Shown here piece by piece: positions 1 through 58,907 of a stretch of 58,907 bases of DNA. The notes beneath the pieces are model-generated. The model was given only the letters and a program-made list of their open reading frames with translations. It ran no database searches and was not told the DNA's origin. The stretch is taken from contig WGLT01000014.1 in NCBI GenBank assembly GCA_016125425.1, positions 1-58,907 of the forward strand. The letters are read 5' to 3'. A program made the position numbers and the translations under genes. Position 1 is the stretch's first letter. Each line of letters opens with the position of its first letter. This stretch comes from Alphaproteobacteria bacterium (GTDB taxonomy: Bacteria; Pseudomonadota; Alphaproteobacteria; Caulobacterales; Parvularculaceae).

Positions 1-25
1 AATTCAGCTTTTCGGACGACGCTGG

Positions 26-661
26 GCTTCAATGAGGCCGGGGCGATCAGGCCCCGGAATAATTGCTCCGTGAGCCGGCGTTCGACCGCAGCCACCGCAG
101 CTTCAATGAGGCCGGGGCGATCAGGCCCCGGAATAAAATCTCCAAGGCCGGCGGAAAGGTGGCGACCTTCCAAGCTTCAATGAGGCCGGGGCGATCAGGC
201 CCCGGAATAACGAAGCTCTTCGGCGTGAAGCGCACCGACGAGCGCTCGCTTCAATGAGGCCGGGGCGATCAGGCCCCGGAATAACCATGTCGCGCCGAAA
301 CCGTACCCTCTGGCGGACGGAGGCTTCAATGAGGCCGGGGCGATCAGGCCCCGGAATAAGTCTCCAAGGCCCGCGGAAAGGTAGCAACCTTCGAGGCTTC
401 AATGAGGCCGGGGCGATCAGGCCCCGGAATAAAACCTGGACGCCAGACTCACCGCGATAGAGGAGACCCTGCTTCAATGAGGCCGGGGCGATCAGGCCCC
501 GGAATAAAGCCTTTTTCTGGTCGACAAATTCGGGGTGGTCTTCCTCGCTTCAATGAGGCCGGGGCGATCAGGCCCCGGAATAACTTTGCGACGCCCATCA
601 TCTGGCGCGCAGTCGAAATGTGCCGCTTCAATGAGGCCGGGGCGATCAGGCCCCGGAATAA
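26..661 (-). CRISPR. CRISPR array, nine 37-bp repeats, subtype I-G
   Basis: Nine identical 37-bp repeats begin at 26, 100, 174, 248, 323, 396, 471, 547 and 625. The eight complete spacers are 36-41 bp, and a partial spacer fills 1-25, so the array continues past the left edge. Read on the minus strand the repeat starts TTATTCC, holds a perfect 7-bp hairpin (CCGGGGC / GCCCCGG, 6-nt loop) and ends ATTGAAGC, the usual form of a crRNA 5' handle. Transcription is therefore inferred on the minus strand, the same direction as cas2, with the leader on the right. All visible repeats are identical, as expected near the leader. The spacers at 137-173 and 360-395 are near-duplicates. Confidence 0.98.
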
Positions 662-880
662 GGCCAGTTTGCAGGATATTATTCTTAAAGACGAATCCGC
701 ACGCGGCGCGAGCGGCGCGGGCGCGCAGGCCGGCAAAAACGGCTTTTCCTTTCGGTTTCTTCTATTCACCATGTCAAAGAGCCAGAAATTTCAATGACTT
801 ACGTCCTTGCGAGCGGTTGCCTGGCTTTTCGTCCCGCCGGAGCTCTCGCTGAGCGCCGGCGAGTCAAACAGGCGACCGCG
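662..880 (-). promoter_or_regulatory. Putative CRISPR leader
   Basis: This is the non-coding stretch between the 3' end of cas2 and the leader-proximal repeat. On the minus strand it carries a TTGACA hexamer (777-772) but no convincing -10 at standard spacing. It also has a TCATTGAA octamer (798-791) matching the repeat's 3' end, possibly by chance. Assignment as leader rests on position and on the array orientation inferred from the repeat. Confidence 0.5.
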
Positions 881-1174
881 TCAAATTATTATCGCCTGAC
901 GTTTGACCGATTCAAATGATTTTCCCAGACTCTCGACCTTCAACTCGACCTTTTCGGCAGGCCCGACATCGACAATCAAGACGTGATCGTCGCGATGATG
1001 AATTTCCTTTTCAAGGCGAGCGCTGAGATCCGCGCGACGGCGAGTCGTCAGCCGACATTGAAACACCGATAATTGCAGCCAGCGGCCGTAGCCTTTCATG
1101 ATTCGGAAGACTCGGCGCCAGCGCTTCTGGTCGCTGATATCGTAGGTGACAAGATAGATCCGCTCGTCCGCCAT
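881..1174 (-). CDS. cas2: CRISPR-associated endonuclease Cas2
   Basis: This 97-residue protein has the usual Cas2 length. Its N-terminus (IYLVTYDISDQKRWRRVF) carries the beta-strand and Asp of the Cas2 ferredoxin-like fold, followed by the G-R-W-L-Q-x-S-V-F-Q-C block. Cas2 dimers bridge two Cas1 dimers in the spacer-integration complex. It lies 4 bp downstream of the cas4-cas1 fusion and immediately before the leader, so the adaptation genes and array form one minus-strand unit. No motif is missing. Confidence 0.96.
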   Translation of the reverse strand: MADERIYLVTYDISDQKRWRRVFRIMKGYGRWLQLSVFQCRLTTRRRADLSARLEKEIHHRDDHVLIVDVGPAEKVELKVESLGKSFESVKRQAIII

Positions 1175-1178
1175 TGCA

Positions 1179-2897
1179 TCACCTTGGCGTATAGTGAGGG
1201 TATTCCTTTATCTCGCCGTCGAGGTGACGGGCGAGTAGGCGCACCTGCACCTCGATAAGCCGACGCATTGAGACGCGATAGCCGAAGAGCGGGTGCGTTG
1301 TCTCCTGATCGAGCCGGCGCTCATAAGCGGCGATGAGCGCCTTGCGCGCGCCGGATTTCATCATGCAGGAGGGGCCGTTTCTATAAAAGCCATCGGGCTT
1401 GACCTCACCATTGTTAATGGCGCTGATCACCGCCGAGTCCGCAAGGATCGGACGGTAGGGCTCCATCATGTCGAGGGCGAGCGCGGGGCGCCCGTGGCGG
1501 ATCACGTGATAGAACCCGCGATAGGGATCGAAGCCGACCGATTGCAAAGCCGCGAAAAACGTTCGCATAAGGAGCGCGTAAGATAGCGACAACATGGCGT
1601 TGACCGGATCCTCGGGGGGACGTCTGTTGCGCTTCTCGAAGGAAAATCCGCTGGCCAGATCCGCGTCTGCAGGCGAAGCGATCATGCGATCGAGATAACG
1701 GAAGTAGATCGCAGCAGCCTCGCCTTCGAAGCCGAGGAGAGCTTGCGCGCTTTCGGCGTGCTCGGCCCTTGCAATCAACCGCTTAAGGCTTCCGAGCGCT
1801 TCGTCTTTGCCGTCGGCGGATTTTTCGTCACGCCAGTTTCTGCGCAGCATTGTGCGCTGGTTCTTTATTTTCGCCGCGACCAGCCCGCGGGCTATGGCGC
1901 GAGAGCGCGCTTCGTCAAAAGACGCGCGATATTGGTTCGTGCGTATATAGGCGTTTTCGGGACCTGTCCCATGCGTGTGCCCCATCAGCCAGCCGCCCGT
2001 TGAAAACCAGGCGACAGGGGTGTTGCGACGGAAAAGCTCGTGCAAGGTCGGCGTGGTCAGCGATACTGGCCCGAATAGCGCCACTTCTGAGACAGAGATG
2101 AGCGGCGTCTCGATTTTGCCGTCGTCGGTTTCGACAATGATTTCCTCACCGCTTTTCCTGATGCGTGCGCCGGGCGTTTGCACATAGAGCGGCAGGGCCG
2201 GGTCGTCGGCGGGGTTGAGCGGACGCGGAACGGCGCCCTTGCGAAAGAAATTCGTCTCATCAGGCAGGCAGATGCCGGCGAGCGCGCAGCGCACGCATTT
2301 CGGCGAATCGATGAGCGGCGGAGGGCGCCGGCCTGAAGCGGCGGCAAGGCGGAGCTCTGAAATCGCGCGCAAGGTCGTCTCGCGGAGCGCAGGGCTGAGC
2401 TCAACGCGCACGCGCTCGCGCGAGGCGGCGTACCAAAGCGCACCCTCCGTTACTCTGTAGCCATTGTCCTCGAGAATCAGCGCCTGCGCGCAGACCTGCG
2501 CACGTTCTGGTTCGTAAGCGCCTTCGGCGACGTGCGGGCGCTTGCCCTTCTTGATGTCGATCGGCGTGACGGCGCCATCCTCCGCGTCGATCATATCCAT
2601 CTTCGCAATGACGCCGAGACGCTCAGAAGAGAGCGTCACGGAGCGGACGCGCTTCGCCGGGCTGTCTTCGTCGGCGGCCTCTTCCGGCGCAGGCAGTTCG
2701 CCGCCGCCCTTGTCGGCCCGCGCATGAGCGCGCGCGCCCTCCGCCGTGTCGCCCGTCTCGGCCCATTCGCCCTCGACCCATTCGAGATAGGCGAGCCGCG
2801 GGCAATAGACCCATTCATTGACCATGCGCGCCGGCACAAGCGGCGCGTCGCCGAGGACCGGCGGTGCGGGGAGCGAAAGCTCGAATTGCTTGTCCAT
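1179..2897 (-). CDS. cas4-cas1: Cas4-Cas1 fusion protein (spacer processing and integration)
   Basis: This 572-residue fusion is typical of subtype I-G. Residues ~20-215 are Cas4, a RecB-like nuclease. It has Cys32 and the C-terminal Cys201/Cys204/Cys210 cluster for a 4Fe-4S centre, Asp101/Asp104, Asp114-Lys116 (IDIKKGK) and Gln133. Residues ~235-572 are Cas1, with the metal ligands visible as Glu391 (GFEGEAA), His464 (GFYH) and the Asp476/Glu479 segment (LALDMMEPYRP). Cas4 trims prespacers and selects the PAM end, and Cas1 integrates them with Cas2. The ATG at 2897 has GAGG four bases upstream. The gene is divergent from the effector operon across about 200 bp. Confidence 0.96.
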   Translation of the reverse strand: MDKQFELSLPAPPVLGDAPLVPARMVNEWVYCPRLAYLEWVEGEWAETGDTAEGARAHARADKGGGELPAPEEAADEDSPAKRVRSVTLSSERLGVIAKMDMIDAEDGAVTPIDIKKGKRPHVAEGAYEPERAQVCAQALILEDNGYRVTEGALWYAASRERVRVELSPALRETTLRAISELRLAAASGRRPPPLIDSPKCVRCALAGICLPDETNFFRKGAVPRPLNPADDPALPLYVQTPGARIRKSGEEIIVETDDGKIETPLISVSEVALFGPVSLTTPTLHELFRRNTPVAWFSTGGWLMGHTHGTGPENAYIRTNQYRASFDEARSRAIARGLVAAKIKNQRTMLRRNWRDEKSADGKDEALGSLKRLIARAEHAESAQALLGFEGEAAAIYFRYLDRMIASPADADLASGFSFEKRNRRPPEDPVNAMLSLSYALLMRTFFAALQSVGFDPYRGFYHVIRHGRPALALDMMEPYRPILADSAVISAINNGEVKPDGFYRNGPSCMMKSGARKALIAAYERRLDQETTHPLFGYRVSMRRLIEVQVRLLARHLDGEIKEYPHYTPR

Positions 2898-3030
2898 GGG
2901 CCTCGCTTTCGGGCTCAGGCCTGCAAGACAGGCGCCGCAGGACGCGGGCGATGACGGCAGTTCTAGTCAAATTCCTGCGAGACGCTTAGAAAGCCGCACT
3001 AAATACGTGATCATTACTATCGCCGCGGCG

Positions 3031-3045
3031 GGGGAAAACTTCCCC
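3031..3045. promoter_or_regulatory. Perfect dyad in the divergent cas promoter region
   Basis: GGGGAA-AAC-TTCCCC is a perfect 6-bp inverted repeat with a 3-bp spacer. It lies midway between the cas4-cas1 start (2897) and the first effector-side start codon (3096). Position and symmetry suit an operator for a dimeric regulator that could act on both sides. No regulator gene lies in the locus, and a short hairpin arising by chance cannot be excluded. Confidence 0.35.
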
Positions 3046-3095
3046 GTGACCAACAGATCGACTCAAGTCCAGATTTGCGCCCTATTGAGGACATC

Positions 3096-3245
3096 ATGAA
3101 TTTCGATTCCGCCTTTAAGATGCTGACCGGCTTTGCGCCTCTGCGCTGGCAGGCGCGGCTTTATGAGGAGTGTTTCAGCAAAGGCGAAATTCCTCTCGCG
3201 GTCAGTCCGCAGGCTGGAACAACAAGAATGATCGGCGGGCGTTGA
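3096..3245 (+). pseudogene. Remnant 5' end of a second, different cas3
   Basis: A 49-codon ORF starts at an ATG with GAGG five bases upstream. Its N-terminus (FDSAFKMLTGFAPLRWQ, then RLYEECFSKGEIP) reads like the start of an I-G-type Cas3, which normally continues into a P-T-G-L-G-K-T Walker A motif. Here the similarity dissolves after GEIPLAV (about position 3205) into SPQAGTTRMIGGR. The TGA at 3243-3245 overlaps the TTG start of the intact cas3 as TTGA. The likely history is replacement of an older cas3 by a divergent one, leaving the old 5' end and its ribosome binding site as a translated leader. Family assignment is from recall of the N-terminal pattern only. Confidence 0.5.
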
Positions 3246-5758
3246 CGGACCAACAGCAATTCCGCGAGCTTTTCGCAACGGCGTGCGGGCAAGAGCGCGC
3301 GCCCTACCCTTTTCAACAGCGCCTCGCCCTTGACCCATGGCCGGATGTCATGATCGCGCCGACGGGGCTTGGAAAAACCGCCGCGGTGACGCTGGCGTGG
3401 GCGTTCAAGCGCTTGAAGGAAGACGAGGCGACGCCGCGGCGGCTCGTCTGGTGCCTGCCGATGCGCACGCTTGTTGAACAGACGGCGCAAGAAGCCGAAA
3501 GCTGGATGAAGCGCCTTGCCGATGCGTGGCGCAGCAAAGGCCGGAAAGCGCCGCCCGCGGTCCATAAGCTGCTCGGCGGTGATGTCGACAAGGATTGGGT
3601 TCTCGATCCGACGCGCGAAGCGATCCTCATCGGCACGCAGGATATGTTGATTTCCCGCGCCTTGATGCGCGGCTATGGCATGAGCCGGTTCCGCTGGCCG
3701 ATCGATTTTGCGCTTCTTCATACGGACAGCCTTTGGGTGTTCGACGAAGTGCAGTTGATGGGCGCGGGGCTCGCGACATCGGCGCAGTTGGAGGCGTTCC
3801 GACGCCGGGACGGCCGGTTTTTCGGCCTCCCGGCGAGAAGCCTTTGGGTTTCAGCGACGCTCGACCCGGCCTGGCTTGCGACAGTCGATTTTCGCAAGCA
3901 GGTGGTCGAGCCCCTTGTTTATCGCTGGAACGACGGCGCCGCGGCGGAGCCCGAAAAGCTGACGGCCATTCTCGATGCGAAGAAATCGGTTCGCAAAATC
4001 GAGAGCGTCGCGAGCGGCAATGACGAAGGCAAGAAGCTCGCGGCCTATGCGAAGACGGTCGCAAGCGAGATTCTTGAGCGCCATAACAAGGCCAATCCGA
4101 CGCTCGTCATCGTCAACCGCATCGCCCGCGCGCAGGCGATATTTGACGCGCTCTTGAAAGCGGGGTGGGAGAGCGAGGTTATCCTGCTTCACAGCCGATT
4201 CCGGCAGAAGGAACGGGCGGCGATCGTGAACAAAGTTCGGGAGATGCAGCCCTCAGACGGCCTTATCGTGATTTCGACGCAGGCCGTCGAGGCTGGCGTC
4301 GACATCTCCGCGCGCCTTCTCATCACCGAACTCGCCCCCTGGTCGTCGCTCGTCCAGCGCTTCGGCCGATGCAACCGCCAGGGAGAATTCGGAACGGGCG
4401 CGAACGGCGCCAGCGCAGAAATATGCTGGATCGACGCCGTTGATGATGAGAAAGCCGCGCGGCCCTACGCGCTCGTTGAATTGCAGGCGGCGCGCGAGGA
4501 GCTTTGCAAGCTGGCCGAGGCGAGCCCGCGCGGCCTTGCGCCGGCGGCAAGCGGCCCGCAGGCCCGTCACGTCATTCGACGCAAGGATTTCGAGGAGCTG
4601 TTCGACACCGACGCCGATCTCATGGGGTTCGATGTCGATATCGCGCCTTATGTGCGCGATGCGGAGGATACGGATGTACGCCTGTTCTGGCGCGAGCTTC
4701 CGAAAAAACAGAAGGAACCCGACGATGCGCTCGTCGAAACATCCAAGAAGACGAACAAGCCAGTCCGCGAGGAGCTCTGTCCGGCGTCGATCAGCGCAGT
4801 GAATGCTTGGCTGAAGAAAGATCGCAACGGCAACCGTGCCTTCCGATTCGATATTCTGGCGACGGGCGAGAAGTCCAGGCGCTGGCTGCCGGTTTCCGGC
4901 CGCAACTCTCGCCGCATCAAGCCGGGCGACGTGCTGATGATCGCCGCAGACCTCGGCGGATATGACGAGAGGCGCGGGTTTTATCCGCAGTCAACAGACA
5001 CGGTTCCTGTCGTCGATGTAGGGGCCGCGCAGGTCAAGGAGCCGGACGAAGGGCAGGACGACGATCCTTGGTCAAGGAAAGACAAGGCCGTCGGACTCTC
5101 CGATCATCTCGTTCATGTTCGCGACGCGGCGAGAGCGCTATGCGAGGCGGTCGGCCTTGCCGAGCCTTGCCGCTCCGCGGTCATTCGCGCCGCGGCTTGG
5201 CACGATGTCGGCAAGGCGCATGAACAATTTCAACTGCGCGCCATTTGGGCCGATGGCGATCCTGAACGGCCGCTCGCCAAGGCGACAAAATGGCGCCGGA
5301 CTTGGACGGCCGACGACGACGCCCCACCGCCGCGCCCCTATTTCCGACATGAACTTGCGTCAGCTCTCGCCTTCCTAGCCCAGCATGATGGCGAGCCAAA
5401 CGCCGATCTCGTCGCCTATCTGATCGCCGCCCATCACGGCAAGGTGCGCATGGGAATTCGCTCGCTGCCGGGCGAGAAAGCGCCCGATGATAAGGACGCG
5501 CTGTTTGTACGCGGGGTGTGGGCTGGCGACGTGCTGGAAAAAGTGCGCGCCGGCGAGGAAATATCCGCGGCGACGCGGCTTTCGCTCGACGTGATGCGCC
5601 TCGGCGAAACGCCGGAAGGCCGGCCGAGCTGGGGCGCGCGCACGCTCGCTCTTCTCGCCGAATATGGGCCGTTCAAGCTGGCGTTCCTCGAAACCTTGGT
5701 GCGACTCGCCGACTGGAAAGCGTCGGAAGACGAACAGAAGGGCGAGGCGTCATCATGA
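3242..5758 (+). CDS. cas3: Cas3 helicase-nuclease (subtype I-G, C-terminal HD domain)
   Basis: The protein has 838 residues from the TTG at 3242. That start is preferred because it gives the usual short N-terminus (TDQQQFRELFATACG) before Walker A, and because it overlaps the stop of the upstream remnant ORF. A GTG at 3170 would add 24 atypical residues. The helicase core shows APTGLGKT (~residues 39-46), the DExx box FDEVQ (~166), SATLD (~200) and motif VI (LVQRFGRCNRQ). The C-terminal HD nuclease shows WHDVGKAH (~653) and AAHHGK (~730). A C-terminal HD is the I-G arrangement, the reverse of most Cas3 proteins. It unwinds and degrades target DNA after Cascade recruitment. The stop overlaps the csx17 ATG. 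Confidence 0.94.
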   Translation: MTDQQQFRELFATACGQERAPYPFQQRLALDPWPDVMIAPTGLGKTAAVTLAWAFKRLKEDEATPRRLVWCLPMRTLVEQTAQEAESWMKRLADAWRSKGRKAPPAVHKLLGGDVDKDWVLDPTREAILIGTQDMLISRALMRGYGMSRFRWPIDFALLHTDSLWVFDEVQLMGAGLATSAQLEAFRRRDGRFFGLPARSLWVSATLDPAWLATVDFRKQVVEPLVYRWNDGAAAEPEKLTAILDAKKSVRKIESVASGNDEGKKLAAYAKTVASEILERHNKANPTLVIVNRIARAQAIFDALLKAGWESEVILLHSRFRQKERAAIVNKVREMQPSDGLIVISTQAVEAGVDISARLLITELAPWSSLVQRFGRCNRQGEFGTGANGASAEICWIDAVDDEKAARPYALVELQAAREELCKLAEASPRGLAPAASGPQARHVIRRKDFEELFDTDADLMGFDVDIAPYVRDAEDTDVRLFWRELPKKQKEPDDALVETSKKTNKPVREELCPASISAVNAWLKKDRNGNRAFRFDILATGEKSRRWLPVSGRNSRRIKPGDVLMIAADLGGYDERRGFYPQSTDTVPVVDVGAAQVKEPDEGQDDDPWSRKDKAVGLSDHLVHVRDAARALCEAVGLAEPCRSAVIRAAAWHDVGKAHEQFQLRAIWADGDPERPLAKATKWRRTWTADDDAPPPRPYFRHELASALAFLAQHDGEPNADLVAYLIAAHHGKVRMGIRSLPGEKAPDDKDALFVRGVWAGDVLEKVRAGEEISAATRLSLDVMRLGETPEGRPSWGARTLALLAEYGPFKLAFLETLVRLADWKASEDEQKGEASS

Positions 5759-7983
5759 CGGGCGAGGTTCACCTCAACGATCTTTGTCTTGGCGGATGCA
5801 AGCCGACGCCGCTTGCGAGCTATTTGAAGGCGCTCGGCATTTTGCACCTTGTCGCCGAACAGGCGGACCCGAATGCGAAAGGCTGGTGGCGGGCCGAACG
5901 GTTCTGGATACGGACGAAACTGACGCTCGAGCAATTGATCGCGTTCTTTCTCGACGAGTATGCGCCGAGCCCGATTATCGCGCCGTGGAACGGCGGGAGC
6001 GGATTTTACAAAAAAGACAATCAAACCGGGATCAAGGCGATCGAAGAAGCGCAGGCGCAGCGGTTTCAGGCCTTGAAGTCTGCAATTGAATTTGGCCGTC
6101 AATTCGTGCGGGAGACGGGGAACAAGGAGCGCCCGAAAGACGAAGAGAAGCAAGCGTTCATCGCTGAGATCCGCGCAACGGCGCCGGACAAGCTGACGGA
6201 ATGGATCGACGCCGCGGTCGCCGTCACGACAGAAAAGCTCGCCTTTCCGCCGCTGCTTGGAACTGGCGGCAATGACGGGCGGCTTGATTTCACCAACAAT
6301 TTCTTTCAACGCCTCTCCGAGTTGATCGATTGCGCTTCGGGACGGTCGACTGAGAGTTCTTCGCTGCGGTCATCTCTGTTTGGCGATCCCGCAACGAGCG
6401 CGCAGGATTCGCCGATTGGCCAGTTCGCTCCGGCAGACGCTGGCGGCGCAAACAGCACGAGCGGTTTTGATCGCGGCGGCGCGCTGAACCCCTGGGATTT
6501 CATATTCATGATGGAGGGCGCTCTGCTGATTGCGGGGGGCGTCGTTCGTCGATTTGAGTCGCAAGACCGCAGCGCCGCCTCCTTTCCTTTCACTGTGCGC
6601 GCAACCGCCGCCGGGGCTGGCGCCGCGTCACAAGCCGAGGAGTCGGAGTCACGCGGCGAGTTCTGGGCGCCGTTATGGAGCGCGCCATCCGGATTTGCAG
6701 AAATCCAGCAAATGTTTCGAGAAGGGCGCATTGCGCAAGGCGCGCGGTCATTGCGCGACGGCATGGACGCCGCGCTCGCGATCGCCTCGGTCGGCGCGGA
6801 TAAACGTATAAATGCGTTCCAGAGATATGGTTTCGAGAAGCGTCAAGGAAAAGCGTTTCTGGCGACGCCGCTGGGCCGACGGACGGTCGTCCGAACACCG
6901 AGGGCTGAATTGACGACGGACCTTGATTCCGACAGATGGTTCGAAAAAGTTCGGCGCGCCGGCCGTGATTCCAACGCGCCGGCGCGCCTCGCAAGCGCTG
7001 TCCGCACGCTCGAAGACTCCCTCTTCGCCCTCGCTGGCGGCGGCGATGCGCGGCAAGCGGCGCAAGACATCATTGTCGCCGTCGGCCGCCTTTCCCGCAT
7101 CTGTGCAACGAACAACAAACTCCGCGAAGAATTGCGACCGCCGCCTCTCTTGCGGCGCGACTGGATCGGGGCTTGCGGCGACGAGGCGGAAGTGCGCCTC
7201 GCGTCGGCCCTCGCCGGTCTACGCCTCCATCACGGCGCCGACAACGAAGAGGAAAAAGTGGCGCAATCAGCGGATGACTATCCTTTCCGCGCCCATATCG
7301 CTCCGATCGCTGACGCCAAACAAAACCGGAGGCCGGCCTGGACCGAAAGCGGATCATCGCCTGACATGGTTTGGACCGAAGGCCGTCTTGTCGACTCGAT
7401 GGTCGCGATCGCGCTTCGCCGCACTGTTGAGGCCGACCGCCAGCGCGCGGGCGGGGCGATGTTTAGCGGCTCTTTTGGACGGCTCGCGCGCCTCGGCGAT
7501 GTCGCAGCTTTTCTGGCGGGCGAAGTCGACGAGCGACGCATCGCCGACCTCGCTCTCGGTTTCGCCTGGATCGGACCCAATCGCCGGCCCAATCACTCAA
7601 CCGCAGACCAAGATCGCCCGCCGCCGTTCGCCTATGCGGCGTTGAAACCCTTCTTTGCGCCACCGGCCAATAAGCCGAAGAGCGAGGCGCTCAAGCAGCG
7701 ATCGACGCGCGCGCGGGTGGAATTTCCATCGTCAGTTGTGCATCTACTCGCTACCGGCCGCCTCAAAGACGCGCTCGACACCGCCATAAGACGCGCTCGC
7801 GCCGACAATCTTCCAACGCCGTTCAAGGGGGCCCATGTCGCAGGCGTTGACCCGCGCCGTCTCCTCGCGGCGCTGATGTTCCCGATCAGCGAGCCCGCGC
7901 TGATCGCCTGCCAGGATCGGGCGTTTCCATCAGATGACGCCGACAACAATCACGACGAAAGGACCTATGACGATGCCGCTTGA
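5755..7983 (+). CDS. csx17: Csx17 / Cas8 large subunit of the I-G effector complex
   Basis: This 742-residue protein starts at the ATG overlapping the cas3 stop as ATGA. It opens with the Csx17 signature GCKPTPLASYLKALGILHLV. Csx17 (Cas8u2/Cas8g) is the large subunit of the subtype I-G Cascade and presumably recognises the PAM. The rest is alpha-rich with no catalytic motif that I recognise. Length fits the family. A longer in-frame reading from 5518 lies inside cas3 and was not used. Its 3' end overlaps the next gene by 11 bp, so it is translationally coupled within the effector operon. Confidence 0.92.
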   Translation: MTGEVHLNDLCLGGCKPTPLASYLKALGILHLVAEQADPNAKGWWRAERFWIRTKLTLEQLIAFFLDEYAPSPIIAPWNGGSGFYKKDNQTGIKAIEEAQAQRFQALKSAIEFGRQFVRETGNKERPKDEEKQAFIAEIRATAPDKLTEWIDAAVAVTTEKLAFPPLLGTGGNDGRLDFTNNFFQRLSELIDCASGRSTESSSLRSSLFGDPATSAQDSPIGQFAPADAGGANSTSGFDRGGALNPWDFIFMMEGALLIAGGVVRRFESQDRSAASFPFTVRATAAGAGAASQAEESESRGEFWAPLWSAPSGFAEIQQMFREGRIAQGARSLRDGMDAALAIASVGADKRINAFQRYGFEKRQGKAFLATPLGRRTVVRTPRAELTTDLDSDRWFEKVRRAGRDSNAPARLASAVRTLEDSLFALAGGGDARQAAQDIIVAVGRLSRICATNNKLREELRPPPLLRRDWIGACGDEAEVRLASALAGLRLHHGADNEEEKVAQSADDYPFRAHIAPIADAKQNRRPAWTESGSSPDMVWTEGRLVDSMVAIALRRTVEADRQRAGGAMFSGSFGRLARLGDVAAFLAGEVDERRIADLALGFAWIGPNRRPNHSTADQDRPPPFAYAALKPFFAPPANKPKSEALKQRSTRARVEFPSSVVHLLATGRLKDALDTAIRRARADNLPTPFKGAHVAGVDPRRLLAALMFPISEPALIACQDRAFPSDDADNNHDERTYDDAA

Positions 7984-9025
7984 TCTCGCGCCGCTCAAGG
8001 ATAGTTCTCGATTGCTCATAGAAGCGCCGCTGAGGCCGCTTCAAGGAACCCGGTTTCAACCAACCGGCTTTCCCAATCTCGGCCCGGCGCGATACAGCGC
8101 GCCTGGCGGCGAGGAAATGCTCCTCGTCGAATCCGCGCAAAGCATGGCGAATCGGCTTGAGGCGACGTGCTGGGATAACGTCAATCAAAAATATGTGACT
8201 CGTCTTGGAGGTGTACCTTTCGTCGCGGTTGAGATGGACGGAAAGGTTCGAACGAGTTCTGTTGAAGTCGCTCACAGGTTGAATAGCGTTTATATTGAAG
8301 AATCTGACTGGTTCGAGAAAACCTTTGCGCGCGAACTAGGATTTGTAAAAAAGGGCAAAAAATTTGAACGCCAAGATCAAAGTGCGCCGGTCGATTTCCG
8401 CGATGCGGCAAAAGTCATTTTTAAGTATGACCCCGGTTCGCTGGTTCACGGCGTATTTCTTGAAAGCATTGCCGGCGTCATCCGATTTCCGCGCATTCTC
8501 TCCTCCTTCATAGAGGCAGAAGAGATAAATAGCGCGACAAGCGGCGGCGTCAAAAATGATTCCCTTCAGCCTGAAAAACGAGAAGAAAAAACTGCGATAG
8601 AGGGGTATGGCAACGTCCCTTTCGTCCGCGAGGAATTCACCGCGAAAAAAATCGTCGCCTATTTCAATCTCGATCTCGCGCAGATACGCGGCTATGGCCT
8701 TGGGCCGGCGGCGAGCGACTTTCTGACCGCCTTTGCGCTCTATAAGATAAGGGTGCTGCTCGACGGCGATATGCGCCTGCGCACGGCCTGTGATTTGAAG
8801 CTCGACGGCGAGCCCGAGATCACGCGTCCCGCCGGCTTTAAGCTTCCAAGCGCGGCTGATCTTGAGAGCGCCTTGCCGGCGCTCGTCTCCGCTGTCGCAA
8901 AGGAAGGGCTGTTCGCCGATCCGCCGGTGACCGTCGTTGTCTATAAGAAGGCGAAATCAAAGAATTCCGGCAAAGCGGAGGCGTCGGGCGCGTCGGATGA
9001 CGATAACGATAATGGCGACGAATGA
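7973..9025 (+). CDS. csb1: Cas7 (Csb1 / GSU0053 family) backbone subunit
   Basis: This protein of about 350 residues has the Csb1-type segment VESAQSMANRLEATCWD near residue 50. Csb1 is the Cas7 that polymerises along the crRNA in subtype I-G. Three in-frame ATGs are possible (7934, 7967, 7973). The last is chosen because GAAAGGA (7957-7963) sits nine bases upstream, a normal spacing. The first lies deep inside csx17. The C-terminus is an acidic, low-complexity tail (Asp/Asn/Glu rich). The stop overlaps the start of csb2 by 4 bp. Confidence 0.91.
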   Translation: MPLDLAPLKDSSRLLIEAPLRPLQGTRFQPTGFPNLGPARYSAPGGEEMLLVESAQSMANRLEATCWDNVNQKYVTRLGGVPFVAVEMDGKVRTSSVEVAHRLNSVYIEESDWFEKTFARELGFVKKGKKFERQDQSAPVDFRDAAKVIFKYDPGSLVHGVFLESIAGVIRFPRILSSFIEAEEINSATSGGVKNDSLQPEKREEKTAIEGYGNVPFVREEFTAKKIVAYFNLDLAQIRGYGLGPAASDFLTAFALYKIRVLLDGDMRLRTACDLKLDGEPEITRPAGFKLPSAADLESALPALVSAVAKEGLFADPPVTVVVYKKAKSKNSGKAEASGASDDDNDNGDE

Positions 9026-10650
9026 TCTGTCTTCGACTTAAATTCCCCGCCGGCCGCTATAACGCAACGCCCTGGGGTCGGCATGTCAATGAGGGCGATG
9101 TCGCCTGGCCGCCGGAGCCCTATCGGGTCCTGCGCGCGCTGATCGCGGTCTGGCATCGCAAGGCCGACAAGTCGAAATACACCTATGAGCGCCTTGCGGA
9201 ACTGATAGACGCCCTCTCGGAAGCCGATCCGCGCTTTCGTCTTCCCGAAAGCGTGCATGCTCATTCGCGCCATTATATGCCTCAGGGAAAACTGAGCGGC
9301 GGGGGCGAGCAAAAGAGGCTCGTCATCGACGCTTTTTTGCGCATCGCGCCGGATGATCCGCTTATCATCGGATGGGATGTCGCGCTTGACGAAAATACTC
9401 GCGAAACGCTGGAGCATCTCATCCCTCTTCTCAGCTATTTCGGGCGCGCAGAATCGATTGTCGCGGCTGAAGCGCTACGCGATTGGCCGTCCAAGTACGA
9501 ACCGAATTCTGTCCCGCGCCCGATCGAAGCTGAGCGCCTCATTGCAGATGGGCCGCAGCGCGCGCAGCCGGTCGATCTTCTCGCGCCGATAAAAGCATCT
9601 AAATGGCCGGCGCGGCGCCATGAGCTGCTCAGCCTGAATAGGGACAAGCCGAAGTCAAAGTCGCCTCAAGTTTTTGAAAAGACCATTCCCGAACGCCTCG
9701 TCGATGCGCTTTCTGTCGATACCGGCGTAATCCAGGCCGCGAAATGGAGCGGTCCGCCGGCCGGCAGGCTGGTGCTGTATGATCGTCGGCCATTATCGCC
9801 AACGCCCTCAACGTCAGCGCGTCGCCGCGCGGGCGCGAAAAATTCGATGACGCCGACGGTTGCTCGCTTCATCCTCGCGGGGAAGCCGCGCCCTTCAATT
9901 TTCGACACCGTCATGATCGCCGAAACGATGCGCCGCGCGGCGATGTCGAAATGGGGCTGGTCGACGCAGGCTAACGGACGCAAGCAACCCAACGCGCCGT
10001 CGCTAATTTCGGGGAGAGACGATAACGATGAGCCCTTGCGCAATGCGAAACACTCGCACGCCTTCTGGCTGCCTGAAGATGCTGACTGCGACGGTTTCAT
10101 CGATCATGTGACGGTTTTTGCGAGAGAGGGGTTCGACGCAGATTGTCAGCGCAATCTTTCTCGCCTCGCCCGTCTCTGGGTCGAACATGGCGCGCCCGAT
10201 GAAGACGGCGAGCGCGGCCGCAAGGAATGGCGGTTGGCGCTCGAGGGTTTCGGCGAGCCCGCCGATTTCGCAGCCGATTCGGCACTATTGAAGCACACCG
10301 CGAAATGGCGCTCCGCAACGCCCTATCTTCGTCCGAGATTCGGACCGCGCACATCGCGTGAAGTCGAATTGCAAATCTGTCGCGAACTTGCGGCGCGCGG
10401 CCTGCCGGCACCGCAGAGCGTAATCGTCGGGAGCCTCGATCGCCCAGCAATCATCGTTTCTGAAGACAGGCCATGTGGTGAGTTGGCCGTAAAGTTTCGG
10501 CGAACACGGTCACGCCGCGACCTTGCCCAGCCCGACACTCTCGGTTGTTCAGTCGAAATCACGTTTTCAGAACGGATCGACGGCCCATTGGCGCTGGGTT
10601 TCGCCTCTCATTTCGGCCTCGGCCTCTTCAAAGCGGTCGACCCGGCTTGA
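9022..10650 (+). CDS. csb2: Csb2, fused Cas5-Cas6 (GSU0054 family)
   Basis: This 542-residue protein is the last gene of the effector operon, beginning in an ATGA overlap with csb1. The N-terminal MICLRLKFPAGRYNATPWG followed by WPPEPYRVLRAL is the GSU0054/Csb2 pattern, a Cas5-like RAMP domain. The C-terminal half carries the Cas6-like domain, including the family block HSHAFWLPEDADCDGFIDH (~residue 342), whose histidines are candidates for crRNA cleavage. The fusion explains why no separate cas6 or cas5 is present. It would cut the repeat 3' of its hairpin, leaving an ATTGAAGC handle. Confidence 0.92.
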   Translation: MICLRLKFPAGRYNATPWGRHVNEGDVAWPPEPYRVLRALIAVWHRKADKSKYTYERLAELIDALSEADPRFRLPESVHAHSRHYMPQGKLSGGGEQKRLVIDAFLRIAPDDPLIIGWDVALDENTRETLEHLIPLLSYFGRAESIVAAEALRDWPSKYEPNSVPRPIEAERLIADGPQRAQPVDLLAPIKASKWPARRHELLSLNRDKPKSKSPQVFEKTIPERLVDALSVDTGVIQAAKWSGPPAGRLVLYDRRPLSPTPSTSARRRAGAKNSMTPTVARFILAGKPRPSIFDTVMIAETMRRAAMSKWGWSTQANGRKQPNAPSLISGRDDNDEPLRNAKHSHAFWLPEDADCDGFIDHVTVFAREGFDADCQRNLSRLARLWVEHGAPDEDGERGRKEWRLALEGFGEPADFAADSALLKHTAKWRSATPYLRPRFGPRTSREVELQICRELAARGLPAPQSVIVGSLDRPAIIVSEDRPCGELAVKFRRTRSRRDLAQPDTLGCSVEITFSERIDGPLALGFASHFGLGLFKAVDPA

Positions 10651-10701
10651 TGGTTTGTCCACGTCGATCTATCATCGTGTGCGGACGTTCTTCCGGCATC
10701 T

Positions 10702-10735
10702 CACCGCCGCTGCACATTTCGCCGGTGGTTTTTTT
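10702..10735 (+). terminator. Intrinsic terminator of the cas effector operon
   Basis: CACCGCCG (10702-10709) pairs with CGCCGGTG (10720-10727) with one C-C mismatch. A run of seven T follows at 10729-10735. It lies 52 bp after the csb2 stop. Confidence 0.75.
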
Positions 10736-10810
10736 GTTGGTATGTGGTGATTTTGAAAATTTTTTAAGTGATTGATTTCAAGGCGCTATTTGGATTCTGA
10801 GATTCCTCTT
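10736..10810 (+). other. AT-rich tract directly after the cas operon
   Basis: A strongly AT-rich stretch (GTGATTTTGAAAATTTTTT, then AAGTGATTGATTTCAAGG) stands out from its GC-rich surroundings. Its composition and its position, just after the cas operon, resemble a CRISPR leader, but no repeat follows. It shares no obvious sequence with the leader at 662-880. No gene is seen. Confidence 0.4.
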
Positions 10811-11275
10811 CTGGCACCACTTGCCGGCCGCTTGCGTCCAGGCGCATCTAAAAACACCCTGAAAATTCGGCGTTGCGCGACGGCTTGTCCGGGGCCTTGC
10901 GCTCAAGCGTTCGCGAGCATGCCGATCGCATTTCGGCGCGGCGGAGCGCCGCGTGAAACATTCCGGTTTCAGGCCGTTTCCTCATGCGCCGATCCGGCGG
11001 ACGGACTTGCATCAGCATACGGACCATGGCGGTTGCGAACCCCGCCGCGACGCCTTGTCGCCAAGTTTCGCGCCCCGCCTTCGAACTGGGCGCCTCCGCC
11101 TCGATACGCGGCGGCGCCCCCCGCCATTGACGGGCGCGGCGCATGAGACTCTGCGCGCAAGGCCCGATTTCGGGGCGTCCGCCCTCCGAAGCGGGCGCGC
11201 CGCCCCCGATCCAGAGGACCAAGTCTTTGAAATTCATTCGTTTTATATCCGACGCAAGCCGTCAAACGCCCGCCC
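10811..11275. other. Gene-poor stretch with one doubtful minus-strand ORF
   Basis: Nothing convincing is seen in these 465 bases. An open frame at 10848-11237 on the minus strand would encode 129 residues starting MNFKDLVLWIGG. It has no clear Shine-Dalgarno, is very rich in Arg, Ala and Pro, and matches nothing I recognise. In this GC range such frames arise by chance. It could be a degraded gene. Confidence 0.3.
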
Positions 11276-11304
11276 TTGTCAGCCCTTTCTCCATGGACTA
11301 TAAA
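11276..11304 (+). promoter_or_regulatory. Sigma-70-type promoter of the TetR-exporter operon
   Basis: TTGTCA (11276-11281), a 17-bp spacer and TATAAA (11299-11304) form a near-consensus promoter 35 bp before the regulator's start codon. The operator begins at the last base of the -10 box. Confidence 0.75.
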
Positions 11305-11323
11305 TGACTGACCAGTCAGTCAT
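11304..11323. promoter_or_regulatory. Palindromic TetR-family operator
   Basis: ATGACTGACCAGTCAGTCAT is a near-perfect palindrome covering the likely transcription start. The TGACTGAC/GTCAGTCA form is common for TetR/AcrR-type operators. Its place between the -10 box and the Shine-Dalgarno predicts autorepression by the product of the next gene. Confidence 0.8.
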
Positions 11324-11339
11324 TTGAAGGTTCCATCCC

Positions 11340-11966
11340 TTGGCCCGCCCTGTCGACCGAGACGCCAAACGCCGACAGATCCTTGAGGCCGCCGCAGCGC
11401 GCTTTGCGGAAACCGGCTATGACGCGACTTCGATGGAGGATCTCGCGAGCGCGGCAGGCGTCAGCAAGGGCTCGCTCTATGATTACTTCGAGAACAAGGA
11501 AGATCTTTTTTACGGCGTTTTCGAATGGTTGGCGCAGACGCTGATGCGCGCGAGCATGGAGCGCATGCGCGAAGAAGCGACGGCGCGCGCTCGGCTCGCC
11601 GCGTTCGCCGACGCCTCCGTCAGCGCCCTCATCGATCACATCGACCTTTATCCAGTCACGCTTGAAGTCTGGGCGGCGGCTGCCAAAGCCGGAACGCGCG
11701 AGAGATTTTCAATAGCAATGCGCAGCCTCTATGTCGCTTACCGCGCGGAAGTCACCGAGATCATCGCCGCCGCGCAGCGAAACGGGGAAGTCAAGAAAGA
11801 CGTCGACGCCGACGCGGTCAGCGCGTTGCTTGTCGGGGCGATCGACGGGCTGTTCCTTCAGTACTGGCTCGATCCGAATTTTGAGGCTCGCGCCTGGGTG
11901 AAAAAATTTCTGGGCGCGCTTTTCGACGGGATCGCCACAAGCAAGGGAGAAGGCCAGTGCGCCTGA
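11340..11966 (+). CDS. TetR/AcrR family transcriptional regulator
   Basis: This 208-residue protein starts at TTG with GAAGG (11326-11330) nine bases upstream. The N-terminal helix-turn-helix is classic: RRQILEAAAARFAETGYDAT, then MEDLASAAGVSKGSLYDYFENKEDLF (residues ~12-60). The C-terminal ligand-binding domain is variable and gives no hint of the inducer. It is the first gene of an operon with a LolA-like protein, an ABC transporter and an outer-membrane protein. Its 3' end overlaps the next gene by 10 bp. The palindrome just upstream is its probable binding site, so it likely represses the whole exporter operon, itself included. Confidence 0.93.
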   Translation: MARPVDRDAKRRQILEAAAARFAETGYDATSMEDLASAAGVSKGSLYDYFENKEDLFYGVFEWLAQTLMRASMERMREEATARARLAAFADASVSALIDHIDLYPVTLEVWAAAAKAGTRERFSIAMRSLYVAYRAEVTEIIAAAQRNGEVKKDVDADAVSALLVGAIDGLFLQYWLDPNFEARAWVKKFLGALFDGIATSKGEGQCA

Positions 11967-12712
11967 AGCCGATCGTAATGCAGCTCGGGTTTGTCCTTCT
12001 CGCAGCCCCCGCCCTTGCGGCGCCGCCAGACGCCGACGCCCTGTTGCGCGCCGCATTCGACAATTGGCGGGCAAACAGTTCGATGACGGAGATTACGATG
12101 ACCGTGTATCGTCCGGACTGGCGACGGTCGATGAAAATGAAAGCCTGGACGCGCGGCGATGACGATGCCCTCGTTCGATTTGTCGCGCCGGCGAAAGACG
12201 CAGGCAACGCCACGCTGAAAAAAGGCGACGAAACCTGGATATTCAATCCGAAACTCAATCAGGTGATCAAGCTGCCGGCGAGCATGCTGGCCCAAAGCTG
12301 GATGGGATCCGACTTCTCCTACAATGATCTGTCCAAGGCGGACGATATTTTGACTAAGTATACGCACAGGCTGATCAATACGGAACAAAGCGACGGACAC
12401 GCCGTTTACGCGATTGAAGCGCTCCCCAAGCCTGACGCGCCCGTGGTTTGGGGAAAGCTGCTCGTCAAGGTGCGGGACGACGGCGTCATGCTTTCTGAGT
12501 CCTATTTCGATCAAGACATGAAGCTCGTCCGTGAAATGACGACCGAAAAAGTCTCAGAACTCGGCGGGCGCCAATATCCTGTCGTTATGACCATGCGGCC
12601 GGCGGGAGAGTCTGACAAATGGACGACAATTGAAACGGTTTCGGCGCAATTCGATATCGCCTTGCCCGCCTATGTCTTTACTTTGTCTAATCTTCAAAAC
12701 CCGAGAGACTGA
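11957..12712 (+). CDS. LolA-like outer membrane lipoprotein-sorting protein
   Basis: This 251-residue protein starts at GTG inside the end of tetR, with GGGAGAAGG just upstream. A signal peptide ends near LAAPALAAPPDA (residue ~24). The mature part matches the LolA-like family: beta-rich, with TVYRPDWRRSMKMKAWTRGDDDALVRFVAP, KKGDETWIFNPKLNQVIKL and SWMGSDFSYNDLSKAD. Classical LolA carries lipoproteins across the periplasm. Paralogues of this type accompany dedicated ABC exporters and probably carry another hydrophobic cargo. The next gene starts 2 bp after its stop, so it is likely the periplasmic carrier of this system. Confidence 0.85.
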   Translation: MRLKPIVMQLGFVLLAAPALAAPPDADALLRAAFDNWRANSSMTEITMTVYRPDWRRSMKMKAWTRGDDDALVRFVAPAKDAGNATLKKGDETWIFNPKLNQVIKLPASMLAQSWMGSDFSYNDLSKADDILTKYTHRLINTEQSDGHAVYAIEALPKPDAPVVWGKLLVKVRDDGVMLSESYFDQDMKLVREMTTEKVSELGGRQYPVVMTMRPAGESDKWTTIETVSAQFDIALPAYVFTLSNLQNPRD

Positions 12713-12714
12713 GC

Positions 12715-13935
12715 ATGCTGGCCGCGCTCGCGTGGAGAAACATCTGGCGCCAACCGCATCGGACAGCGCTCAGTCTCGCCTCAATCATTGTAGCGAGCGC
12801 GGTCACGATCTTTCTCCTCGCTCTCCAGCAAGGCGCCTATGGGACCATGGAGGAAAGCGTTTTGCGTCTGCTCGACGGATTCGCTCAGGCCCAGCCAGGA
12901 GGATACGCGGACGACCCCGATTTGAACAAAACGATCGCCAAGCCGGAAACCGCCATCGCGCGGCTGAAGGAGATCAAGGCGGTGACCGTCGCCGCGCCCC
13001 GCGCGTCGACCTATGTGATTTTATCGAATGGCGACCGCAGCTTCGGAAGCGCCGTATTCGGCGTCGATCCGTCTGCGGAGGAAAAGCTCTCAACGCTAGC
13101 CGGGACGGTCAAGGAGGGACGCTATCTCGGGCCCGACGACGAGAACGCCGCCTTTGTCGGCGCGGGTCTCGCCCGGAATCTGAAAATTTCGACGGGCGAC
13201 AAGATCACAATGTTGGGCGGCGCGCGCGACAGATCAATCGCTGCGGATGTTCTCACCGTCGTCGGCGTCTTCTCCACTGGCTCGCCGGAGATCGATCGTC
13301 AGGTGATCGAAATGCCGCTAACTCGTTTTCAGTCTGATTTCGCAATGGACGGGGGAGCGAATGTCGTGGCCGTCGGCGGACGCAGCCTTGCGGATATCCA
13401 GGCGGTCCTGCCGGCGCTGCGAAAGGCCGCCGCTGAAATCGGATTGACCATGCGCGACTGGACTGAGCTCGAGCCTGCTCTCCATGATGTCATCCTGCTC
13501 GATGCGAGTTTCTCCGCCTTGCTCTATGTCAGTCTCGTCGTCATCGTCGTTTTCATAATTCTGAATACGCTCTTGATGTCGGTGCTCGAGCGGACGCGCG
13601 AGTTCGGCATGCTCATGGCCATTGGCATGCGGCCCAATCAAATCGGAGCGATGATCTGGATGGAGCTGCTCTTTCTCGCGGTCGTCGGCGCCGTGATCGG
13701 CGTCGCCTTTGGCGCAGGACTTACGGCGTGGTTCGCCGGCCGGGGGATCGCCTTTCCCGACGCTGAAATCCTGTTCAGGCAGTGGAATATGCCCTCGACG
13801 CTCTATCCCGATCTCAACTGGCGGAGCGCCCTCGCCGGTCCGACAGCGATCATGCTGTCGATCGTGTTCGCCGGCGTTATCCCTTACCTGCGCGTGCGCG
13901 GGCTCGAACCCGTTTCGGCGATGAGGGCCGTGTAA
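12715..13935 (+). CDS. FtsX/MacB-type ABC transporter permease (first of two)
   Basis: This 406-residue inner-membrane protein opens with the FtsX-family LAWRNIWRQPHRTALSL. One membrane helix lies near residues 20-38, then a large periplasmic domain to ~260, then three helices (LYVSLVVIVVFIILNTLLMSVLERTREFGML, MELLFLAVVGAVIGVAF and AIMLSIVFAGVIPYL). The R-E-F-G-M-L-M-A-I-G-M-R coupling loop is conserved. This is MacB/LolC-like mechanotransmission topology rather than a classical importer. Its TAA overlaps the ATG of the second permease, which shares the L-A-W-R-N-x-W-R-x-P start, so the two probably form a heterodimer. Confidence 0.9.
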   Translation: MLAALAWRNIWRQPHRTALSLASIIVASAVTIFLLALQQGAYGTMEESVLRLLDGFAQAQPGGYADDPDLNKTIAKPETAIARLKEIKAVTVAAPRASTYVILSNGDRSFGSAVFGVDPSAEEKLSTLAGTVKEGRYLGPDDENAAFVGAGLARNLKISTGDKITMLGGARDRSIAADVLTVVGVFSTGSPEIDRQVIEMPLTRFQSDFAMDGGANVVAVGGRSLADIQAVLPALRKAAAEIGLTMRDWTELEPALHDVILLDASFSALLYVSLVVIVVFIILNTLLMSVLERTREFGMLMAIGMRPNQIGAMIWMELLFLAVVGAVIGVAFGAGLTAWFAGRGIAFPDAEILFRQWNMPSTLYPDLNWRSALAGPTAIMLSIVFAGVIPYLRVRGLEPVSAMRAV

Positions 13936-15158
13936 TGGACAGGCTGCGTCTTCTCTTGCCGCTCGCATGGCGCAATTTGTGGCGCAATCCGCGCCGAACC
14001 GTCATTACCGTGATCGTCGTCAGCGTGGGGCTGTGGTCGATTTTATTTTTCTCGGTTCTTCTGAACGCCTGGTCCCAGAGCAGCCGCGACACGACCCTGA
14101 AAATGATGACCGGAGAAGTCGAAATTCATGCGCCCGGCTATCTGGACGATCCGACCGTGGCGCACCGCATGGCGCCGCCATCCGGCGCGCTCGCGCAGAT
14201 TCTGAATTCTCCGGCCGTCAAGGCCTATGCGAGCCGCGTGCGCGTCAGCGCGATTGTTCAGAGCGAATACAAGACGCTGCCGATCACGCTCACTGGAGTG
14301 ACGCCCGAAAAAGAACGCGCCCTTTCCGTGCTGCCCGCCCAGACGGAAGACGGACGCTATCTCTCAACTGCGCATGACGATGGGATTGTGCTTGGCCGCA
14401 ATCTCGTCAAACGACTCAAGACGAGGATCGGCAAGCGTGTTGTTGTGATGGTCCAGGACACCGACGGCAAGCTCGCCGAACGCGCTTTTGAGGTGATCGG
14501 CGTATTCTCCGCTTCGCAGCAGGTCGAGAACGAGTTCGCGTTCGTCGGCATTTCCGGAGCGCAATCGCTCACCGGTCTCGATCAAGACATTTCGGAAATC
14601 GTCTTAGATGCGGCGAACGAAAAATCCCTCCCCGCCTTGATGAACGCGTTAAAAGCGGCCGCGCCCGCGCTCGACATTCAGACGTGGCGGACGATTGCGC
14701 CGCTCGCCTATGCCGTCAGCACATTCTTCAATGAATTCGTGATCATGTGGCTGTGGGTCATGTTCGCCCTCATGGCGATCGGAATCGTGAACACCCAGTT
14801 GATGGCGGTGTTTGAAAGAGTGCGCGAGTTCGGCCTTTTGCAGGCCTTGGGCATGCGCCCTCGCCTTGTGCTCCTGGAAGTCGCGTTGGAATCGGCGCTC
14901 TTGATCGGCCTTGGCGTCGTCGCCGGCGCGGGGCTGGCGGTCTTCACCGTGCGCGCTTTTCCAAACGGGCTTGATCTTGGCTTTCTCGCTCGGGGCGCCG
15001 AACTTGTCGGCGCGGGCCGGGTGCTCGACCTCAAGGTCGATCCCGGCGAATTCTTTCTCTATAGCGCCATTGTCTGGGCGCTCGGCGTCATCGCGGCGCT
15101 TTGGCCGGCATGGCGGGCTTCGAGAGTGAGTCCGGTCGCGGCCATGGGCCGCGCGTAA
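13935..15158 (+). CDS. FtsX/MacB-type ABC transporter permease (second of two)
   Basis: This 407-residue paralogue of the preceding permease starts MDRLRLLLPLAWRNLWRNPRR at an ATG that overlaps the upstream stop (TAATG). Topology is the same: an N-terminal helix, a periplasmic domain of about 230 residues, and three C-terminal helices with the R-E-F-G-L-L-Q-A-L-G-M-R loop. A longer in-frame reading from 13782 lies within the first permease and was rejected. It is followed 15 bp later by the ATPase, preceded by AAGGAGG (15158-15164). Confidence 0.9.
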   Translation: MDRLRLLLPLAWRNLWRNPRRTVITVIVVSVGLWSILFFSVLLNAWSQSSRDTTLKMMTGEVEIHAPGYLDDPTVAHRMAPPSGALAQILNSPAVKAYASRVRVSAIVQSEYKTLPITLTGVTPEKERALSVLPAQTEDGRYLSTAHDDGIVLGRNLVKRLKTRIGKRVVVMVQDTDGKLAERAFEVIGVFSASQQVENEFAFVGISGAQSLTGLDQDISEIVLDAANEKSLPALMNALKAAAPALDIQTWRTIAPLAYAVSTFFNEFVIMWLWVMFALMAIGIVNTQLMAVFERVREFGLLQALGMRPRLVLLEVALESALLIGLGVVAGAGLAVFTVRAFPNGLDLGFLARGAELVGAGRVLDLKVDPGEFFLYSAIVWALGVIAALWPAWRASRVSPVAAMGRA

Positions 15159-15173
15159 GGAGGGAACGCGCCT

Positions 15174-15875
15174 ATGTCGACTATCGTTGAATGCCGAGGC
15201 GTCGCCAAACGCTACCGGCAAGGCGCGTTGAGCGTCGATGCGTTGCGCGGGCTCGATCTTCAAATAGAAGAAGGCGATTTCGCTTCGCTGGCCGGACCGT
15301 CCGGGTCCGGAAAAACAACATTGCTCAACATTCTCGGCGGCCTTGACCGGCCGAGCGCCGGCAGCGTCAAGATCGCGGGCGAGGACATCACCAAGCTCGA
15401 CAACAATGCGCTCGCCGATCTGCGGCTCAAAAGGATCGGCTTTGTCTTTCAGGCCTATAATCTCATCCCGGTTCTGTCGGCGGTCGAGAATGTGGAGTTC
15501 ATACTGCAATTGCTCGGCGCGCCGCCGAAAGAACGCCGCGCGCGCGCAACCGAGATGCTTGAGGAAGTCGCGCTCGCCGGGCTAGACAACCGCCGTCCGG
15601 CGCAGCTTTCGGGCGGACAACAGCAACGCGTCGCCGTGGCGCGCGCGCTGGCGAGCCGCCCGGCGATCGTGCTCGCGGACGAGCCGACGGCCAATCTCGA
15701 TTCAAAAACCGCGGAGGATCTCATCTCGCTCATGTCGAGACTCAATGAGAGTTCGGGCGTGACGTTCCTGATGGCGACGCACGATCAGCGGGTGATTGAA
15801 CGCACGCGCCGGCACATCGTCATCACGGACGGCAGGATCGCCTCCGACGAGCGCCGCACGCGGCCTGCAAGCTGA
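15174..15875 (+). CDS. ABC transporter ATP-binding protein (LolD/MacB type)
   Basis: This 233-residue nucleotide-binding subunit has Walker A GPSGSGKTT (residues 41-49), the Q-loop in FVFQAYNLIPVLSAVENV, the signature LSGGQQQRVAVARAL (~143) and Walker B VLADEPTANLD. The sequence is of the LolD/MacB ATPase class that energises FtsX-type permeases. It lies directly after the two permease genes and before an outer-membrane protein. Cargo cannot be deduced. No motif is missing, so the transporter should be active. Confidence 0.94.
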   Translation: MSTIVECRGVAKRYRQGALSVDALRGLDLQIEEGDFASLAGPSGSGKTTLLNILGGLDRPSAGSVKIAGEDITKLDNNALADLRLKRIGFVFQAYNLIPVLSAVENVEFILQLLGAPPKERRARATEMLEEVALAGLDNRRPAQLSGGQQQRVAVARALASRPAIVLADEPTANLDSKTAEDLISLMSRLNESSGVTFLMATHDQRVIERTRRHIVITDGRIASDERRTRPAS

Positions 15876-15881
15876 CGCGCC

Positions 15882-17123
15882 GTGACCCGGGCAGTTTTCA
15901 TAGCGCTGGCCGCCCTGAGCGCGCTCCTATGCGAGGCTGACGCCTCGCCCATTCGCGGGCGATTGCTGCTGCAGGACGTATTTTCACATGAAAGTTCCGA
16001 CAGTCTGGCCGCTGCGCTCGGCGCCCGGAATCGGAATGATCTGCTCGGCGATCTCCGCGCGACATGGAAACCCCGGCGCGGCGCTTGGAGCTTTAATATC
16101 GCCTATGAGGCGCGCTTTGACGCGGGCGACGGGCCCGGATACGCCGCCGATCTCGACGCGCTCCATCTGCTTCCGCCCGCCCCGCCGCCGACATGGTGGG
16201 ACCTGACCGACACGTTCGCCGAGAGTCGGCGCCTCATCGCCGATCAGAAAATAGACCGGCTGTCGGTCAGCTACGCCGGCGCGCATGTCGTCATCCGCGC
16301 CGGCCGTCAGGCGCTGACCTGGGGCGCAGGCCTCGTCTTTCACCCGATGGATCTGTTCGATCCCTATTCGCCCGATGCGACGGACACAGAATACAAGCCC
16401 GGGACGGACATGATTTACGGGCAATATCTGTTCGATGACGGATCAGATATTCAACTCGTCGCGGTTCCGAGACGCGCGCGGCTAGGCCGCCGGTTAACCG
16501 GAGACGCAAGCTCCTTCGCCGCACACTTCCGCAAGGCGATCGGACAGCTGCAAACGAGCTGGCTGTTGTCGCGCGATCATGGCGATTTGACAGCCGGACT
16601 CGCGATCGCGGGGCCCCTCGGCGGAGCGGCGTGGAATGCGGAGGTCATTCCGACTGCGCTGAACGGCGGCGGGACGAAAATCTCCGCGCTCTTCAACATA
16701 TCGAACGCCGGCAAGGCCGGCGGGCGGGATATCAGGTATTTTCTGGAGTTTTACAGGAACGGTTTCGGCGTCGACGCGCGCCGTTATGCGCTTTCAGATC
16801 TGCCGCCGGAACTCGTCGACCGACTATTGCGCGGACAGGTCTTCAACACCAGCCGCGATTATCTTGCGGCGGGCGCGCAATATCAATTGACGCCGCTGTG
16901 CGAAGTCAGCCCCACCGTGATCGCCAATCTCAATGACGCAAGTTTTTACGCCATCATGCAGGCGGCCTATTCGCTGGCTGACGATCTCAGCCTCGTCGGC
17001 GGCGCGCAAATTCCGATTGGGCCGGCCAATAGCGAATTCGGGGGGATTGCCCTCTCGAGGGCGCCAGGCCCGTATTTCGAACAGCCCATGCGGCTCTACA
17101 TCCAGCTCCGCGCATATTTTTAA
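15882..17123 (+). CDS. Predicted outer-membrane beta-barrel protein of the exporter operon
   Basis: This 413-residue protein starts at a GTG 6 bp after the ATPase gene. A signal peptide ends around EADASPIRG (~23). The mature protein has many alternating aromatic/hydrophobic strands, for example [16 protein letters not shown] and [11 protein letters not shown]. It ends in Phe, the usual C-terminal residue for barrel insertion. No named family is recognised with certainty. As the last gene it would complete an inner membrane - periplasm - outer membrane path with the ABC transporter and the LolA-like carrier. Alternatively it is a porin-like accessory protein. Confidence 0.65.
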
Positions 17124-17307
17124 CGCGGCCCTCGGCTATGCCGCGGCGGCGGTCCGGGACGGTCTCGGTCGACCATCGCCCGCAGCCCGCATGGTTCGTC
17201 CCTCATGTTTATCGGGACCGAGACGCGAACAAAGCGGCGACCGCGCTCTGCGCACAGACTGTCAACGCCTGCCCCTCACGCGTTGTTCAACGGCTTGTCT
17301 GCTGCGC

Positions 17308-17397
17308 TGGCGGATGGGGAGGGATTCGAACCCTCGAGACGGTTGCCCGCCTACACGCGTTCCAGGCGTGCGCCTTCGACCACTCGGCCACCCATCC
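17308..17397 (-). tRNA. tRNA-Ser (anticodon GGA)
   Basis: On the minus strand GGATGGG at the 5' end (17397-17391) pairs with CCCATCC, followed by G-CCA, so CCA is encoded. The anticodon loop CTGGAAC gives anticodon GGA, reading UCC and UCU. A long variable arm, as in serine tRNAs, precedes the T-arm GAGGGTTCGAATCCCTC. Length is 90 nt. Confidence 0.97.
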
Positions 17398-17591
17398 GGA
17401 GCGACGCCGGCCGACCGCCCCGCCGCAAACCCCCGTTTTCGCGGCTGAAAGCCGCCTGCGCCGGGGAGGCGGGGACTATACAAGCGCCCGGCCCTCGCGC
17501 AAGCGCCGACCCCGCGTTTGCAGGCCCCGCCGCGAGCGGATAATCTGCCCGAAGGGCGACTTGAATTTAGGCGTTGAGGGGACAAGAGGAC

Positions 17592-17864
17592 ATGGCCGCG
17601 TTTCGATTTTTAGCCTGGTTGTTGGTGTCGATCGCCGTAGCATTGCTCGGCGCTGACGCCGTTTCTTCGCTGGAACAGCACGAGCCGGTGATCAGGACGA
17701 CCGGGGAAATCCTCAGCCTGATCGGCATTAACGGCGCCGGCATGGTGCAAAATTCGCCGGGCGGCGTCGCCAAGGCGCTGCAGACGGTTCTGCAACTGCC
17801 CCTTTGGGCGATTCTGGGACTGATCGGCGTCGTGCTGACCCTCGTCTTCCGGCCGATGGAATAG
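17592..17864 (+). CDS. Small membrane protein of unknown function
   Basis: This 90-residue protein starts at an ATG with GAGGGG ten bases upstream. There are two hydrophobic helices: [21 protein letters not shown] (residues ~4-24) and [18 protein letters not shown] (~69-86). The loop between them (~45 residues) is probably periplasmic. I do not recognise the family. It stands alone between tRNA-Ser and a serine hydrolase gene on the same strand. Confidence 0.7.
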
Positions 17865-17948
17865 TCGGGCGCGCCTGCCGCGCCCGCTTGCTCATCGCAA
17901 ATCCCGCGCTAGCGTGCCGGAGCTATATTCGAGCCCCGGGAGCAAGCC

Positions 17949-19349
17949 ATGAAACGCCTCATCGTCATCGCCGTCGCCGTTCTTGTCGTGATCGGCGCTA
18001 GCCTCGGCCTTCGCCGCGCCGATGAAATGGCGCGGGTCGTCGCCGCCTATAAGGCGAAGGATTTGTGTTCGGAAGTCTTCCTCGCCGGGCGCGCGCCTGC
18101 GGCGGTCGAAGCGGTCGACTTCGAAAACATTCACCCGGCATTCGCTTATGCGCATGCGCATATTGATCAAGCCAAGCAAAGCGTGAGCGCCTCGATTTTC
18201 GGGCTGGGCGCGGCGCGCGCGATCTATCGCCCGGGCTATGGCTGCACTCTCGTCGCCGGCGGCGCGCCCGCGCCTTTGCCGGAAGCGCCCGCGCCGACTG
18301 CGAGCGCGCCCTTGCCCGAAGCCCCGCCGGTCCCGGGCCGCTCGATTGCGCGGGTCGACTACGCAGCGCTCGAAGACGTGCTGAACGCCGCGATTTCCGA
18401 TCCCGCCGCGCACAATCGCGCATTCGTGGTGCTGGTCGACGGCGAGATTGTGGGCGAGCGTTACGCGCCGGGATTTTCGGAAACGACGCCGATGTTGAGC
18501 TGGTCGATGGCCAAGAGCGTGACAGCGAGCCTCGTCGGCGCCGCTGTTTTCAAGGGATATGTCGACGTCAACGCGCCCGCGCCCGTCCCCGAATGGAAAG
18601 ACGACCCAAAGCGCGCCGCCATCACCTGGAACGATCTGCTGCGCATGACAAGCGGCCTCAAATTCGACGAGACTTATGACGATCCGAATTCGGATGTCAG
18701 CAAAATGCTGTTCCGCGCGCGCGATGCGGGCGCACTGGCCGCCAAAGAACCCCTGCTCTATCAGCCCGGCCAACATTGGTCCTATTCGAGCGGCACGGCC
18801 AACATCGTCGCGCGCGCGCTCGCCGCGACGTTGAAGGCGCACGGAACCGACATATTCGCCTTCGCGCGCGAAGCGCTGTTCTCCCCGATCGGCGCGACGA
18901 GCTTCACCCTCGAGCCTGACAGTTCGGGAACGCCGATCGGTTCGTCCTATGTCTACGCGACCGCGCGCGACTGGGCGCGGCTCGGCGAACTCTATTTGCA
19001 GGACGGCGTGTGGAACGGAGAAAGATTATTGCCGGAAGGCTGGCCGGCCTACGTCTCGCGCGCGACTTTGCCCTCGGACGGCCAATATGGCGCAATGTTC
19101 TGGCTGAATGAAGACGGGGCGTCGGGGCGCCCGCGCTTCGTGCCGGGTCTGCCTCAGGATGTTTATTATATGGCCGGCCATGACGGCCAATATGTCTTCA
19201 TCATCCCGGACAAGAACGCAGTCGTCGTCCGTCTCGGCGCGACGCGAGACAGAGAGCCGATCGACGTCGCAGGTCCTGTCGTTGCGGCGATCGCGGATGC
19301 GATCGGCGACAAGCCGGCCGCGCCGCAATCCGCGGATGCGCCGCAATGA
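17949..19349 (+). CDS. Membrane-anchored serine hydrolase (class C beta-lactamase family)
   Basis: This 466-residue protein has an N-terminal hydrophobic anchor (LIVIAVAVLVVIGASLGL), a Pro/Ala-rich linker (~residues 103-130) and a beta-lactamase/DD-peptidase-fold domain. The active-site S-x-x-K is seen in SWSMAKSV (~180) and the Tyr motif in WSYSSGTANI (~280). The C-terminal part has MAGHDGQYVF in place of the K-T-G box. Proteins of this kind are esterases or peptidases more often than antibiotic-resistance enzymes, and the substrate is unknown. Its stop overlaps the start of a zincin gene (ATGA), so the two are co-translated. Confidence 0.85.
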   Translation: MKRLIVIAVAVLVVIGASLGLRRADEMARVVAAYKAKDLCSEVFLAGRAPAAVEAVDFENIHPAFAYAHAHIDQAKQSVSASIFGLGAARAIYRPGYGCTLVAGGAPAPLPEAPAPTASAPLPEAPPVPGRSIARVDYAALEDVLNAAISDPAAHNRAFVVLVDGEIVGERYAPGFSETTPMLSWSMAKSVTASLVGAAVFKGYVDVNAPAPVPEWKDDPKRAAITWNDLLRMTSGLKFDETYDDPNSDVSKMLFRARDAGALAAKEPLLYQPGQHWSYSSGTANIVARALAATLKAHGTDIFAFAREALFSPIGATSFTLEPDSSGTPIGSSYVYATARDWARLGELYLQDGVWNGERLLPEGWPAYVSRATLPSDGQYGAMFWLNEDGASGRPRFVPGLPQDVYYMAGHDGQYVFIIPDKNAVVVRLGATRDREPIDVAGPVVAAIADAIGDKPAAPQSADAPQ

Positions 19350-19759
19350 GCGCGGACTGGCGTCGCTTGCGGGCGCCGTCTCTCGCAGAGTTCGAAGAAA
19401 TCGCGCACGCCGCCTACGCCGCGCTTCCCGCCGCCTTCCGCTCGATGTGCGGCCGGCTCGCCATCCACGTTGCGGACTTTGCGGATGAAGAAACCCTCGC
19501 TTCGCTCGGCATGGACGATCCGTTCGGTCTGTCCGGCCTTTACGAGGGCGTCGATGTCACGCGGGAGTCCGTTTCCGATCCGGCCGCGCTGCCAAACCAT
19601 GTTCATCTTTACCGAAGACCCATCCTCGATGAATGGGCGGAGCATGGCGACATCGCGCTCGGCGATCTCATCGCCCATGTGCTGGTGCATGAGATCGGCC
19701 ATCATTTCGGGCTGTCGGATGAGGCGATGGGCCGGATCGAACAGGAAAGCGACGGCTAG
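19346..19759 (+). CDS. Zincin-like metallopeptidase family protein
   Basis: This 137-residue protein carries the zinc-binding motif VHEIGHHFGLSD near its C-terminus (~residues 115-126). Length and layout fit the small bacterial zincin family once called DUF1025, with LYRRPILDEWAEHGD as the conserved middle block. Its function in the cell is unknown. The start overlaps the serine hydrolase stop. Its own stop overlaps by 4 bp the stop of the convergent antiporter gene. Confidence 0.85.
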   Translation: MSADWRRLRAPSLAEFEEIAHAAYAALPAAFRSMCGRLAIHVADFADEETLASLGMDDPFGLSGLYEGVDVTRESVSDPAALPNHVHLYRRPILDEWAEHGDIALGDLIAHVLVHEIGHHFGLSDEAMGRIEQESDG

Positions 19760-21516
19760 TCGCGCGGCGCGGTCTCGAAGCGGCGCCCGATGAGCTCCTT
19801 CTTGGCCTCGGGACCGTAATCCATTTGAGCGAGAAGCCGTTCGCGATCGAGCTTTCTGAATTGCTCGATATAGTCGGCGATCGTCCGCTCGTCGTAACCG
19901 AAGCGGGAGAGCGCTTCTCGGGCCATGAGAAGACTGGATTCCAGAGTTTCACGCACGATGACGTCCGGCTCGAGCGGGCGCAGCGCGATCTCATGCATGC
20001 GGTCATGCGCAGCCGCGATAATAAGGAGAGTCGGCGCGCGTTCGCGCAGCATTCCGACGGCCCGGTTCACCGCTTCCTTGTCGTCCATGCACAAGATCAC
20101 CGCTTTGGCTTCGAGCGCGCCCGCCGCTATCAGCGTATCAAGCCGCGCGCCGTCTCCGTAATAGACCTTGAAGCCGAAGCGCTCCGCGTTCCGGATATGC
20201 GCCGGATTGCGGTCGATCGCCGTGACGTTGAAATCCGCGCTTCGCAGAACCTGCGAGATAATTTGTCCCATCCGCCCGAAGCCGACGATCAGAACGTGGC
20301 CGGCTTCTTCGCGCGGCGCCTCCAGATCCTCGCCGCGATCTTCCGGCGCCCGCGCCAGCCTGTCAGCGCTCCACATCATCAGCGGCGTGAGCATCATCGA
20401 TAAGGTGACGATCGCGGACATCAGGCTTGCTTGCCCGCTCGTGAACAAATGCGCGCCCACGCCCAGGCTGAAAACCACGAAGGCGAACTCCCCGCCCTGA
20501 CTGAGGACGGCGCCGGCCTTGAGCGCTTCGGCGTCCTGCGAGCCGAAAATGCGTGCGAGCGCATAGATAAGCGCCGTCTTGACAGCGACGAGTCCGAGCG
20601 CGCCGCCGAGCACGATCACCCAGTCGCGCGCAATTGTCGCAAGATCGAGTCTTATGCCGATCGAGATGAAAAACAGACCGAGCAGCAGCCCGCGAAACGG
20701 CTCGATGTCGGCTTCGATCTGATGGCGGTAAGCGGACTCCGCCAAAAGGACGCCGGCGACAAAGGCGCCCAGCCCCATCGACAGGCCCGCCCAGGAGACG
20801 GCGAGGCTCGTCGCCGCGACAATAAACAGCGCGGTCGCCGCGAACGCTTCCCGCGATCCGGCGCTCGCCACCATGCGCAGAACCGGGTTGAGCGCATACC
20901 GTCCGATGAGAACGAGCGCGGCGATCACGCCGCCCGCTCTCGCCGCCGCCGCCCATGCGGGCGCGCCCTCATTAACGGCCGCAGCGCCCGCGAAAATCGG
21001 AATCGCCGCGAGAATGGGAATGACAGCAAGATCCTGAAACAGCAGCACCGGAAAGGCGCGCGCGCCATATCCTGTGTTCAGCTCCCGCCGCTCTTTGAGA
21101 AATTGCAGGGCGAACGCCGTCGACGAGAATGCGAGCGATAGTCCCGCGAGGATCGCCGCAGGCGCCGGCATAACGCGAGCGCCGGCGAAGAGCGCGGCGA
21201 TCACAGCCCCCGTCAGCAGCATCTGCGCCGCGCCCAGGCCGAAGATATCGCGCCGGAGCGCCCAAAGCCGCGATACGGAAAGTTCGAGCCCTATGATGAA
21301 AAGAAACAGAACGACGCCAAAGCCGGCGACCTGAAAAACGCCTTCCTCCGCATACAAAAGATTAAGCCCATATGGGCCGACTATGACGCCGGCGGCGAGA
21401 TAGCCGAGAATCGAACCGAATTTCAGCCTGTTGAATATCGGAACGACGATCGCGGCGGCGCCGAGATAGGTCGTCGCCTGAATGAGAAATTCATTGCCGC
21501 CCGTTTCGGCCGCCAT
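19756..21516 (-). CDS. KefB-type monovalent cation:proton antiporter with RCK domain
   Basis: This 586-residue protein has a CPA2 membrane domain of about 12 helices (residues ~10-390), with the family segments LGYLAAGVIVGP, LFLFIIGLELS and FSSTAFALQFL. A cytosolic RCK/TrkA-N Rossmann domain follows (VLIVGFGRMGQIISQVL, ~412). It has the KefB/KefC domain order, and such proteins exchange K+ for H+ under electrophile or osmotic stress. No KefF/KefG-like ancillary oxidoreductase gene is adjacent. It converges on the zincin gene with overlapping stops. Confidence 0.9.
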   Translation of the reverse strand: MAAETGGNEFLIQATTYLGAAAIVVPIFNRLKFGSILGYLAAGVIVGPYGLNLLYAEEGVFQVAGFGVVLFLFIIGLELSVSRLWALRRDIFGLGAAQMLLTGAVIAALFAGARVMPAPAAILAGLSLAFSSTAFALQFLKERRELNTGYGARAFPVLLFQDLAVIPILAAIPIFAGAAAVNEGAPAWAAAARAGGVIAALVLIGRYALNPVLRMVASAGSREAFAATALFIVAATSLAVSWAGLSMGLGAFVAGVLLAESAYRHQIEADIEPFRGLLLGLFFISIGIRLDLATIARDWVIVLGGALGLVAVKTALIYALARIFGSQDAEALKAGAVLSQGGEFAFVVFSLGVGAHLFTSGQASLMSAIVTLSMMLTPLMMWSADRLARAPEDRGEDLEAPREEAGHVLIVGFGRMGQIISQVLRSADFNVTAIDRNPAHIRNAERFGFKVYYGDGARLDTLIAAGALEAKAVILCMDDKEAVNRAVGMLRERAPTLLIIAAAHDRMHEIALRPLEPDVIVRETLESSLLMAREALSRFGYDERTIADYIEQFRKLDRERLLAQMDYGPEAKKELIGRRFETAPRD

Positions 21517-21554
21517 GCCCTGGCTCCGTCGCGCCGCGAAGTCGCCGCGTATGC

Positions 21555-22514
21555 CTAGGAGTCATTCTGACCGATACCGGACAGTTCCGGAAGGCCAAGG
21601 GCGAGATTGAGATTCTGGACCGCTTGCACCGCCGCGCCCTTCAACAGATTGTCGAGCGCAGCGACGACAACCGCATGGCCGCCGCCTTCCGCGACCGCAA
21701 AGCCGCCGATAAGGGCGCCGTTAACGCCCGCAGAATTCTTAAGTTCCGGCGGTTCGTCCTGTAACCGGATCAACGGCTCATTCTGAAACGCCTTGTCATA
21801 AATTCTGCGGATGTCGCCGGCGCTCATCGGCTCCTTGAGCGGCAAATGCGCCGTCACGACAAGACCGCGAAAGGCCGGATGTACATGCGGCGTAAAGCGC
21901 ACCGATCGCCCAAGATGGCGCGACGCTTCGCGCTCATGCTTGTGACCCGTCAGCGCGTAAGGCATCAGATTGTCTTCAAGGCGCGCGACATCATTGCGCG
22001 GGCTCGGGCTCGTTCCCGCTCCGGAATAGCCCGACACGCCGAAAAGCGAAGGCGGGCCGAAAAGATATGGCAGCATGGGCGCGACAGCGAGCTCCATGGC
22101 CGTCGCATAGCAGCCCGGATTGGCGATGCGTCGCGCGCCGCCGATCCGATGCCGAAAAAGCTCAGGAAGCCCGTAAACCCATTTGTCGTCGAAGCGGTAG
22201 TCCGCAGACAGATCGATAATAATCTTTTCCGGCGCCGCCTTGTTGATCGCCTCGACATATGAAGCGGCGGCTCCATCCGGCATGGCGAGAATGATCGCGT
22301 CGGATCGCCGCGCCGCCGCCTCCTCCGGATTCAGCGCTTCGAAGATGCTCTCGTCGAGGATGTCCGGAGATATTTCATTGACCTTGCGACCGGCCCACTC
22401 GCGCGACACGGCGAAAGCGAGCATCAAACGCGGATGGCGCGCGATGATGTGTAATAATTCCGCGCCCGCATGGCCGCGCGCGCCGACAAGTCCGATAAGA
22501 TAGGGCTCCGTCAT
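21555..22514 (-). CDS. argC: N-acetyl-gamma-glutamyl-phosphate reductase
   Basis: This 319-residue NADPH-dependent enzyme performs the third step of arginine synthesis. The N-terminal Rossmann segment is LIGLVGARGHAGAELL, and the catalytic Cys lies in ANPGCYATA (~147). The substrate-binding His is in the HKHEREASRHLG region. The start is the ATG at 22514, two bases after the argB stop. A longer in-frame reading would run into argB. It belongs to the AGPR class found with ArgB/NAGS fusions. It is the last gene of the minus-strand argF'-argB-argC cluster. Confidence 0.93.
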   Translation of the reverse strand: MTEPYLIGLVGARGHAGAELLHIIARHPRLMLAFAVSREWAGRKVNEISPDILDESIFEALNPEEAAARRSDAIILAMPDGAAASYVEAINKAAPEKIIIDLSADYRFDDKWVYGLPELFRHRIGGARRIANPGCYATAMELAVAPMLPYLFGPPSLFGVSGYSGAGTSPSPRNDVARLEDNLMPYALTGHKHEREASRHLGRSVRFTPHVHPAFRGLVVTAHLPLKEPMSAGDIRRIYDKAFQNEPLIRLQDEPPELKNSAGVNGALIGGFAVAEGGGHAVVVAALDNLLKGAAVQAVQNLNLALGLPELSGIGQNDS

Positions 22515-22516
22515 GG

Positions 22517-23833
22517 TCAGGACTCGAACGACGCCGGCAAGGCGGCGATGCGCTGCACGATCGGGGCGATGCGCGCGAAGTCGCGCTCGCCTACCCAGAA
22601 TACGGTCCAGGCGCCGATCTTGACGGAGCCGGTGCAAACCTCGCCATAGAACGCGTTGAAGCCGTTTTCGGTGCGCGAGCGCCAATAGAAGACGGGATTT
22701 TGCTTCGTAAATTGTCGCCAGACGGTGCGGGACAGCCCCTCGCCGCGCGCCTCTTCGACGACGGCGAATTTGTCGAGATAGATAAAGTCGTCGACCTTCG
22801 TCAGGATCGCGCCGGCGCGATAGCTCTCCGACATATGCGCCTGATGAAGGTCGAGGCTTTCCCACCAGTCCTCTTTCAGCTTGCGGCCGAAAGCGCTTTC
22901 GACAAGCGCGATCGTCTTGGCGCGGTCGAGCTTCGCTTTCGAGGCGACGGCGCGGATCGGCTCGCCCATTCTGACGAGCGTTCCGGCGCCGCCATGCGTG
23001 AAAAGCTCCTTGATAAGGCCCGACGGAGTGGTGATCGAAACGGAGGATGTGAGCGGCAGGGCTTCGAGGACGCGCTTGATCTCCTGCAGCTTCAGACGCA
23101 TGCCGCCAGCGACCCAGTCGGCCTTCATCAGCTTGTCGTAATCGGAAGCGAGGTTGATCGAATGCATTGGCCGCCCGTGCTTGTCGAGAAGACCGCCGAC
23201 GCCTGAGAGGAAGACAACTTTCATAGGCTGCAACGCGACCACAAGCGCGCGCGTCGCCGAGTCGCCGTTAATATTGAGAAGCTGTCCGCCCGGCGCGATG
23301 CCGAGACATGTCAGAATCGGGACGGCGCCCGATTTGACGACGGAGCGGATCAGCCCGAGCCGGACATTGGTCGGCTCGCCGACAAACCCGTATTTCTCCT
23401 TGTCGAGATAGTCGGCTTCAATAACGCCGGCGGTCAGTGAATCCGCATCGACGCCCTGCGCGCGCACCGCTTCAACGAGCTTGATGTTCTCGCCGATGAA
23501 GACATCGCGCGCGACGTCCATCGCCTCGGCCGAGGTCACGCGCAGGCCGTCGATCTTCGGCGTTTCGACGCCGCGCGCGGCGAGCGTTCGATCGAGCTGC
23601 GGCCCGCCGCCATGAATGACGATCGGCGTCAGCCCGACCGTGTGCAGAAAGGCGAGGGCGGAGGCGGTCTCTTCAAGCTGGTCTTCGAGGATCGCCCCGC
23701 CGATCTTGATGACGGCGAAACGCGCTTCACCTACCGCCGAGAAGCGCTGGAGGTAGGAACGAATCTCCTTGCCGTCGCTCATGTTCGAGAGCAGCTGCAC
23801 GATCGTCTGACGGGTTGACAGAGATGAGGTCAT
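22517..23833 (-). CDS. argB: Bifunctional N-acetylglutamate kinase / N-acetylglutamate synthase
   Basis: This 438-residue fusion has residues ~30-290 as the amino-acid kinase domain (FAVIKIGGAIL, VIHGGGPQLD, NINGDSATRAL, VVFLSGVGGLLD). Residues ~290-438 are a vertebrate-like NAT domain (YLDKFAVVEEARGEGLSRTVW, VFYWRSRTENGFNAFYGEVCTGS). Such NAGS/K enzymes are known from Maricaulis and Xanthomonas. They carry out both the first and second steps of arginine synthesis and replace a separate argA or argJ. The gene is sandwiched between argF' and argC, with a 7-bp gap and a 2-bp gap. Confidence 0.95.
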   Translation of the reverse strand: MTSSLSTRQTIVQLLSNMSDGKEIRSYLQRFSAVGEARFAVIKIGGAILEDQLEETASALAFLHTVGLTPIVIHGGGPQLDRTLAARGVETPKIDGLRVTSAEAMDVARDVFIGENIKLVEAVRAQGVDADSLTAGVIEADYLDKEKYGFVGEPTNVRLGLIRSVVKSGAVPILTCLGIAPGGQLLNINGDSATRALVVALQPMKVVFLSGVGGLLDKHGRPMHSINLASDYDKLMKADWVAGGMRLKLQEIKRVLEALPLTSSVSITTPSGLIKELFTHGGAGTLVRMGEPIRAVASKAKLDRAKTIALVESAFGRKLKEDWWESLDLHQAHMSESYRAGAILTKVDDFIYLDKFAVVEEARGEGLSRTVWRQFTKQNPVFYWRSRTENGFNAFYGEVCTGSVKIGAWTVFWVGERDFARIAPIVQRIAALPASFES

Positions 23834-23840
23834 CGGCGGG

Positions 23841-24851
23841 TTAACGTATCAACGCCTTCATGATCGCCTTTTGCACATGCAGGCGGTTTTCAGCTTCTTC
23901 GTAGGCGACGCAGCTCGCCGAATCGAAAACGGCGTCGGTCATCTTCACATTGCGGCGCATGGGCAGGCAGTGCGAGACCAGCGCGCTATTCGTCAGCGCC
24001 ATTTTCTTCTCATCGACAATAAAATGCTTGTACTGGTCGCGGATCGGCTTTTCCTCCGCCCAGTTTCCGAAAAAGGGAAGCGCTCCCCAGCTTTTCGCAT
24101 ACACGACGTCGGCGCCCCGATAGGCTTCCTCGATATCGTGCGAGATGGTCAGCGCCTGGCCGTTGTCGGCGGAATATTTTTCCGCCTGCGCGATATAACG
24201 CTCGTCGAGGATATAATCCTTGCTCGGACAAAGCAGCGTCACCGCCATGCCGAATTTGGCGGCGATCATCAGCGCGGAATTAGCGACGGCCGTGTTCAAC
24301 GGCTTTGGATGATAGGTCCATGTGAGAACATATTTCTTGCCGTCGAGGGGCCCGCGGCCTTCCCGCTCGAACCTTTCCTGCAGCGCGAGGATATGGGCCA
24401 ATTCCTGACAGGGATGGGTGATCGTCTCCATATTGATCACCGGCACGTCGGCGTATTTCGCGAAAGCGCTGAGGATCTTGTCCTTTCTGTCCTCCTGCCA
24501 GTCCTGGAATTTCGGAAAGGCGCGGACGCCGATCATGTCGCAATAGCGCGAGAGAACTTTCGCGGCCTCTTTCACATGCTCTTCGGCCTCGCCGTCCATA
24601 CGCGCGCCCTCTTCGAATTCGAGCGGCCACATGCCGCCCGAAGGCGAGAGCACGACGGCGTGCCCGCCGAGCTGCCGGGCCCCGACATCGAAGGAGGTGC
24701 GCGTTCGGAGCGAGTTGTTGAGAAACAAGAGCGCGATCGTCTTGTTCTTCAGGGCGTCGCCGAAGGGCTTCGCCTTCAGCGCGCGCGCATCGTCCAGCAT
24801 CGCCTGCAGCTCGGGACGGGTCCAGTCGGCGGTGTTCAGAAAGTGTTTCAT
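23841..24851 (-). CDS. argF': N-acetylornithine carbamoyltransferase
   Basis: This 336-residue carbamoyltransferase has the phosphate-binding motif as NNSLRTRTSF and a HPCQELAH carbamoyl-phosphate motif. It shows the acetylornithine-specific features: the proline-rich-loop segment WTYHPKPLNTAVANSAL and AKSWGALPFFGNWAEEKPIRDQ. A normal ornithine enzyme differs here. It therefore makes N-acetylcitrulline, deacetylated later, as in Xanthomonas. Its pairing with the ArgB/NAGS fusion supports this route. It heads the minus-strand arg operon and is divergent from pepN across about 110 bp. Confidence 0.93.
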   Translation of the reverse strand: MKHFLNTADWTRPELQAMLDDARALKAKPFGDALKNKTIALLFLNNSLRTRTSFDVGARQLGGHAVVLSPSGGMWPLEFEEGARMDGEAEEHVKEAAKVLSRYCDMIGVRAFPKFQDWQEDRKDKILSAFAKYADVPVINMETITHPCQELAHILALQERFEREGRGPLDGKKYVLTWTYHPKPLNTAVANSALMIAAKFGMAVTLLCPSKDYILDERYIAQAEKYSADNGQALTISHDIEEAYRGADVVYAKSWGALPFFGNWAEEKPIRDQYKHFIVDEKKMALTNSALVSHCLPMRRNVKMTDAVFDSASCVAYEEAENRLHVQKAIMKALIR

Positions 24852-24962
24852 CGGCGCTATTTATCGGTAGCGCGTCCCGATTCCAAGAAGGCGCGCCGCC
24901 TTTACTTGGGGCGGCGGAGCGGCCATGTCTTGACCGTTCTCCCCAAGCCCTGGAGGAGCGCC

Positions 24963-27572
24963 ATGCGCACCGACACGCCGCCGCCGACCATTCGCCTTTC
25001 CGACTACCGTCCGCCCGATTACCTGATCGACCATGTCGACCTCGACGTCGCCCTCGACCCGAAACGGACGGCGGTCAAGGCGCGCCTCGCCATGCGCCGC
25101 GCGCCCGGCGCGGCGGACGACGCCCCGCTCGTCCTCAACGGCGAAAAAATCGAGCTGATCTCGATTTGCCTTGACGGCGACGCCCTGTCGCCGAGCCGGT
25201 ATGAACTCGGCGAGGAGACGCTGACGGTCCGCGAACCGCCAGCGAAATTCACCTTGGAGATCAAGACCGCCTGCGCGCCGGAAGCGAATACCGCGCTCTC
25301 CGGGCTCTATCTCTCGAACGGCATGTTCTGCACGCAGTGCGAGGCGGAAGGGTTCCGCCGCATCACCTATTTCCTCGACCGGCCGGATGTGCTGGCGCGC
25401 TATTCGGTTCGCATCGAAGCCGACAAGGCGGCCTATCCCGTATTGCTTGCGAACGGCAACCGCACCGGCGGCGGCGATCTCGCAGGCGGCCGGCATTACG
25501 CGCAATGGGCCGACCCGCATCCCAAGCCCTGCTATCTATTCGCGCTCGTCGGCGGCGACCTCGCATGCGTCGAGGATGAGTTCGTCACCATGTCGGGGCG
25601 CAAGGTCGCGCTCAAAATCTACGTTCAGCCGCAGAACAAGGAGAAATGCGCTTACACGCTCGACGCTCTCAAGCGCGCCATGCGCTGGGACGAAGAAACC
25701 TTCGGGCGCGAATACGATCTCGACATCTTCATGATCGTCGCCGTCGATCATTTCAATTTCGGAGCGATGGAGAATAAAGGTCTCAATATCTTCAATTCGG
25801 CTTATGTGCTGGCCTCGCCCGAAACCGCGACCGACGCCGATTATGAGACGATTGAGTCGATCGTCGCGCATGAATATTTCCACAACTGGTCCGGCAACCG
25901 CGTGACCTGTCGGGACTGGTTCCAGCTTTGCCTCAAGGAAGGCTTCACGGTCTTCCGCGACCAGGAATTCTCATCCGACATGCGGTCGCGGCCAGTGCAG
26001 AGAATAAAGGACGTGCGCCGGCTATGGAGCGCGCAATTCCCGGAAGACGCCGGCCCTCTCGCCCATCCGCCGCGGCCCGACAGCTACATCACCATAGACA
26101 ATTTCTATACGGCGACGGTCTATGAAAAGGGCGCCGAAATCTGCCGGATGCTCAAGACGCTGCTCGGTCCGGAAAGATTCCGCCATGCTTGCGACCTCTA
26201 TTTCGCGCGTCATGACGGCCATGCGGCGACGGTCGAGGATTTCGTCAAGGCGATGGAAGACGCGAGCGGCGTCGATCTCGCGCAGTTCCGCCGCTGGTAC
26301 TCCGACGCCGGCACGCCCACAGTCACGGTCGAGCAGGGTTATGACGAAAAGACGGGGCGAACGCGCATTACGCTCGCCCAGGCGACGAAGCCGACGCCCG
26401 GCCAGCCCAATAAGGAGCCGCGGCACATTCCGATCGCCTATGCGCTTTACGGCTCGCGGACAGGCGCGCTGCTCGACGAAGGCCTTGCCGAGTTGAAAGA
26501 CGCAAGCACGACGCTCACGCTTGGACCGTATAAGGAGCGCCCGGTCATATCCGTTCTTCGCGGATTCTCGGCGCCCGTCCTTGTCCAGGAAAAACTCTCC
26601 CTTGACGACCGCCTCCTTCTGGCCGGGCGGGACGACGACCTGTTCAATCGCTGGGCGGCGACCGAAGGCCTATGGCGGGATCTGTGCCTGGCCCATGCCG
26701 GCGCAAACGAAATGACCGACAAGGAAGAAGCGCTGGGACGATTCGCCGCCGCTCTCGCCGCTTCGCTCAAGGGATTGGCGGCGGACCACGCCTTGACGGC
26801 GGAATTGCTGCGCTGTCCGACCGAATTCGATCTCGCCCGCAGCGCCGCCGTCATAGACCCCGAAGCGCTGGCGAAAGGGCGCAAAGCGGTGCGCGCGCGC
26901 ATCGGAGCTTTGCTCAAGGACGACCTTTTCAGACTGTATGAGAGTCTGCGATCCAACGCGCCGTTCGAACCGACGGCGCGTCAGGCCGGCGAGCGCGCTC
27001 TCAAAAACGCCGCGCTTTCGCTTCTGGTCGCCGCCGGGGAAGACGGCCCCGCCATTGATCAGTCGAAGACCGCCGCCAACATGACCGACGAGGCGGCGGC
27101 GACCGCCGCGCTTGCAGTTTCAGCGAGCGAAGCGCGCGAAGAGGCGTTGTCTCGTTTCTATGAGCGCTGGAAACAGGATTCGCTCGTCGTCAACAAATGG
27201 CTCGCCTGGCGCGCAATGACGCCGCTCGCCGACAGTGCGCTCAAGGAAATCGAGGGGCTCATCCGGCACGAAGCTTATGATGAGAAAAATCCCAACAAGG
27301 TGCGCGCCGTTCTCGGCGTGTTCGCACGCGAGAACCTCGCCGGTTTCCATCGAGCCGACGGCGCCGCTTACCGGTTTTTCTCCAACCAGCTTCTCGAAAT
27401 CGACAAACGCAACCCGCAGCTCGCCGCCCGGCTGACCACCGCTCTCGAAAGCTGGCGCAAGCTGGAGCCCGGCCGGCGCGCGCTGGTTCGCGAGGAACTC
27501 ATTCGCATCGCCGACGCCAAGGGCGTGTCGGACAATCTCTATGAGATGGCGAACCGCCTTGTTAACGATTAG
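24963..27572 (+). CDS. pepN: Aminopeptidase N (M1 family)
   Basis: This 869-residue protein starts at an ATG with GGAGGAGCG just upstream. The M1 exopeptidase motif GAMENKGLN is at ~266. The zinc site HEYFHNWSGNRVTCRDWFQL is at ~303, with the third ligand Glu in LKEG. The C-terminal half is the alpha-helical PepN domain (DUF3458 type). It trims neutral and basic N-terminal residues in the cytoplasm. An in-frame extension upstream to 23871 exists but is antisense to the carbamoyltransferase gene and is not coding. Confidence 0.96.
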   Translation: MRTDTPPPTIRLSDYRPPDYLIDHVDLDVALDPKRTAVKARLAMRRAPGAADDAPLVLNGEKIELISICLDGDALSPSRYELGEETLTVREPPAKFTLEIKTACAPEANTALSGLYLSNGMFCTQCEAEGFRRITYFLDRPDVLARYSVRIEADKAAYPVLLANGNRTGGGDLAGGRHYAQWADPHPKPCYLFALVGGDLACVEDEFVTMSGRKVALKIYVQPQNKEKCAYTLDALKRAMRWDEETFGREYDLDIFMIVAVDHFNFGAMENKGLNIFNSAYVLASPETATDADYETIESIVAHEYFHNWSGNRVTCRDWFQLCLKEGFTVFRDQEFSSDMRSRPVQRIKDVRRLWSAQFPEDAGPLAHPPRPDSYITIDNFYTATVYEKGAEICRMLKTLLGPERFRHACDLYFARHDGHAATVEDFVKAMEDASGVDLAQFRRWYSDAGTPTVTVEQGYDEKTGRTRITLAQATKPTPGQPNKEPRHIPIAYALYGSRTGALLDEGLAELKDASTTLTLGPYKERPVISVLRGFSAPVLVQEKLSLDDRLLLAGRDDDLFNRWAATEGLWRDLCLAHAGANEMTDKEEALGRFAAALAASLKGLAADHALTAELLRCPTEFDLARSAAVIDPEALAKGRKAVRARIGALLKDDLFRLYESLRSNAPFEPTARQAGERALKNAALSLLVAAGEDGPAIDQSKTAANMTDEAAATAALAVSASEAREEALSRFYERWKQDSLVVNKWLAWRAMTPLADSALKEIEGLIRHEAYDEKNPNKVRAVLGVFARENLAGFHRADGAAYRFFSNQLLEIDKRNPQLAARLTTALESWRKLEPGRRALVREELIRIADAKGVSDNLYEMANRLVND

Positions 27573-27701
27573 AGACGGCGGCGGCCGGTGATTCGCGCGT
27601 GACAGTCGCGGGCAAACCGGAATAAGTTTCCAGAAGGTAAACGGCCCGCCGCGAGGCGGCGCCTTTGTTCGCCATATTCTGGCTTTCAGACAGGGTCGCC
27701 G

Positions 27702-29948
27702 ATGACGGGGGTAAGGGAAGAGGACGTCGCCGCAAGCTTCGCCGCGCGCGTCGACGCCTTGAAACCTCGCCGGCTCATCCTCCTGACGGGAGCGTTTCTG
27801 CTCGCTCTCGTCGTCCTGGTTTTTCTGCAACTGCGATCGGAGACGTCGTCCCGCCGCGTGGAAGCCGCGCTTCGTGTCGATCAGGCAGCGAGCGAATGCG
27901 CGAGCGCGCTCAATGTCGCGATCATGACCGGCGGGTCGGTGCGCCAAACGCTGGCGGCGTGCAGCCCGGGCGGGCGCGCTGCGCTGTATCATCTTTCCGC
28001 GTCGGGCGACATCCTCACCGCTTACGGCGCGACCGACATTACAAATCTCGACGCCGGCGCCGCGCGCACGCTCAATCTGTCGAAGCGCGGCGAAGGCGAG
28101 CTGGATCTGCGGACGGGCGAGGCGACCGCATCCTGGCGACCGCTGGATAATGGCGAAGCGCTGTTGATCGCGGCGCCGGCGGGCGATCTCTATCAGCGCG
28201 CGCCGGTTTGGCTCGGCTACGCCCTCATCCTCGCGGCGATCGCGCTGGTCGTCGCGTCGCTGCTGGCCGCCTTCCTGCGCCAGAGCCGCGCCGCTCTCGA
28301 AGCGGCCGGCGCCGTTGACACGCTGCAGCTCTATGCAGCCGCCTTGGCGGGCGGGCGGTGCAGCCCGTGGTTCTATAACGGCAAAGCGCGCACGGTGACG
28401 ATCGCGCGAACCTTGCTCGAGCCGCTCGGGCTCGGCGCCCGCGACCGAGTCTTTACGATGCGCGAAATCTCCGCGCTCGTTCACCCGAAGGATTTGCGTC
28501 AGGCGCTGGCGATCCTGACCGGCGATCCGTCGGGCGTCAGCGAGGGGCTCATACGCCTGCGCGAGCCGGGCGGGGACTGGTCAAAAGTCTATTTGCGCAC
28601 CTCCGCCGAAGCCGCGCGCTTCCAGCGCGCAGGCGTCGCATTTGATCTCGCCGGCGCGAAGACCGCCTCGCCCGCTTCCGTGATGGCTGAATCACGCCTC
28701 AAAGACGCCATCGAGGCGATTCCGGAAGCGTTTGTTCTCTGGGACGCGCAAGGCAAGCTCGCCGTCTGGAACAGGCGATTCGCCTCGATCTTCCGTTTCG
28801 CCGAGCGCGCTCTAAGGCCTGGCCTTTCTGCGATGGACGTCGCCACGCTCGCGCGCTCACGCGGCGATATCATCACGCAATATTTCGCGCCTGAGGCGCC
28901 GACGAAAGAGCAGAGCGTCGAAGTCGGTCTGCCGGGCGACCGCTGGGTTCACATCTCGCGGAGGCGTACATCCGAAGGCGGGCTTGTCTGTCTTGCAAGC
29001 AATGTCACCGACCTGAAACGTCGGGCGCGCGCGCAAAAGAAGAAAGAGCGCGAACTGCAATCGACCGTCGCCGATCTCGAAGCCTCACAGCAAAAGCTTT
29101 CGGAAACGATGCAGAAATATGAGATCGAAAAGCATCGCGCTGAAGAAGCGAACCGCTCAAAGAGCGAATTCCTCGCCACGATGAGTCACGAACTCAGAAC
29201 GCCGCTCAATGCGATCAACGGTTTTTCCGAGATCATGCAGTCCGAACTTTACGGGCCGATCGGCGACGAGAAGTACAAGGAATATGTCAGCGACATCCTG
29301 TCGAGCGGGCGTCATCTTCTCGAGCTCATCGACGACATTCTCGACATGTCGAAAATTGAGGCCGGCCGCATCGAACTGGAGCCGAAGCGCGTCGAAATCG
29401 AAAAGACGCTGCAGGAGTGCGTTCGCCTCGTCGCAAAGCGCGCCAGCGATGCGGGCGTCAAGCTCACTGCTTCAGTCGGCCATGCGCCCGCCGTCTGGGC
29501 GGATGCGCGCGCGGTCAAGCAGGTGGCGCTCAACCTGCTGTCAAATGCGATCAAATTCACGGACGCAGGCGGCGAGGTGACGATCACGGCCGAAGCCGAC
29601 CTGGACGGCGTCACCGTCATCGTGGCCGACTCCGGCGCCGGCATCGATAAGGAGCAGTTGCAGCGCCTTGGCGCGCCCTTCGCGCTCGGCGGGGATCATC
29701 TTTCGAGAAGCCGCCGGGGGTCCGGTCTTGGCCTCGCGCTTTCGAAATCGCTGATGGAGCTGCAGGGCGGCATACTCGCCATCGCCAGCGAACCGGGGCG
29801 CGGCACCGTCGCCTGCGCGACCTTCCCGCGCCGGCGCGACGCGCGCGTGCGCCTGCCGCAATTCATGCGCGCAAGCGCGCACATTCTGACCAACGCCGCC
29901 GCACGCAAGGAAGACGCGCCTCAAGCGACCCCCGAAGCGGCGGAATAG
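27702..29948 (+). CDS. Sensor histidine kinase, PleC/DivJ-like
   Basis: This 748-residue membrane kinase has two hydrophobic helices (~26-46 and ~172-192) flanking a periplasmic sensor region, then two PAS-like segments (the second VLWDAQGKLAVWNRRFASIF, ~345). A coiled coil precedes HisKA with MSHELRTPLNAINGFSEIM (His ~496). The HATPase domain has NLLSNAIKFTD, DSGAGID and RGSGLGLALS. The HisKA block, including LYGPIGDEKYKEYV and DDILDMSKIEAGRIEL, is very like Caulobacter PleC and DivJ, which set the phosphorylation of DivK in the cell cycle. That role is inference. No response regulator gene is adjacent. Confidence 0.88.
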   Translation: MTGVREEDVAASFAARVDALKPRRLILLTGAFLLALVVLVFLQLRSETSSRRVEAALRVDQAASECASALNVAIMTGGSVRQTLAACSPGGRAALYHLSASGDILTAYGATDITNLDAGAARTLNLSKRGEGELDLRTGEATASWRPLDNGEALLIAAPAGDLYQRAPVWLGYALILAAIALVVASLLAAFLRQSRAALEAAGAVDTLQLYAAALAGGRCSPWFYNGKARTVTIARTLLEPLGLGARDRVFTMREISALVHPKDLRQALAILTGDPSGVSEGLIRLREPGGDWSKVYLRTSAEAARFQRAGVAFDLAGAKTASPASVMAESRLKDAIEAIPEAFVLWDAQGKLAVWNRRFASIFRFAERALRPGLSAMDVATLARSRGDIITQYFAPEAPTKEQSVEVGLPGDRWVHISRRRTSEGGLVCLASNVTDLKRRARAQKKKERELQSTVADLEASQQKLSETMQKYEIEKHRAEEANRSKSEFLATMSHELRTPLNAINGFSEIMQSELYGPIGDEKYKEYVSDILSSGRHLLELIDDILDMSKIEAGRIELEPKRVEIEKTLQECVRLVAKRASDAGVKLTASVGHAPAVWADARAVKQVALNLLSNAIKFTDAGGEVTITAEADLDGVTVIVADSGAGIDKEQLQRLGAPFALGGDHLSRSRRGSGLGLALSKSLMELQGGILAIASEPGRGTVACATFPRRRDARVRLPQFMRASAHILTNAAARKEDAPQATPEAAE

Positions 29949-30129
29949 CGCTCCGATTGCCCGGAAGAGTCGACGATCTATACTTACGCCGCACCGCGAC
30001 GAATCCGCATACCGTAAAAATTTCGGTGGCTCGCAACCGCCCGAAGGCGCAAATTCGAAACGACGGCGCGGCGCGGGATTTCCGTCCCGGTTGCGGCGAA
30101 AATCAGGCGCGATAGAGGGAGAGCCAGTC

Positions 30130-30552
30130 ATGACGCATAAAGGCGAATGCTTCTGCGGCGAAGTAAAAATCGAAGTGAGCGGCGAACCGGAAGGCATGGG
30201 ATATTGTCATTGCCGGTCCTGCCGATCCTGGTCGGCTGGCCCGGTGAACGCTTTCACGCTATGGAAGCCTGAAAATGTGCGCGTCGTATCCGGATCGGGA
30301 AAACTCCGCGTTTTCAAGAAAACACCGAAAAGCGAGCGCGCTTACTGCAAGAAATGCGGCGGACACGTCATGACGAAGCATCCGGGTTTCGGTTTGATCG
30401 ACGTTTACGCCGCGACCATTCCGAGCCTGCCATTCAAGCCGGGCGTTCATGTGAACTACGCCGAAACGGTTCTGCCGATGAAAGACGGTCTGCCGAAATT
30501 CCGCGACTTTCCGGCCGAACTCGGCGGGTCCGGCGAACAAATTCCCGAGTGA
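30130..30552 (+). CDS. GFA family (glutathione-dependent formaldehyde-activating-like) protein
   Basis: This 140-residue zinc-binding protein starts at an ATG with GGAGA seven bases upstream. Metal-binding cysteines are seen as GECFCGEV (~5-10), CHCRSCR (~29-35) and CKKCGGHV (~75-80), the typical CENP-V/GFA pattern. The family name comes from formaldehyde-glutathione enzymes, but most members are uncharacterised. It stands alone and is convergent with the following small gene, with 6 bp between the stops. Confidence 0.88.
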   Translation: MTHKGECFCGEVKIEVSGEPEGMGYCHCRSCRSWSAGPVNAFTLWKPENVRVVSGSGKLRVFKKTPKSERAYCKKCGGHVMTKHPGFGLIDVYAATIPSLPFKPGVHVNYAETVLPMKDGLPKFRDFPAELGGSGEQIPE

Positions 30553-30558
30553 GCGCAG

Positions 30559-30861
30559 CTAGGCGCCTAAACTCAGCGCCCGGCGTTCGACAGCGTCTTT
30601 CGACTGTTTGAGACCGAGCCCCGTCGCTTCGCGAAACACTTTGATCGCTTCGATCTTTTTTCGTTCGGAAAGAAGCCGGTCGATCTGCATCCGCACATCG
30701 GGAGACAGTCCCGCAAGCGCCGCCTCGACAGCCTCGTTGTCGAGGCGGTCGCGTTCGGCGCGATCCTCGGCGCTGACGCCGCGCGCCGCGCGGCCCAGCA
30801 AGAAAGCGACGATCGCGACGCCGACCAAAATCAGTATCTGATCCGGGTGAAAGCCGGACAT
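30559..30861 (-). CDS. Membrane-anchored protein with ribosomal L7/L12-like C-terminal domain
   Basis: This 100-residue protein has an N-terminal hydrophobic helix (ILILVGVAIVAFLLGRAA, residues ~9-26), a charged linker, and a C-terminal segment RKKIEAIKVFREATGLGLKQSKDAVERR. That segment resembles the C-terminal domain of L7/L12 (K-x-x-x-I-K-x-V-R-x-x-T-G-L-G-L-K-E-A-K). GGAG lies six bases before the ATG. In L7/L12 this region recruits translation GTPases. A membrane-tethered copy could bring such a factor, or another helical partner, to the membrane. Its function is unknown. Confidence 0.75.
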   Translation of the reverse strand: MSGFHPDQILILVGVAIVAFLLGRAARGVSAEDRAERDRLDNEAVEAALAGLSPDVRMQIDRLLSERKKIEAIKVFREATGLGLKQSKDAVERRALSLGA

Positions 30862-30923
30862 GGCGCGCTCCGTCTTCGCCTGTCTCGCCAGCTTAGGCTG
30901 CGTCGGCCCCGGATCAAATTCAG

Positions 30924-32147
30924 CTAAACGGCGTTTGAATGTTTCTTGAACTCCAGACGCGCGATCGCGCGGCAGTGGACCTCATCAGGTCCGTCGGCGA
31001 GGCGAAGCGTCCGCAAATGCGCATAGGCGCGCGCAAGACCGAAATCAGTCGTTACGCCGCCCCCGCCATGCGCCTGAATGGCGTCGTCGATCACTTTGAG
31101 GGCGACTCGCGGCGCCGCGACCTTGATCATGGCGATTTCGGCCTGCGCCGCCTTATTGCCGACCGTATCCATCATCCAAGCGGCTTTCAGCGTTAACAAC
31201 CGCGCCATTTCAATGTCGATTCGCGCCTCGGCGACGCGCTGCTCCCAAATCGAATGCCTGTAGATCGGCTTGCCAAAGGCTTCGCGGGCCAAAAGCCGCT
31301 TCACCATTTTTTCAAGCGCGACTTCAGCCGCCCCGATCGTTCTCATACAGTGATGGATGCGGCCCGGTCCGAGCCGGCCCTGCGCGATTTCGAAACCGCG
31401 CCCCTCGCCAAGCAGAATGTTTTCCTTCGGCACACGGACATTATCGAGGATGACCTCCATATGTCCGTGCGGCGCATCGTCATAGCCGAATACCGGCAAA
31501 TGACGAACGATCTTTATCCCTTCGGCGTCGGCAGGAACCAGGATCATGGATTGTTGGACATGCCGCTCGGCAGTTTTGTCGGTCTTGCCCATGACGATAT
31601 AGATCTTGCAGCGCGGATCGCCCGCGCCCGACGACCACCATTTGCGCCCGTTGATGATGTAATCGTCGCCGTCGCGCGTAATCTCGGTTTCGATATTGGT
31701 GGCGTCCGACGAAGCGACCTGCGGCTCCGTCATCAAGAAGGCCGAGCGAATCTTCCCGTCGAGCAAGGGGAGGAGCCATTGCTCCTGCTGGGCCGGCGAC
31801 CCGTATTGCATTAGGACTTCCATATTGCCCGTATCCGGCGCGGCGCAGTTGAAGACTTCCGGCGCAATGGGGCAGCGACCCATTTCTTCGGCGAGCGGCG
31901 CGTAATCGGCGTTGGAAAGCCCGGGCCCGAATTTCGGATTGGGATGGAACATGTTCCAGAGGCCTTCCGCCTTCGCCTTGGCTTTCAGCTCCTCAATGAT
32001 AGGCGGAATCCTCCAGCGCCCTTCTCCCGGCCCGAATTCCTCGAGTTGGCGTTCGTAGATCTCATTGCCCTCATAAACATGCGCGTCCATGAAGGCGCGC
32101 ACGCGGGCGAGATAATCCTTGCAGCGGGGGGAGTATTCGAATTCCAT
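30924..32147 (-). CDS. Acyl-CoA dehydrogenase
   Basis: This 407-residue FAD enzyme starts at the ATG at 32147, with AAGGAGCG seven bases upstream; a longer reading would add 11 residues. The FAD/substrate-binding block [22 protein letters not shown] and the [25 protein letters not shown] strand are characteristic. The C-terminal helical domain has [29 protein letters not shown]. The latter form is typical of the long-chain ACAD10/11-like group. It would act in beta-oxidation, though no other fatty-acid gene is adjacent. Confidence 0.92.
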
Positions 32148-32225
32148 CGGAGCGCTCCTTCGAGTCGTGGCGCAAAGCATAGTCGTGCGAAGGCGCGTTG
32201 GAAGCTCGTAACGCAGTCCGCAGAC

Positions 32226-32681
<456 letters not shown>

Positions 32682-32725
32682 GCCGACTATCGCCCGCCTG
32701 CGTCAGCGATGCTAGGACCTGGCCG

Positions 32726-33493
32726 ATGAACGCTGAATCCTCCGACGACAATTCCGCAACGGGCGAGCGCATCGCCAAATATCTGGCGCGCGCCGGGATC
32801 GCCTCGCGCCGCGAGGCCGAGCGCCTCATCGAACAGGGAATCATCACCGTTGACGGAAAAACGCTGACAAGCCCCGCCTTCAAAGTGCTGCCCGGCATGG
32901 AGGTGCGCGTCGACGGGACCCGCGTCGGAGCGAAAGAGCCTGCGCGGCTCTGGCGCTATCACAAGCCGGCGGGGCTCGTAACGACGCATAAGGACCCGCA
33001 AAAGCGCCCGACCGTATTCGAGGCGGTCGCGGATCGCCTGCCGCGAGTCATATCGGTCGGCCGGCTCGACCTGACGACCGAAGGGTTGTTGCTCTTGACA
33101 AATGACGGCGGCCTTGCGCGCCGTCTGGAGCTGCCATCGACAGGCTGGGTGAGGCGCTATCGCGTGCGCGCCTATGGCAGGCCGGACCCGAAAGCGCTCG
33201 CCGCCTTGCAGGACGGCGTTGAGATCGACGGCGTCAAATACGGCCCCGTGCGCGCCGAACTTGAAAAGCAGCAGGGCGGCAACGCCTGGATCGCCGTGTC
33301 CGTCACCGAGGGAAAAAACCGCGAAGTCAGGAAGCTGATGGAGCATTTGGGACTCAAGGTGAACAGGCTCATCCGCACCGCCTATGGACCGTTTCAACTG
33401 GGCTCCATGAAGTCCGGCGCGATTGAAGAAATTCCGACGAAGCAGCTTCGCGAACAGCTGGGTCGAAAGATCTGCGAGGAGATCGGGCTGTGA
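32726..33493 (+). CDS. rluB: 23S rRNA pseudouridine synthase (RluB family)
   Basis: This 255-residue protein has an N-terminal S4 RNA-binding domain (RIAKYLARAGIASRREAERLIEQGIITVDG, residues ~12-45). The RsuA-type catalytic domain has the Asp motif SVGRLDLTTEGLLLLTND (~113) and the C-terminal VTEGKNREVRKLMEHLGL. It isomerises a uridine in helix 89-91 of 23S rRNA. RsuA/RluE-type 16S or other 23S specificity is possible. Its stop overlaps the GTG of the DUF4169 gene (GTGA), and rsmD lies a little downstream, so this is an RNA-modification neighbourhood. Confidence 0.92.
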   Translation: MNAESSDDNSATGERIAKYLARAGIASRREAERLIEQGIITVDGKTLTSPAFKVLPGMEVRVDGTRVGAKEPARLWRYHKPAGLVTTHKDPQKRPTVFEAVADRLPRVISVGRLDLTTEGLLLLTNDGGLARRLELPSTGWVRRYRVRAYGRPDPKALAALQDGVEIDGVKYGPVRAELEKQQGGNAWIAVSVTEGKNREVRKLMEHLGLKVNRLIRTAYGPFQLGSMKSGAIEEIPTKQLREQLGRKICEEIGL

Positions 33494-33671
33494 GCGACAT
33501 CGTGAGCCTCAACAAATTCCGCAAAAAAAGGCGGCGCAGGAAAAGCGAAAGCGCGCCGAGGAAAACCGCGCCAAATTCGGCCGCACGAAAGCGAAGAAGG
33601 CTAGAGACGAACAAGTCCGCAAAGCGCTTGAAAGGCATGTAGACGGGCATAAGAACGAAGGAGCTGACTGA
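33490..33671 (+). CDS. DUF4169-family small protein, reading frame broken at an A7 run
   Basis: The gene starts at a GTG overlapping the rluB stop. The first 14 codons read MSDIVSLNKFRKK, the normal DUF4169 opening. Then a run of seven A (33523-33529) puts the rest out of frame. In the -1 frame the sequence continues AAQEKRKRAEENRAKFGRTK, then a typical family C-terminus ending DGHKNEGAD and TGA at 33669-33671. A single -1 slip on the A run restores a full-length protein of about 60 residues. This is either slippage-dependent expression, a frameshift mutation or a sequencing error in a homopolymer. The family's function is unknown. Confidence 0.7.
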
Positions 33672-33729
33672 CAGCCCCGCTCCGGCTCGCAGCGCCGGAC
33701 CCGAATGCGCGAATTGGGAAGAAACAACC

Positions 33730-34146
33730 ATGGCCCCGCCCTTCAAAATCAAACATATCGACCACATCGTGCTTCGCGTCGCCAATATCGAAAAAATGAT
33801 GACTTTCTATCGCGAAGTCCTTGGCTGTGCGTTCGAGAAAGACCAGTCAGCGATCGGCCTCTGGCAATTGCGCGCTGGCGCCTCGCTGATTGATCTCATA
33901 TCCGTCGATGGCGCGCTCGGGTCAAAAGGCGGCGCAGCGCCTGGCGTTGAGGCGCGCAATCTCGACCATTTCGCGCTGAGCGTCGAAAACTTCGACGATG
34001 GAGCCATGCGCGCGCATTTTGAAAAACACGGCGTTACGGTGACGCAGTCCGGCGAGCGCTATGGGGCGGAGGGCGACGGGCCTTCGATTTATATTCTCGA
34101 CCCTGAGGGCAATGAGGTCGAGATCAAAGGCCCGCCGAGACGGTGA
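33730..34146 (+). CDS. VOC family (glyoxalase/bleomycin resistance fold) protein
   Basis: This 138-residue protein is a single glyoxalase-fold unit. It has KHIDHIVLRVANIEKMMTFYREVLGC at the N-terminus, RNLDHFALSVENFDD in the middle and SIYILDPEGNEVEIKGPP at the C-terminus. Metal ligands are His in I-D-H-I-V, His in L-D-H-F-A and Glu in N-E-V-E-I-K. The substrate is not deducible. Its stop overlaps a GTG of the rsmD reading frame, so it is co-transcribed with rsmD. Confidence 0.9.
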   Translation: MAPPFKIKHIDHIVLRVANIEKMMTFYREVLGCAFEKDQSAIGLWQLRAGASLIDLISVDGALGSKGGAAPGVEARNLDHFALSVENFDDGAMRAHFEKHGVTVTQSGERYGAEGDGPSIYILDPEGNEVEIKGPPRR

Positions 34147-34151
34147 CATCC

Positions 34152-34715
34152 ATGCGCATTGTCGGCGGAAAATTCAGGGGGCGAAGCATCCTCACGCCGA
34201 AGGGCCGGGACACCCGTCCCACATCGGATAAAGCGCGCGAGTCGTTGTTTAATATCCTCTCTCATCGCGGCGACTTCTCGCTCGAAGGCGCGCGGGTGAT
34301 CGATCTTTTCGCGGGCTCCGGCGCGCTGGGATTCGAAGCGATGTCGCGCGGCGCGCATTGGTGTCTGTTCGTCGAAACGGACGCCGCGGCTCGCGGCGCG
34401 ATCCGCGATAATATCGAAGCGCTCGGCCTTTTCGGCTCGACGCGGCTCCATCGGCGTTCGGCGACGAGCCTCGGGTCGAAACCCGCCGGAGTCGGCCCGC
34501 CCTTTACGCTCGCCTTTCTCGACCCGCCCTACCGCGAAGACCTCGCCGCGCCCGCGATGGAGACGTTGAAGTCCGGCGGATGGCTGAGCGAGGACGCGCT
34601 TGTCGTCGTTGAACAGGCGGTCGAGGAAGTCCCGGTCGCTGTTGCCGGCTTTAAAGAAATCGACCGGCGCGATTACGGCGCGGCGCAGATCGGTTTTTAT
34701 ACGTTGAACGAATAG
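34152..34715 (+). CDS. rsmD: 16S rRNA (guanine-966-N2)-methyltransferase
   Basis: This 187-residue SAM-dependent enzyme starts MRIVGGKFRGRSILTPKG, the standard RsmD N-terminus, which is why the ATG at 34152 is preferred over the GTG at 34143. The SAM site is VIDLFAGSGALGFEAMSRGA (~55) and the catalytic motif is LDPPYRED (~123). It methylates G966 of 16S rRNA during small-subunit assembly. It lies downstream of rluB and the VOC gene on the same strand. Confidence 0.93.
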   Translation: MRIVGGKFRGRSILTPKGRDTRPTSDKARESLFNILSHRGDFSLEGARVIDLFAGSGALGFEAMSRGAHWCLFVETDAAARGAIRDNIEALGLFGSTRLHRRSATSLGSKPAGVGPPFTLAFLDPPYREDLAAPAMETLKSGGWLSEDALVVVEQAVEEVPVAVAGFKEIDRRDYGAAQIGFYTLNE

Positions 34716-34734
34716 AACTGTGAGGGAGGCGAAA

Positions 34735-36270
34735 ATGAAACGCATCTGCGGGCTCGTCATTGTCGCGGCCGCCTCGGCGTTCGCGTCGTTCGGCGCAGAG
34801 GCGCAATCCGCGCCCGATGCGTCGCGAATTCGCGCGATCACGCAAAACGACCCTGTCGCCTCGCTCGACTTTCTGCGCGAGACGCTGTCTCTGCCCAATG
34901 ACGCGACCTATCCCGAAGAAATCGCCGCGCTGCTCGACTGGCTCGAACCGCAATTTCAAAAGCGCGGCTTCACGACAAAGCGGCTTCCGACGGACGGCAA
35001 TCCGGTACTTTTCGCCGAACGCCGGACGCCGGGCGCGACGAAAACGGCGCTCTTCTACATGCATTCTGACGGCCAGCCTGTTGATCCCTCCAAATGGAAT
35101 CAGCCCGATCCCTATAAGCCGGTTATGAAAACCAGAAATGCGGACGGTTCGTGGAAATCGATCGACTGGCCGGAAAACAGATCGAAGGTCAGTCGCGACT
35201 GGCGGGTCTTCGCCCGTTCGTCCGCCGACGACAAAGGACAGATTGCTCAATTCCTGCTCGCGATCGACGCCCTCGACGGAGCAAAGCTCCCTCCCGGTTA
35301 CAACATAAAACTCTTTATCGACACTGAGGAAGAGCAGGGCTCGCCGCATATTGCGAGCGCCATCGCCGCCAATCGCGACCTCCTGACAGCGGATTTTCTG
35401 CTGATCTTTGACGGGCCGCCGCACGCCTCCGGCAGGCCGACCGTAACGCTCGGGGCGCGCGGCATCGCGACGATCACGCTGACGACTTACGGACCGAAAA
35501 CGCCGCAACATAGCGGTCATTACGGCAATTATCTCCCGAACCCGGCCTTTGAACTCGCCCGCATTCTCTCTTCGATGAAAGACCCGAGCGGGCGCGTCCT
35601 TATCAAAGGCTATTATGACGGCGTGAGACTCGACGAAAAAACGCGCGCGATGCTCGCAGCGACGCCGGACGACGAAACGGCGATCCTCTCGCGCGTCGAA
35701 GTCGCAAAACCCGAGAAGGTCGCGCCGTCATTGCAGGAAGCTCTGCAATATCCGTCCCTCAACATTCGCGGCATGGCGTCGGCTTGGGTCGGCAAGGAGG
35801 CGCGCACCGTCATTCCTTCGACGGCGACCGCGGAGATCGACATTCGCACCGTCAAGGAAACGCCTCCCGAGCGGCTCGTCCGCCTCGTCAGGCGTCACAT
35901 TGAAAAACTGGGATACTACGTCATCGACCATGAACCGAGCGACGTCGAACGCCTGGCCCATGCGGGCATCGTCCGCTTCGACGCCGAAATCAGCTATCCC
36001 GCCTTTCGTTCGAATTATGATTCAAACGCCAGCGTCATCGCGCGCAGCGCCATCCGGCGTCTTTACGGCGAAGAGCCGATCGTGCTTCGCACGAGCGGCG
36101 GCTCCGTCCCGGTTTCGCCCTTTGTCGAAGCGCTCGGCGCGCCGGCGGCGATTGTCTCGACTGTCAATCCCGACAATAACCAGCACAGCCCGAATGAAAA
36201 TCTTCGCGTCGGCGAGTTCCTCGACGGAATTTCGATCATGGCGGCGATCATGACCTCGCCGGCGCCATAA
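34735..36270 (+). CDS. Secreted M20-family metallopeptidase
   Basis: This 511-residue protein starts at an ATG with GGGAGG seven bases upstream. A signal peptide ends near FGAEAQSAPD (~24), so it is periplasmic or exported. The M20 dinuclear zinc site is visible: FYMHSDGQPVDP (first His/Asp), SSADDKGQIAQF (bridging Asp) and FIDTEEEQGSPHI (catalytic Glu). The lid domain is inserted around residues 235-360. Relatives are carboxypeptidase G2- or dipeptidase-like. Exact specificity is unknown. Confidence 0.88.
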   Translation: MKRICGLVIVAAASAFASFGAEAQSAPDASRIRAITQNDPVASLDFLRETLSLPNDATYPEEIAALLDWLEPQFQKRGFTTKRLPTDGNPVLFAERRTPGATKTALFYMHSDGQPVDPSKWNQPDPYKPVMKTRNADGSWKSIDWPENRSKVSRDWRVFARSSADDKGQIAQFLLAIDALDGAKLPPGYNIKLFIDTEEEQGSPHIASAIAANRDLLTADFLLIFDGPPHASGRPTVTLGARGIATITLTTYGPKTPQHSGHYGNYLPNPAFELARILSSMKDPSGRVLIKGYYDGVRLDEKTRAMLAATPDDETAILSRVEVAKPEKVAPSLQEALQYPSLNIRGMASAWVGKEARTVIPSTATAEIDIRTVKETPPERLVRLVRRHIEKLGYYVIDHEPSDVERLAHAGIVRFDAEISYPAFRSNYDSNASVIARSAIRRLYGEEPIVLRTSGGSVPVSPFVEALGAPAAIVSTVNPDNNQHSPNENLRVGEFLDGISIMAAIMTSPAP

Positions 36271-36340
36271 GGCCCCGCCTCTTTACGCGCGACCCCGGGG
36301 CTCCTATCTTCACCCTTGCTGCCCGGCGCGTCAGGACGAC

Positions 36341-36475
36341 ATTCCCCGGGGCCGTAAATCTATGAATGGGAGCTGTCTCTGATGGGGACCGTGGTCCCCG
36401 TCACGCGGCGCCCACCTGGTCCTTAGGGTCCAGGGCGAATAAGAGTCCGACGGCCAGGGCGGCGCCGGGTTCCTT
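36341..36475 (+). ncRNA. ssrS: 6S RNA (SsrS)
   Basis: Between the M20 gene and the cyclo-ligase gene lies a region that is not coding but is highly structured. Alphaproteobacterial 6S hallmarks are present: TGGGAGCTGTCTCTGA, the apical hairpin GGGGACCGTGGTCCCC, and GCCCACCTGGTCCTTAGGG. The ends (TCCCCGGGGCCG and CGGCGCCGGGT) can close a terminal stem. 6S RNA binds sigma-70 RNA polymerase as a promoter mimic. Synteny with the downstream cyclo-ligase is the classic arrangement. The exact ends are estimates. Confidence 0.8.
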
Positions 36476-36540
36476 GCGGCCGAGCGGAGGTACTTCGCCT
36501 GCTCATCCCTCTCTCGCCTCTCCTTTCGCGAAAGCAGCTT

Positions 36541-37092
36541 TTGCGCGCGCGGCTGAAAGGCGAGCGGCGCGCAGCGGCGGCGGCGCGGCCGGACGCCGGC
36601 GAGCACGCCGCGCGAAATTTCATGGCGAATATTCCGGTCGAAAAAGGCGCTGTCGTCGCGCTTTATCATCCGATTAAGGACGAACTCGACACGGCGCCGC
36701 TTGGGCGGGCGTTGATCGAGCGCGGCGCGCGGCTCGCCCTGCCCGTGGTCGCCCGCAAGAATGCGCCGCTGGAATTCCGCGCGTTCGCTTATGGCGATGC
36801 GCTGCTCAAGGGCGTCCACGGCAGCCTTGAGCCGGAAGCCGACGCGCCGCTCGCAGAACCGGATATAGTCGTGACGCCGCTCCTCGGCTTTACGCGCGCG
36901 GGGGGCAGACTGGGACTGGGCGGCGGTTATTATGACAGGACCCTCGCCGGACTGAGGGCCGCACGGACGATCATGGCGGTCGGCTACGCTTTCGGCGCCC
37001 AGGAAGTTGACGCGCTGCCGCTCTCCAACCTAGACCAGCGTCTTGACTGGATCGTCACCGAGCGCGAGGCCATCCGCGTCGCGAACAAGTAA
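36541..37092 (+). CDS. ygfA: 5-formyltetrahydrofolate cyclo-ligase
   Basis: This protein of about 183 residues converts 5-formyl-THF to 5,10-methenyl-THF with ATP. The ATP/folate motif GGRLGLGGGYYDRTL is at ~120, with ALYHPIKDELDT in the N-terminal half. The TTG start is uncertain. The codons just before it (R-K-Q-L) match the family's conserved K-x-x-L-R N-terminus, so true initiation may lie a little upstream at a rare codon. Position just after 6S RNA is typical, and the two may be transcribed together. Confidence 0.88.
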   Translation: MRARLKGERRAAAAARPDAGEHAARNFMANIPVEKGAVVALYHPIKDELDTAPLGRALIERGARLALPVVARKNAPLEFRAFAYGDALLKGVHGSLEPEADAPLAEPDIVVTPLLGFTRAGGRLGLGGGYYDRTLAGLRAARTIMAVGYAFGAQEVDALPLSNLDQRLDWIVTEREAIRVANK

Positions 37093-37100
37093 GGAGCGCC

Positions 37101-37910
37101 ATGCGCCTCGCAGTATTCGGCGATATTGTCGGCCGCTCCGGACGGCTCGCCCTCATCGAACGCCTGCCGGGACTCAAGCGAGGGCTCAAACTCGACTTCG
37201 TCGTCGCCAACGCTGAAAACGCCGCGGGCGGTTTCGGAGTGACCGCGCGAATCTGCGAAGAATTGCTCGCGGCGGGCGTCGACGTCCTGACCACTGGCAA
37301 TCACGCCTTCGACCAGCGCGACGATATTGATATCTATGATCGCGAGGCGCGACTGCTGCGTCCGGTGAATTTTCCAAGGTCCAACCCCGGGCGCGGCGCC
37401 GGGCTCTACCCTGCGCAAAACGGCGAAGACGTGCTCGTCATACATGCGCAGGGCCAGCGCGGCATGCCGCCGATCGACGATCCCTTCGCCGCCGTAGACG
37501 CCGCGCTCGAAAACTTCGCGCTCGGCCGCGAGGCGAGCGCGATCATCGTCGACTTCCACGCCGAAGCGACGAGCGAGAAAAACGGCATGGGCTGCCACCT
37601 CGACGGGCGAACGAGTCTCGTCGTCGGCACACATACGCATGTGCCGACTGCGGACGATCGGATTTTGCCGGGCGGGACCGCCTTCATCACCGACCTCGGC
37701 ATGTGCGGCGACTATGACAGCGTCATCGGCATGGAGAAGACCGAACCTTTGACGCGATTCATCACGAAAATCCCCTCTGGCCGCATGACGCCCGCTGCCG
37801 GCGAGGCGACGATTTGCGGCGTGGTCGTCGAGACCGATGACAGGTCGGGACTTGCCGTGTCGATCGCGCCGGTCAGGATCGGCGGGGTGCTTAAAGAGCG
37901 CAAACCCTAG
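37101..37910 (+). CDS. YmdB-like metallophosphoesterase
   Basis: This 269-residue protein of the TIGR00282/YmdB family has GDIVGRSGRLAL at the N-terminus, NAENAAGGFG, TTGNHAFDQ (~72) and VDFHAEATSEKNGMG. These give the Asp, Glu, Asn and His ligands of a dinuclear metal centre. In Bacillus, YmdB hydrolyses 2',3'-cyclic mono- or cyclic dinucleotides and influences biofilm decisions. The alphaproteobacterial role is less clear. It starts 8 bp after the cyclo-ligase. Its stop overlaps the stop of the convergent SDR gene. Confidence 0.9.
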   Translation: MRLAVFGDIVGRSGRLALIERLPGLKRGLKLDFVVANAENAAGGFGVTARICEELLAAGVDVLTTGNHAFDQRDDIDIYDREARLLRPVNFPRSNPGRGAGLYPAQNGEDVLVIHAQGQRGMPPIDDPFAAVDAALENFALGREASAIIVDFHAEATSEKNGMGCHLDGRTSLVVGTHTHVPTADDRILPGGTAFITDLGMCGDYDSVIGMEKTEPLTRFITKIPSGRMTPAAGEATICGVVVETDDRSGLAVSIAPVRIGGVLKERKP

Positions 37911-38662
37911 CGAACGTAACTGGCGCCGTTGATGTCGAAAGTCGCGCCGGTCGCAGACGCGCACGCCTCGCTCAACAGAAATACGATCAACGCGGCGACC
38001 TCATCCGGCGCGGCGACGCGTCCAAGGGGAATTTCGGCGACGGCTTTTTTCCGGGCTTCAATATCCGCCGGGGCCATGCGCGTTTCGACCCATCCCGGCG
38101 CGATCGCAAAGAAAAGAATGTTTTCGCCCGACAGCGCGCGCGCATAAGTTTTCGTCAGAGCAAGGAGCGCGCCCTTCGTCGCCGCATAAGCGGCGTGATC
38201 GAGGCTGTCGCCTCGGTGCCCGGCGCGGCTCGCGATATTAACGACGCGTCCGCCCTTCTTCGTCTCACGGAAATGCGCGACGGCCGCGCGGCAGATGTCG
38301 GCGGGCGCGCGAAGGTTGACCGCGAGCTGCTCCTCCCATCCGGCCCGCCATGGCTCGACCGGGCCGTCCATCGGCGTGTCGAGATAAATTCCCGCATTGT
38401 TGACGACGCCGTCGATCCGCCCGGCGCGCTCCTGAGCGGCGGCGAAGAGACGAAAACCGGCGTCCGGCGCGGCGAGATCTTCATAAAGAATATCGTCATC
38501 AGCGAGCCCCGCTGAGGCCTTCGCCGCTTCGATCGCCTCGCTCGGGGCGCTTGCATGCGCAAGAACGCGCGCTCCGGCTTTGGCGCAAAGCGCCGCCGCG
38601 GCCGCGCCGACGCCGCGCGAAGCGCCGGTGATGAGAATCGTTTTGCCGTCGATCCTGAACAT
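37907..38662 (-). CDS. Short-chain dehydrogenase/reductase
   Basis: This 251-residue classical SDR has the cofactor site TGASRGVGAAAA (~12-23) and NNAG. The active site has Ser in NIASRAGHRGD and Tyr-x-x-x-Lys in AAYAATKGAL. The start at 38662 is chosen because GGGAG lies six bases upstream and the domain begins at once (FRIDGKTILITGA). A longer reading adds 10 residues. Conserved residues indicate an active NAD(P)-dependent oxidoreductase, substrate unknown. Confidence 0.9.
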   Translation of the reverse strand: MFRIDGKTILITGASRGVGAAAAALCAKAGARVLAHASAPSEAIEAAKASAGLADDDILYEDLAAPDAGFRLFAAAQERAGRIDGVVNNAGIYLDTPMDGPVEPWRAGWEEQLAVNLRAPADICRAAVAHFRETKKGGRVVNIASRAGHRGDSLDHAAYAATKGALLALTKTYARALSGENILFFAIAPGWVETRMAPADIEARKKAVAEIPLGRVAAPDEVAALIVFLLSEACASATGATFDINGASYVR

Positions 38663-38801
38663 GAAAATCTCCCAGGCGGAGGGAGAACCCATGCCCGGCG
38701 GCGCACCCGCGTCAAGCCCGCCCGGCCCCTCGGGGCCTTGAAAATGCGCCGCTCCCCGCGCTAAACGCCCCTACTTCCACCTTTTTAAGGAGCAGCGTCC
38801 C

Positions 38802-39548
38802 GTGGCCGGCCACTCGCAATTCGCCAACATCATGCACCGGAAGGGCCGGCAGGATGCGCGCCGGTCCAAACTTTTCTCCAAACTGTCCAAGGAGATCACC
38901 GTCGCCGCGAAAATGGGCGCGCCGGACCCTGAATTCAATCCGCGCCTGAGGCTCGCGATCCAGGCCGCCAAGGCCCAGTCCATGCCGAAGGACAATATCG
39001 AGCGGGCGATCAAGAAGGCGACCGGCGGCGACGGCGGAGGCTATGAAGAGATCCGCTATGAAGGGTTCGGCCCGGGCGGCGTCGGCGTCATCGTCGAGGT
39101 TCTCACCGACAACCGCAACCGCGCGGCGAGCGAAGTGCGTTCAGGCTTTGCGAAGAACGGCGGCAATCTTGGCGAGACGGGTTCGGTCTCGTTCATGTTC
39201 GACCGCGTCGGCCTCATCGAATATCCCGGAGAGAAGGCGAGCGAAGAGGAAATGCTCGAAGCGGCGATTGAAGCGGGCGCCGACGACGTTCAGTCTTCGG
39301 AAGAGTTGCACCAGGTCTATTGCGCGGCGGACCAGCTCGCTGAAGTCGCCGCCGCGCTGGAGGCGAAATTCGGCGAGGCCGAATCCGCCAAGCTCTCATG
39401 GAAGCCGCAAAATACGATCCCGGTTTCAGGACAAGCGGCCGAAACATTGATGAAGATGTTGACGGTTCTCGACGATTGCGATGACGTGCAAAATGTATAC
39501 GCCAACTACGACATCGCCGCCGAAGAGCTCGAAAGGCTCGCCGGTTAA
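38802..39548 (+). CDS. yebC: YebC/PmpR family regulatory protein
   Basis: This 248-residue protein starts at GTG (38802) with AAGGAGC upstream and the family signature [21 protein letters not shown]. YebC proteins were first described as transcriptional regulators. Recent work shows that family members relieve ribosome stalling at proline-rich stretches. In many proteobacteria it precedes ruvCAB. Here it is followed instead by a decayed methyltransferase gene on the opposite strand, with a 4-bp overlap of the stops. Confidence 0.94.
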
Positions 39549-39971
39549 AATTTTCGTCTGTCGGCGAGTCCGGCGACTTTGTCCGCCGGAAATGCAAAAT
39601 AGTTGAAAGCGCGGAACGGATAGATCCGGCAGTCGTCAAAGACCGCACGCGAGAGTTTTGGACGCCCGAAACGCCAGTCAAAGACGGCGAATACGTCGTA
39701 ATCCAAACGCGTCAGGCGATCGAATAGATCGCGCCAGCCGAAACCGAATTCCTGCTCATCCTGCAAAGGCCCGGCTTCGAACAGGATCGACGGCCGGCTG
39801 CGCCGCAGAGGGCTTTGTATTCATAGCCCTCGATGTCGATCTTCATGAACTGGATATCGGCGTCCGCCGGGATGATGTCGTCAATGCGCGCGCCAAAGCT
39901 TCGCGGAGCAAATGCGCCGCCGGTTCGAACGGCGTCCTGACGACAAGACGCTTCAGACCCAGAAAACCCAT
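39545..39971 (-). pseudogene. Decayed FkbM-family methyltransferase gene
   Basis: Minus-strand pieces in three frames add up to the C-terminal half of an FkbM-type SAM methyltransferase. They are MGFLGLKRLVVRTPFEPAAH (from 39971), then ARIDDIIPADADIQFMKIDI with EGYEYKALCGA (to ~39805), then SILFEAGPLQDEQEFGFGWR through to the stop at 39545. A frameshift near 39890 and another with apparent loss of sequence near 39790 separate them. The N-terminal SAM-binding half is absent. The gene cannot be functional as it stands. Confidence 0.8.
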
Positions 39972-40028
39972 AGCAGATCGCGTGACAGCTTTTGATCTGC
40001 AGGTCAACAAAAGATAGAGGAGCCGATG

Positions 40029-42293
40029 TCAGGCGCTCGCCGCTCTGGAATATTCCGGCGAACCAACCCACCGGCGAACGACATCATCGAGCCGGTTCTG
40101 ACTGATCGGCTTCGAGAGATAATCATCCATGCCGGCTGCTTCGCTCTGCTCGATGTCACGCGACATTACATGGGCGGTCAGGCAAATAATCGGCCTGCGA
40201 CGCCAGTCGCGCCGGCTTTCAATCTCCCTGATCGCGCGCGTGGCTGCGAATCCATCCATCTCCGGCATCGAAATGTCCATCAGGATGATGTCGAATTCGC
40301 CCTGCGCGCGCTCGTAGAGAGCAACGGCTTCGCTTCCGTTATTTGCAATCTGGATGTCAAATAGTTGCGATTTGAGCATGTGCCGCAGCACGAGTTGATT
40401 GACTTCGTTGTCCTCGGCGAGAAGAACGCGCGTGCGCTCGCTGCTTGGCGCCGGCTCGATTTCCGGCGTCGCGATCGAATCATCGTCGTCGATTTCCTGC
40501 GCGCGGGCCTTGCCGAGAACTTCCGCAATGGTTTGCAGAAACAGCGTCGATCGCACCGGTTTGACGAGATAGCCCGAAATACCCAGTTCCCGGAAGACAC
40601 GCGCTGCGCCTTCCTTATCGACAGAGCTCATGACAAGGATCGGCGTCTTCTCGATCGCCGGATCGCGGCGAATCTCGCGCGCGAGCATTTCCCCATCCAT
40701 GTCCGGCATGAAATAGTCGAGAATCGCCAAATCATAAGGTTTTTCTTCCAGCGCCGCCTTTCGTAATACGGACAGCGCCTCGGGCCCGCTCGCCACGACA
40801 TCCGGCGCGAATCCCCAGGCGGACAGGAGCTCTGAGGTGATGCGTCGATTGATTTCGATGTCGTCCACCACGAGCACGCGCTTGCCGTTGCCCGTGATGT
40901 CGAGCTCTTGCGGGACGATGTCGGCGGGATGCGTCGGCAGCGTCAAATTCACCCAGAATGTCGAGCCTTCGCCCGGCGTCGAGCGCACGCCGATGTCGCC
41001 GCCCATGGCTTCGACGAGACGCTTTGAAATCGAAAGTCCGAGGCCGGTCCCGCCGAACTGACGCGTCGTCGACGCATCCGCCTGCTGGAACGCTCCGAAG
41101 ATGCGCGAGAGTTTTTCAGCTTCAATGCCGACGCCCGTATCAGAGACTTCTATCCGCAGATTGGCGCGGCCATTCTCTTCCTCGCCCGATACGTTGATAA
41201 GCACATAGCCGGCATTGGTGAATTTGACGGCGTTGCCTGCGAGATTGGTGATAATCTGGCGGATGCGTCCAGCGTCGCCGACGACGGTTGAAGAAAGATC
41301 CGGCTGGAAGCGCACGACTACTTCAAGCATTTTCTCATGCGCGCGAGGCGCGATGAGTGCGGCCACGTCTTCTACGGCGCCGCGCAGGTCGAAGGGCGCG
41401 AGATCTAACTCCAGCTTGCCCGCTTCGATCTTCGAGAAGTCGAGAATGTCATTGATGATCGTGAGCAACGCCGCGCCTGACTTGTGAATCGTATCGGCGT
41501 AGAGGCGCTGGCGCGTGTCGAGTCGCGTCTGGGTCAAGAGCTCGGCCATGCCCAGGACGCCGTTCATCGGCGTTCTGATTTCGTGACTCATATTGGCGAG
41601 GAACATGGATTTCGCCTCAGACGCTTTTTCGGCGGCGATCCGCGCATCCTCAAGCTCTCGAATGAGCCGTGCGCGTTCGGCCGCGCCGCGCTGCAAATCC
41701 TTTTGCAGGAGATATCCGAAGACGAGTTTGTAGCCGATCGTGGAAACCAGCATCGGCACGCCGACAACCATCGGCCAGAACGCTGACGTTCCAAAACTCT
41801 CATAGCAGAGCCAAAGGAACGCCGCGCTGTATGGCGCGGTGACGATCAGGGCGTTTGTCGGCTTGGCGTTAAATTGCGAGAAAGCCAGCATAAACCCGCT
41901 GACCACGAAGAACACCGCCGCCGCCTGTCCGAAGGGGTGTCCTGCATTCCAGGCGATAATCGGCGCCGCCGCCCAGAACGCGCACGAGAACATCGCGATG
42001 ATCGCATATAAGCGCTGAACCGTGCTTTCGCCGGCGCGTCGCCGCAGCTTGATCAAGCGTTCGACAATCTGACGGCCGAAGCCGGCCGCCATGGTCGAGA
42101 CGTACCAGATCGCCACCGTCTTTAACGGCGCGACGGTCGCGAGAAAAACCGCCCACAAGGAGATATGGAAGTAGCGAATGGCGCTCGTCGACGCGACCAT
42201 TCTGACGGCCGCGACGCCGGGGTCCTCGATAATCGATAGCTCATCCGCCTTTGCGCGCGCGATCGTCGGCGCCTCGCTCCTCGTGGCGGTCAT
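40029..42293 (-). CDS. Hybrid sensor histidine kinase with two receiver domains
   Basis: This 754-residue protein has six predicted membrane helices between residues ~40 and 195 with little periplasmic sequence. A coiled coil is followed by His[17 protein letters not shown] (His237) and HATPase ([23 protein letters not shown]). REC1 is at ~465-590, with phospho-acceptor Asp in [17 protein letters not shown]2 is at ~625-745, with Asp in [13 protein letters not shown]. There is no HPt domain, so a separate phosphotransferase would be needed. The membrane part with short loops suggests sensing within the bilayer. No partner genes are adjacent. Confidence 0.92.
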
Positions 42294-42469
42294 GCCGTCC
42301 CCCCTCGCCTCTTGCCTGGGAGAAAGCTAGGGCCAGACAGTTAATTGAGACTTACATCCCGCCGAGACAGCCGCGGCCAAACGGCCGAAGCGGGCTGAAG
42401 CGAATTGCGCGGGACCGGCCGGAGGCCTAAGCCTTGCCGCTACAATTGTCACAGGAGGGTTGAGGGTTT

Positions 42470-43449
42470 ATGACCAGGCTCGCATTCGCTGGCGCGATCG
42501 CCGGCCTCGCTCTGTTGGCCGGCCCGCTCTCGGCCGCGCCTTATCCGGGCGTCAGCGCGATCGCGGCGAGGGACTTTACCGGAACTTTAGAGATTAACGT
42601 CGGCGGCGCAACCATCGAAGCGACGCTGTCCAAAGGGCGCAATCGTATCCGGTCGAAGTGAGGAGCGAAAACGGCGTCCTTTTCATCACCGGCGAAAAGC
42701 GCCCTTGGCGATACAATCTCTCTCACGAAATCCGCCGCCTTGGGGGCGGCGAAAAAGCGTTCGAACGTTACCTTGCCGACTACCCCGTCCTCAAAATCAC
42801 AGCTCCGGCGGGGACGGATCTCATGCTCGACGAGGCGATTGCGCGCGTGTCGGCCGGCGACCTGAACAGCCATGTGCGGATCGGCGGACCGTGGGTCGAG
42901 GCCCGGATCGGCGACGTGAAAAGCGCCGATGTCGGGATCGGCGGACCAGGGGACACCGTGCTCGGCAATGTCGCCGAAACCGCTCACGTCGCGATCGGCG
43001 GATCGGGCGATTTCTCCGCCCGCGACGTCGGACGCGCGGCCCTCACCATCGGAGGCTCGGGAAACATATCGCTCGGCTCGGTGAAGGAAGAGGCGCGAAT
43101 GGAAATCGGCGGATCGGGCGACATTTCCGTCAAGACCGTCGGCGGGCAGGCGCGGGTTTCGATCGGCGGGTCGGGCGATGTGAGGATAGATGAAGCCGCT
43201 TCCGGCGCGAGGCTCGAAACCGCCGGATCCGGCGATATCGACATCGCCGAGGGGCGCGCCGAAAACGTCAAGATCAAGATCGTCGGAAGCGGGGATTTTA
43301 ATTTCGGCGGGCTCGCCTCTGGCCTAGACGTCTCCTCTTTCGGTTCAGGTTCGGTGTCGGTCGCCCGGCATGAAGGAGGCCTGACGATATCAGGCGGACG
43401 AAGCGGCGACATCACAATCGGCGGCCAACGCATAAGCCGAGACGACTGA
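42470..43449 (+). pseudogene. GIN-domain (DUF2807) secreted protein, split by a frameshift
   Basis: The first frame (42470-42661) gives a signal peptide (LAGLALLAGPLSAAPYPG region) and the start of the beta domain, ending IRSK and TGA. The second frame (42658-43449) continues with VEVRSENGVLFITGEKRPW and the repeated I-G-G-S-G-D blades of the DUF2807/GIN beta-helix (~100-260). The junction lies around AAAGGGCGC (42633-42641), where one extra base would join the frames. GTGA overlap at 42658 could permit reinitiation, but the second half would then lack a signal peptide. GIN proteins are exported adhesin-like barrels of unclear role. Confidence 0.75.
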
Positions 43450-43682
43450 GCCGCGGGGATTTTGTCACGGGCGAGGCTTCCGCTGTGCGAGCGGCGGGAG
43501 TTTTGGTTATGTCCCGCGCCCATTCAATCGTCCTGGCGATGAGTTGCGAATGAACGCATAACGCGCTATCGAGCGTCGGGCGCCCAGCCAGATCGTTCGT
43601 TTCGCCGCACGTCAGCACGCCACGCTGACGGAACGCTGGCTTTCGACGCTCAAGTAAAAAAACTCTACGTAATGGGACCATT

Positions 43683-45539
43683 GTGAGCTCGGTCAGCCAG
43701 ACGCCTTCGGGCCTATCGGAATCAGAAAGCAGTTCAAACGCCGCGGAATCGAAGGCCCCGCCGAAACCGGTCAATCTCGCAATCCTCTGCCTGATCGCAG
43801 TCGCGCTCGGCGCAGTCACCGGATTCGGCGCCGTTTTCTTCCGTGGACTGATCTCGGTCATCCACAATCTTTTCTATTACGGACAATTCTCCTTCGCCTA
43901 CGACGCTAACGAATATTCTCCGGCCTCGCCTTGGGGAATCTTCATCATTCTGGCGCCGGTCATCGGCGGGATGGGCGTCGTCTTCCTTGTCCAGACTTTC
44001 GCCCCCGAGGCGCGGGGGCACGGCGTGCCTGAAGTCATGGACGCCATCTTTTACAAGGAAGGCCGCATCCGGCCGGTCGTCGCCGTGGTCAAGTCGTTCG
44101 CCTCCGCGCTGGCGATAGGCAGCGGATCGGCCGTCGGCCGCGAAGGACCCATTATCCAGATCGGCGCTTCGCTCGGATCGAGCTTCGGTCAGATTCTCAA
44201 GCTCGAGACCTGGCAATGCATAACGCTTGTCGCCGCTGGCGGCGGGGCCGGAATCGCCGCTACGTTCAACACGCCGATCGGGGGCGTGATGTTCGCCATC
44301 GAACTCTTGCTTCCGGAAGTGAGCGCGCGAACCTTCCTGCCCGTCGCGCTCGCCACGGGCACGGCGACCTTCGTCGGAAGGCTTTTCTTCGGCGTCATGC
44401 CCGCGTTCAATCTGCCAACGCTCGAATCCCTGCCGGACCAGCCTGCGGCCGCGTATCTTCTGCTTCTGTACGCCTTGCTCGGGGCGGTCATCGGACTTGC
44501 CGCGACAGGCTTCATCCGGACGCTGCACAAAGCCGAGATTGAATTCGAACGCATCAAGAATCCCTATCTCCGTCATGCGATCGGCATGTCGATCGTCGGG
44601 GCGATGATGTACGCCTTCCTCACCTTTTCCGGCCACTATCACATTGACGGCGTGGGGTATTCGACCATTCAGGACGTCCTGATGGGCGGGCTTTCCGCGG
44701 CGCCCTTCCTCGCCCTGCTCTTCGCTTCGAAACTTGTCGCGACGTCTCTCAGTCTCGGTTCCGGCTCATCGGGCGGGATATTCTCGCCTTCCCTGTATAT
44801 GGGCGCAACGCTCGGCGCCGCCTTCGGCGCGGCCCTGAGCATGTTATTCCCATCCATGCACCTTTCGGTGCCCGCCTTCGCGATCATCGGCATGGCGGCC
44901 ATGGTCGGCGGCGGCGCCGGCGCGGCCATGACCGCCGTGACCATGATTTTCGAAATGACCCGCGACTATGACATCGTCATGCCGATGATCGTCGCCGTCG
45001 CCGTCAGCATCGGCGTTCGGCGCATGTTGTCGCCGGAGAATATCTACACAATCAAGTTGATGAGCCGGCGTCATTTCATTCCCAAGGCGCTTCACGCCAA
45101 CATGTTCCTTGTTCGTCGCGCCGGCGAAGTGATGGACAAAGACGTACAGATTCTCGCCTCAGACGCCCGCTTCAGCGAATTTCTTCGACAGCCCGAAAAT
45201 CGCGGTCGCACCCGTCACGTCGTGGTCACGAACGGCGAACGGATCACCGGCGTGCTGCGCGTCAATACGGCGCTCAGAGCCGGCCTTGAGGAGGGTTTCG
45301 CCGACGTCGCCTTCGGAGAGATCGCCGGGAAGAATTTCACCATCGCCTATGTCGACGACATCATGTTCAATGTCATTGACCGCATGTGGAAACGCAACGC
45401 GACCATGGCGGTTGTCGTTCGGTCAAAGGGCATTCCGCGCAAGGACGACATCGTCGGCGTCGTGACGAAAGAGCACATCGCCGACTCCGTCGCCGAAAGC
45501 ATAAAACCCTATGCGGAATCGGGCGCTCAGGCCTTCTGA
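43683..45539 (+). CDS. ClC-family chloride channel/antiporter with CBS domains
   Basis: This 618-residue protein starts at GTG and has about ten to twelve membrane helices. Chloride-selectivity motifs are GSGSAVGREGPIIQIG (~residues 145-160, with the gating Glu) and GSGSSGGIFSPSLYMGA (~360). The gating Glu is the residue kept in ClC transporters and channels. The C-terminal ~140 residues form two CBS domains (VMDKDVQIL, then IAYVDDIMFNVIDRMWKRNAT), which in related proteins bind adenine nucleotides. Transport of Cl- or another anion cannot be settled from sequence. Confidence 0.92.
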   Translation: MSSVSQTPSGLSESESSSNAAESKAPPKPVNLAILCLIAVALGAVTGFGAVFFRGLISVIHNLFYYGQFSFAYDANEYSPASPWGIFIILAPVIGGMGVVFLVQTFAPEARGHGVPEVMDAIFYKEGRIRPVVAVVKSFASALAIGSGSAVGREGPIIQIGASLGSSFGQILKLETWQCITLVAAGGGAGIAATFNTPIGGVMFAIELLLPEVSARTFLPVALATGTATFVGRLFFGVMPAFNLPTLESLPDQPAAAYLLLLYALLGAVIGLAATGFIRTLHKAEIEFERIKNPYLRHAIGMSIVGAMMYAFLTFSGHYHIDGVGYSTIQDVLMGGLSAAPFLALLFASKLVATSLSLGSGSSGGIFSPSLYMGATLGAAFGAALSMLFPSMHLSVPAFAIIGMAAMVGGGAGAAMTAVTMIFEMTRDYDIVMPMIVAVAVSIGVRRMLSPENIYTIKLMSRRHFIPKALHANMFLVRRAGEVMDKDVQILASDARFSEFLRQPENRGRTRHVVVTNGERITGVLRVNTALRAGLEEGFADVAFGEIAGKNFTIAYVDDIMFNVIDRMWKRNATMAVVVRSKGIPRKDDIVGVVTKEHIADSVAESIKPYAESGAQAF

Positions 45540-45591
45540 CAACGCGCTTGCGAGGCCGTTGCGCCCGCGCTCCCGCCTCCGCCCGGCGCGT

Positions 45592-45960
45592 CTAATGCGC
45601 GCCTGCGGCGTCGTCCCTCTTCGGCCGTCGCAGAAGGATCACCAGCAGGATGAGCGCTATAACAGGCGAGCCCACGATGAATAGCGTCACCGCGAGGCTG
45701 GCCGCAGCCGCAAGAATCCCGACGATTGCGCCAAGCGCGGCGAGAACGACGGCGAACACTGCAGCGAACAAGCCGAGGATCACTGCGACGACCCCTCCGA
45801 AGCCGGCCGCCACCGCGCCGGCTGGCGACAAGCCAAGGCCATGGAAATAGGCAAGCGCCGAGAAAGCAACGCCTACGAATAAAATGAGCGCGATCGGCGC
45901 CCAGAACCAGAACAAGCCGCCGCCGCGACGTTCGTCGCGATCCGAATCCGAATGAGACAT
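45592..45960 (-). CDS. Hypothetical polytopic membrane protein
   Basis: This 122-residue protein starts at the ATG at 45960, with GGAGGGG about six bases upstream. A charged N-terminus (SHSDSDRDERRGG) is followed by three to four hydrophobic helices (FWFWAPIALILFVGVAFSAL, AVAAGFGGVVAVILGLFAAV, VIALILLVILLRR). It is almost entirely Ala/Val/Leu/Gly. I do not recognise a family. It is convergent with the ClC gene and divergent from the HD hydrolase gene. Confidence 0.7.
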   Translation of the reverse strand: MSHSDSDRDERRGGGLFWFWAPIALILFVGVAFSALAYFHGLGLSPAGAVAAGFGGVVAVILGLFAAVFAVVLAALGAIVGILAAAASLAVTLFIVGSPVIALILLVILLRRPKRDDAAGAH

Positions 45961-46191
45961 GCCTCGCCCCTCCATTCCGTCCGCGCCCGCCGTCAATGGC
46001 GGGCAGACCTATCTGACGCATGCGACATGCGCGATCCTGCGCCGCCGGACACGGGCGAACAAGCCGTCTCGCCGCACGAAACTTTCGTTCCGCCGCGCGC
46101 CTTGTAGGCCGGCGCGCGCTTTGCTAGGCGAGGCCGCTGGAAAGGATGCGGGAGCTTGACGGCGCGACAAAAAATAACTGCGGGGAGAGCT

Positions 46192-46812
46192 ATGGAGCCG
46201 CCGCGCGCGTGGCAGCGGATGCTCTCCGGCCGGCGGCTCGACCTTCTTGACCCCTCTCCCCTCGATGTCGAGATCGAGGACATCGCCCACGGCCTGGCGC
46301 GCGTGGCGCGATGGAACGGCCAGACCGCCGGCCCGCTTCCATTCACGGTCGCGCAACATTCGCTTGTCGTCGAAGAACTCTGCGTAGAGATGAAACCGGG
46401 TTGGCCGGCGAAATGGCGCCTCGCCGCGCTGCTTCATGACGGCCCGGAATTCGTCATCGGAGACATGATCAGCCCTTTCAAGGCGCAGCTCGGCGGACAA
46501 TACAAGACCATCGAAAAGCGTCTGCAACGCGCTATCCATCTCAGATTCTCCTTGCCGGCGGACCTTCCCGAAGCGGTCGAGAAAACGATCAAGCGCGCCG
46601 ACCGGGCAAGCGCGTTCTTTGAAGCGACGCAACTCGCCGGATTCGATCACGCGGAAGCGAGAAGATTCTTCGGCGCGCCGCGCGGCGTCTCGCCGCGCAG
46701 CCTTCAGGCGCAACCAACCTCAGATATCGAGGCGCAATATCTCGCACGCTTCAAGGAACTCGCCGAAGCGGCTACGACTGCGCAGCTTTCGGCCAAGGTT
46801 TCGGGCCGGTAA
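46192..46812 (+). CDS. HD-domain phosphohydrolase (YfbR-like)
   Basis: This 206-residue protein starts at an ATG with GGGGAGAG just upstream; a longer reading lacks such a site. HD residues are seen as VAQHSLVVEELC (first His, ~55) and ALLHDGPEFVIGD (His-Asp, ~84), with the distal Asp in KRADRAS. The pattern resembles YfbR 5'-deoxynucleotidase and its alphaproteobacterial relatives. It probably dephosphorylates nucleotides in the cytoplasm. It is followed at 67 bp by a phosphatase-like gene on the same strand. Confidence 0.85.
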   Translation: MEPPRAWQRMLSGRRLDLLDPSPLDVEIEDIAHGLARVARWNGQTAGPLPFTVAQHSLVVEELCVEMKPGWPAKWRLAALLHDGPEFVIGDMISPFKAQLGGQYKTIEKRLQRAIHLRFSLPADLPEAVEKTIKRADRASAFFEATQLAGFDHAEARRFFGAPRGVSPRSLQAQPTSDIEAQYLARFKELAEAATTAQLSAKVSGR

Positions 46813-46879
46813 ATTCCGATCAACGCCCTGTGATGGCGCGCGAGTTAAAAAGCGTCTGTGAATAGAGTAGATATACCGC

Positions 46880-47386
46880 ATGTTGATTGTAAGCTCTCTC
46901 GAGGGGGTGAGGACCGCCTTTGCGACGCACCGCCCGAAATGCGTCATTTCTCTTCTCAGCGAGGATGACGCGGTGCCGTCATTCAAAACCCTCGATCCGG
47001 CCAAACATCTCAAGCTCTATGTCGAGCGCGAATCCTGCGCGGCGACGATATCGGCGGCGGCAAAGGAGCGCGCACGCGAGATCGTGGCGTTCGTCCGCGA
47101 CTGGGACCGGCGGGAGGATGTTCTCATTCACTGCAATCGCGGGGTGTCCCGCTCGACGGCGGCGGCGTTCATCATCATGTGCATGTCCGCGCCGGACATT
47201 TCGGAAGCAACGCTCGCCGCCGCGCTGCGCCGCGCCGCGCCTTTCGCCGACCCTTGCCCGATGCTCGTTTCCTATGCGGACGATATCCTCGACCGGAAAG
47301 GCCGGATGATCGATGCGATCGAAGCGCTGCCGCCGCCCGCCCCGGCGATCTCGGCTCCCATCGTGACCTTGCCGCTGACCGCGTAA
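46880..47386 (+). CDS. Protein tyrosine phosphatase-like protein
   Basis: This 168-residue protein has the Cys-x5-Arg active-site loop HCNRGVSRSTAA (~84-95) after a DSP-like core. The loop Cys and Arg are both present, so phosphatase activity is plausible, and the general-acid Asp may be in VRDWDRRED. Similar small proteins are widespread in alphaproteobacteria beside an HD hydrolase and nadQ. The substrate is unknown. It lies 20 bp before nadQ and is probably co-transcribed with it. Confidence 0.82.
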   Translation: MLIVSSLEGVRTAFATHRPKCVISLLSEDDAVPSFKTLDPAKHLKLYVERESCAATISAAAKERAREIVAFVRDWDRREDVLIHCNRGVSRSTAAAFIIMCMSAPDISEATLAAALRRAAPFADPCPMLVSYADDILDRKGRMIDAIEALPPPAPAISAPIVTLPLTA

Positions 47387-47406
47387 GCGCGCGATAAAAC
47401 GCGCCG

Positions 47407-48423
47407 ATGCCGCAATCCTTCTCAAAACCGGCGCCGGCAAGCGTCGCGATCGCCCTGAACGCCGTTCTCGCCGCAGTGGAGAACGAAAGCCCGAAGGTGC
47501 TGTGCGTCAAAAGCGAAGACGGCCGGCTTGGTCTGCCATACGGGCCGTTCAACCCCGCGCTTCACCGCACGTTTGAAATCGGTCTGCGGGACTGGGTCGA
47601 ACAGCAGGCGCATGTCAGCCTCGGCTATATCGAGCAGCTCTATACCTTCGGCGATAAGGGCCGCGAGGCGCCGGCGGCCGCGCTTAAGGGCGGCGCGGCG
47701 GATGATCGCGTCGTGTCGGTCGGCTATCTGGCGCTGGCGCCGGAGGCGGCCCGCGTCAACGCCGAGGAGGCGGGCTGGCGCGACTGGTATGAATTCTTTC
47801 CCTGGGAAGACTGGCGCAACGGCCCGCCCGCCATTCTTGAAGACGAGATACTGCCGGCGCTTGGAAAGTGGACGTCGGCGCGCGACGAGTCTGCGCGGCG
47901 CGCCCGCGTCGGGCTTGCTTTCGGGCTTGAGGACGCCGGCTGGGAGGAAGAACGCGCGCTTGATCGGTATGAGCTGATGTATGAGGCCGGCCTCGTCGTC
48001 GAAGCCGCGCGGGACCGCGGCGCGCGCGGCTCGCCGCTGACGGCGAAAACGGGCGAAAGCATGATCTCCGATCACCGGCGCATTCTCGCGACCGCGATCG
48101 GGCGGCTGCGGGGGAAACTCAAATACCGGCCCATCATATTCGAACTCATGCCGCCTCTTTTCACGCTCCTCGCCTTGCAGCGCACCGTTGAAGCGATTGT
48201 CGGCTTTCGCCTGCACAAGCAGAACTTCCGACGGAGCGTGGCGCAGAGCGGACTGGTCGTGCGAACGAAGGGAAGCGCCGTTCAGGAGACCGGCGGCCGG
48301 CCGGCTGCGCTCTTCCGGGTCAACCGCGAGGCGCTGAAGGACCGGGCGGCGAAAGGGCTCGCCATTCCCCGAATGAAGCGGGCGAGCGATTCCGGCGGGC
48401 CGGCGGCCGCAAAGCAGGGTTGA
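47407..48423 (+). CDS. nadQ: NadQ-like NUDIX-type transcriptional regulator of NAD synthesis
   Basis: This 338-residue protein has an N-terminal NUDIX-fold domain ([37 protein letters not shown]) that lacks a proper catalytic Nudix box. A C-terminal winged helix ([49 protein letters not shown]) follows. This is the NrtR/NadQ architecture, in which an NAD-related ligand controls DNA binding. NadQ was predicted to control nadABC in alphaproteobacteria. Here nadABC follows directly with a perfect inverted repeat in its promoter, which strongly supports the call. Confidence 0.85.
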
Positions 48424-48490
48424 CGCGCCTTTTTCGACGCTTAAGGTCGCTCGCTTCGACCCCTTTACGGGGCGTTTTAAGACCCTATAT

Positions 48491-48507
48491 ATGCTCAAAA
48501 TGAGCAT
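48491..48507. promoter_or_regulatory. NadQ operator in the nadABC promoter
   Basis: ATGCTCA-AAA-TGAGCAT is a perfect 7-bp inverted repeat with a 3-bp spacer. It begins just at a -10-like TATATA (48486-48491) and ends before the Shine-Dalgarno AAGGAG (48508-48513). A weak -35, TTTACG, lies at 48464-48469. Binding would block initiation. Assignment to NadQ is by position beside nadQ and resemblance to the remembered alphaproteobacterial motif. Confidence 0.8.
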
Positions 48508-48520
48508 TAAGGAGACGGCC

Positions 48521-49621
48521 ATGCCAGCTTTTGGGAGCGAACCCGGGAAGTTTGAGTTGGCCTATACGCGCGAGGTCGAAGCGAAAACCCGCGATCTTTA
48601 CGCCCGCGTCGCGACGTTCATCCCCGAGGCGGAGTGGCGGCTGAAAGCGCCGCTGATCGCCGCCATCAACGATCTCAAGGCCGAAAAAAACGCCGTCATC
48701 CTCGCCCACAACTACATGACGCCGGATATCTATCATTGCGTCGGCGATTTCGCGGGCGACTCGCTGCAACTCGCCAAGGAGGCTGCGAAGACGGACGCCG
48801 AGGTTATCGTGCAGGCGGGCGTCCATTTCATGGCGGAGACCTCCAAAATTCTCTGTCCCGAAAAAACCGTCCTGATTCCCGACCTTCGCGCCGGCTGCTC
48901 GCTCGCGTCGTCGATCACGGGCGCGGATGTGCGCCTTCTGAAAGAGCGTTATCCCGGCGTTCCGGTCGTCACCTATGTGAACACCTCAGCGGAGGTGAAG
49001 GCCGAAAGCGATATCTGCTGCACTTCGTCGAACGCGGTCGATATTGTCGAGCACATCGCCGCCGAATGGGGCGTCGACAAAGTGATCTTTCTGCCAGACC
49101 AGTATCTTGCGAAAAACGTCGCGGCGATGACGAATGTCAGGATCATCGCCTGGGCCGGCGCCTGCGAAGTCCATGAACGCTTCACCGCCGAAGACATTCG
49201 CGAATTGCGCGAGGCCAATCCCGGCGTCATCGTGCTCGCTCATCCCGAATGCCCGCCGGAGGTGCTCGCCGAAGCCGACTACGCCGGTTCGACGAGCGGC
49301 ATGAGCAATTACGTCAAGGAAAAGCAGCCGAACAACGTCGTCCTTATCACCGAATGTTCGATGTCGGACAATGTCGCGCTCGAGAACCCGAAAGTTCATT
49401 TCGTCCGGCCCTGCAATCTCTGCCCGCATATGAAGCGGATCAGTCTTGAAGGCATTCTCCGCGCGCTTCAAACGATGGAGCACAAGGTCGAGATCGACCC
49501 GGAGATTTCCGCGCGCGCGCGCCTTGCCATTGAGCGCATGATCGCGCTGCCCCTGAAACGCAAATCAACCTATCGCGCCGAACATGCGGCCCGCGTCGCC
49601 GCGCTCGAAGCGCGGACATAA
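48521..49621 (+). CDS. nadA: Quinolinate synthase
   Basis: This 366-residue 4Fe-4S enzyme condenses iminoaspartate with dihydroxyacetone phosphate. Cluster cysteines are Cys126 (RAGCSLAS), Cys215 ([10 protein letters not shown]) and Cys298 or Cys301 (RPCNLCPHM). Other motifs are [22 protein letters not shown] and YAGSTSGM. The ATG at 48521 is preferred over two upstream Met codons in the operator because AAGGAG lies seven bases before it. First gene of nadABC under the NadQ-type operator. Confidence 0.95.
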
Positions 49622-49636
49622 GCCGCGAGCGTCCCG

Positions 49637-51184
49637 GTGCCGGCGACATCAGACATCCTCATCGTCGGCGCAGGCGTTGCGGGGCTCTTCACGGCGCTGA
49701 AGCTCGCGCCCCGGCCCGTCACCGTCGTCACTGCGCGCCCGCTTGGCGAAGGCGGATCGAGCGAATGGGCGCAAGGCGGCATGGCCGCCGCGCTCGGGCC
49801 GGACGACACGCCAAACCTTCATTTCGCCGATACGCTCGGCGCGGGCGCGGGGCTGGTCGATGCGGAGGCCGCGAGCGTTCTCGTCGACGGCGCGGCGGCC
49901 GCGATAGAGGACCTTGAACGCTACGGCGTCAAATTCGACCGCGATGAACGCGGCGCCTTGAAACTCGGCCGCGAAGCCGCCCATTGCCGCAATCGAATCG
50001 TTCACGTCTCAGGCGACAGCGCCGGCGCAGCGATCATGGCCGCCCTGATCGAAGCCGCGCGCGCCGCGCCGCATATCGCAATTCATGAACGCATGGTCGT
50101 CGAAGATCTGCTCACAGACGACGAAGGCCGCGTCGGCGGCGCGCTCGTCTACGACGTCGCAAAGGGCGAAAGAATTTTAATGCGCGCGGGCGAAACGGTG
50201 CTCGCGACGGGCGGACTCGGCGGGCTTTACGCCGTGACAACCAATCCGAAACAGGCGCAGGGCCATGGCCTCGCCTTTGCGGCGCGCGCGGGCGCGATCA
50301 TCCGCGACCCCGAATTCGTCCAGTTTCACCCGACCGCGCTCGACGTCGGAATCGACCCGGCGCCGCTTGCGACCGAAGCGCTGCGCGGGGCGGGCGCGCG
50401 CCTCGTTAACAAGGACGGGCGCGCATTCATGACCGATTATCACAAAGCGGGCGATCTCGCCCCGCGCGACATCGTGGCCCGCGCCGTCGAGGCTGAGATC
50501 GCTGCGGGACGCGGCGTCTTCCTCGATGCGCGAAACGCCGTCGGCGCGCGTTTTCCGCAAGCGTTTCCGACTGTCTTCGCCGCGTGCGTGAAGGCGGGAC
50601 TCGATCCGCGCGCCGACTTGATGCCGGTCGCGCCGGCCGCGCATTATCATATGGGCGGCGTGATGACCGATCTTGACGGGCGCGCTTCGCTCGAAGGATT
50701 GCGGGCTGTCGGGGAAGTCGCTTCGTCCGGCGTTCACGGCGCGAACCGTCTCGCCTCGAACTCGCTGCTTGAAGCGGTGGTGTTCGGCGGACGTATCGCA
50801 GAATCTCTGCGTGAGGCCGACATCAGCACGCCAAAGCGCGCCGCCGCGCCGGAAGACCGCCTCTCGCTTGCGTCCAAGCCGGCCCTTCCGCAAGCACTGG
50901 CGCGCTTGCGAAAGGCGATGAGCGAAGGCTGCGCGCTCATCCGATCGAGAGAGAGTCTCGAGCGCGTCATCGAAACAATCATCGAACTCAACGAAATCGA
51001 AGAGATGACGAGCGGTCTCAAAAGCGCGCTCGCCTCTGCCGAGCTGATCGCCCAGGGAGCCATTGCTCGCGAAGAAAGTCGCGGCGCGCATTACCGCAGC
51101 GATTTTCCGCAAACGGATGACGAGGCCTTCCATACGGAAATCTGCACCGCTGTTTCCGAAGAAGCCATGGAGGCGCTTTCGTGA
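49637..51184 (+). CDS. nadB: L-aspartate oxidase
   Basis: This 515-residue flavoprotein oxidises L-aspartate to iminoaspartate. It has a GTG start 15 bp after nadA. The FAD motif ILIVGAGVAGLFTALKLA is at the N-terminus, followed by GGSSEWAQGGMAA, the fumarate-reductase-like EFVQFHPTAL (~230) and HYHMGGVMTDLDGRASLEGL. GANRLASNSLLEAVVFG is at ~375. All key regions are present. Its stop overlaps the nadC GTG (GTGA). Confidence 0.95.
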   Translation: MPATSDILIVGAGVAGLFTALKLAPRPVTVVTARPLGEGGSSEWAQGGMAAALGPDDTPNLHFADTLGAGAGLVDAEAASVLVDGAAAAIEDLERYGVKFDRDERGALKLGREAAHCRNRIVHVSGDSAGAAIMAALIEAARAAPHIAIHERMVVEDLLTDDEGRVGGALVYDVAKGERILMRAGETVLATGGLGGLYAVTTNPKQAQGHGLAFAARAGAIIRDPEFVQFHPTALDVGIDPAPLATEALRGAGARLVNKDGRAFMTDYHKAGDLAPRDIVARAVEAEIAAGRGVFLDARNAVGARFPQAFPTVFAACVKAGLDPRADLMPVAPAAHYHMGGVMTDLDGRASLEGLRAVGEVASSGVHGANRLASNSLLEAVVFGGRIAESLREADISTPKRAAAPEDRLSLASKPALPQALARLRKAMSEGCALIRSRESLERVIETIIELNEIEEMTSGLKSALASAELIAQGAIAREESRGAHYRSDFPQTDDEAFHTEICTAVSEEAMEALS

Positions 51185-52026
51185 CGCCGGCGCCCCTGCC
51201 AGTCCAGCTCGTCGAAGAAGCGGTTCGACGCGCTCTGGAAGAAGATCTCGGCCTTGCGGGCGACATCACCTCGAACGCCTGCATTCCGGCGGCGGCGACG
51301 TCGCGCGCGGTCATCGCGGCGCGCAAGGCGGGCGTTATCGCAGGCGTCGAACTTGCGCGCGCGGCGTTTCGTCTTGTCGACCCGACGATCAAGCTGCGCA
51401 TCGGGCGCGGCGACGGCGCGCGCGCGCATATCGCAGACGCGGTGATGCGCATCGAAGGCGCTTCGCGGGGGATTCTGTCAGCCGAACGCGTCGCCCTGAA
51501 TTTTCTCAGTCATTTGTCCGGCGTCGCGACTGCGACGGCGGCGCTCGTAGAAGCAGTCAAGGGCACGAAGGCCAAAATCGTCTGTACGCGCAAGACGACG
51601 CCCGGCCTGCGCGCCTTTGAAAAATACGCGGTGCTGTGCGGCGGCGGCTCGAACCACCGCTTCGGGCTGTTCGACGCCGTGATGATCAAGGACAATCACA
51701 TCGCTGCAGCGGGCGGGATCGCGCTGGCGCTGCGCGCTGCGAAGGCGTCCGTCGGGCATATGGTGAAGATTGAAATCGAAGTGGACGATCTCGCCGGCCT
51801 CGAAGAAGCGATCGGCGGCGGCGCCGACATCGTCATGCTCGACAACATGTCAACGGAGGAGTTGAAGCGAGCGGTCGAAATCAACCGCGGTCGCGCAATC
51901 CTCGAGGCGTCGGGTAATGTCACGCTGGAAACCGTGCGCGCCATCGCCGAAACGGGCGTCGACATCATCTCTTCGGGCTGGATCACCCATTCTGCGCCGG
52001 CGCTCGATCTGGGGCTGGATTTTTGA
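51181..52026 (+). CDS. nadC: Quinolinate phosphoribosyltransferase (decarboxylating)
   Basis: This 281-residue enzyme makes nicotinate mononucleotide from quinolinate and PRPP. Motifs are LEEDLGLAGDITSNA, the substrate-binding CTRKTTPGLRAFEKYAV (~135), GGSNHRFGLFDAVMIKDNH and LDNMSTEEL. It is the last gene of nadABC, translationally coupled to nadB, and is followed by a strong hairpin terminator. Confidence 0.95.
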   Translation: MTPAPLPVQLVEEAVRRALEEDLGLAGDITSNACIPAAATSRAVIAARKAGVIAGVELARAAFRLVDPTIKLRIGRGDGARAHIADAVMRIEGASRGILSAERVALNFLSHLSGVATATAALVEAVKGTKAKIVCTRKTTPGLRAFEKYAVLCGGGSNHRFGLFDAVMIKDNHIAAAGGIALALRAAKASVGHMVKIEIEVDDLAGLEEAIGGGADIVMLDNMSTEELKRAVEINRGRAILEASGNVTLETVRAIAETGVDIISSGWITHSAPALDLGLDF

Positions 52027-52054
52027 CGGAATGACGCCGCGCTTGGGCCGACGC

Positions 52055-52088
52055 GGCCTTTCAGCGGCCTTGCGGCCGCTGAAAGGCC
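52055..52088. terminator. Hairpin between nadC and the cell-wall hydrolase gene
   Basis: A perfect 15-bp stem (GGCCTTTCAGCGGCC and its complement) with a TTGC loop lies between two convergent genes. There is no long T run, but the symmetry suits a bidirectional terminator. Confidence 0.75.
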
Positions 52089-52111
52089 GACTTTGCCGCA
52101 GCGGAAAGCGC

Positions 52112-52921
52112 TTATTTCGCAGCCGACGGTTCGGCCGCGGCGAGGCGCGTGCGGCTCGGGAATCGATAGAATTTATGCGAGCCGATCACGGCGGTCGGCG
52201 TCAGCGTTTTCGACCAGGGCGGCGAAACATAAGTCGCATGATAATGCGTCGCATGCCGGCTCACCGGCTCGCGCAGACCGGCCAGGATCGCGCCCGCGAG
52301 ATCTTGCGCTTGCGCCCATTTGCGCCTGTTGATCGCCATCTTCATCGCGCCGTCGCAGGTGAAGGTGAACTGGCAACCGGTCTTTCTATCGGCGCCCTGA
52401 AAGACGACGCCGCAGATCGTGTTCGGAAAGAGCGGGCTCGCAACGCGGTTTAACACGACGTCCGCGACCGCAAGCTGGCCGATGCGGGGTTCGGAGCGCG
52501 CTTCATAATAGATCGCCTGCGCCAGACAATTGCGCTCCTTGGCGGCGTTCTGCGCGATCCGCAATTCGTCGAAATCAAAATCCACAAGGTCAGCGACCGC
52601 GCCATGTTCGGCGACGACATCCTCGGTCGAACGCGCCGGCTTGAGACGCGGTCCGTTAAAAGCCTTCGGCGCGCGTGCGTTTTGCTCGGCGAGATAGGTG
52701 CGAAATTCTGCGACAAGCGCCGCTTGTCCTGCGAGCGCGGCTTGCGCCTCGCGCATGGCGTCGGCCCGGCGCACGGACGCCGTGGCCGAAAGGGCGGTCA
52801 GCAGCATGCACACGGACAGGAACGCCGCGGCGACGAGGCTGCGGCCTGTCCATGAGATGTCGAGCCAGCCGCGTTCGACCGCGACCGCCGGCGCTTCCCC
52901 TCTCGCATTTCGCAACGTCAT
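52112..52921 (-). CDS. Cell wall hydrolase (SleB / Hydrolase_2 family)
   Basis: This 269-residue protein has an N-terminal membrane anchor or signal (SLVAAAFLSVCMLLTALSATA, ~28-48), a helical linker, and a SleB-type lytic domain. That domain has NCLAQAIYYEARSEPRIGQL (~135, with the catalytic Glu), VVLNRVASPLFPNTICGVVFQG and CQFTFTCDG. Such enzymes cleave peptidoglycan glycan strands, in vegetative bacteria during growth or division. A CtrA-type box lies about 265 bp upstream of the start, which suggests cell-cycle control. Confidence 0.9.
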   Translation of the reverse strand: MTLRNARGEAPAVAVERGWLDISWTGRSLVAAAFLSVCMLLTALSATASVRRADAMREAQAALAGQAALVAEFRTYLAEQNARAPKAFNGPRLKPARSTEDVVAEHGAVADLVDFDFDELRIAQNAAKERNCLAQAIYYEARSEPRIGQLAVADVVLNRVASPLFPNTICGVVFQGADRKTGCQFTFTCDGAMKMAINRRKWAQAQDLAGAILAGLREPVSRHATHYHATYVSPPWSKTLTPTAVIGSHKFYRFPSRTRLAAAEPSAAK

Positions 52922-53274
52922 TGGCGCGCTCGCTCCAATAACCGGCCGATCCGGGTTCGGGCCGCGTCGCCCGACGGCCCCGGACGGCCGAGATCACCTG
53001 CCGCAGGGGCGGGAGCGCGTTGCACGCCGACCCGTCCCGCGTCCCCTCCGGCGTCCCGCATTCGCCCCCTGCGGGCGAACTGGTCGCGGAGAAGCAAAAG
53101 ACGCGCCCCTCAATTCGCGGGATCGCGCCTTGCGGCCAGAATATGGCGCCTGGGCCGGGTCAGCGCAATTTAAAAAGCTCTTTCGTTAACCCTTTGTTAA
53201 CCTTTATCAAGACCGGGTTAACCTCTTGACGGCGCACGGTGATTCGCTGTTGCGCCGGACCTTCGGCGCGGAGC
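52922..53274 (-). other. Non-coding upstream region of the cell-wall hydrolase gene
   Basis: These 353 bases separate the 3' end of ppdK from the hydrolase start, both on the minus strand. No ORF here looks real. GTTAACC occurs three times (53185, 53196, 53217), two of them forming the CtrA box. An AT-rich TTTTTAAATTG on the minus strand (53177-53167), just downstream of the box, could supply the -10 element. Confidence 0.6.
53186..53201 (-). promoter_or_regulatory. CtrA-type binding site
   Basis: TTAA-CCCTTTG-TTAAC matches the full CtrA consensus TTAA-N7-TTAA(C) without mismatch. It is upstream of the hydrolase gene only, because ppdK ends nearby on the same strand. In Caulobacter and relatives CtrA controls cell-cycle and envelope genes. 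Whether ctrA exists here cannot be seen in the window. Confidence 0.65.
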
Positions 53275-55965
53275 TCACCCCCGGCCGTTTCTCAAACTTG
53301 CGTGCGCTGCAGCAAGACGGGCGATCGGCGTCCGGTAGGGCGAGCAGGACACATAATCGAGGCCGATCTCCTCGACGGTCGCGATCGAGTCAGGGTCGCC
53401 CCCATGCTCGCCGCAAATGCCGAGCTTGATGCCCGGCCGCGCCTTGCGGCCTTTTTCCGCCGCAATCGCGACGAGCGCCCCGACCCCTTCCCGGTCGAGA
53501 GTGACGAACGGGTCGCGCTCCAGCAGTTTCTGGCGAAGATAAGCGGGCAGGAAGGACGCAGAATCGTCCCGCGAAAGGCCAAAGGTCGTCTGGGTGAGGT
53601 CGTTCGTTCCGAAGCTGAAGAACGCCGCCTCCTCCGCGATCGCGTCAGCGGTGAGCGCGGCCCGCGGCAACTCGATCATGGTGCCGATGAGATAATCGAG
53701 GCTTGCATTCTTCTCCTTCAGGACCGCTTTGGCGACCGCATCGATGCGCGCCTTGAGAAGCGAAAGCTCGTCTTTCAGCGCGACGAGCGGGATCATGATT
53801 TCAGGCGTGACTTTTTCGCCCGTCTCGGCCGCCACATTTGCCGCCGCTTCGATGATCGCGCGCGCCTGCATCTCGTAAATCTCCGGGTAAGAGATACCGA
53901 GACGGCACCCGCGGTGTCCGAGCATCGGATTGACTTCATGCAGCTTGTGCGCCCTGGCGCGCAGCGCCTCCGCATCAACGCCGGCCGACTTGGCGACCTC
54001 GTCGATCTCCGCGTCCGAATTCGGCAGGAATTCGTGCAGCGGCGGATCGAGCAGGCGAACAGTCACGGGAAGACCCCGCATCACGCGGAAGATTTCCTCG
54101 AAGTCCGAGCGCTGCATCGGCAGAAGTTTGGCGAGCGCGGATTCGCGCCCGGCCTTGTCTTCGGCAAGGATCATTTCGCGCACCGCGACGATGCGTTCGG
54201 CGTCAAAGAACATGTGCTCCGTGCGGCAGAGCCCGATCCCCTCCGCGCCGAAACCGCGCGCCACCTCGGCGTCGTGCGGGGTTTCCGCGTTGGCGCGGAC
54301 CTTCATGCGGCGATGTTTGTCGGCCCAGGCCATCAATGTCGCGAAATCGCCCGAAAGCTCGGGTTGCACGGTCGGCACGGCGCCGAGAAAGACCTGTCCC
54401 GCGCCGCCGTCGACGGTGACGATGTCGCCCTTCTTCACAATCTTGCCGGCGGCGGAGAAAGTCGCGTCTTTCGCATTGATCTTGAGATCGCCTGCGCCGC
54501 AGACGCAAGGCCGGCCCATGCCGCGCGCGACAACCGCCGCATGACTCGTCATGCCGCCGCGCGCCGTGACGATCGCCGACGCAGCGTGCATGCCGTGGAT
54601 ATCTTCGGGGCTCGTCTCGACACGGACGAGAATGACCTTGCGCCCCTCCTGCGCGAGGCGCTCGGCTTCGTCGGCTGAAAAGACGACCTCGCCCGAGGCC
54701 GCGCCGGGCGAGGCGGGAAGTCCGGTCAGGATGAGATCGCGCGCCGCGTCGGGATCAAGCGAGGGATGGAGAAGCTGGTCCAGAGAGTGAGGGTCCACCC
54801 GCAGCACCGCCTCCTTTTCGTCGATCAGGCCTTCCGTGCAGAGATCAACGGCGATTTTCAGCGCCGCGCTCGCCGTGCGCTTGCCCGACCGCGTCTGGAG
54901 CATCCACAGCTTTTTCTTTTCGACCGTGAATTCGATATCCTGCATGTCGCGATAATGGCGCTCGAGTTTCGCCATCACGCCGGCAAGTTCGGCGAACGCC
55001 TGCGGCATCGCTTCTTCCATGGACGGGGCGGTCTCGCCCATTTCCTCGCGCGCCGCCTTTGTCAGCGGTTGCGGGGTCCTGATTCCGGCGACCACATCCT
55101 CGCCCTGCGCATTGACGAGAAATTCGCCATAGATCGCCTTTTGGCCGGTCGAGGGATTGCGCGTGAAGGCCACGCCCGTCGCCGACGTGTCGCCCATATT
55201 GCCGAAGACCATCGCCTGGACATTGACCGCCGTGCCCCAGCTCTCGGGAATATTGTGAAGCCGGCGATAGGTCTCGGCGCGGTCATTGCGCCACGAGCCG
55301 AAAACCGCGCCGATGGCGCCCCAGAGCTGTTCTTGCGGATCTTGCGGAAAAGGCTTGCCCGTCGCTTCTTCCACCGCCGACTTGTATTGGCCGATTACGC
55401 TGCGCCAGTCATCGGCCGACAGCTCCGTATCCAGAAAATAGTCCTGCGTTTCCTTGAACCCTTCGAGGATGTCCTCAAAGCGGTGGTGTTCGACGCCCAG
55501 CACGACATCGGAATACATCTGGATGAATCGGCGATAGCTGTCATAGGCGAAACGGTCGTCGCCAGCGAGCGCGGCGAGTCCCTTCACCGTGTCGTCGTTG
55601 AGACCAAGATTGAGCACGGTGTCCATCATGCCCGGCATCGACGCGCGCGCGCCCGAGCGCACGGAGACGAGCAGCGGATTCTTGGTGTCGCCGAATCGCC
55701 GGCCGACCTGCGCGCCGACTTTTTCAAGCGCGGCCGCGACCTCCTCTTTAAGCCCTTCCGGATAGTTCCGGTTATTTTTGTAATAGGCGGTGCAGACCTC
55801 GGTGGTGATCGTGAACCCCGGCGGCACCGGCAAGCCCAGATTGGCCATTTCGGCGAGATTGGCGCCCTTGCCGCCGAGCAAATCCTTCATGGCGGCTGTG
55901 CCTTCGGCCGCGCCCGCCCCAAATCCATAGACCCATTTCACGGCGCTTTCGGACGTTCCTGACAT
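53275..55965 (-). CDS. ppdK: Pyruvate, phosphate dikinase
   Basis: This 896-residue enzyme interconverts pyruvate + ATP + Pi and PEP + AMP + PPi. The start is the ATG at 55965 (MSGTSESAVKWVYGFGAGAAEG); the longer reading adds 45 unlikely residues. The N-terminal ATP-grasp domain has KDLLGGKGANLAEM and SVRSGARASMPGMMDTVLNLG. The phospho-His is in GGMTSHAAVVARGMGRPCV (~474). The C-terminal PEP/pyruvate barrel has GIGLCRTEHMF and GICGEHGGDP. Full length, no missing motif. A long antisense frame within it is not a gene. Confidence 0.96.
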   Translation of the reverse strand: MSGTSESAVKWVYGFGAGAAEGTAAMKDLLGGKGANLAEMANLGLPVPPGFTITTEVCTAYYKNNRNYPEGLKEEVAAALEKVGAQVGRRFGDTKNPLLVSVRSGARASMPGMMDTVLNLGLNDDTVKGLAALAGDDRFAYDSYRRFIQMYSDVVLGVEHHRFEDILEGFKETQDYFLDTELSADDWRSVIGQYKSAVEEATGKPFPQDPQEQLWGAIGAVFGSWRNDRAETYRRLHNIPESWGTAVNVQAMVFGNMGDTSATGVAFTRNPSTGQKAIYGEFLVNAQGEDVVAGIRTPQPLTKAAREEMGETAPSMEEAMPQAFAELAGVMAKLERHYRDMQDIEFTVEKKKLWMLQTRSGKRTASAALKIAVDLCTEGLIDEKEAVLRVDPHSLDQLLHPSLDPDAARDLILTGLPASPGAASGEVVFSADEAERLAQEGRKVILVRVETSPEDIHGMHAASAIVTARGGMTSHAAVVARGMGRPCVCGAGDLKINAKDATFSAAGKIVKKGDIVTVDGGAGQVFLGAVPTVQPELSGDFATLMAWADKHRRMKVRANAETPHDAEVARGFGAEGIGLCRTEHMFFDAERIVAVREMILAEDKAGRESALAKLLPMQRSDFEEIFRVMRGLPVTVRLLDPPLHEFLPNSDAEIDEVAKSAGVDAEALRARAHKLHEVNPMLGHRGCRLGISYPEIYEMQARAIIEAAANVAAETGEKVTPEIMIPLVALKDELSLLKARIDAVAKAVLKEKNASLDYLIGTMIELPRAALTADAIAEEAAFFSFGTNDLTQTTFGLSRDDSASFLPAYLRQKLLERDPFVTLDREGVGALVAIAAEKGRKARPGIKLGICGEHGGDPDSIATVEEIGLDYVSCSPYRTPIARLAAAHASLRNGRG

Positions 55966-56283
55966 GACTGTTCCGTATTCCTTCACCCGGCGAGGCGCGG
56001 GGGCCCCGCGCGCGCCATGGGAATAATCGACGCGGCGGGCGAGGCCAAGAAAAGAAATCGGTTGCGGGCTGTCGCCGGCGCGCGCGGCGCGCCGGCGCAA
56101 ACGAAAAGCGGCCGCCGGCTGTGGAAATTCCCGGAATCGCCGGAGCGTGCGAATAATGACGGAAGAAGAGACTGCGCTTCTTTATCGGCAAGGGCGCTTT
56201 TGATAAGCCTGTGCAGTCCGTCGTCTTTCGAAACGCCGGCGAAGTCCGGCGCGGCTGACGGGATGAGGGGGAAGCGCCCGGGA
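55966..56283. other. Intergenic region between divergent ppdK and membrane-protein genes
   Basis: These 318 bases must hold both promoters. The downstream frame stays open through most of it, but the translation is Arg/Ser-rich and lacks a good start. A 15-codon ORF starts at ATG 56157 (MTEEETALLYRQGRF) with GGA eight bases upstream. A leader peptide is possible but unsupported. Confidence 0.45.
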
Positions 56284-57771
56284 ATGAAAGCGCTTAGGCG
56301 GGGGGGATTCGGAATCGCTGCGGCGGCGTGCATAACGCCGACAATTGCCTGCGCCTCCCCGCTCGTCGAAGTCGAGCGGGCCGCGCGAAGTCTCTCCGGC
56401 GGCGCAGTTCCGGCGCTGGCCGGCGCCGCCATCGTCGTCGCCCTCATGGGGCTGGTCACCGGATCGATCCTGACTTCCCGGCGCATGGCGGGGTCGTCAC
56501 TTTTCAATCGTCTCTTCGTCGTCGTCGCTGTGACCGCCGGCTTTTTCAGCGCCGTGTCTTCCGCGATCGGTTACAGCCTCATAACCGCGCAGGAGTCGCA
56601 GGATTTTTTCCGTAATAACGTGCTGCCGCCGGCTTTCGGCGTTTTCGTCTTCTTTCTCGCCGTCGCGATCTGGGTCGGCGGCGCCGAACTCGTCCGCGAG
56701 CGCGACTGGTTTCGCGGCGTCAGAAAGGGACTTCTCGCCGACCTTCTCTTTTTCGTCGAGCGCGCGATCAAACTCTTCGTCGTCATACCGATCCTCGCTC
56801 TTATTCTATTCTTCGTGTCGACATGGACGACGGTTGTCGGCATCGGCGGCGTCGACGCGGTGCGATACACTTACACATTCGAACTCGCGCGGCTTCAGTC
56901 GGAATGCGACGGCATCACCGCCTATCGTCAGAAGGACAAGCTGTTTCTTGAGGACTTGAAGCAATCGGTGCGCAATGTCCGCCGCACTGCAGACAGCGAA
57001 CGCATCGGCGGCACGCAATCAGGCGCCGCGGGCGCAGGGGCGGTCGCCGCCTATTACAGCCGCGTCGCGCTGTGGCTCGATGAGCTGCAAAAGAGCGTCG
57101 AAACCATGATTAACGGACCGGATCCGTCGGGCGTCAGTCCTTACACGCCGGAAATCTGCTCCGCGACGATCGCGAAAATGAAGACCGATCTCGCCGGCGA
57201 CGCGTTCTCGAATTACGACGCCTGGCAGCGCAAATTCGAAACGGAATTCAATGATTTCGCGGGCGTCCTCAATCAATGGCGTCACGACCAGCGGATCGTC
57301 GTCTATCTCGACGGCCAGCTCGACAATTTCGACGTCGCCAATCCGCGGCCGGTGCGCGACGTCGAGGGCCGCCTCTCCGACGGGCAAAGCCGCGCCATCA
57401 ATCAATACGCCGAAGAGGTGAAGTCCGGTCTGGAAACACTCGTGCGGCGCCAGAAGCTCGCCAAACCGCCGCCGCCGCTGAAATCCGCCGCCGAGCTGTC
57501 GCCCGCGCGCGGGCTCAACATCTTCCTTTCCTGGTTCAGAAAACCGCAGCCGGTCAAAGAGGAAAGCGTGTCCCGGACCGCCGCTGTCGTCGCAGCCGAG
57601 TTCGTCCCCGGCCTTTCGACGATCACGCCGCGCGACGCCGTGCTGAAAAACGCCAATATCTTTTCAGATGTCTGGGCGCTGGCGATCGCCTGGGACTATG
57701 CGGCCTATATCCTGATGCTCGCTTATCTCTTCTTCCCGAGCGCCGAACGCGCAGCCGGGTATAAGGACTAA
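56284..57771 (+). CDS. Large membrane protein of unknown function
   Basis: This 495-residue protein, from the ATG at 56284 (MKALRRGGFGIAAAA), is preferred because GAGGGGGAAG lies upstream and a signal-like segment follows. There are four to five hydrophobic helices in the first ~200 residues (ALAGAAIVVALMGLVTGSIL, NRLFVVVAVTAGFFSAVSSAIGY, FGVFVFFLAVAIWVGG, LFVVIPILALILFFVSTW). A soluble domain of about 230 residues with coiled-coil character follows, then a C-terminal helix (YAAYILMLAYLFF). I recognise no family. An upstream in-frame start near 56263 is possible. Confidence 0.75.
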   Translation: MKALRRGGFGIAAAACITPTIACASPLVEVERAARSLSGGAVPALAGAAIVVALMGLVTGSILTSRRMAGSSLFNRLFVVVAVTAGFFSAVSSAIGYSLITAQESQDFFRNNVLPPAFGVFVFFLAVAIWVGGAELVRERDWFRGVRKGLLADLLFFVERAIKLFVVIPILALILFFVSTWTTVVGIGGVDAVRYTYTFELARLQSECDGITAYRQKDKLFLEDLKQSVRNVRRTADSERIGGTQSGAAGAGAVAAYYSRVALWLDELQKSVETMINGPDPSGVSPYTPEICSATIAKMKTDLAGDAFSNYDAWQRKFETEFNDFAGVLNQWRHDQRIVVYLDGQLDNFDVANPRPVRDVEGRLSDGQSRAINQYAEEVKSGLETLVRRQKLAKPPPPLKSAAELSPARGLNIFLSWFRKPQPVKEESVSRTAAVVAAEFVPGLSTITPRDAVLKNANIFSDVWALAIAWDYAAYILMLAYLFFPSAERAAGYKD

Positions 57772-57774
57772 GAC

Positions 57775-57966
57775 CTAGAAATCGACCGCGCGGCCTTTGC
57801 GCTCCCAATCGCCGTAGCGCGTCGGTTCGGGTCCCGAAGGCCCGCCGAGCTCCCTGGCGCGCGCCTCGTCTTTCGCCGCGCGCCGGCGCGCTTCGGCCTC
57901 AGCGAGCGCGCGCTTTGCGGCGGGCGGCAAATCCTTGTTTGGAGCAGCGTCTTCGGCGTCGGTCAT
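57775..57966 (-). CDS. DUF1674 / SdhAF4-like succinate dehydrogenase assembly factor
   Basis: This 63-residue protein ends in the family signature PTRYGDWERKGRAVDF. The N-terminal part is Lys/Ala/Glu-rich helix. The eukaryotic relative SDHAF4 binds flavinated SdhA and protects it during complex II assembly. The bacterial homologues are presumed to act likewise. It is convergent with the membrane-protein gene (3 bp between the stops) and divergent from htpX by 59 bp. Confidence 0.88.
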   Translation of the reverse strand: MTDAEDAAPNKDLPPAAKRALAEAEARRRAAKDEARARELGGPSGPEPTRYGDWERKGRAVDF

Positions 57967-58025
57967 ATTGAAGGCCCTTTCCTCAAAACACATATAGACC
58001 CAAGGCGCAAAGGAGCGAAGCATTC

Positions 58026-58907
58026 ATGAACGTCTTTCGAACCGGCATTCTTCTGGCGGGCCTCGCCGCGCTGTTCGGCGTGGTCGGATTCCTGATCGGC
58101 GGCGCCGGCGGGATGATCATCGCCCTGCTCTTCGCGGCGGCGACAAACTTTTTCGCTTACTGGAACGCCGACAAGATCGTTTTGAGGCTCTACAACGCCG
58201 AGCGCGTTGACGCCGATCACGCGTCCGGCGCGGTGCGCCGCTACGCCGAAATCGTGAAAGCGCTCGCCGCGCGCGGCGGCCTGCCCGAGCCGGCGGTCTA
58301 CATCATCGGCTCCGAACAGCCAAACGCCTTCGCGACCGGCCGCGACCCTGAGCACGCCGCAGTCGCGGCGACTTCGGGGCTTATCCGCATGTTGAATGAG
58401 GAGGAGCTCGCGGGCGTCATGGCGCATGAACTCGCCCATGTGAAAAACCGTGACACGCTGACCATGACGGTCACTGCGACGATCGCCGGCGCAATTACGG
58501 CGCTCGCGAATTTCGCCCTGTTCTTCGGCGGCAATCGAAATAATGGCGGCCTCATCGGCGCGCTCGCGGTGATGATCCTCGCCCCGCTCGCCGCTGGCCT
58601 CGTTCAGATGGCGATCTCGAGAGGGCGCGAATATGAAGCCGACCGCATCGGCGCGGAGCTTTGCGGGCGCCCCGAATGGCTCGCCTCGGCGCTCGGCAAG
58701 ATCGCGCAGGGCGCGGCGCGCATTCCGAATCTCACCGCAGAACGCCATCCCGAAACGGGACAGCTGATGATCGTCAATCCGCTCGCCGGGCGCGGGCGCG
58801 ACAATCTCTTCTCGACGCATCCCGCGACGGAGAACCGGATTGAGCGGCTGATGGCGATGGCCGGCGGGAGCGCGTCCCCGGAACGCCGGCGCGGCCCGTG
58901 GGGCTAG
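58026..58907 (+). CDS. htpX: Membrane-bound zinc metalloprotease HtpX
   Basis: This 293-residue M48 protease has two N-terminal membrane helices (~5-45), the zinc motif [14 protein letters not shown] (~135-148) followed by two more helices (~150-198), and the third ligand in [14 protein letters not shown] (Glu ~201). HtpX degrades misfolded inner-membrane proteins together with FtsH. The stop codon TAG is the last three bases of the window, so the gene is complete. Confidence 0.96.

Follow-up and report, generated by a model that had tools for sequence, protein, structure and literature searches.

The CRISPR array at the beginning of the DNA stretch analysed here (the window, 58,907 nucleotides, corresponding to contig C26 of G000, a draft genome that totals 2.87 Mb on 31 contigs) contains two spacers, located at 137-173 and 360-395 on the minus strand, that hold divergent versions of the same target site; a chance match is excluded. 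We consider it highly probable that they record two independent type I-G acquisitions, made at different times from homologous sites of two related, diverged invaders. The sources would most likely have been phages, with conjugative elements possible. Mutually matching, independently captured spacers have already been published, and the pair is a clean example of this known event. In the sister species G004, such pairs are unusually frequent, as judged from small, post hoc numbers.

The array and the adjoining type I-G locus

Repeat comparison placed the array at 26-661 on the minus strand, with nine identical 37-nt repeats and eight complete spacers, whose order is taken as assembled. The array spacers range from 35 to 41 nt in length, and the contig starts inside a further spacer, present as a 25-nt piece at 1-25. 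A second array piece with the same repeat is located on contig C27; it has six repeats, the outermost of which carries two mismatches. Based on the ATTGAAGC end of the repeat, the order of the cas operon and the degenerate terminal repeat at the far end on C27, the crRNA would be transcribed from the minus strand and the leader would lie at 662-880, beside cas2. This putative leader (minus strand), proposed from its position between the array and cas2 and from a MAFFT alignment, can be partly aligned with the leader region of G004, as judged by eye and with no score.

Pfam and PADLOC analyses identified a complete type I-G CRISPR-Cas locus, including a Cas4-Cas1 fusion, adjoining the array. 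On the minus strand are located cas2 (881-1174; Pfam PF09827, 2.1e-18; PADLOC Cas2g, 6.8e-31) and the cas4-cas1 fusion gene for the 572-aa PAM-selecting integrase (1179-2897; Pfam Cas_Cas1, 1.1e-88, and Cas_Cas4, 1.3e-19; PADLOC Cas1g, 6.7e-183), in which the PADLOC match spans residues 21-572 and the Pfam Cas4 and Cas1 domains lie within a single ORF. The plus strand carries cas3, the type I-G helicase-nuclease gene (3170-5758; PADLOC Cas3g, 9.5e-263), whose product has a C-terminal HD domain (Pfam Cas3_HD, residues 657-855); cas8g (csx17), coding for the large subunit (5518-7983; PADLOC Cas8g, 1.1e-201, residues 91-793), with 5518 being a mechanical ORF start and the true start probably further in; cas7g (csb1, GSU0053; 7934-9025; Pfam PF09617, 1.1e-38; PADLOC Cas7g, 2.7e-41); and the cas5-cas6 fusion (csb2), assigned to crRNA processing (9022-10650; PADLOC Cas56g, 3.7e-134). 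The gene set and the Cas4-Cas1 fusion are shared with the type I-G systems described in PMC9638904 and PMC10274657. These accounts report an 8-nt handle for type I-G, and the repeat of the window, considered from its sequence alone, ends in a plausible handle of this kind. The PAM reported for type I-G is TTN (PMC9638904).

The diverged spacer pair and its counterparts in related arrays

The two spacers are each bounded on both sides by identical 37-nt repeats. Without gaps and at offset 0 from the crRNA-handle end, the 37-nt spacer at 137-173 and the 36-nt spacer at 360-395 are identical at 30 of 36 positions. The first-pass annotation had described a gapless 35-nt core with 30 identities, flush at the handle-side base and with differences at crRNA positions 1, 3, 10, 13 and 24; all of this was reproduced (30/35 for the core), and full overlap adds a sixth difference at the far-end position 36. 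The binomial chance of at least 30 identities in 36 at one offset is 1.8e-12, or approximately 1e-8 once all pairs, offsets and strands are counted. Among 14 G000 spacers compared in both orientations (13 complete and the 25-nt piece at 1-25), the runner-up pair reached an identity of 0.57. The pair members are three units apart in the array, and their neighbouring spacers are unrelated (identities of 0.46 and 0.45). The substitution pattern of the pair gave no significant signal of coding constraint (P 0.45). The spacer at 360-395 had been placed nearer the leader, in agreement with the repeat end, the operon order and the degenerate terminal repeat on C27; by position, it is the younger, leader-proximal member, and 137-173 is the older, leader-distal one.

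For comparison, arrays were collected from relatives carrying a Cas4-Cas1 match, which was found in 13 genomes besides G000: 4 of 299 at E 1e-80, and 7 of 385 and 3 of 398 at E 1e-140, with one genome shared among the searches. G049, whose repeat is of a different kind, was left out, as were G364, G767 and G681, which had no array on the fetched stretch. The resulting set, nine relatives and G000, comprised 298 spacers and 12,781 within-genome pairs, 16 of which exceeded the threshold. Five of these 16 are identical pairs (a G242 block of three, the adjacent G004 spacers 25/26 and one G179 pair); four are diverged same-strand pairs, namely the pair of the window and three in G004, of the same genus, with offsets of 0, 0, 0 and 1; four are opposite-strand overlaps, all in G004 and from two target sites; and three are weak G179 pairs, with scores of 13-15.4 against a maximum of 12.2 in five shuffles, one of them same-strand (7/80, offset 5) and two opposite-strand. 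Among these 16 pairs, the copies that resemble duplicates carry no differences; the clearly diverged pairs start at, or within 1 nt of, the same PAM-end base. Under a uniform distribution of offsets over 33 values, three or more of the four diverged pairs at offset 0 have a P of approximately 1e-4. The arrays of the eight sampled genomes other than G000 and G004 contained no diverged flush pair; outside G000 the pattern comes from one sister array. Among 31,472 cross-genome pairs, there was one weak match.

The G004 array, with 55 repeats, is located at 9790-13804 of L056 (G004:C140) and holds the three diverged same-strand pairs; two of its sites were captured from both strands with overlap (spacer 20 with 42/48, and spacer 45 with 5/44). 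In G242:C1 (L063), spacers 14-16 recur identically as 31-33, an apparent block duplication. In G179:C17 (L062/L065), spacers 54 and 79, of 38 and 39 nt, are identical over 38 nt; they may represent one protospacer captured twice and trimmed differently at the distal end.

In the G004 pair 2/10, one frame (RHMGLCIVMTD) makes every one of the six differences synonymous (P 0.0014, uncorrected, with four pairs tested). The other two diverged G004 pairs showed no coding signal (P 0.77 and 0.81), and the Fisher combination over the four pairs, 0.047, is driven by this one pair. Because pair 2/10 is wholly synonymous, the sister species very probably acquired both of its spacers from a single gene under constraint. 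By analogy, the pair of the window may also derive from a constrained gene.

Search for the source elements

A convincing protospacer was found for neither spacer among phages, plasmids, viral contigs, genome contigs and 62 family genomes. In blastn searches against phages, the two spacers matched five and seven records, all at E of at least 1 and none covering 80% of the spacer. Against plasmids, 360-395 matched two records (E of at least 1), and 137-173 matched 24, also at E of at least 1, two of them covering at least 80% (8 of the 24 listed). The best listed plasmid match, to traC of an Alcaligenes conjugative plasmid (83.8% over 97% of 137-173, gapped, E 5), was rejected as a source: only its AGLGD half is in frame with the spacer, the other half requires out-of-frame gaps, and 360-395 aligns worse than 137-173. 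Relatives of TraC occur in 47 plasmid records, and none was found at E 0.001 in the 62 family genomes, an empty result that, with no positive control, shows little. The traC match is probably due to chance.

In the viral contigs, a motif scan with the frame KA-x-GKVATF gave three matches, at sites with an identity of at most 0.67 to either spacer, and the frame LEG-xx-LSAGLGD gave none. The frame KVATFP-x-ALE gave six matches, five sharing one sequence and the sixth a close variant of it; they lie antisense to ORFs of 632-964 residues, reach at most 25/36 identity to a spacer and were discarded. The single match from a motif scan of genome contigs, on a 5.76-Mb scaffold of Mucilaginibacter and with numerous wobble-site differences from either spacer, was also taken as chance. 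In the 62 family genomes, including G000, the degenerate pattern of the pair, with up to three mismatches allowed, matched only its own array. No viral contig matched the motifs of three spacer families of G004 or of one further spacer of G000, and two of these families had no site in the 62 family genomes beyond the G004 array.

Contig C27 bears on the nature of the targets. After its last CRISPR repeat it continues into a phage terminase-like frame (G000:C27:37114-37599; L002 1901-2386), and this passage from the array into the frame suggests that the array targets include tailed phages. The best PHROG of the frame is 31467, of no known function (4.6e-29), and the second is PHROG 2, terminase large subunit (2.3e-9). 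Its relatives are found in 397 phage records, all below 60% identity, and in one viral contig; the best six listed of the 397 (Microcystis, Achromobacter and Rhizobium), at 48-50% identity, are all annotated as terminase. A search of the 61 other family genomes did not find the frame. Its first bases are probably a spacer that matches a phage of the sample exactly, the join being either chimeric or real. If this spacer is 36 nt long, the junction reads TTC, in agreement with the TTN reported for type I-G (PMC9638904), while other lengths within 35-41 nt give other triplets. Three phage records (for CF418P1, 50,000 of 58,030 bases) and a stretch of the viral contig were also compared with peptides translated in six frames from the spacers of G000 and G004; the best score was 0.76, below the shuffled maximum of 0.80 from 192 peptides. 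One lead, a G004 spacer against this viral contig, was inspected and dropped.

Origin of the pair and recurrence at one site

Independent capture from two diverged relatives would follow from the way in which type I-G spacers are processed. The Cas4 domain of the Cas4-Cas1 fusion would cut at the PAM and thus fix the PAM-proximal end of the spacer, so that captures at one conserved PAM would start at the same base; the distal end would be trimmed loosely, and the length may vary, as in the 37- and 36-nt members of the pair. Each capture would carry the natural divergence of its own invader. We infer that both source sites had the same PAM, and likewise the order of the two events. For type I-G Cas4/1, a Cas4 cut just at the PAM and trimming of the other end without sequence specificity have been described (PMC10274657). 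In the same account, overhangs of 6 and 8 nt accompany the predominant one of 7 nt and are suggested to be sequencing errors or PAM slipping, and the 1-nt shift of the G004 pair 5/44 suggests variation of the kind so ascribed.

The first-pass annotation had favoured two independent acquisitions at one PAM in related phages over a duplication, and this part has indirect support. That one repeat-spacer unit was duplicated and then mutated within the array appears extremely unlikely. Identical duplicate-like spacers do occur in type I-G arrays, such as the adjacent G004 spacers 25/26 and the G242 block of three; these copies are, however, identical, whereas 6 of 36 bases differ here while the nine repeats do not. 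The copies are also three units apart and their flanking spacers are unrelated. The identical repeats and unrelated flanking spacers favour independent capture, which the flush end, the complete type I-G locus and the same pattern in the sister species also support. Sampling of two paralogous or repeated sites of one element, each once, is likewise very unlikely; here, by analogy only, the wholly synonymous G004 pair resembles orthologous divergence under constraint. The merging of two strains' arrays by assembly or recombination, each with its own version of the spacer, has a low probability in our view. The draft is divided into 31 contigs, the array pieces lie on two of them, and on one contig a single spacer connects the array with phage-like DNA; given this fragmentation and this join, short identical stretches could have led to chimeric joins. 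Nevertheless, C26 runs unbroken through nine identical 37-nt repeats with regular spacing.

The other part of the earlier proposal, re-immunisation against an escape variant with a changed seed, found no support. According to it, the older crRNA (137-173) would have stopped a phage, and a seed-changed descendant would have been captured as 360-395, possibly via primed adaptation, which imperfect matches can trigger in type I systems. The differences at crRNA positions 1 and 3 are at the PAM-proximal end, and the array order is right, yet this order is equally consistent with any later encounter. The six differences are scattered over positions 1-36, inside and outside the seed, which is more than an escape mutant needs. 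Such a spread is what lineages separated for a long time would show, and it points to lineage divergence. Primed spacers usually come from other PAMs nearby rather than the same one, and no phage sequence in the collections searched links the two spacers. We therefore regard escape as improbable.

Independent capture of matching spacers has precedents with different characteristics. In Sulfolobus islandicus, 41 mutually matching, independently acquired spacer pairs were reported (PMC2946923); the published account describes acquisition by coexisting strains, with 37 of the 41 pairs offset, whereas both members of the pair described here belong to a single array, share their PAM-end start and differ by 17%. 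Candidatus Methanomassiliicoccus intestinalis, with a type I-B system and 23 spacers similar to smacoviruses, contains in one genome the near-identical spacers sp59/sp63, which differ by one mismatch and one extra nucleotide, and the opposite-strand overlapping pair sp34/sp49 (PMC6336856). Compared with the pairs in that account, divergence is higher here, and the source virus was not found in the collections searched. In a Synechococcus mat virome, variants of one protospacer were described to differ by silent or conservative changes (PMC2612747); those variants reside in the virome, while in the present array each of two spacers keeps one variant.

The frequency of same-site pairs was compared with random choice of PAMs in a model in which 14 G000 spacers (13 complete and the C27-junction one) and 54 G004 spacers all derive from one 42-50 kb lineage, with the PAM density set to that of one of three phages retrieved as records, none of them a known target. 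Under random choice, TTN sites predict 0.34-0.97 same-site pairs and TTC sites 0.91-1.62; the four pairs observed exceed this generous expectation (P 0.0004-0.08), and the three exactly flush pairs alone give P 0.005-0.22, in numbers that are small and post hoc and with targets that could be smaller than assumed. The excess of same-site recurrence in the genus is a lead, not a result. It is rather unlikely, in our estimate, that type I-G in this genus revisits the same PAM site of successive invader relatives beyond random PAM sampling; the cause of recurrence may be acquisition hot spots, or an older, imperfect crRNA that focuses capture on the site it binds. Should a larger set of arrays show the same excess, hot spots or site-focused priming in type I-G systems would be indicated. 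Such pairs would document that one invader lineage attacked repeatedly, and they are consistent with precise processing of the PAM end by Cas4-Cas1 under natural conditions.
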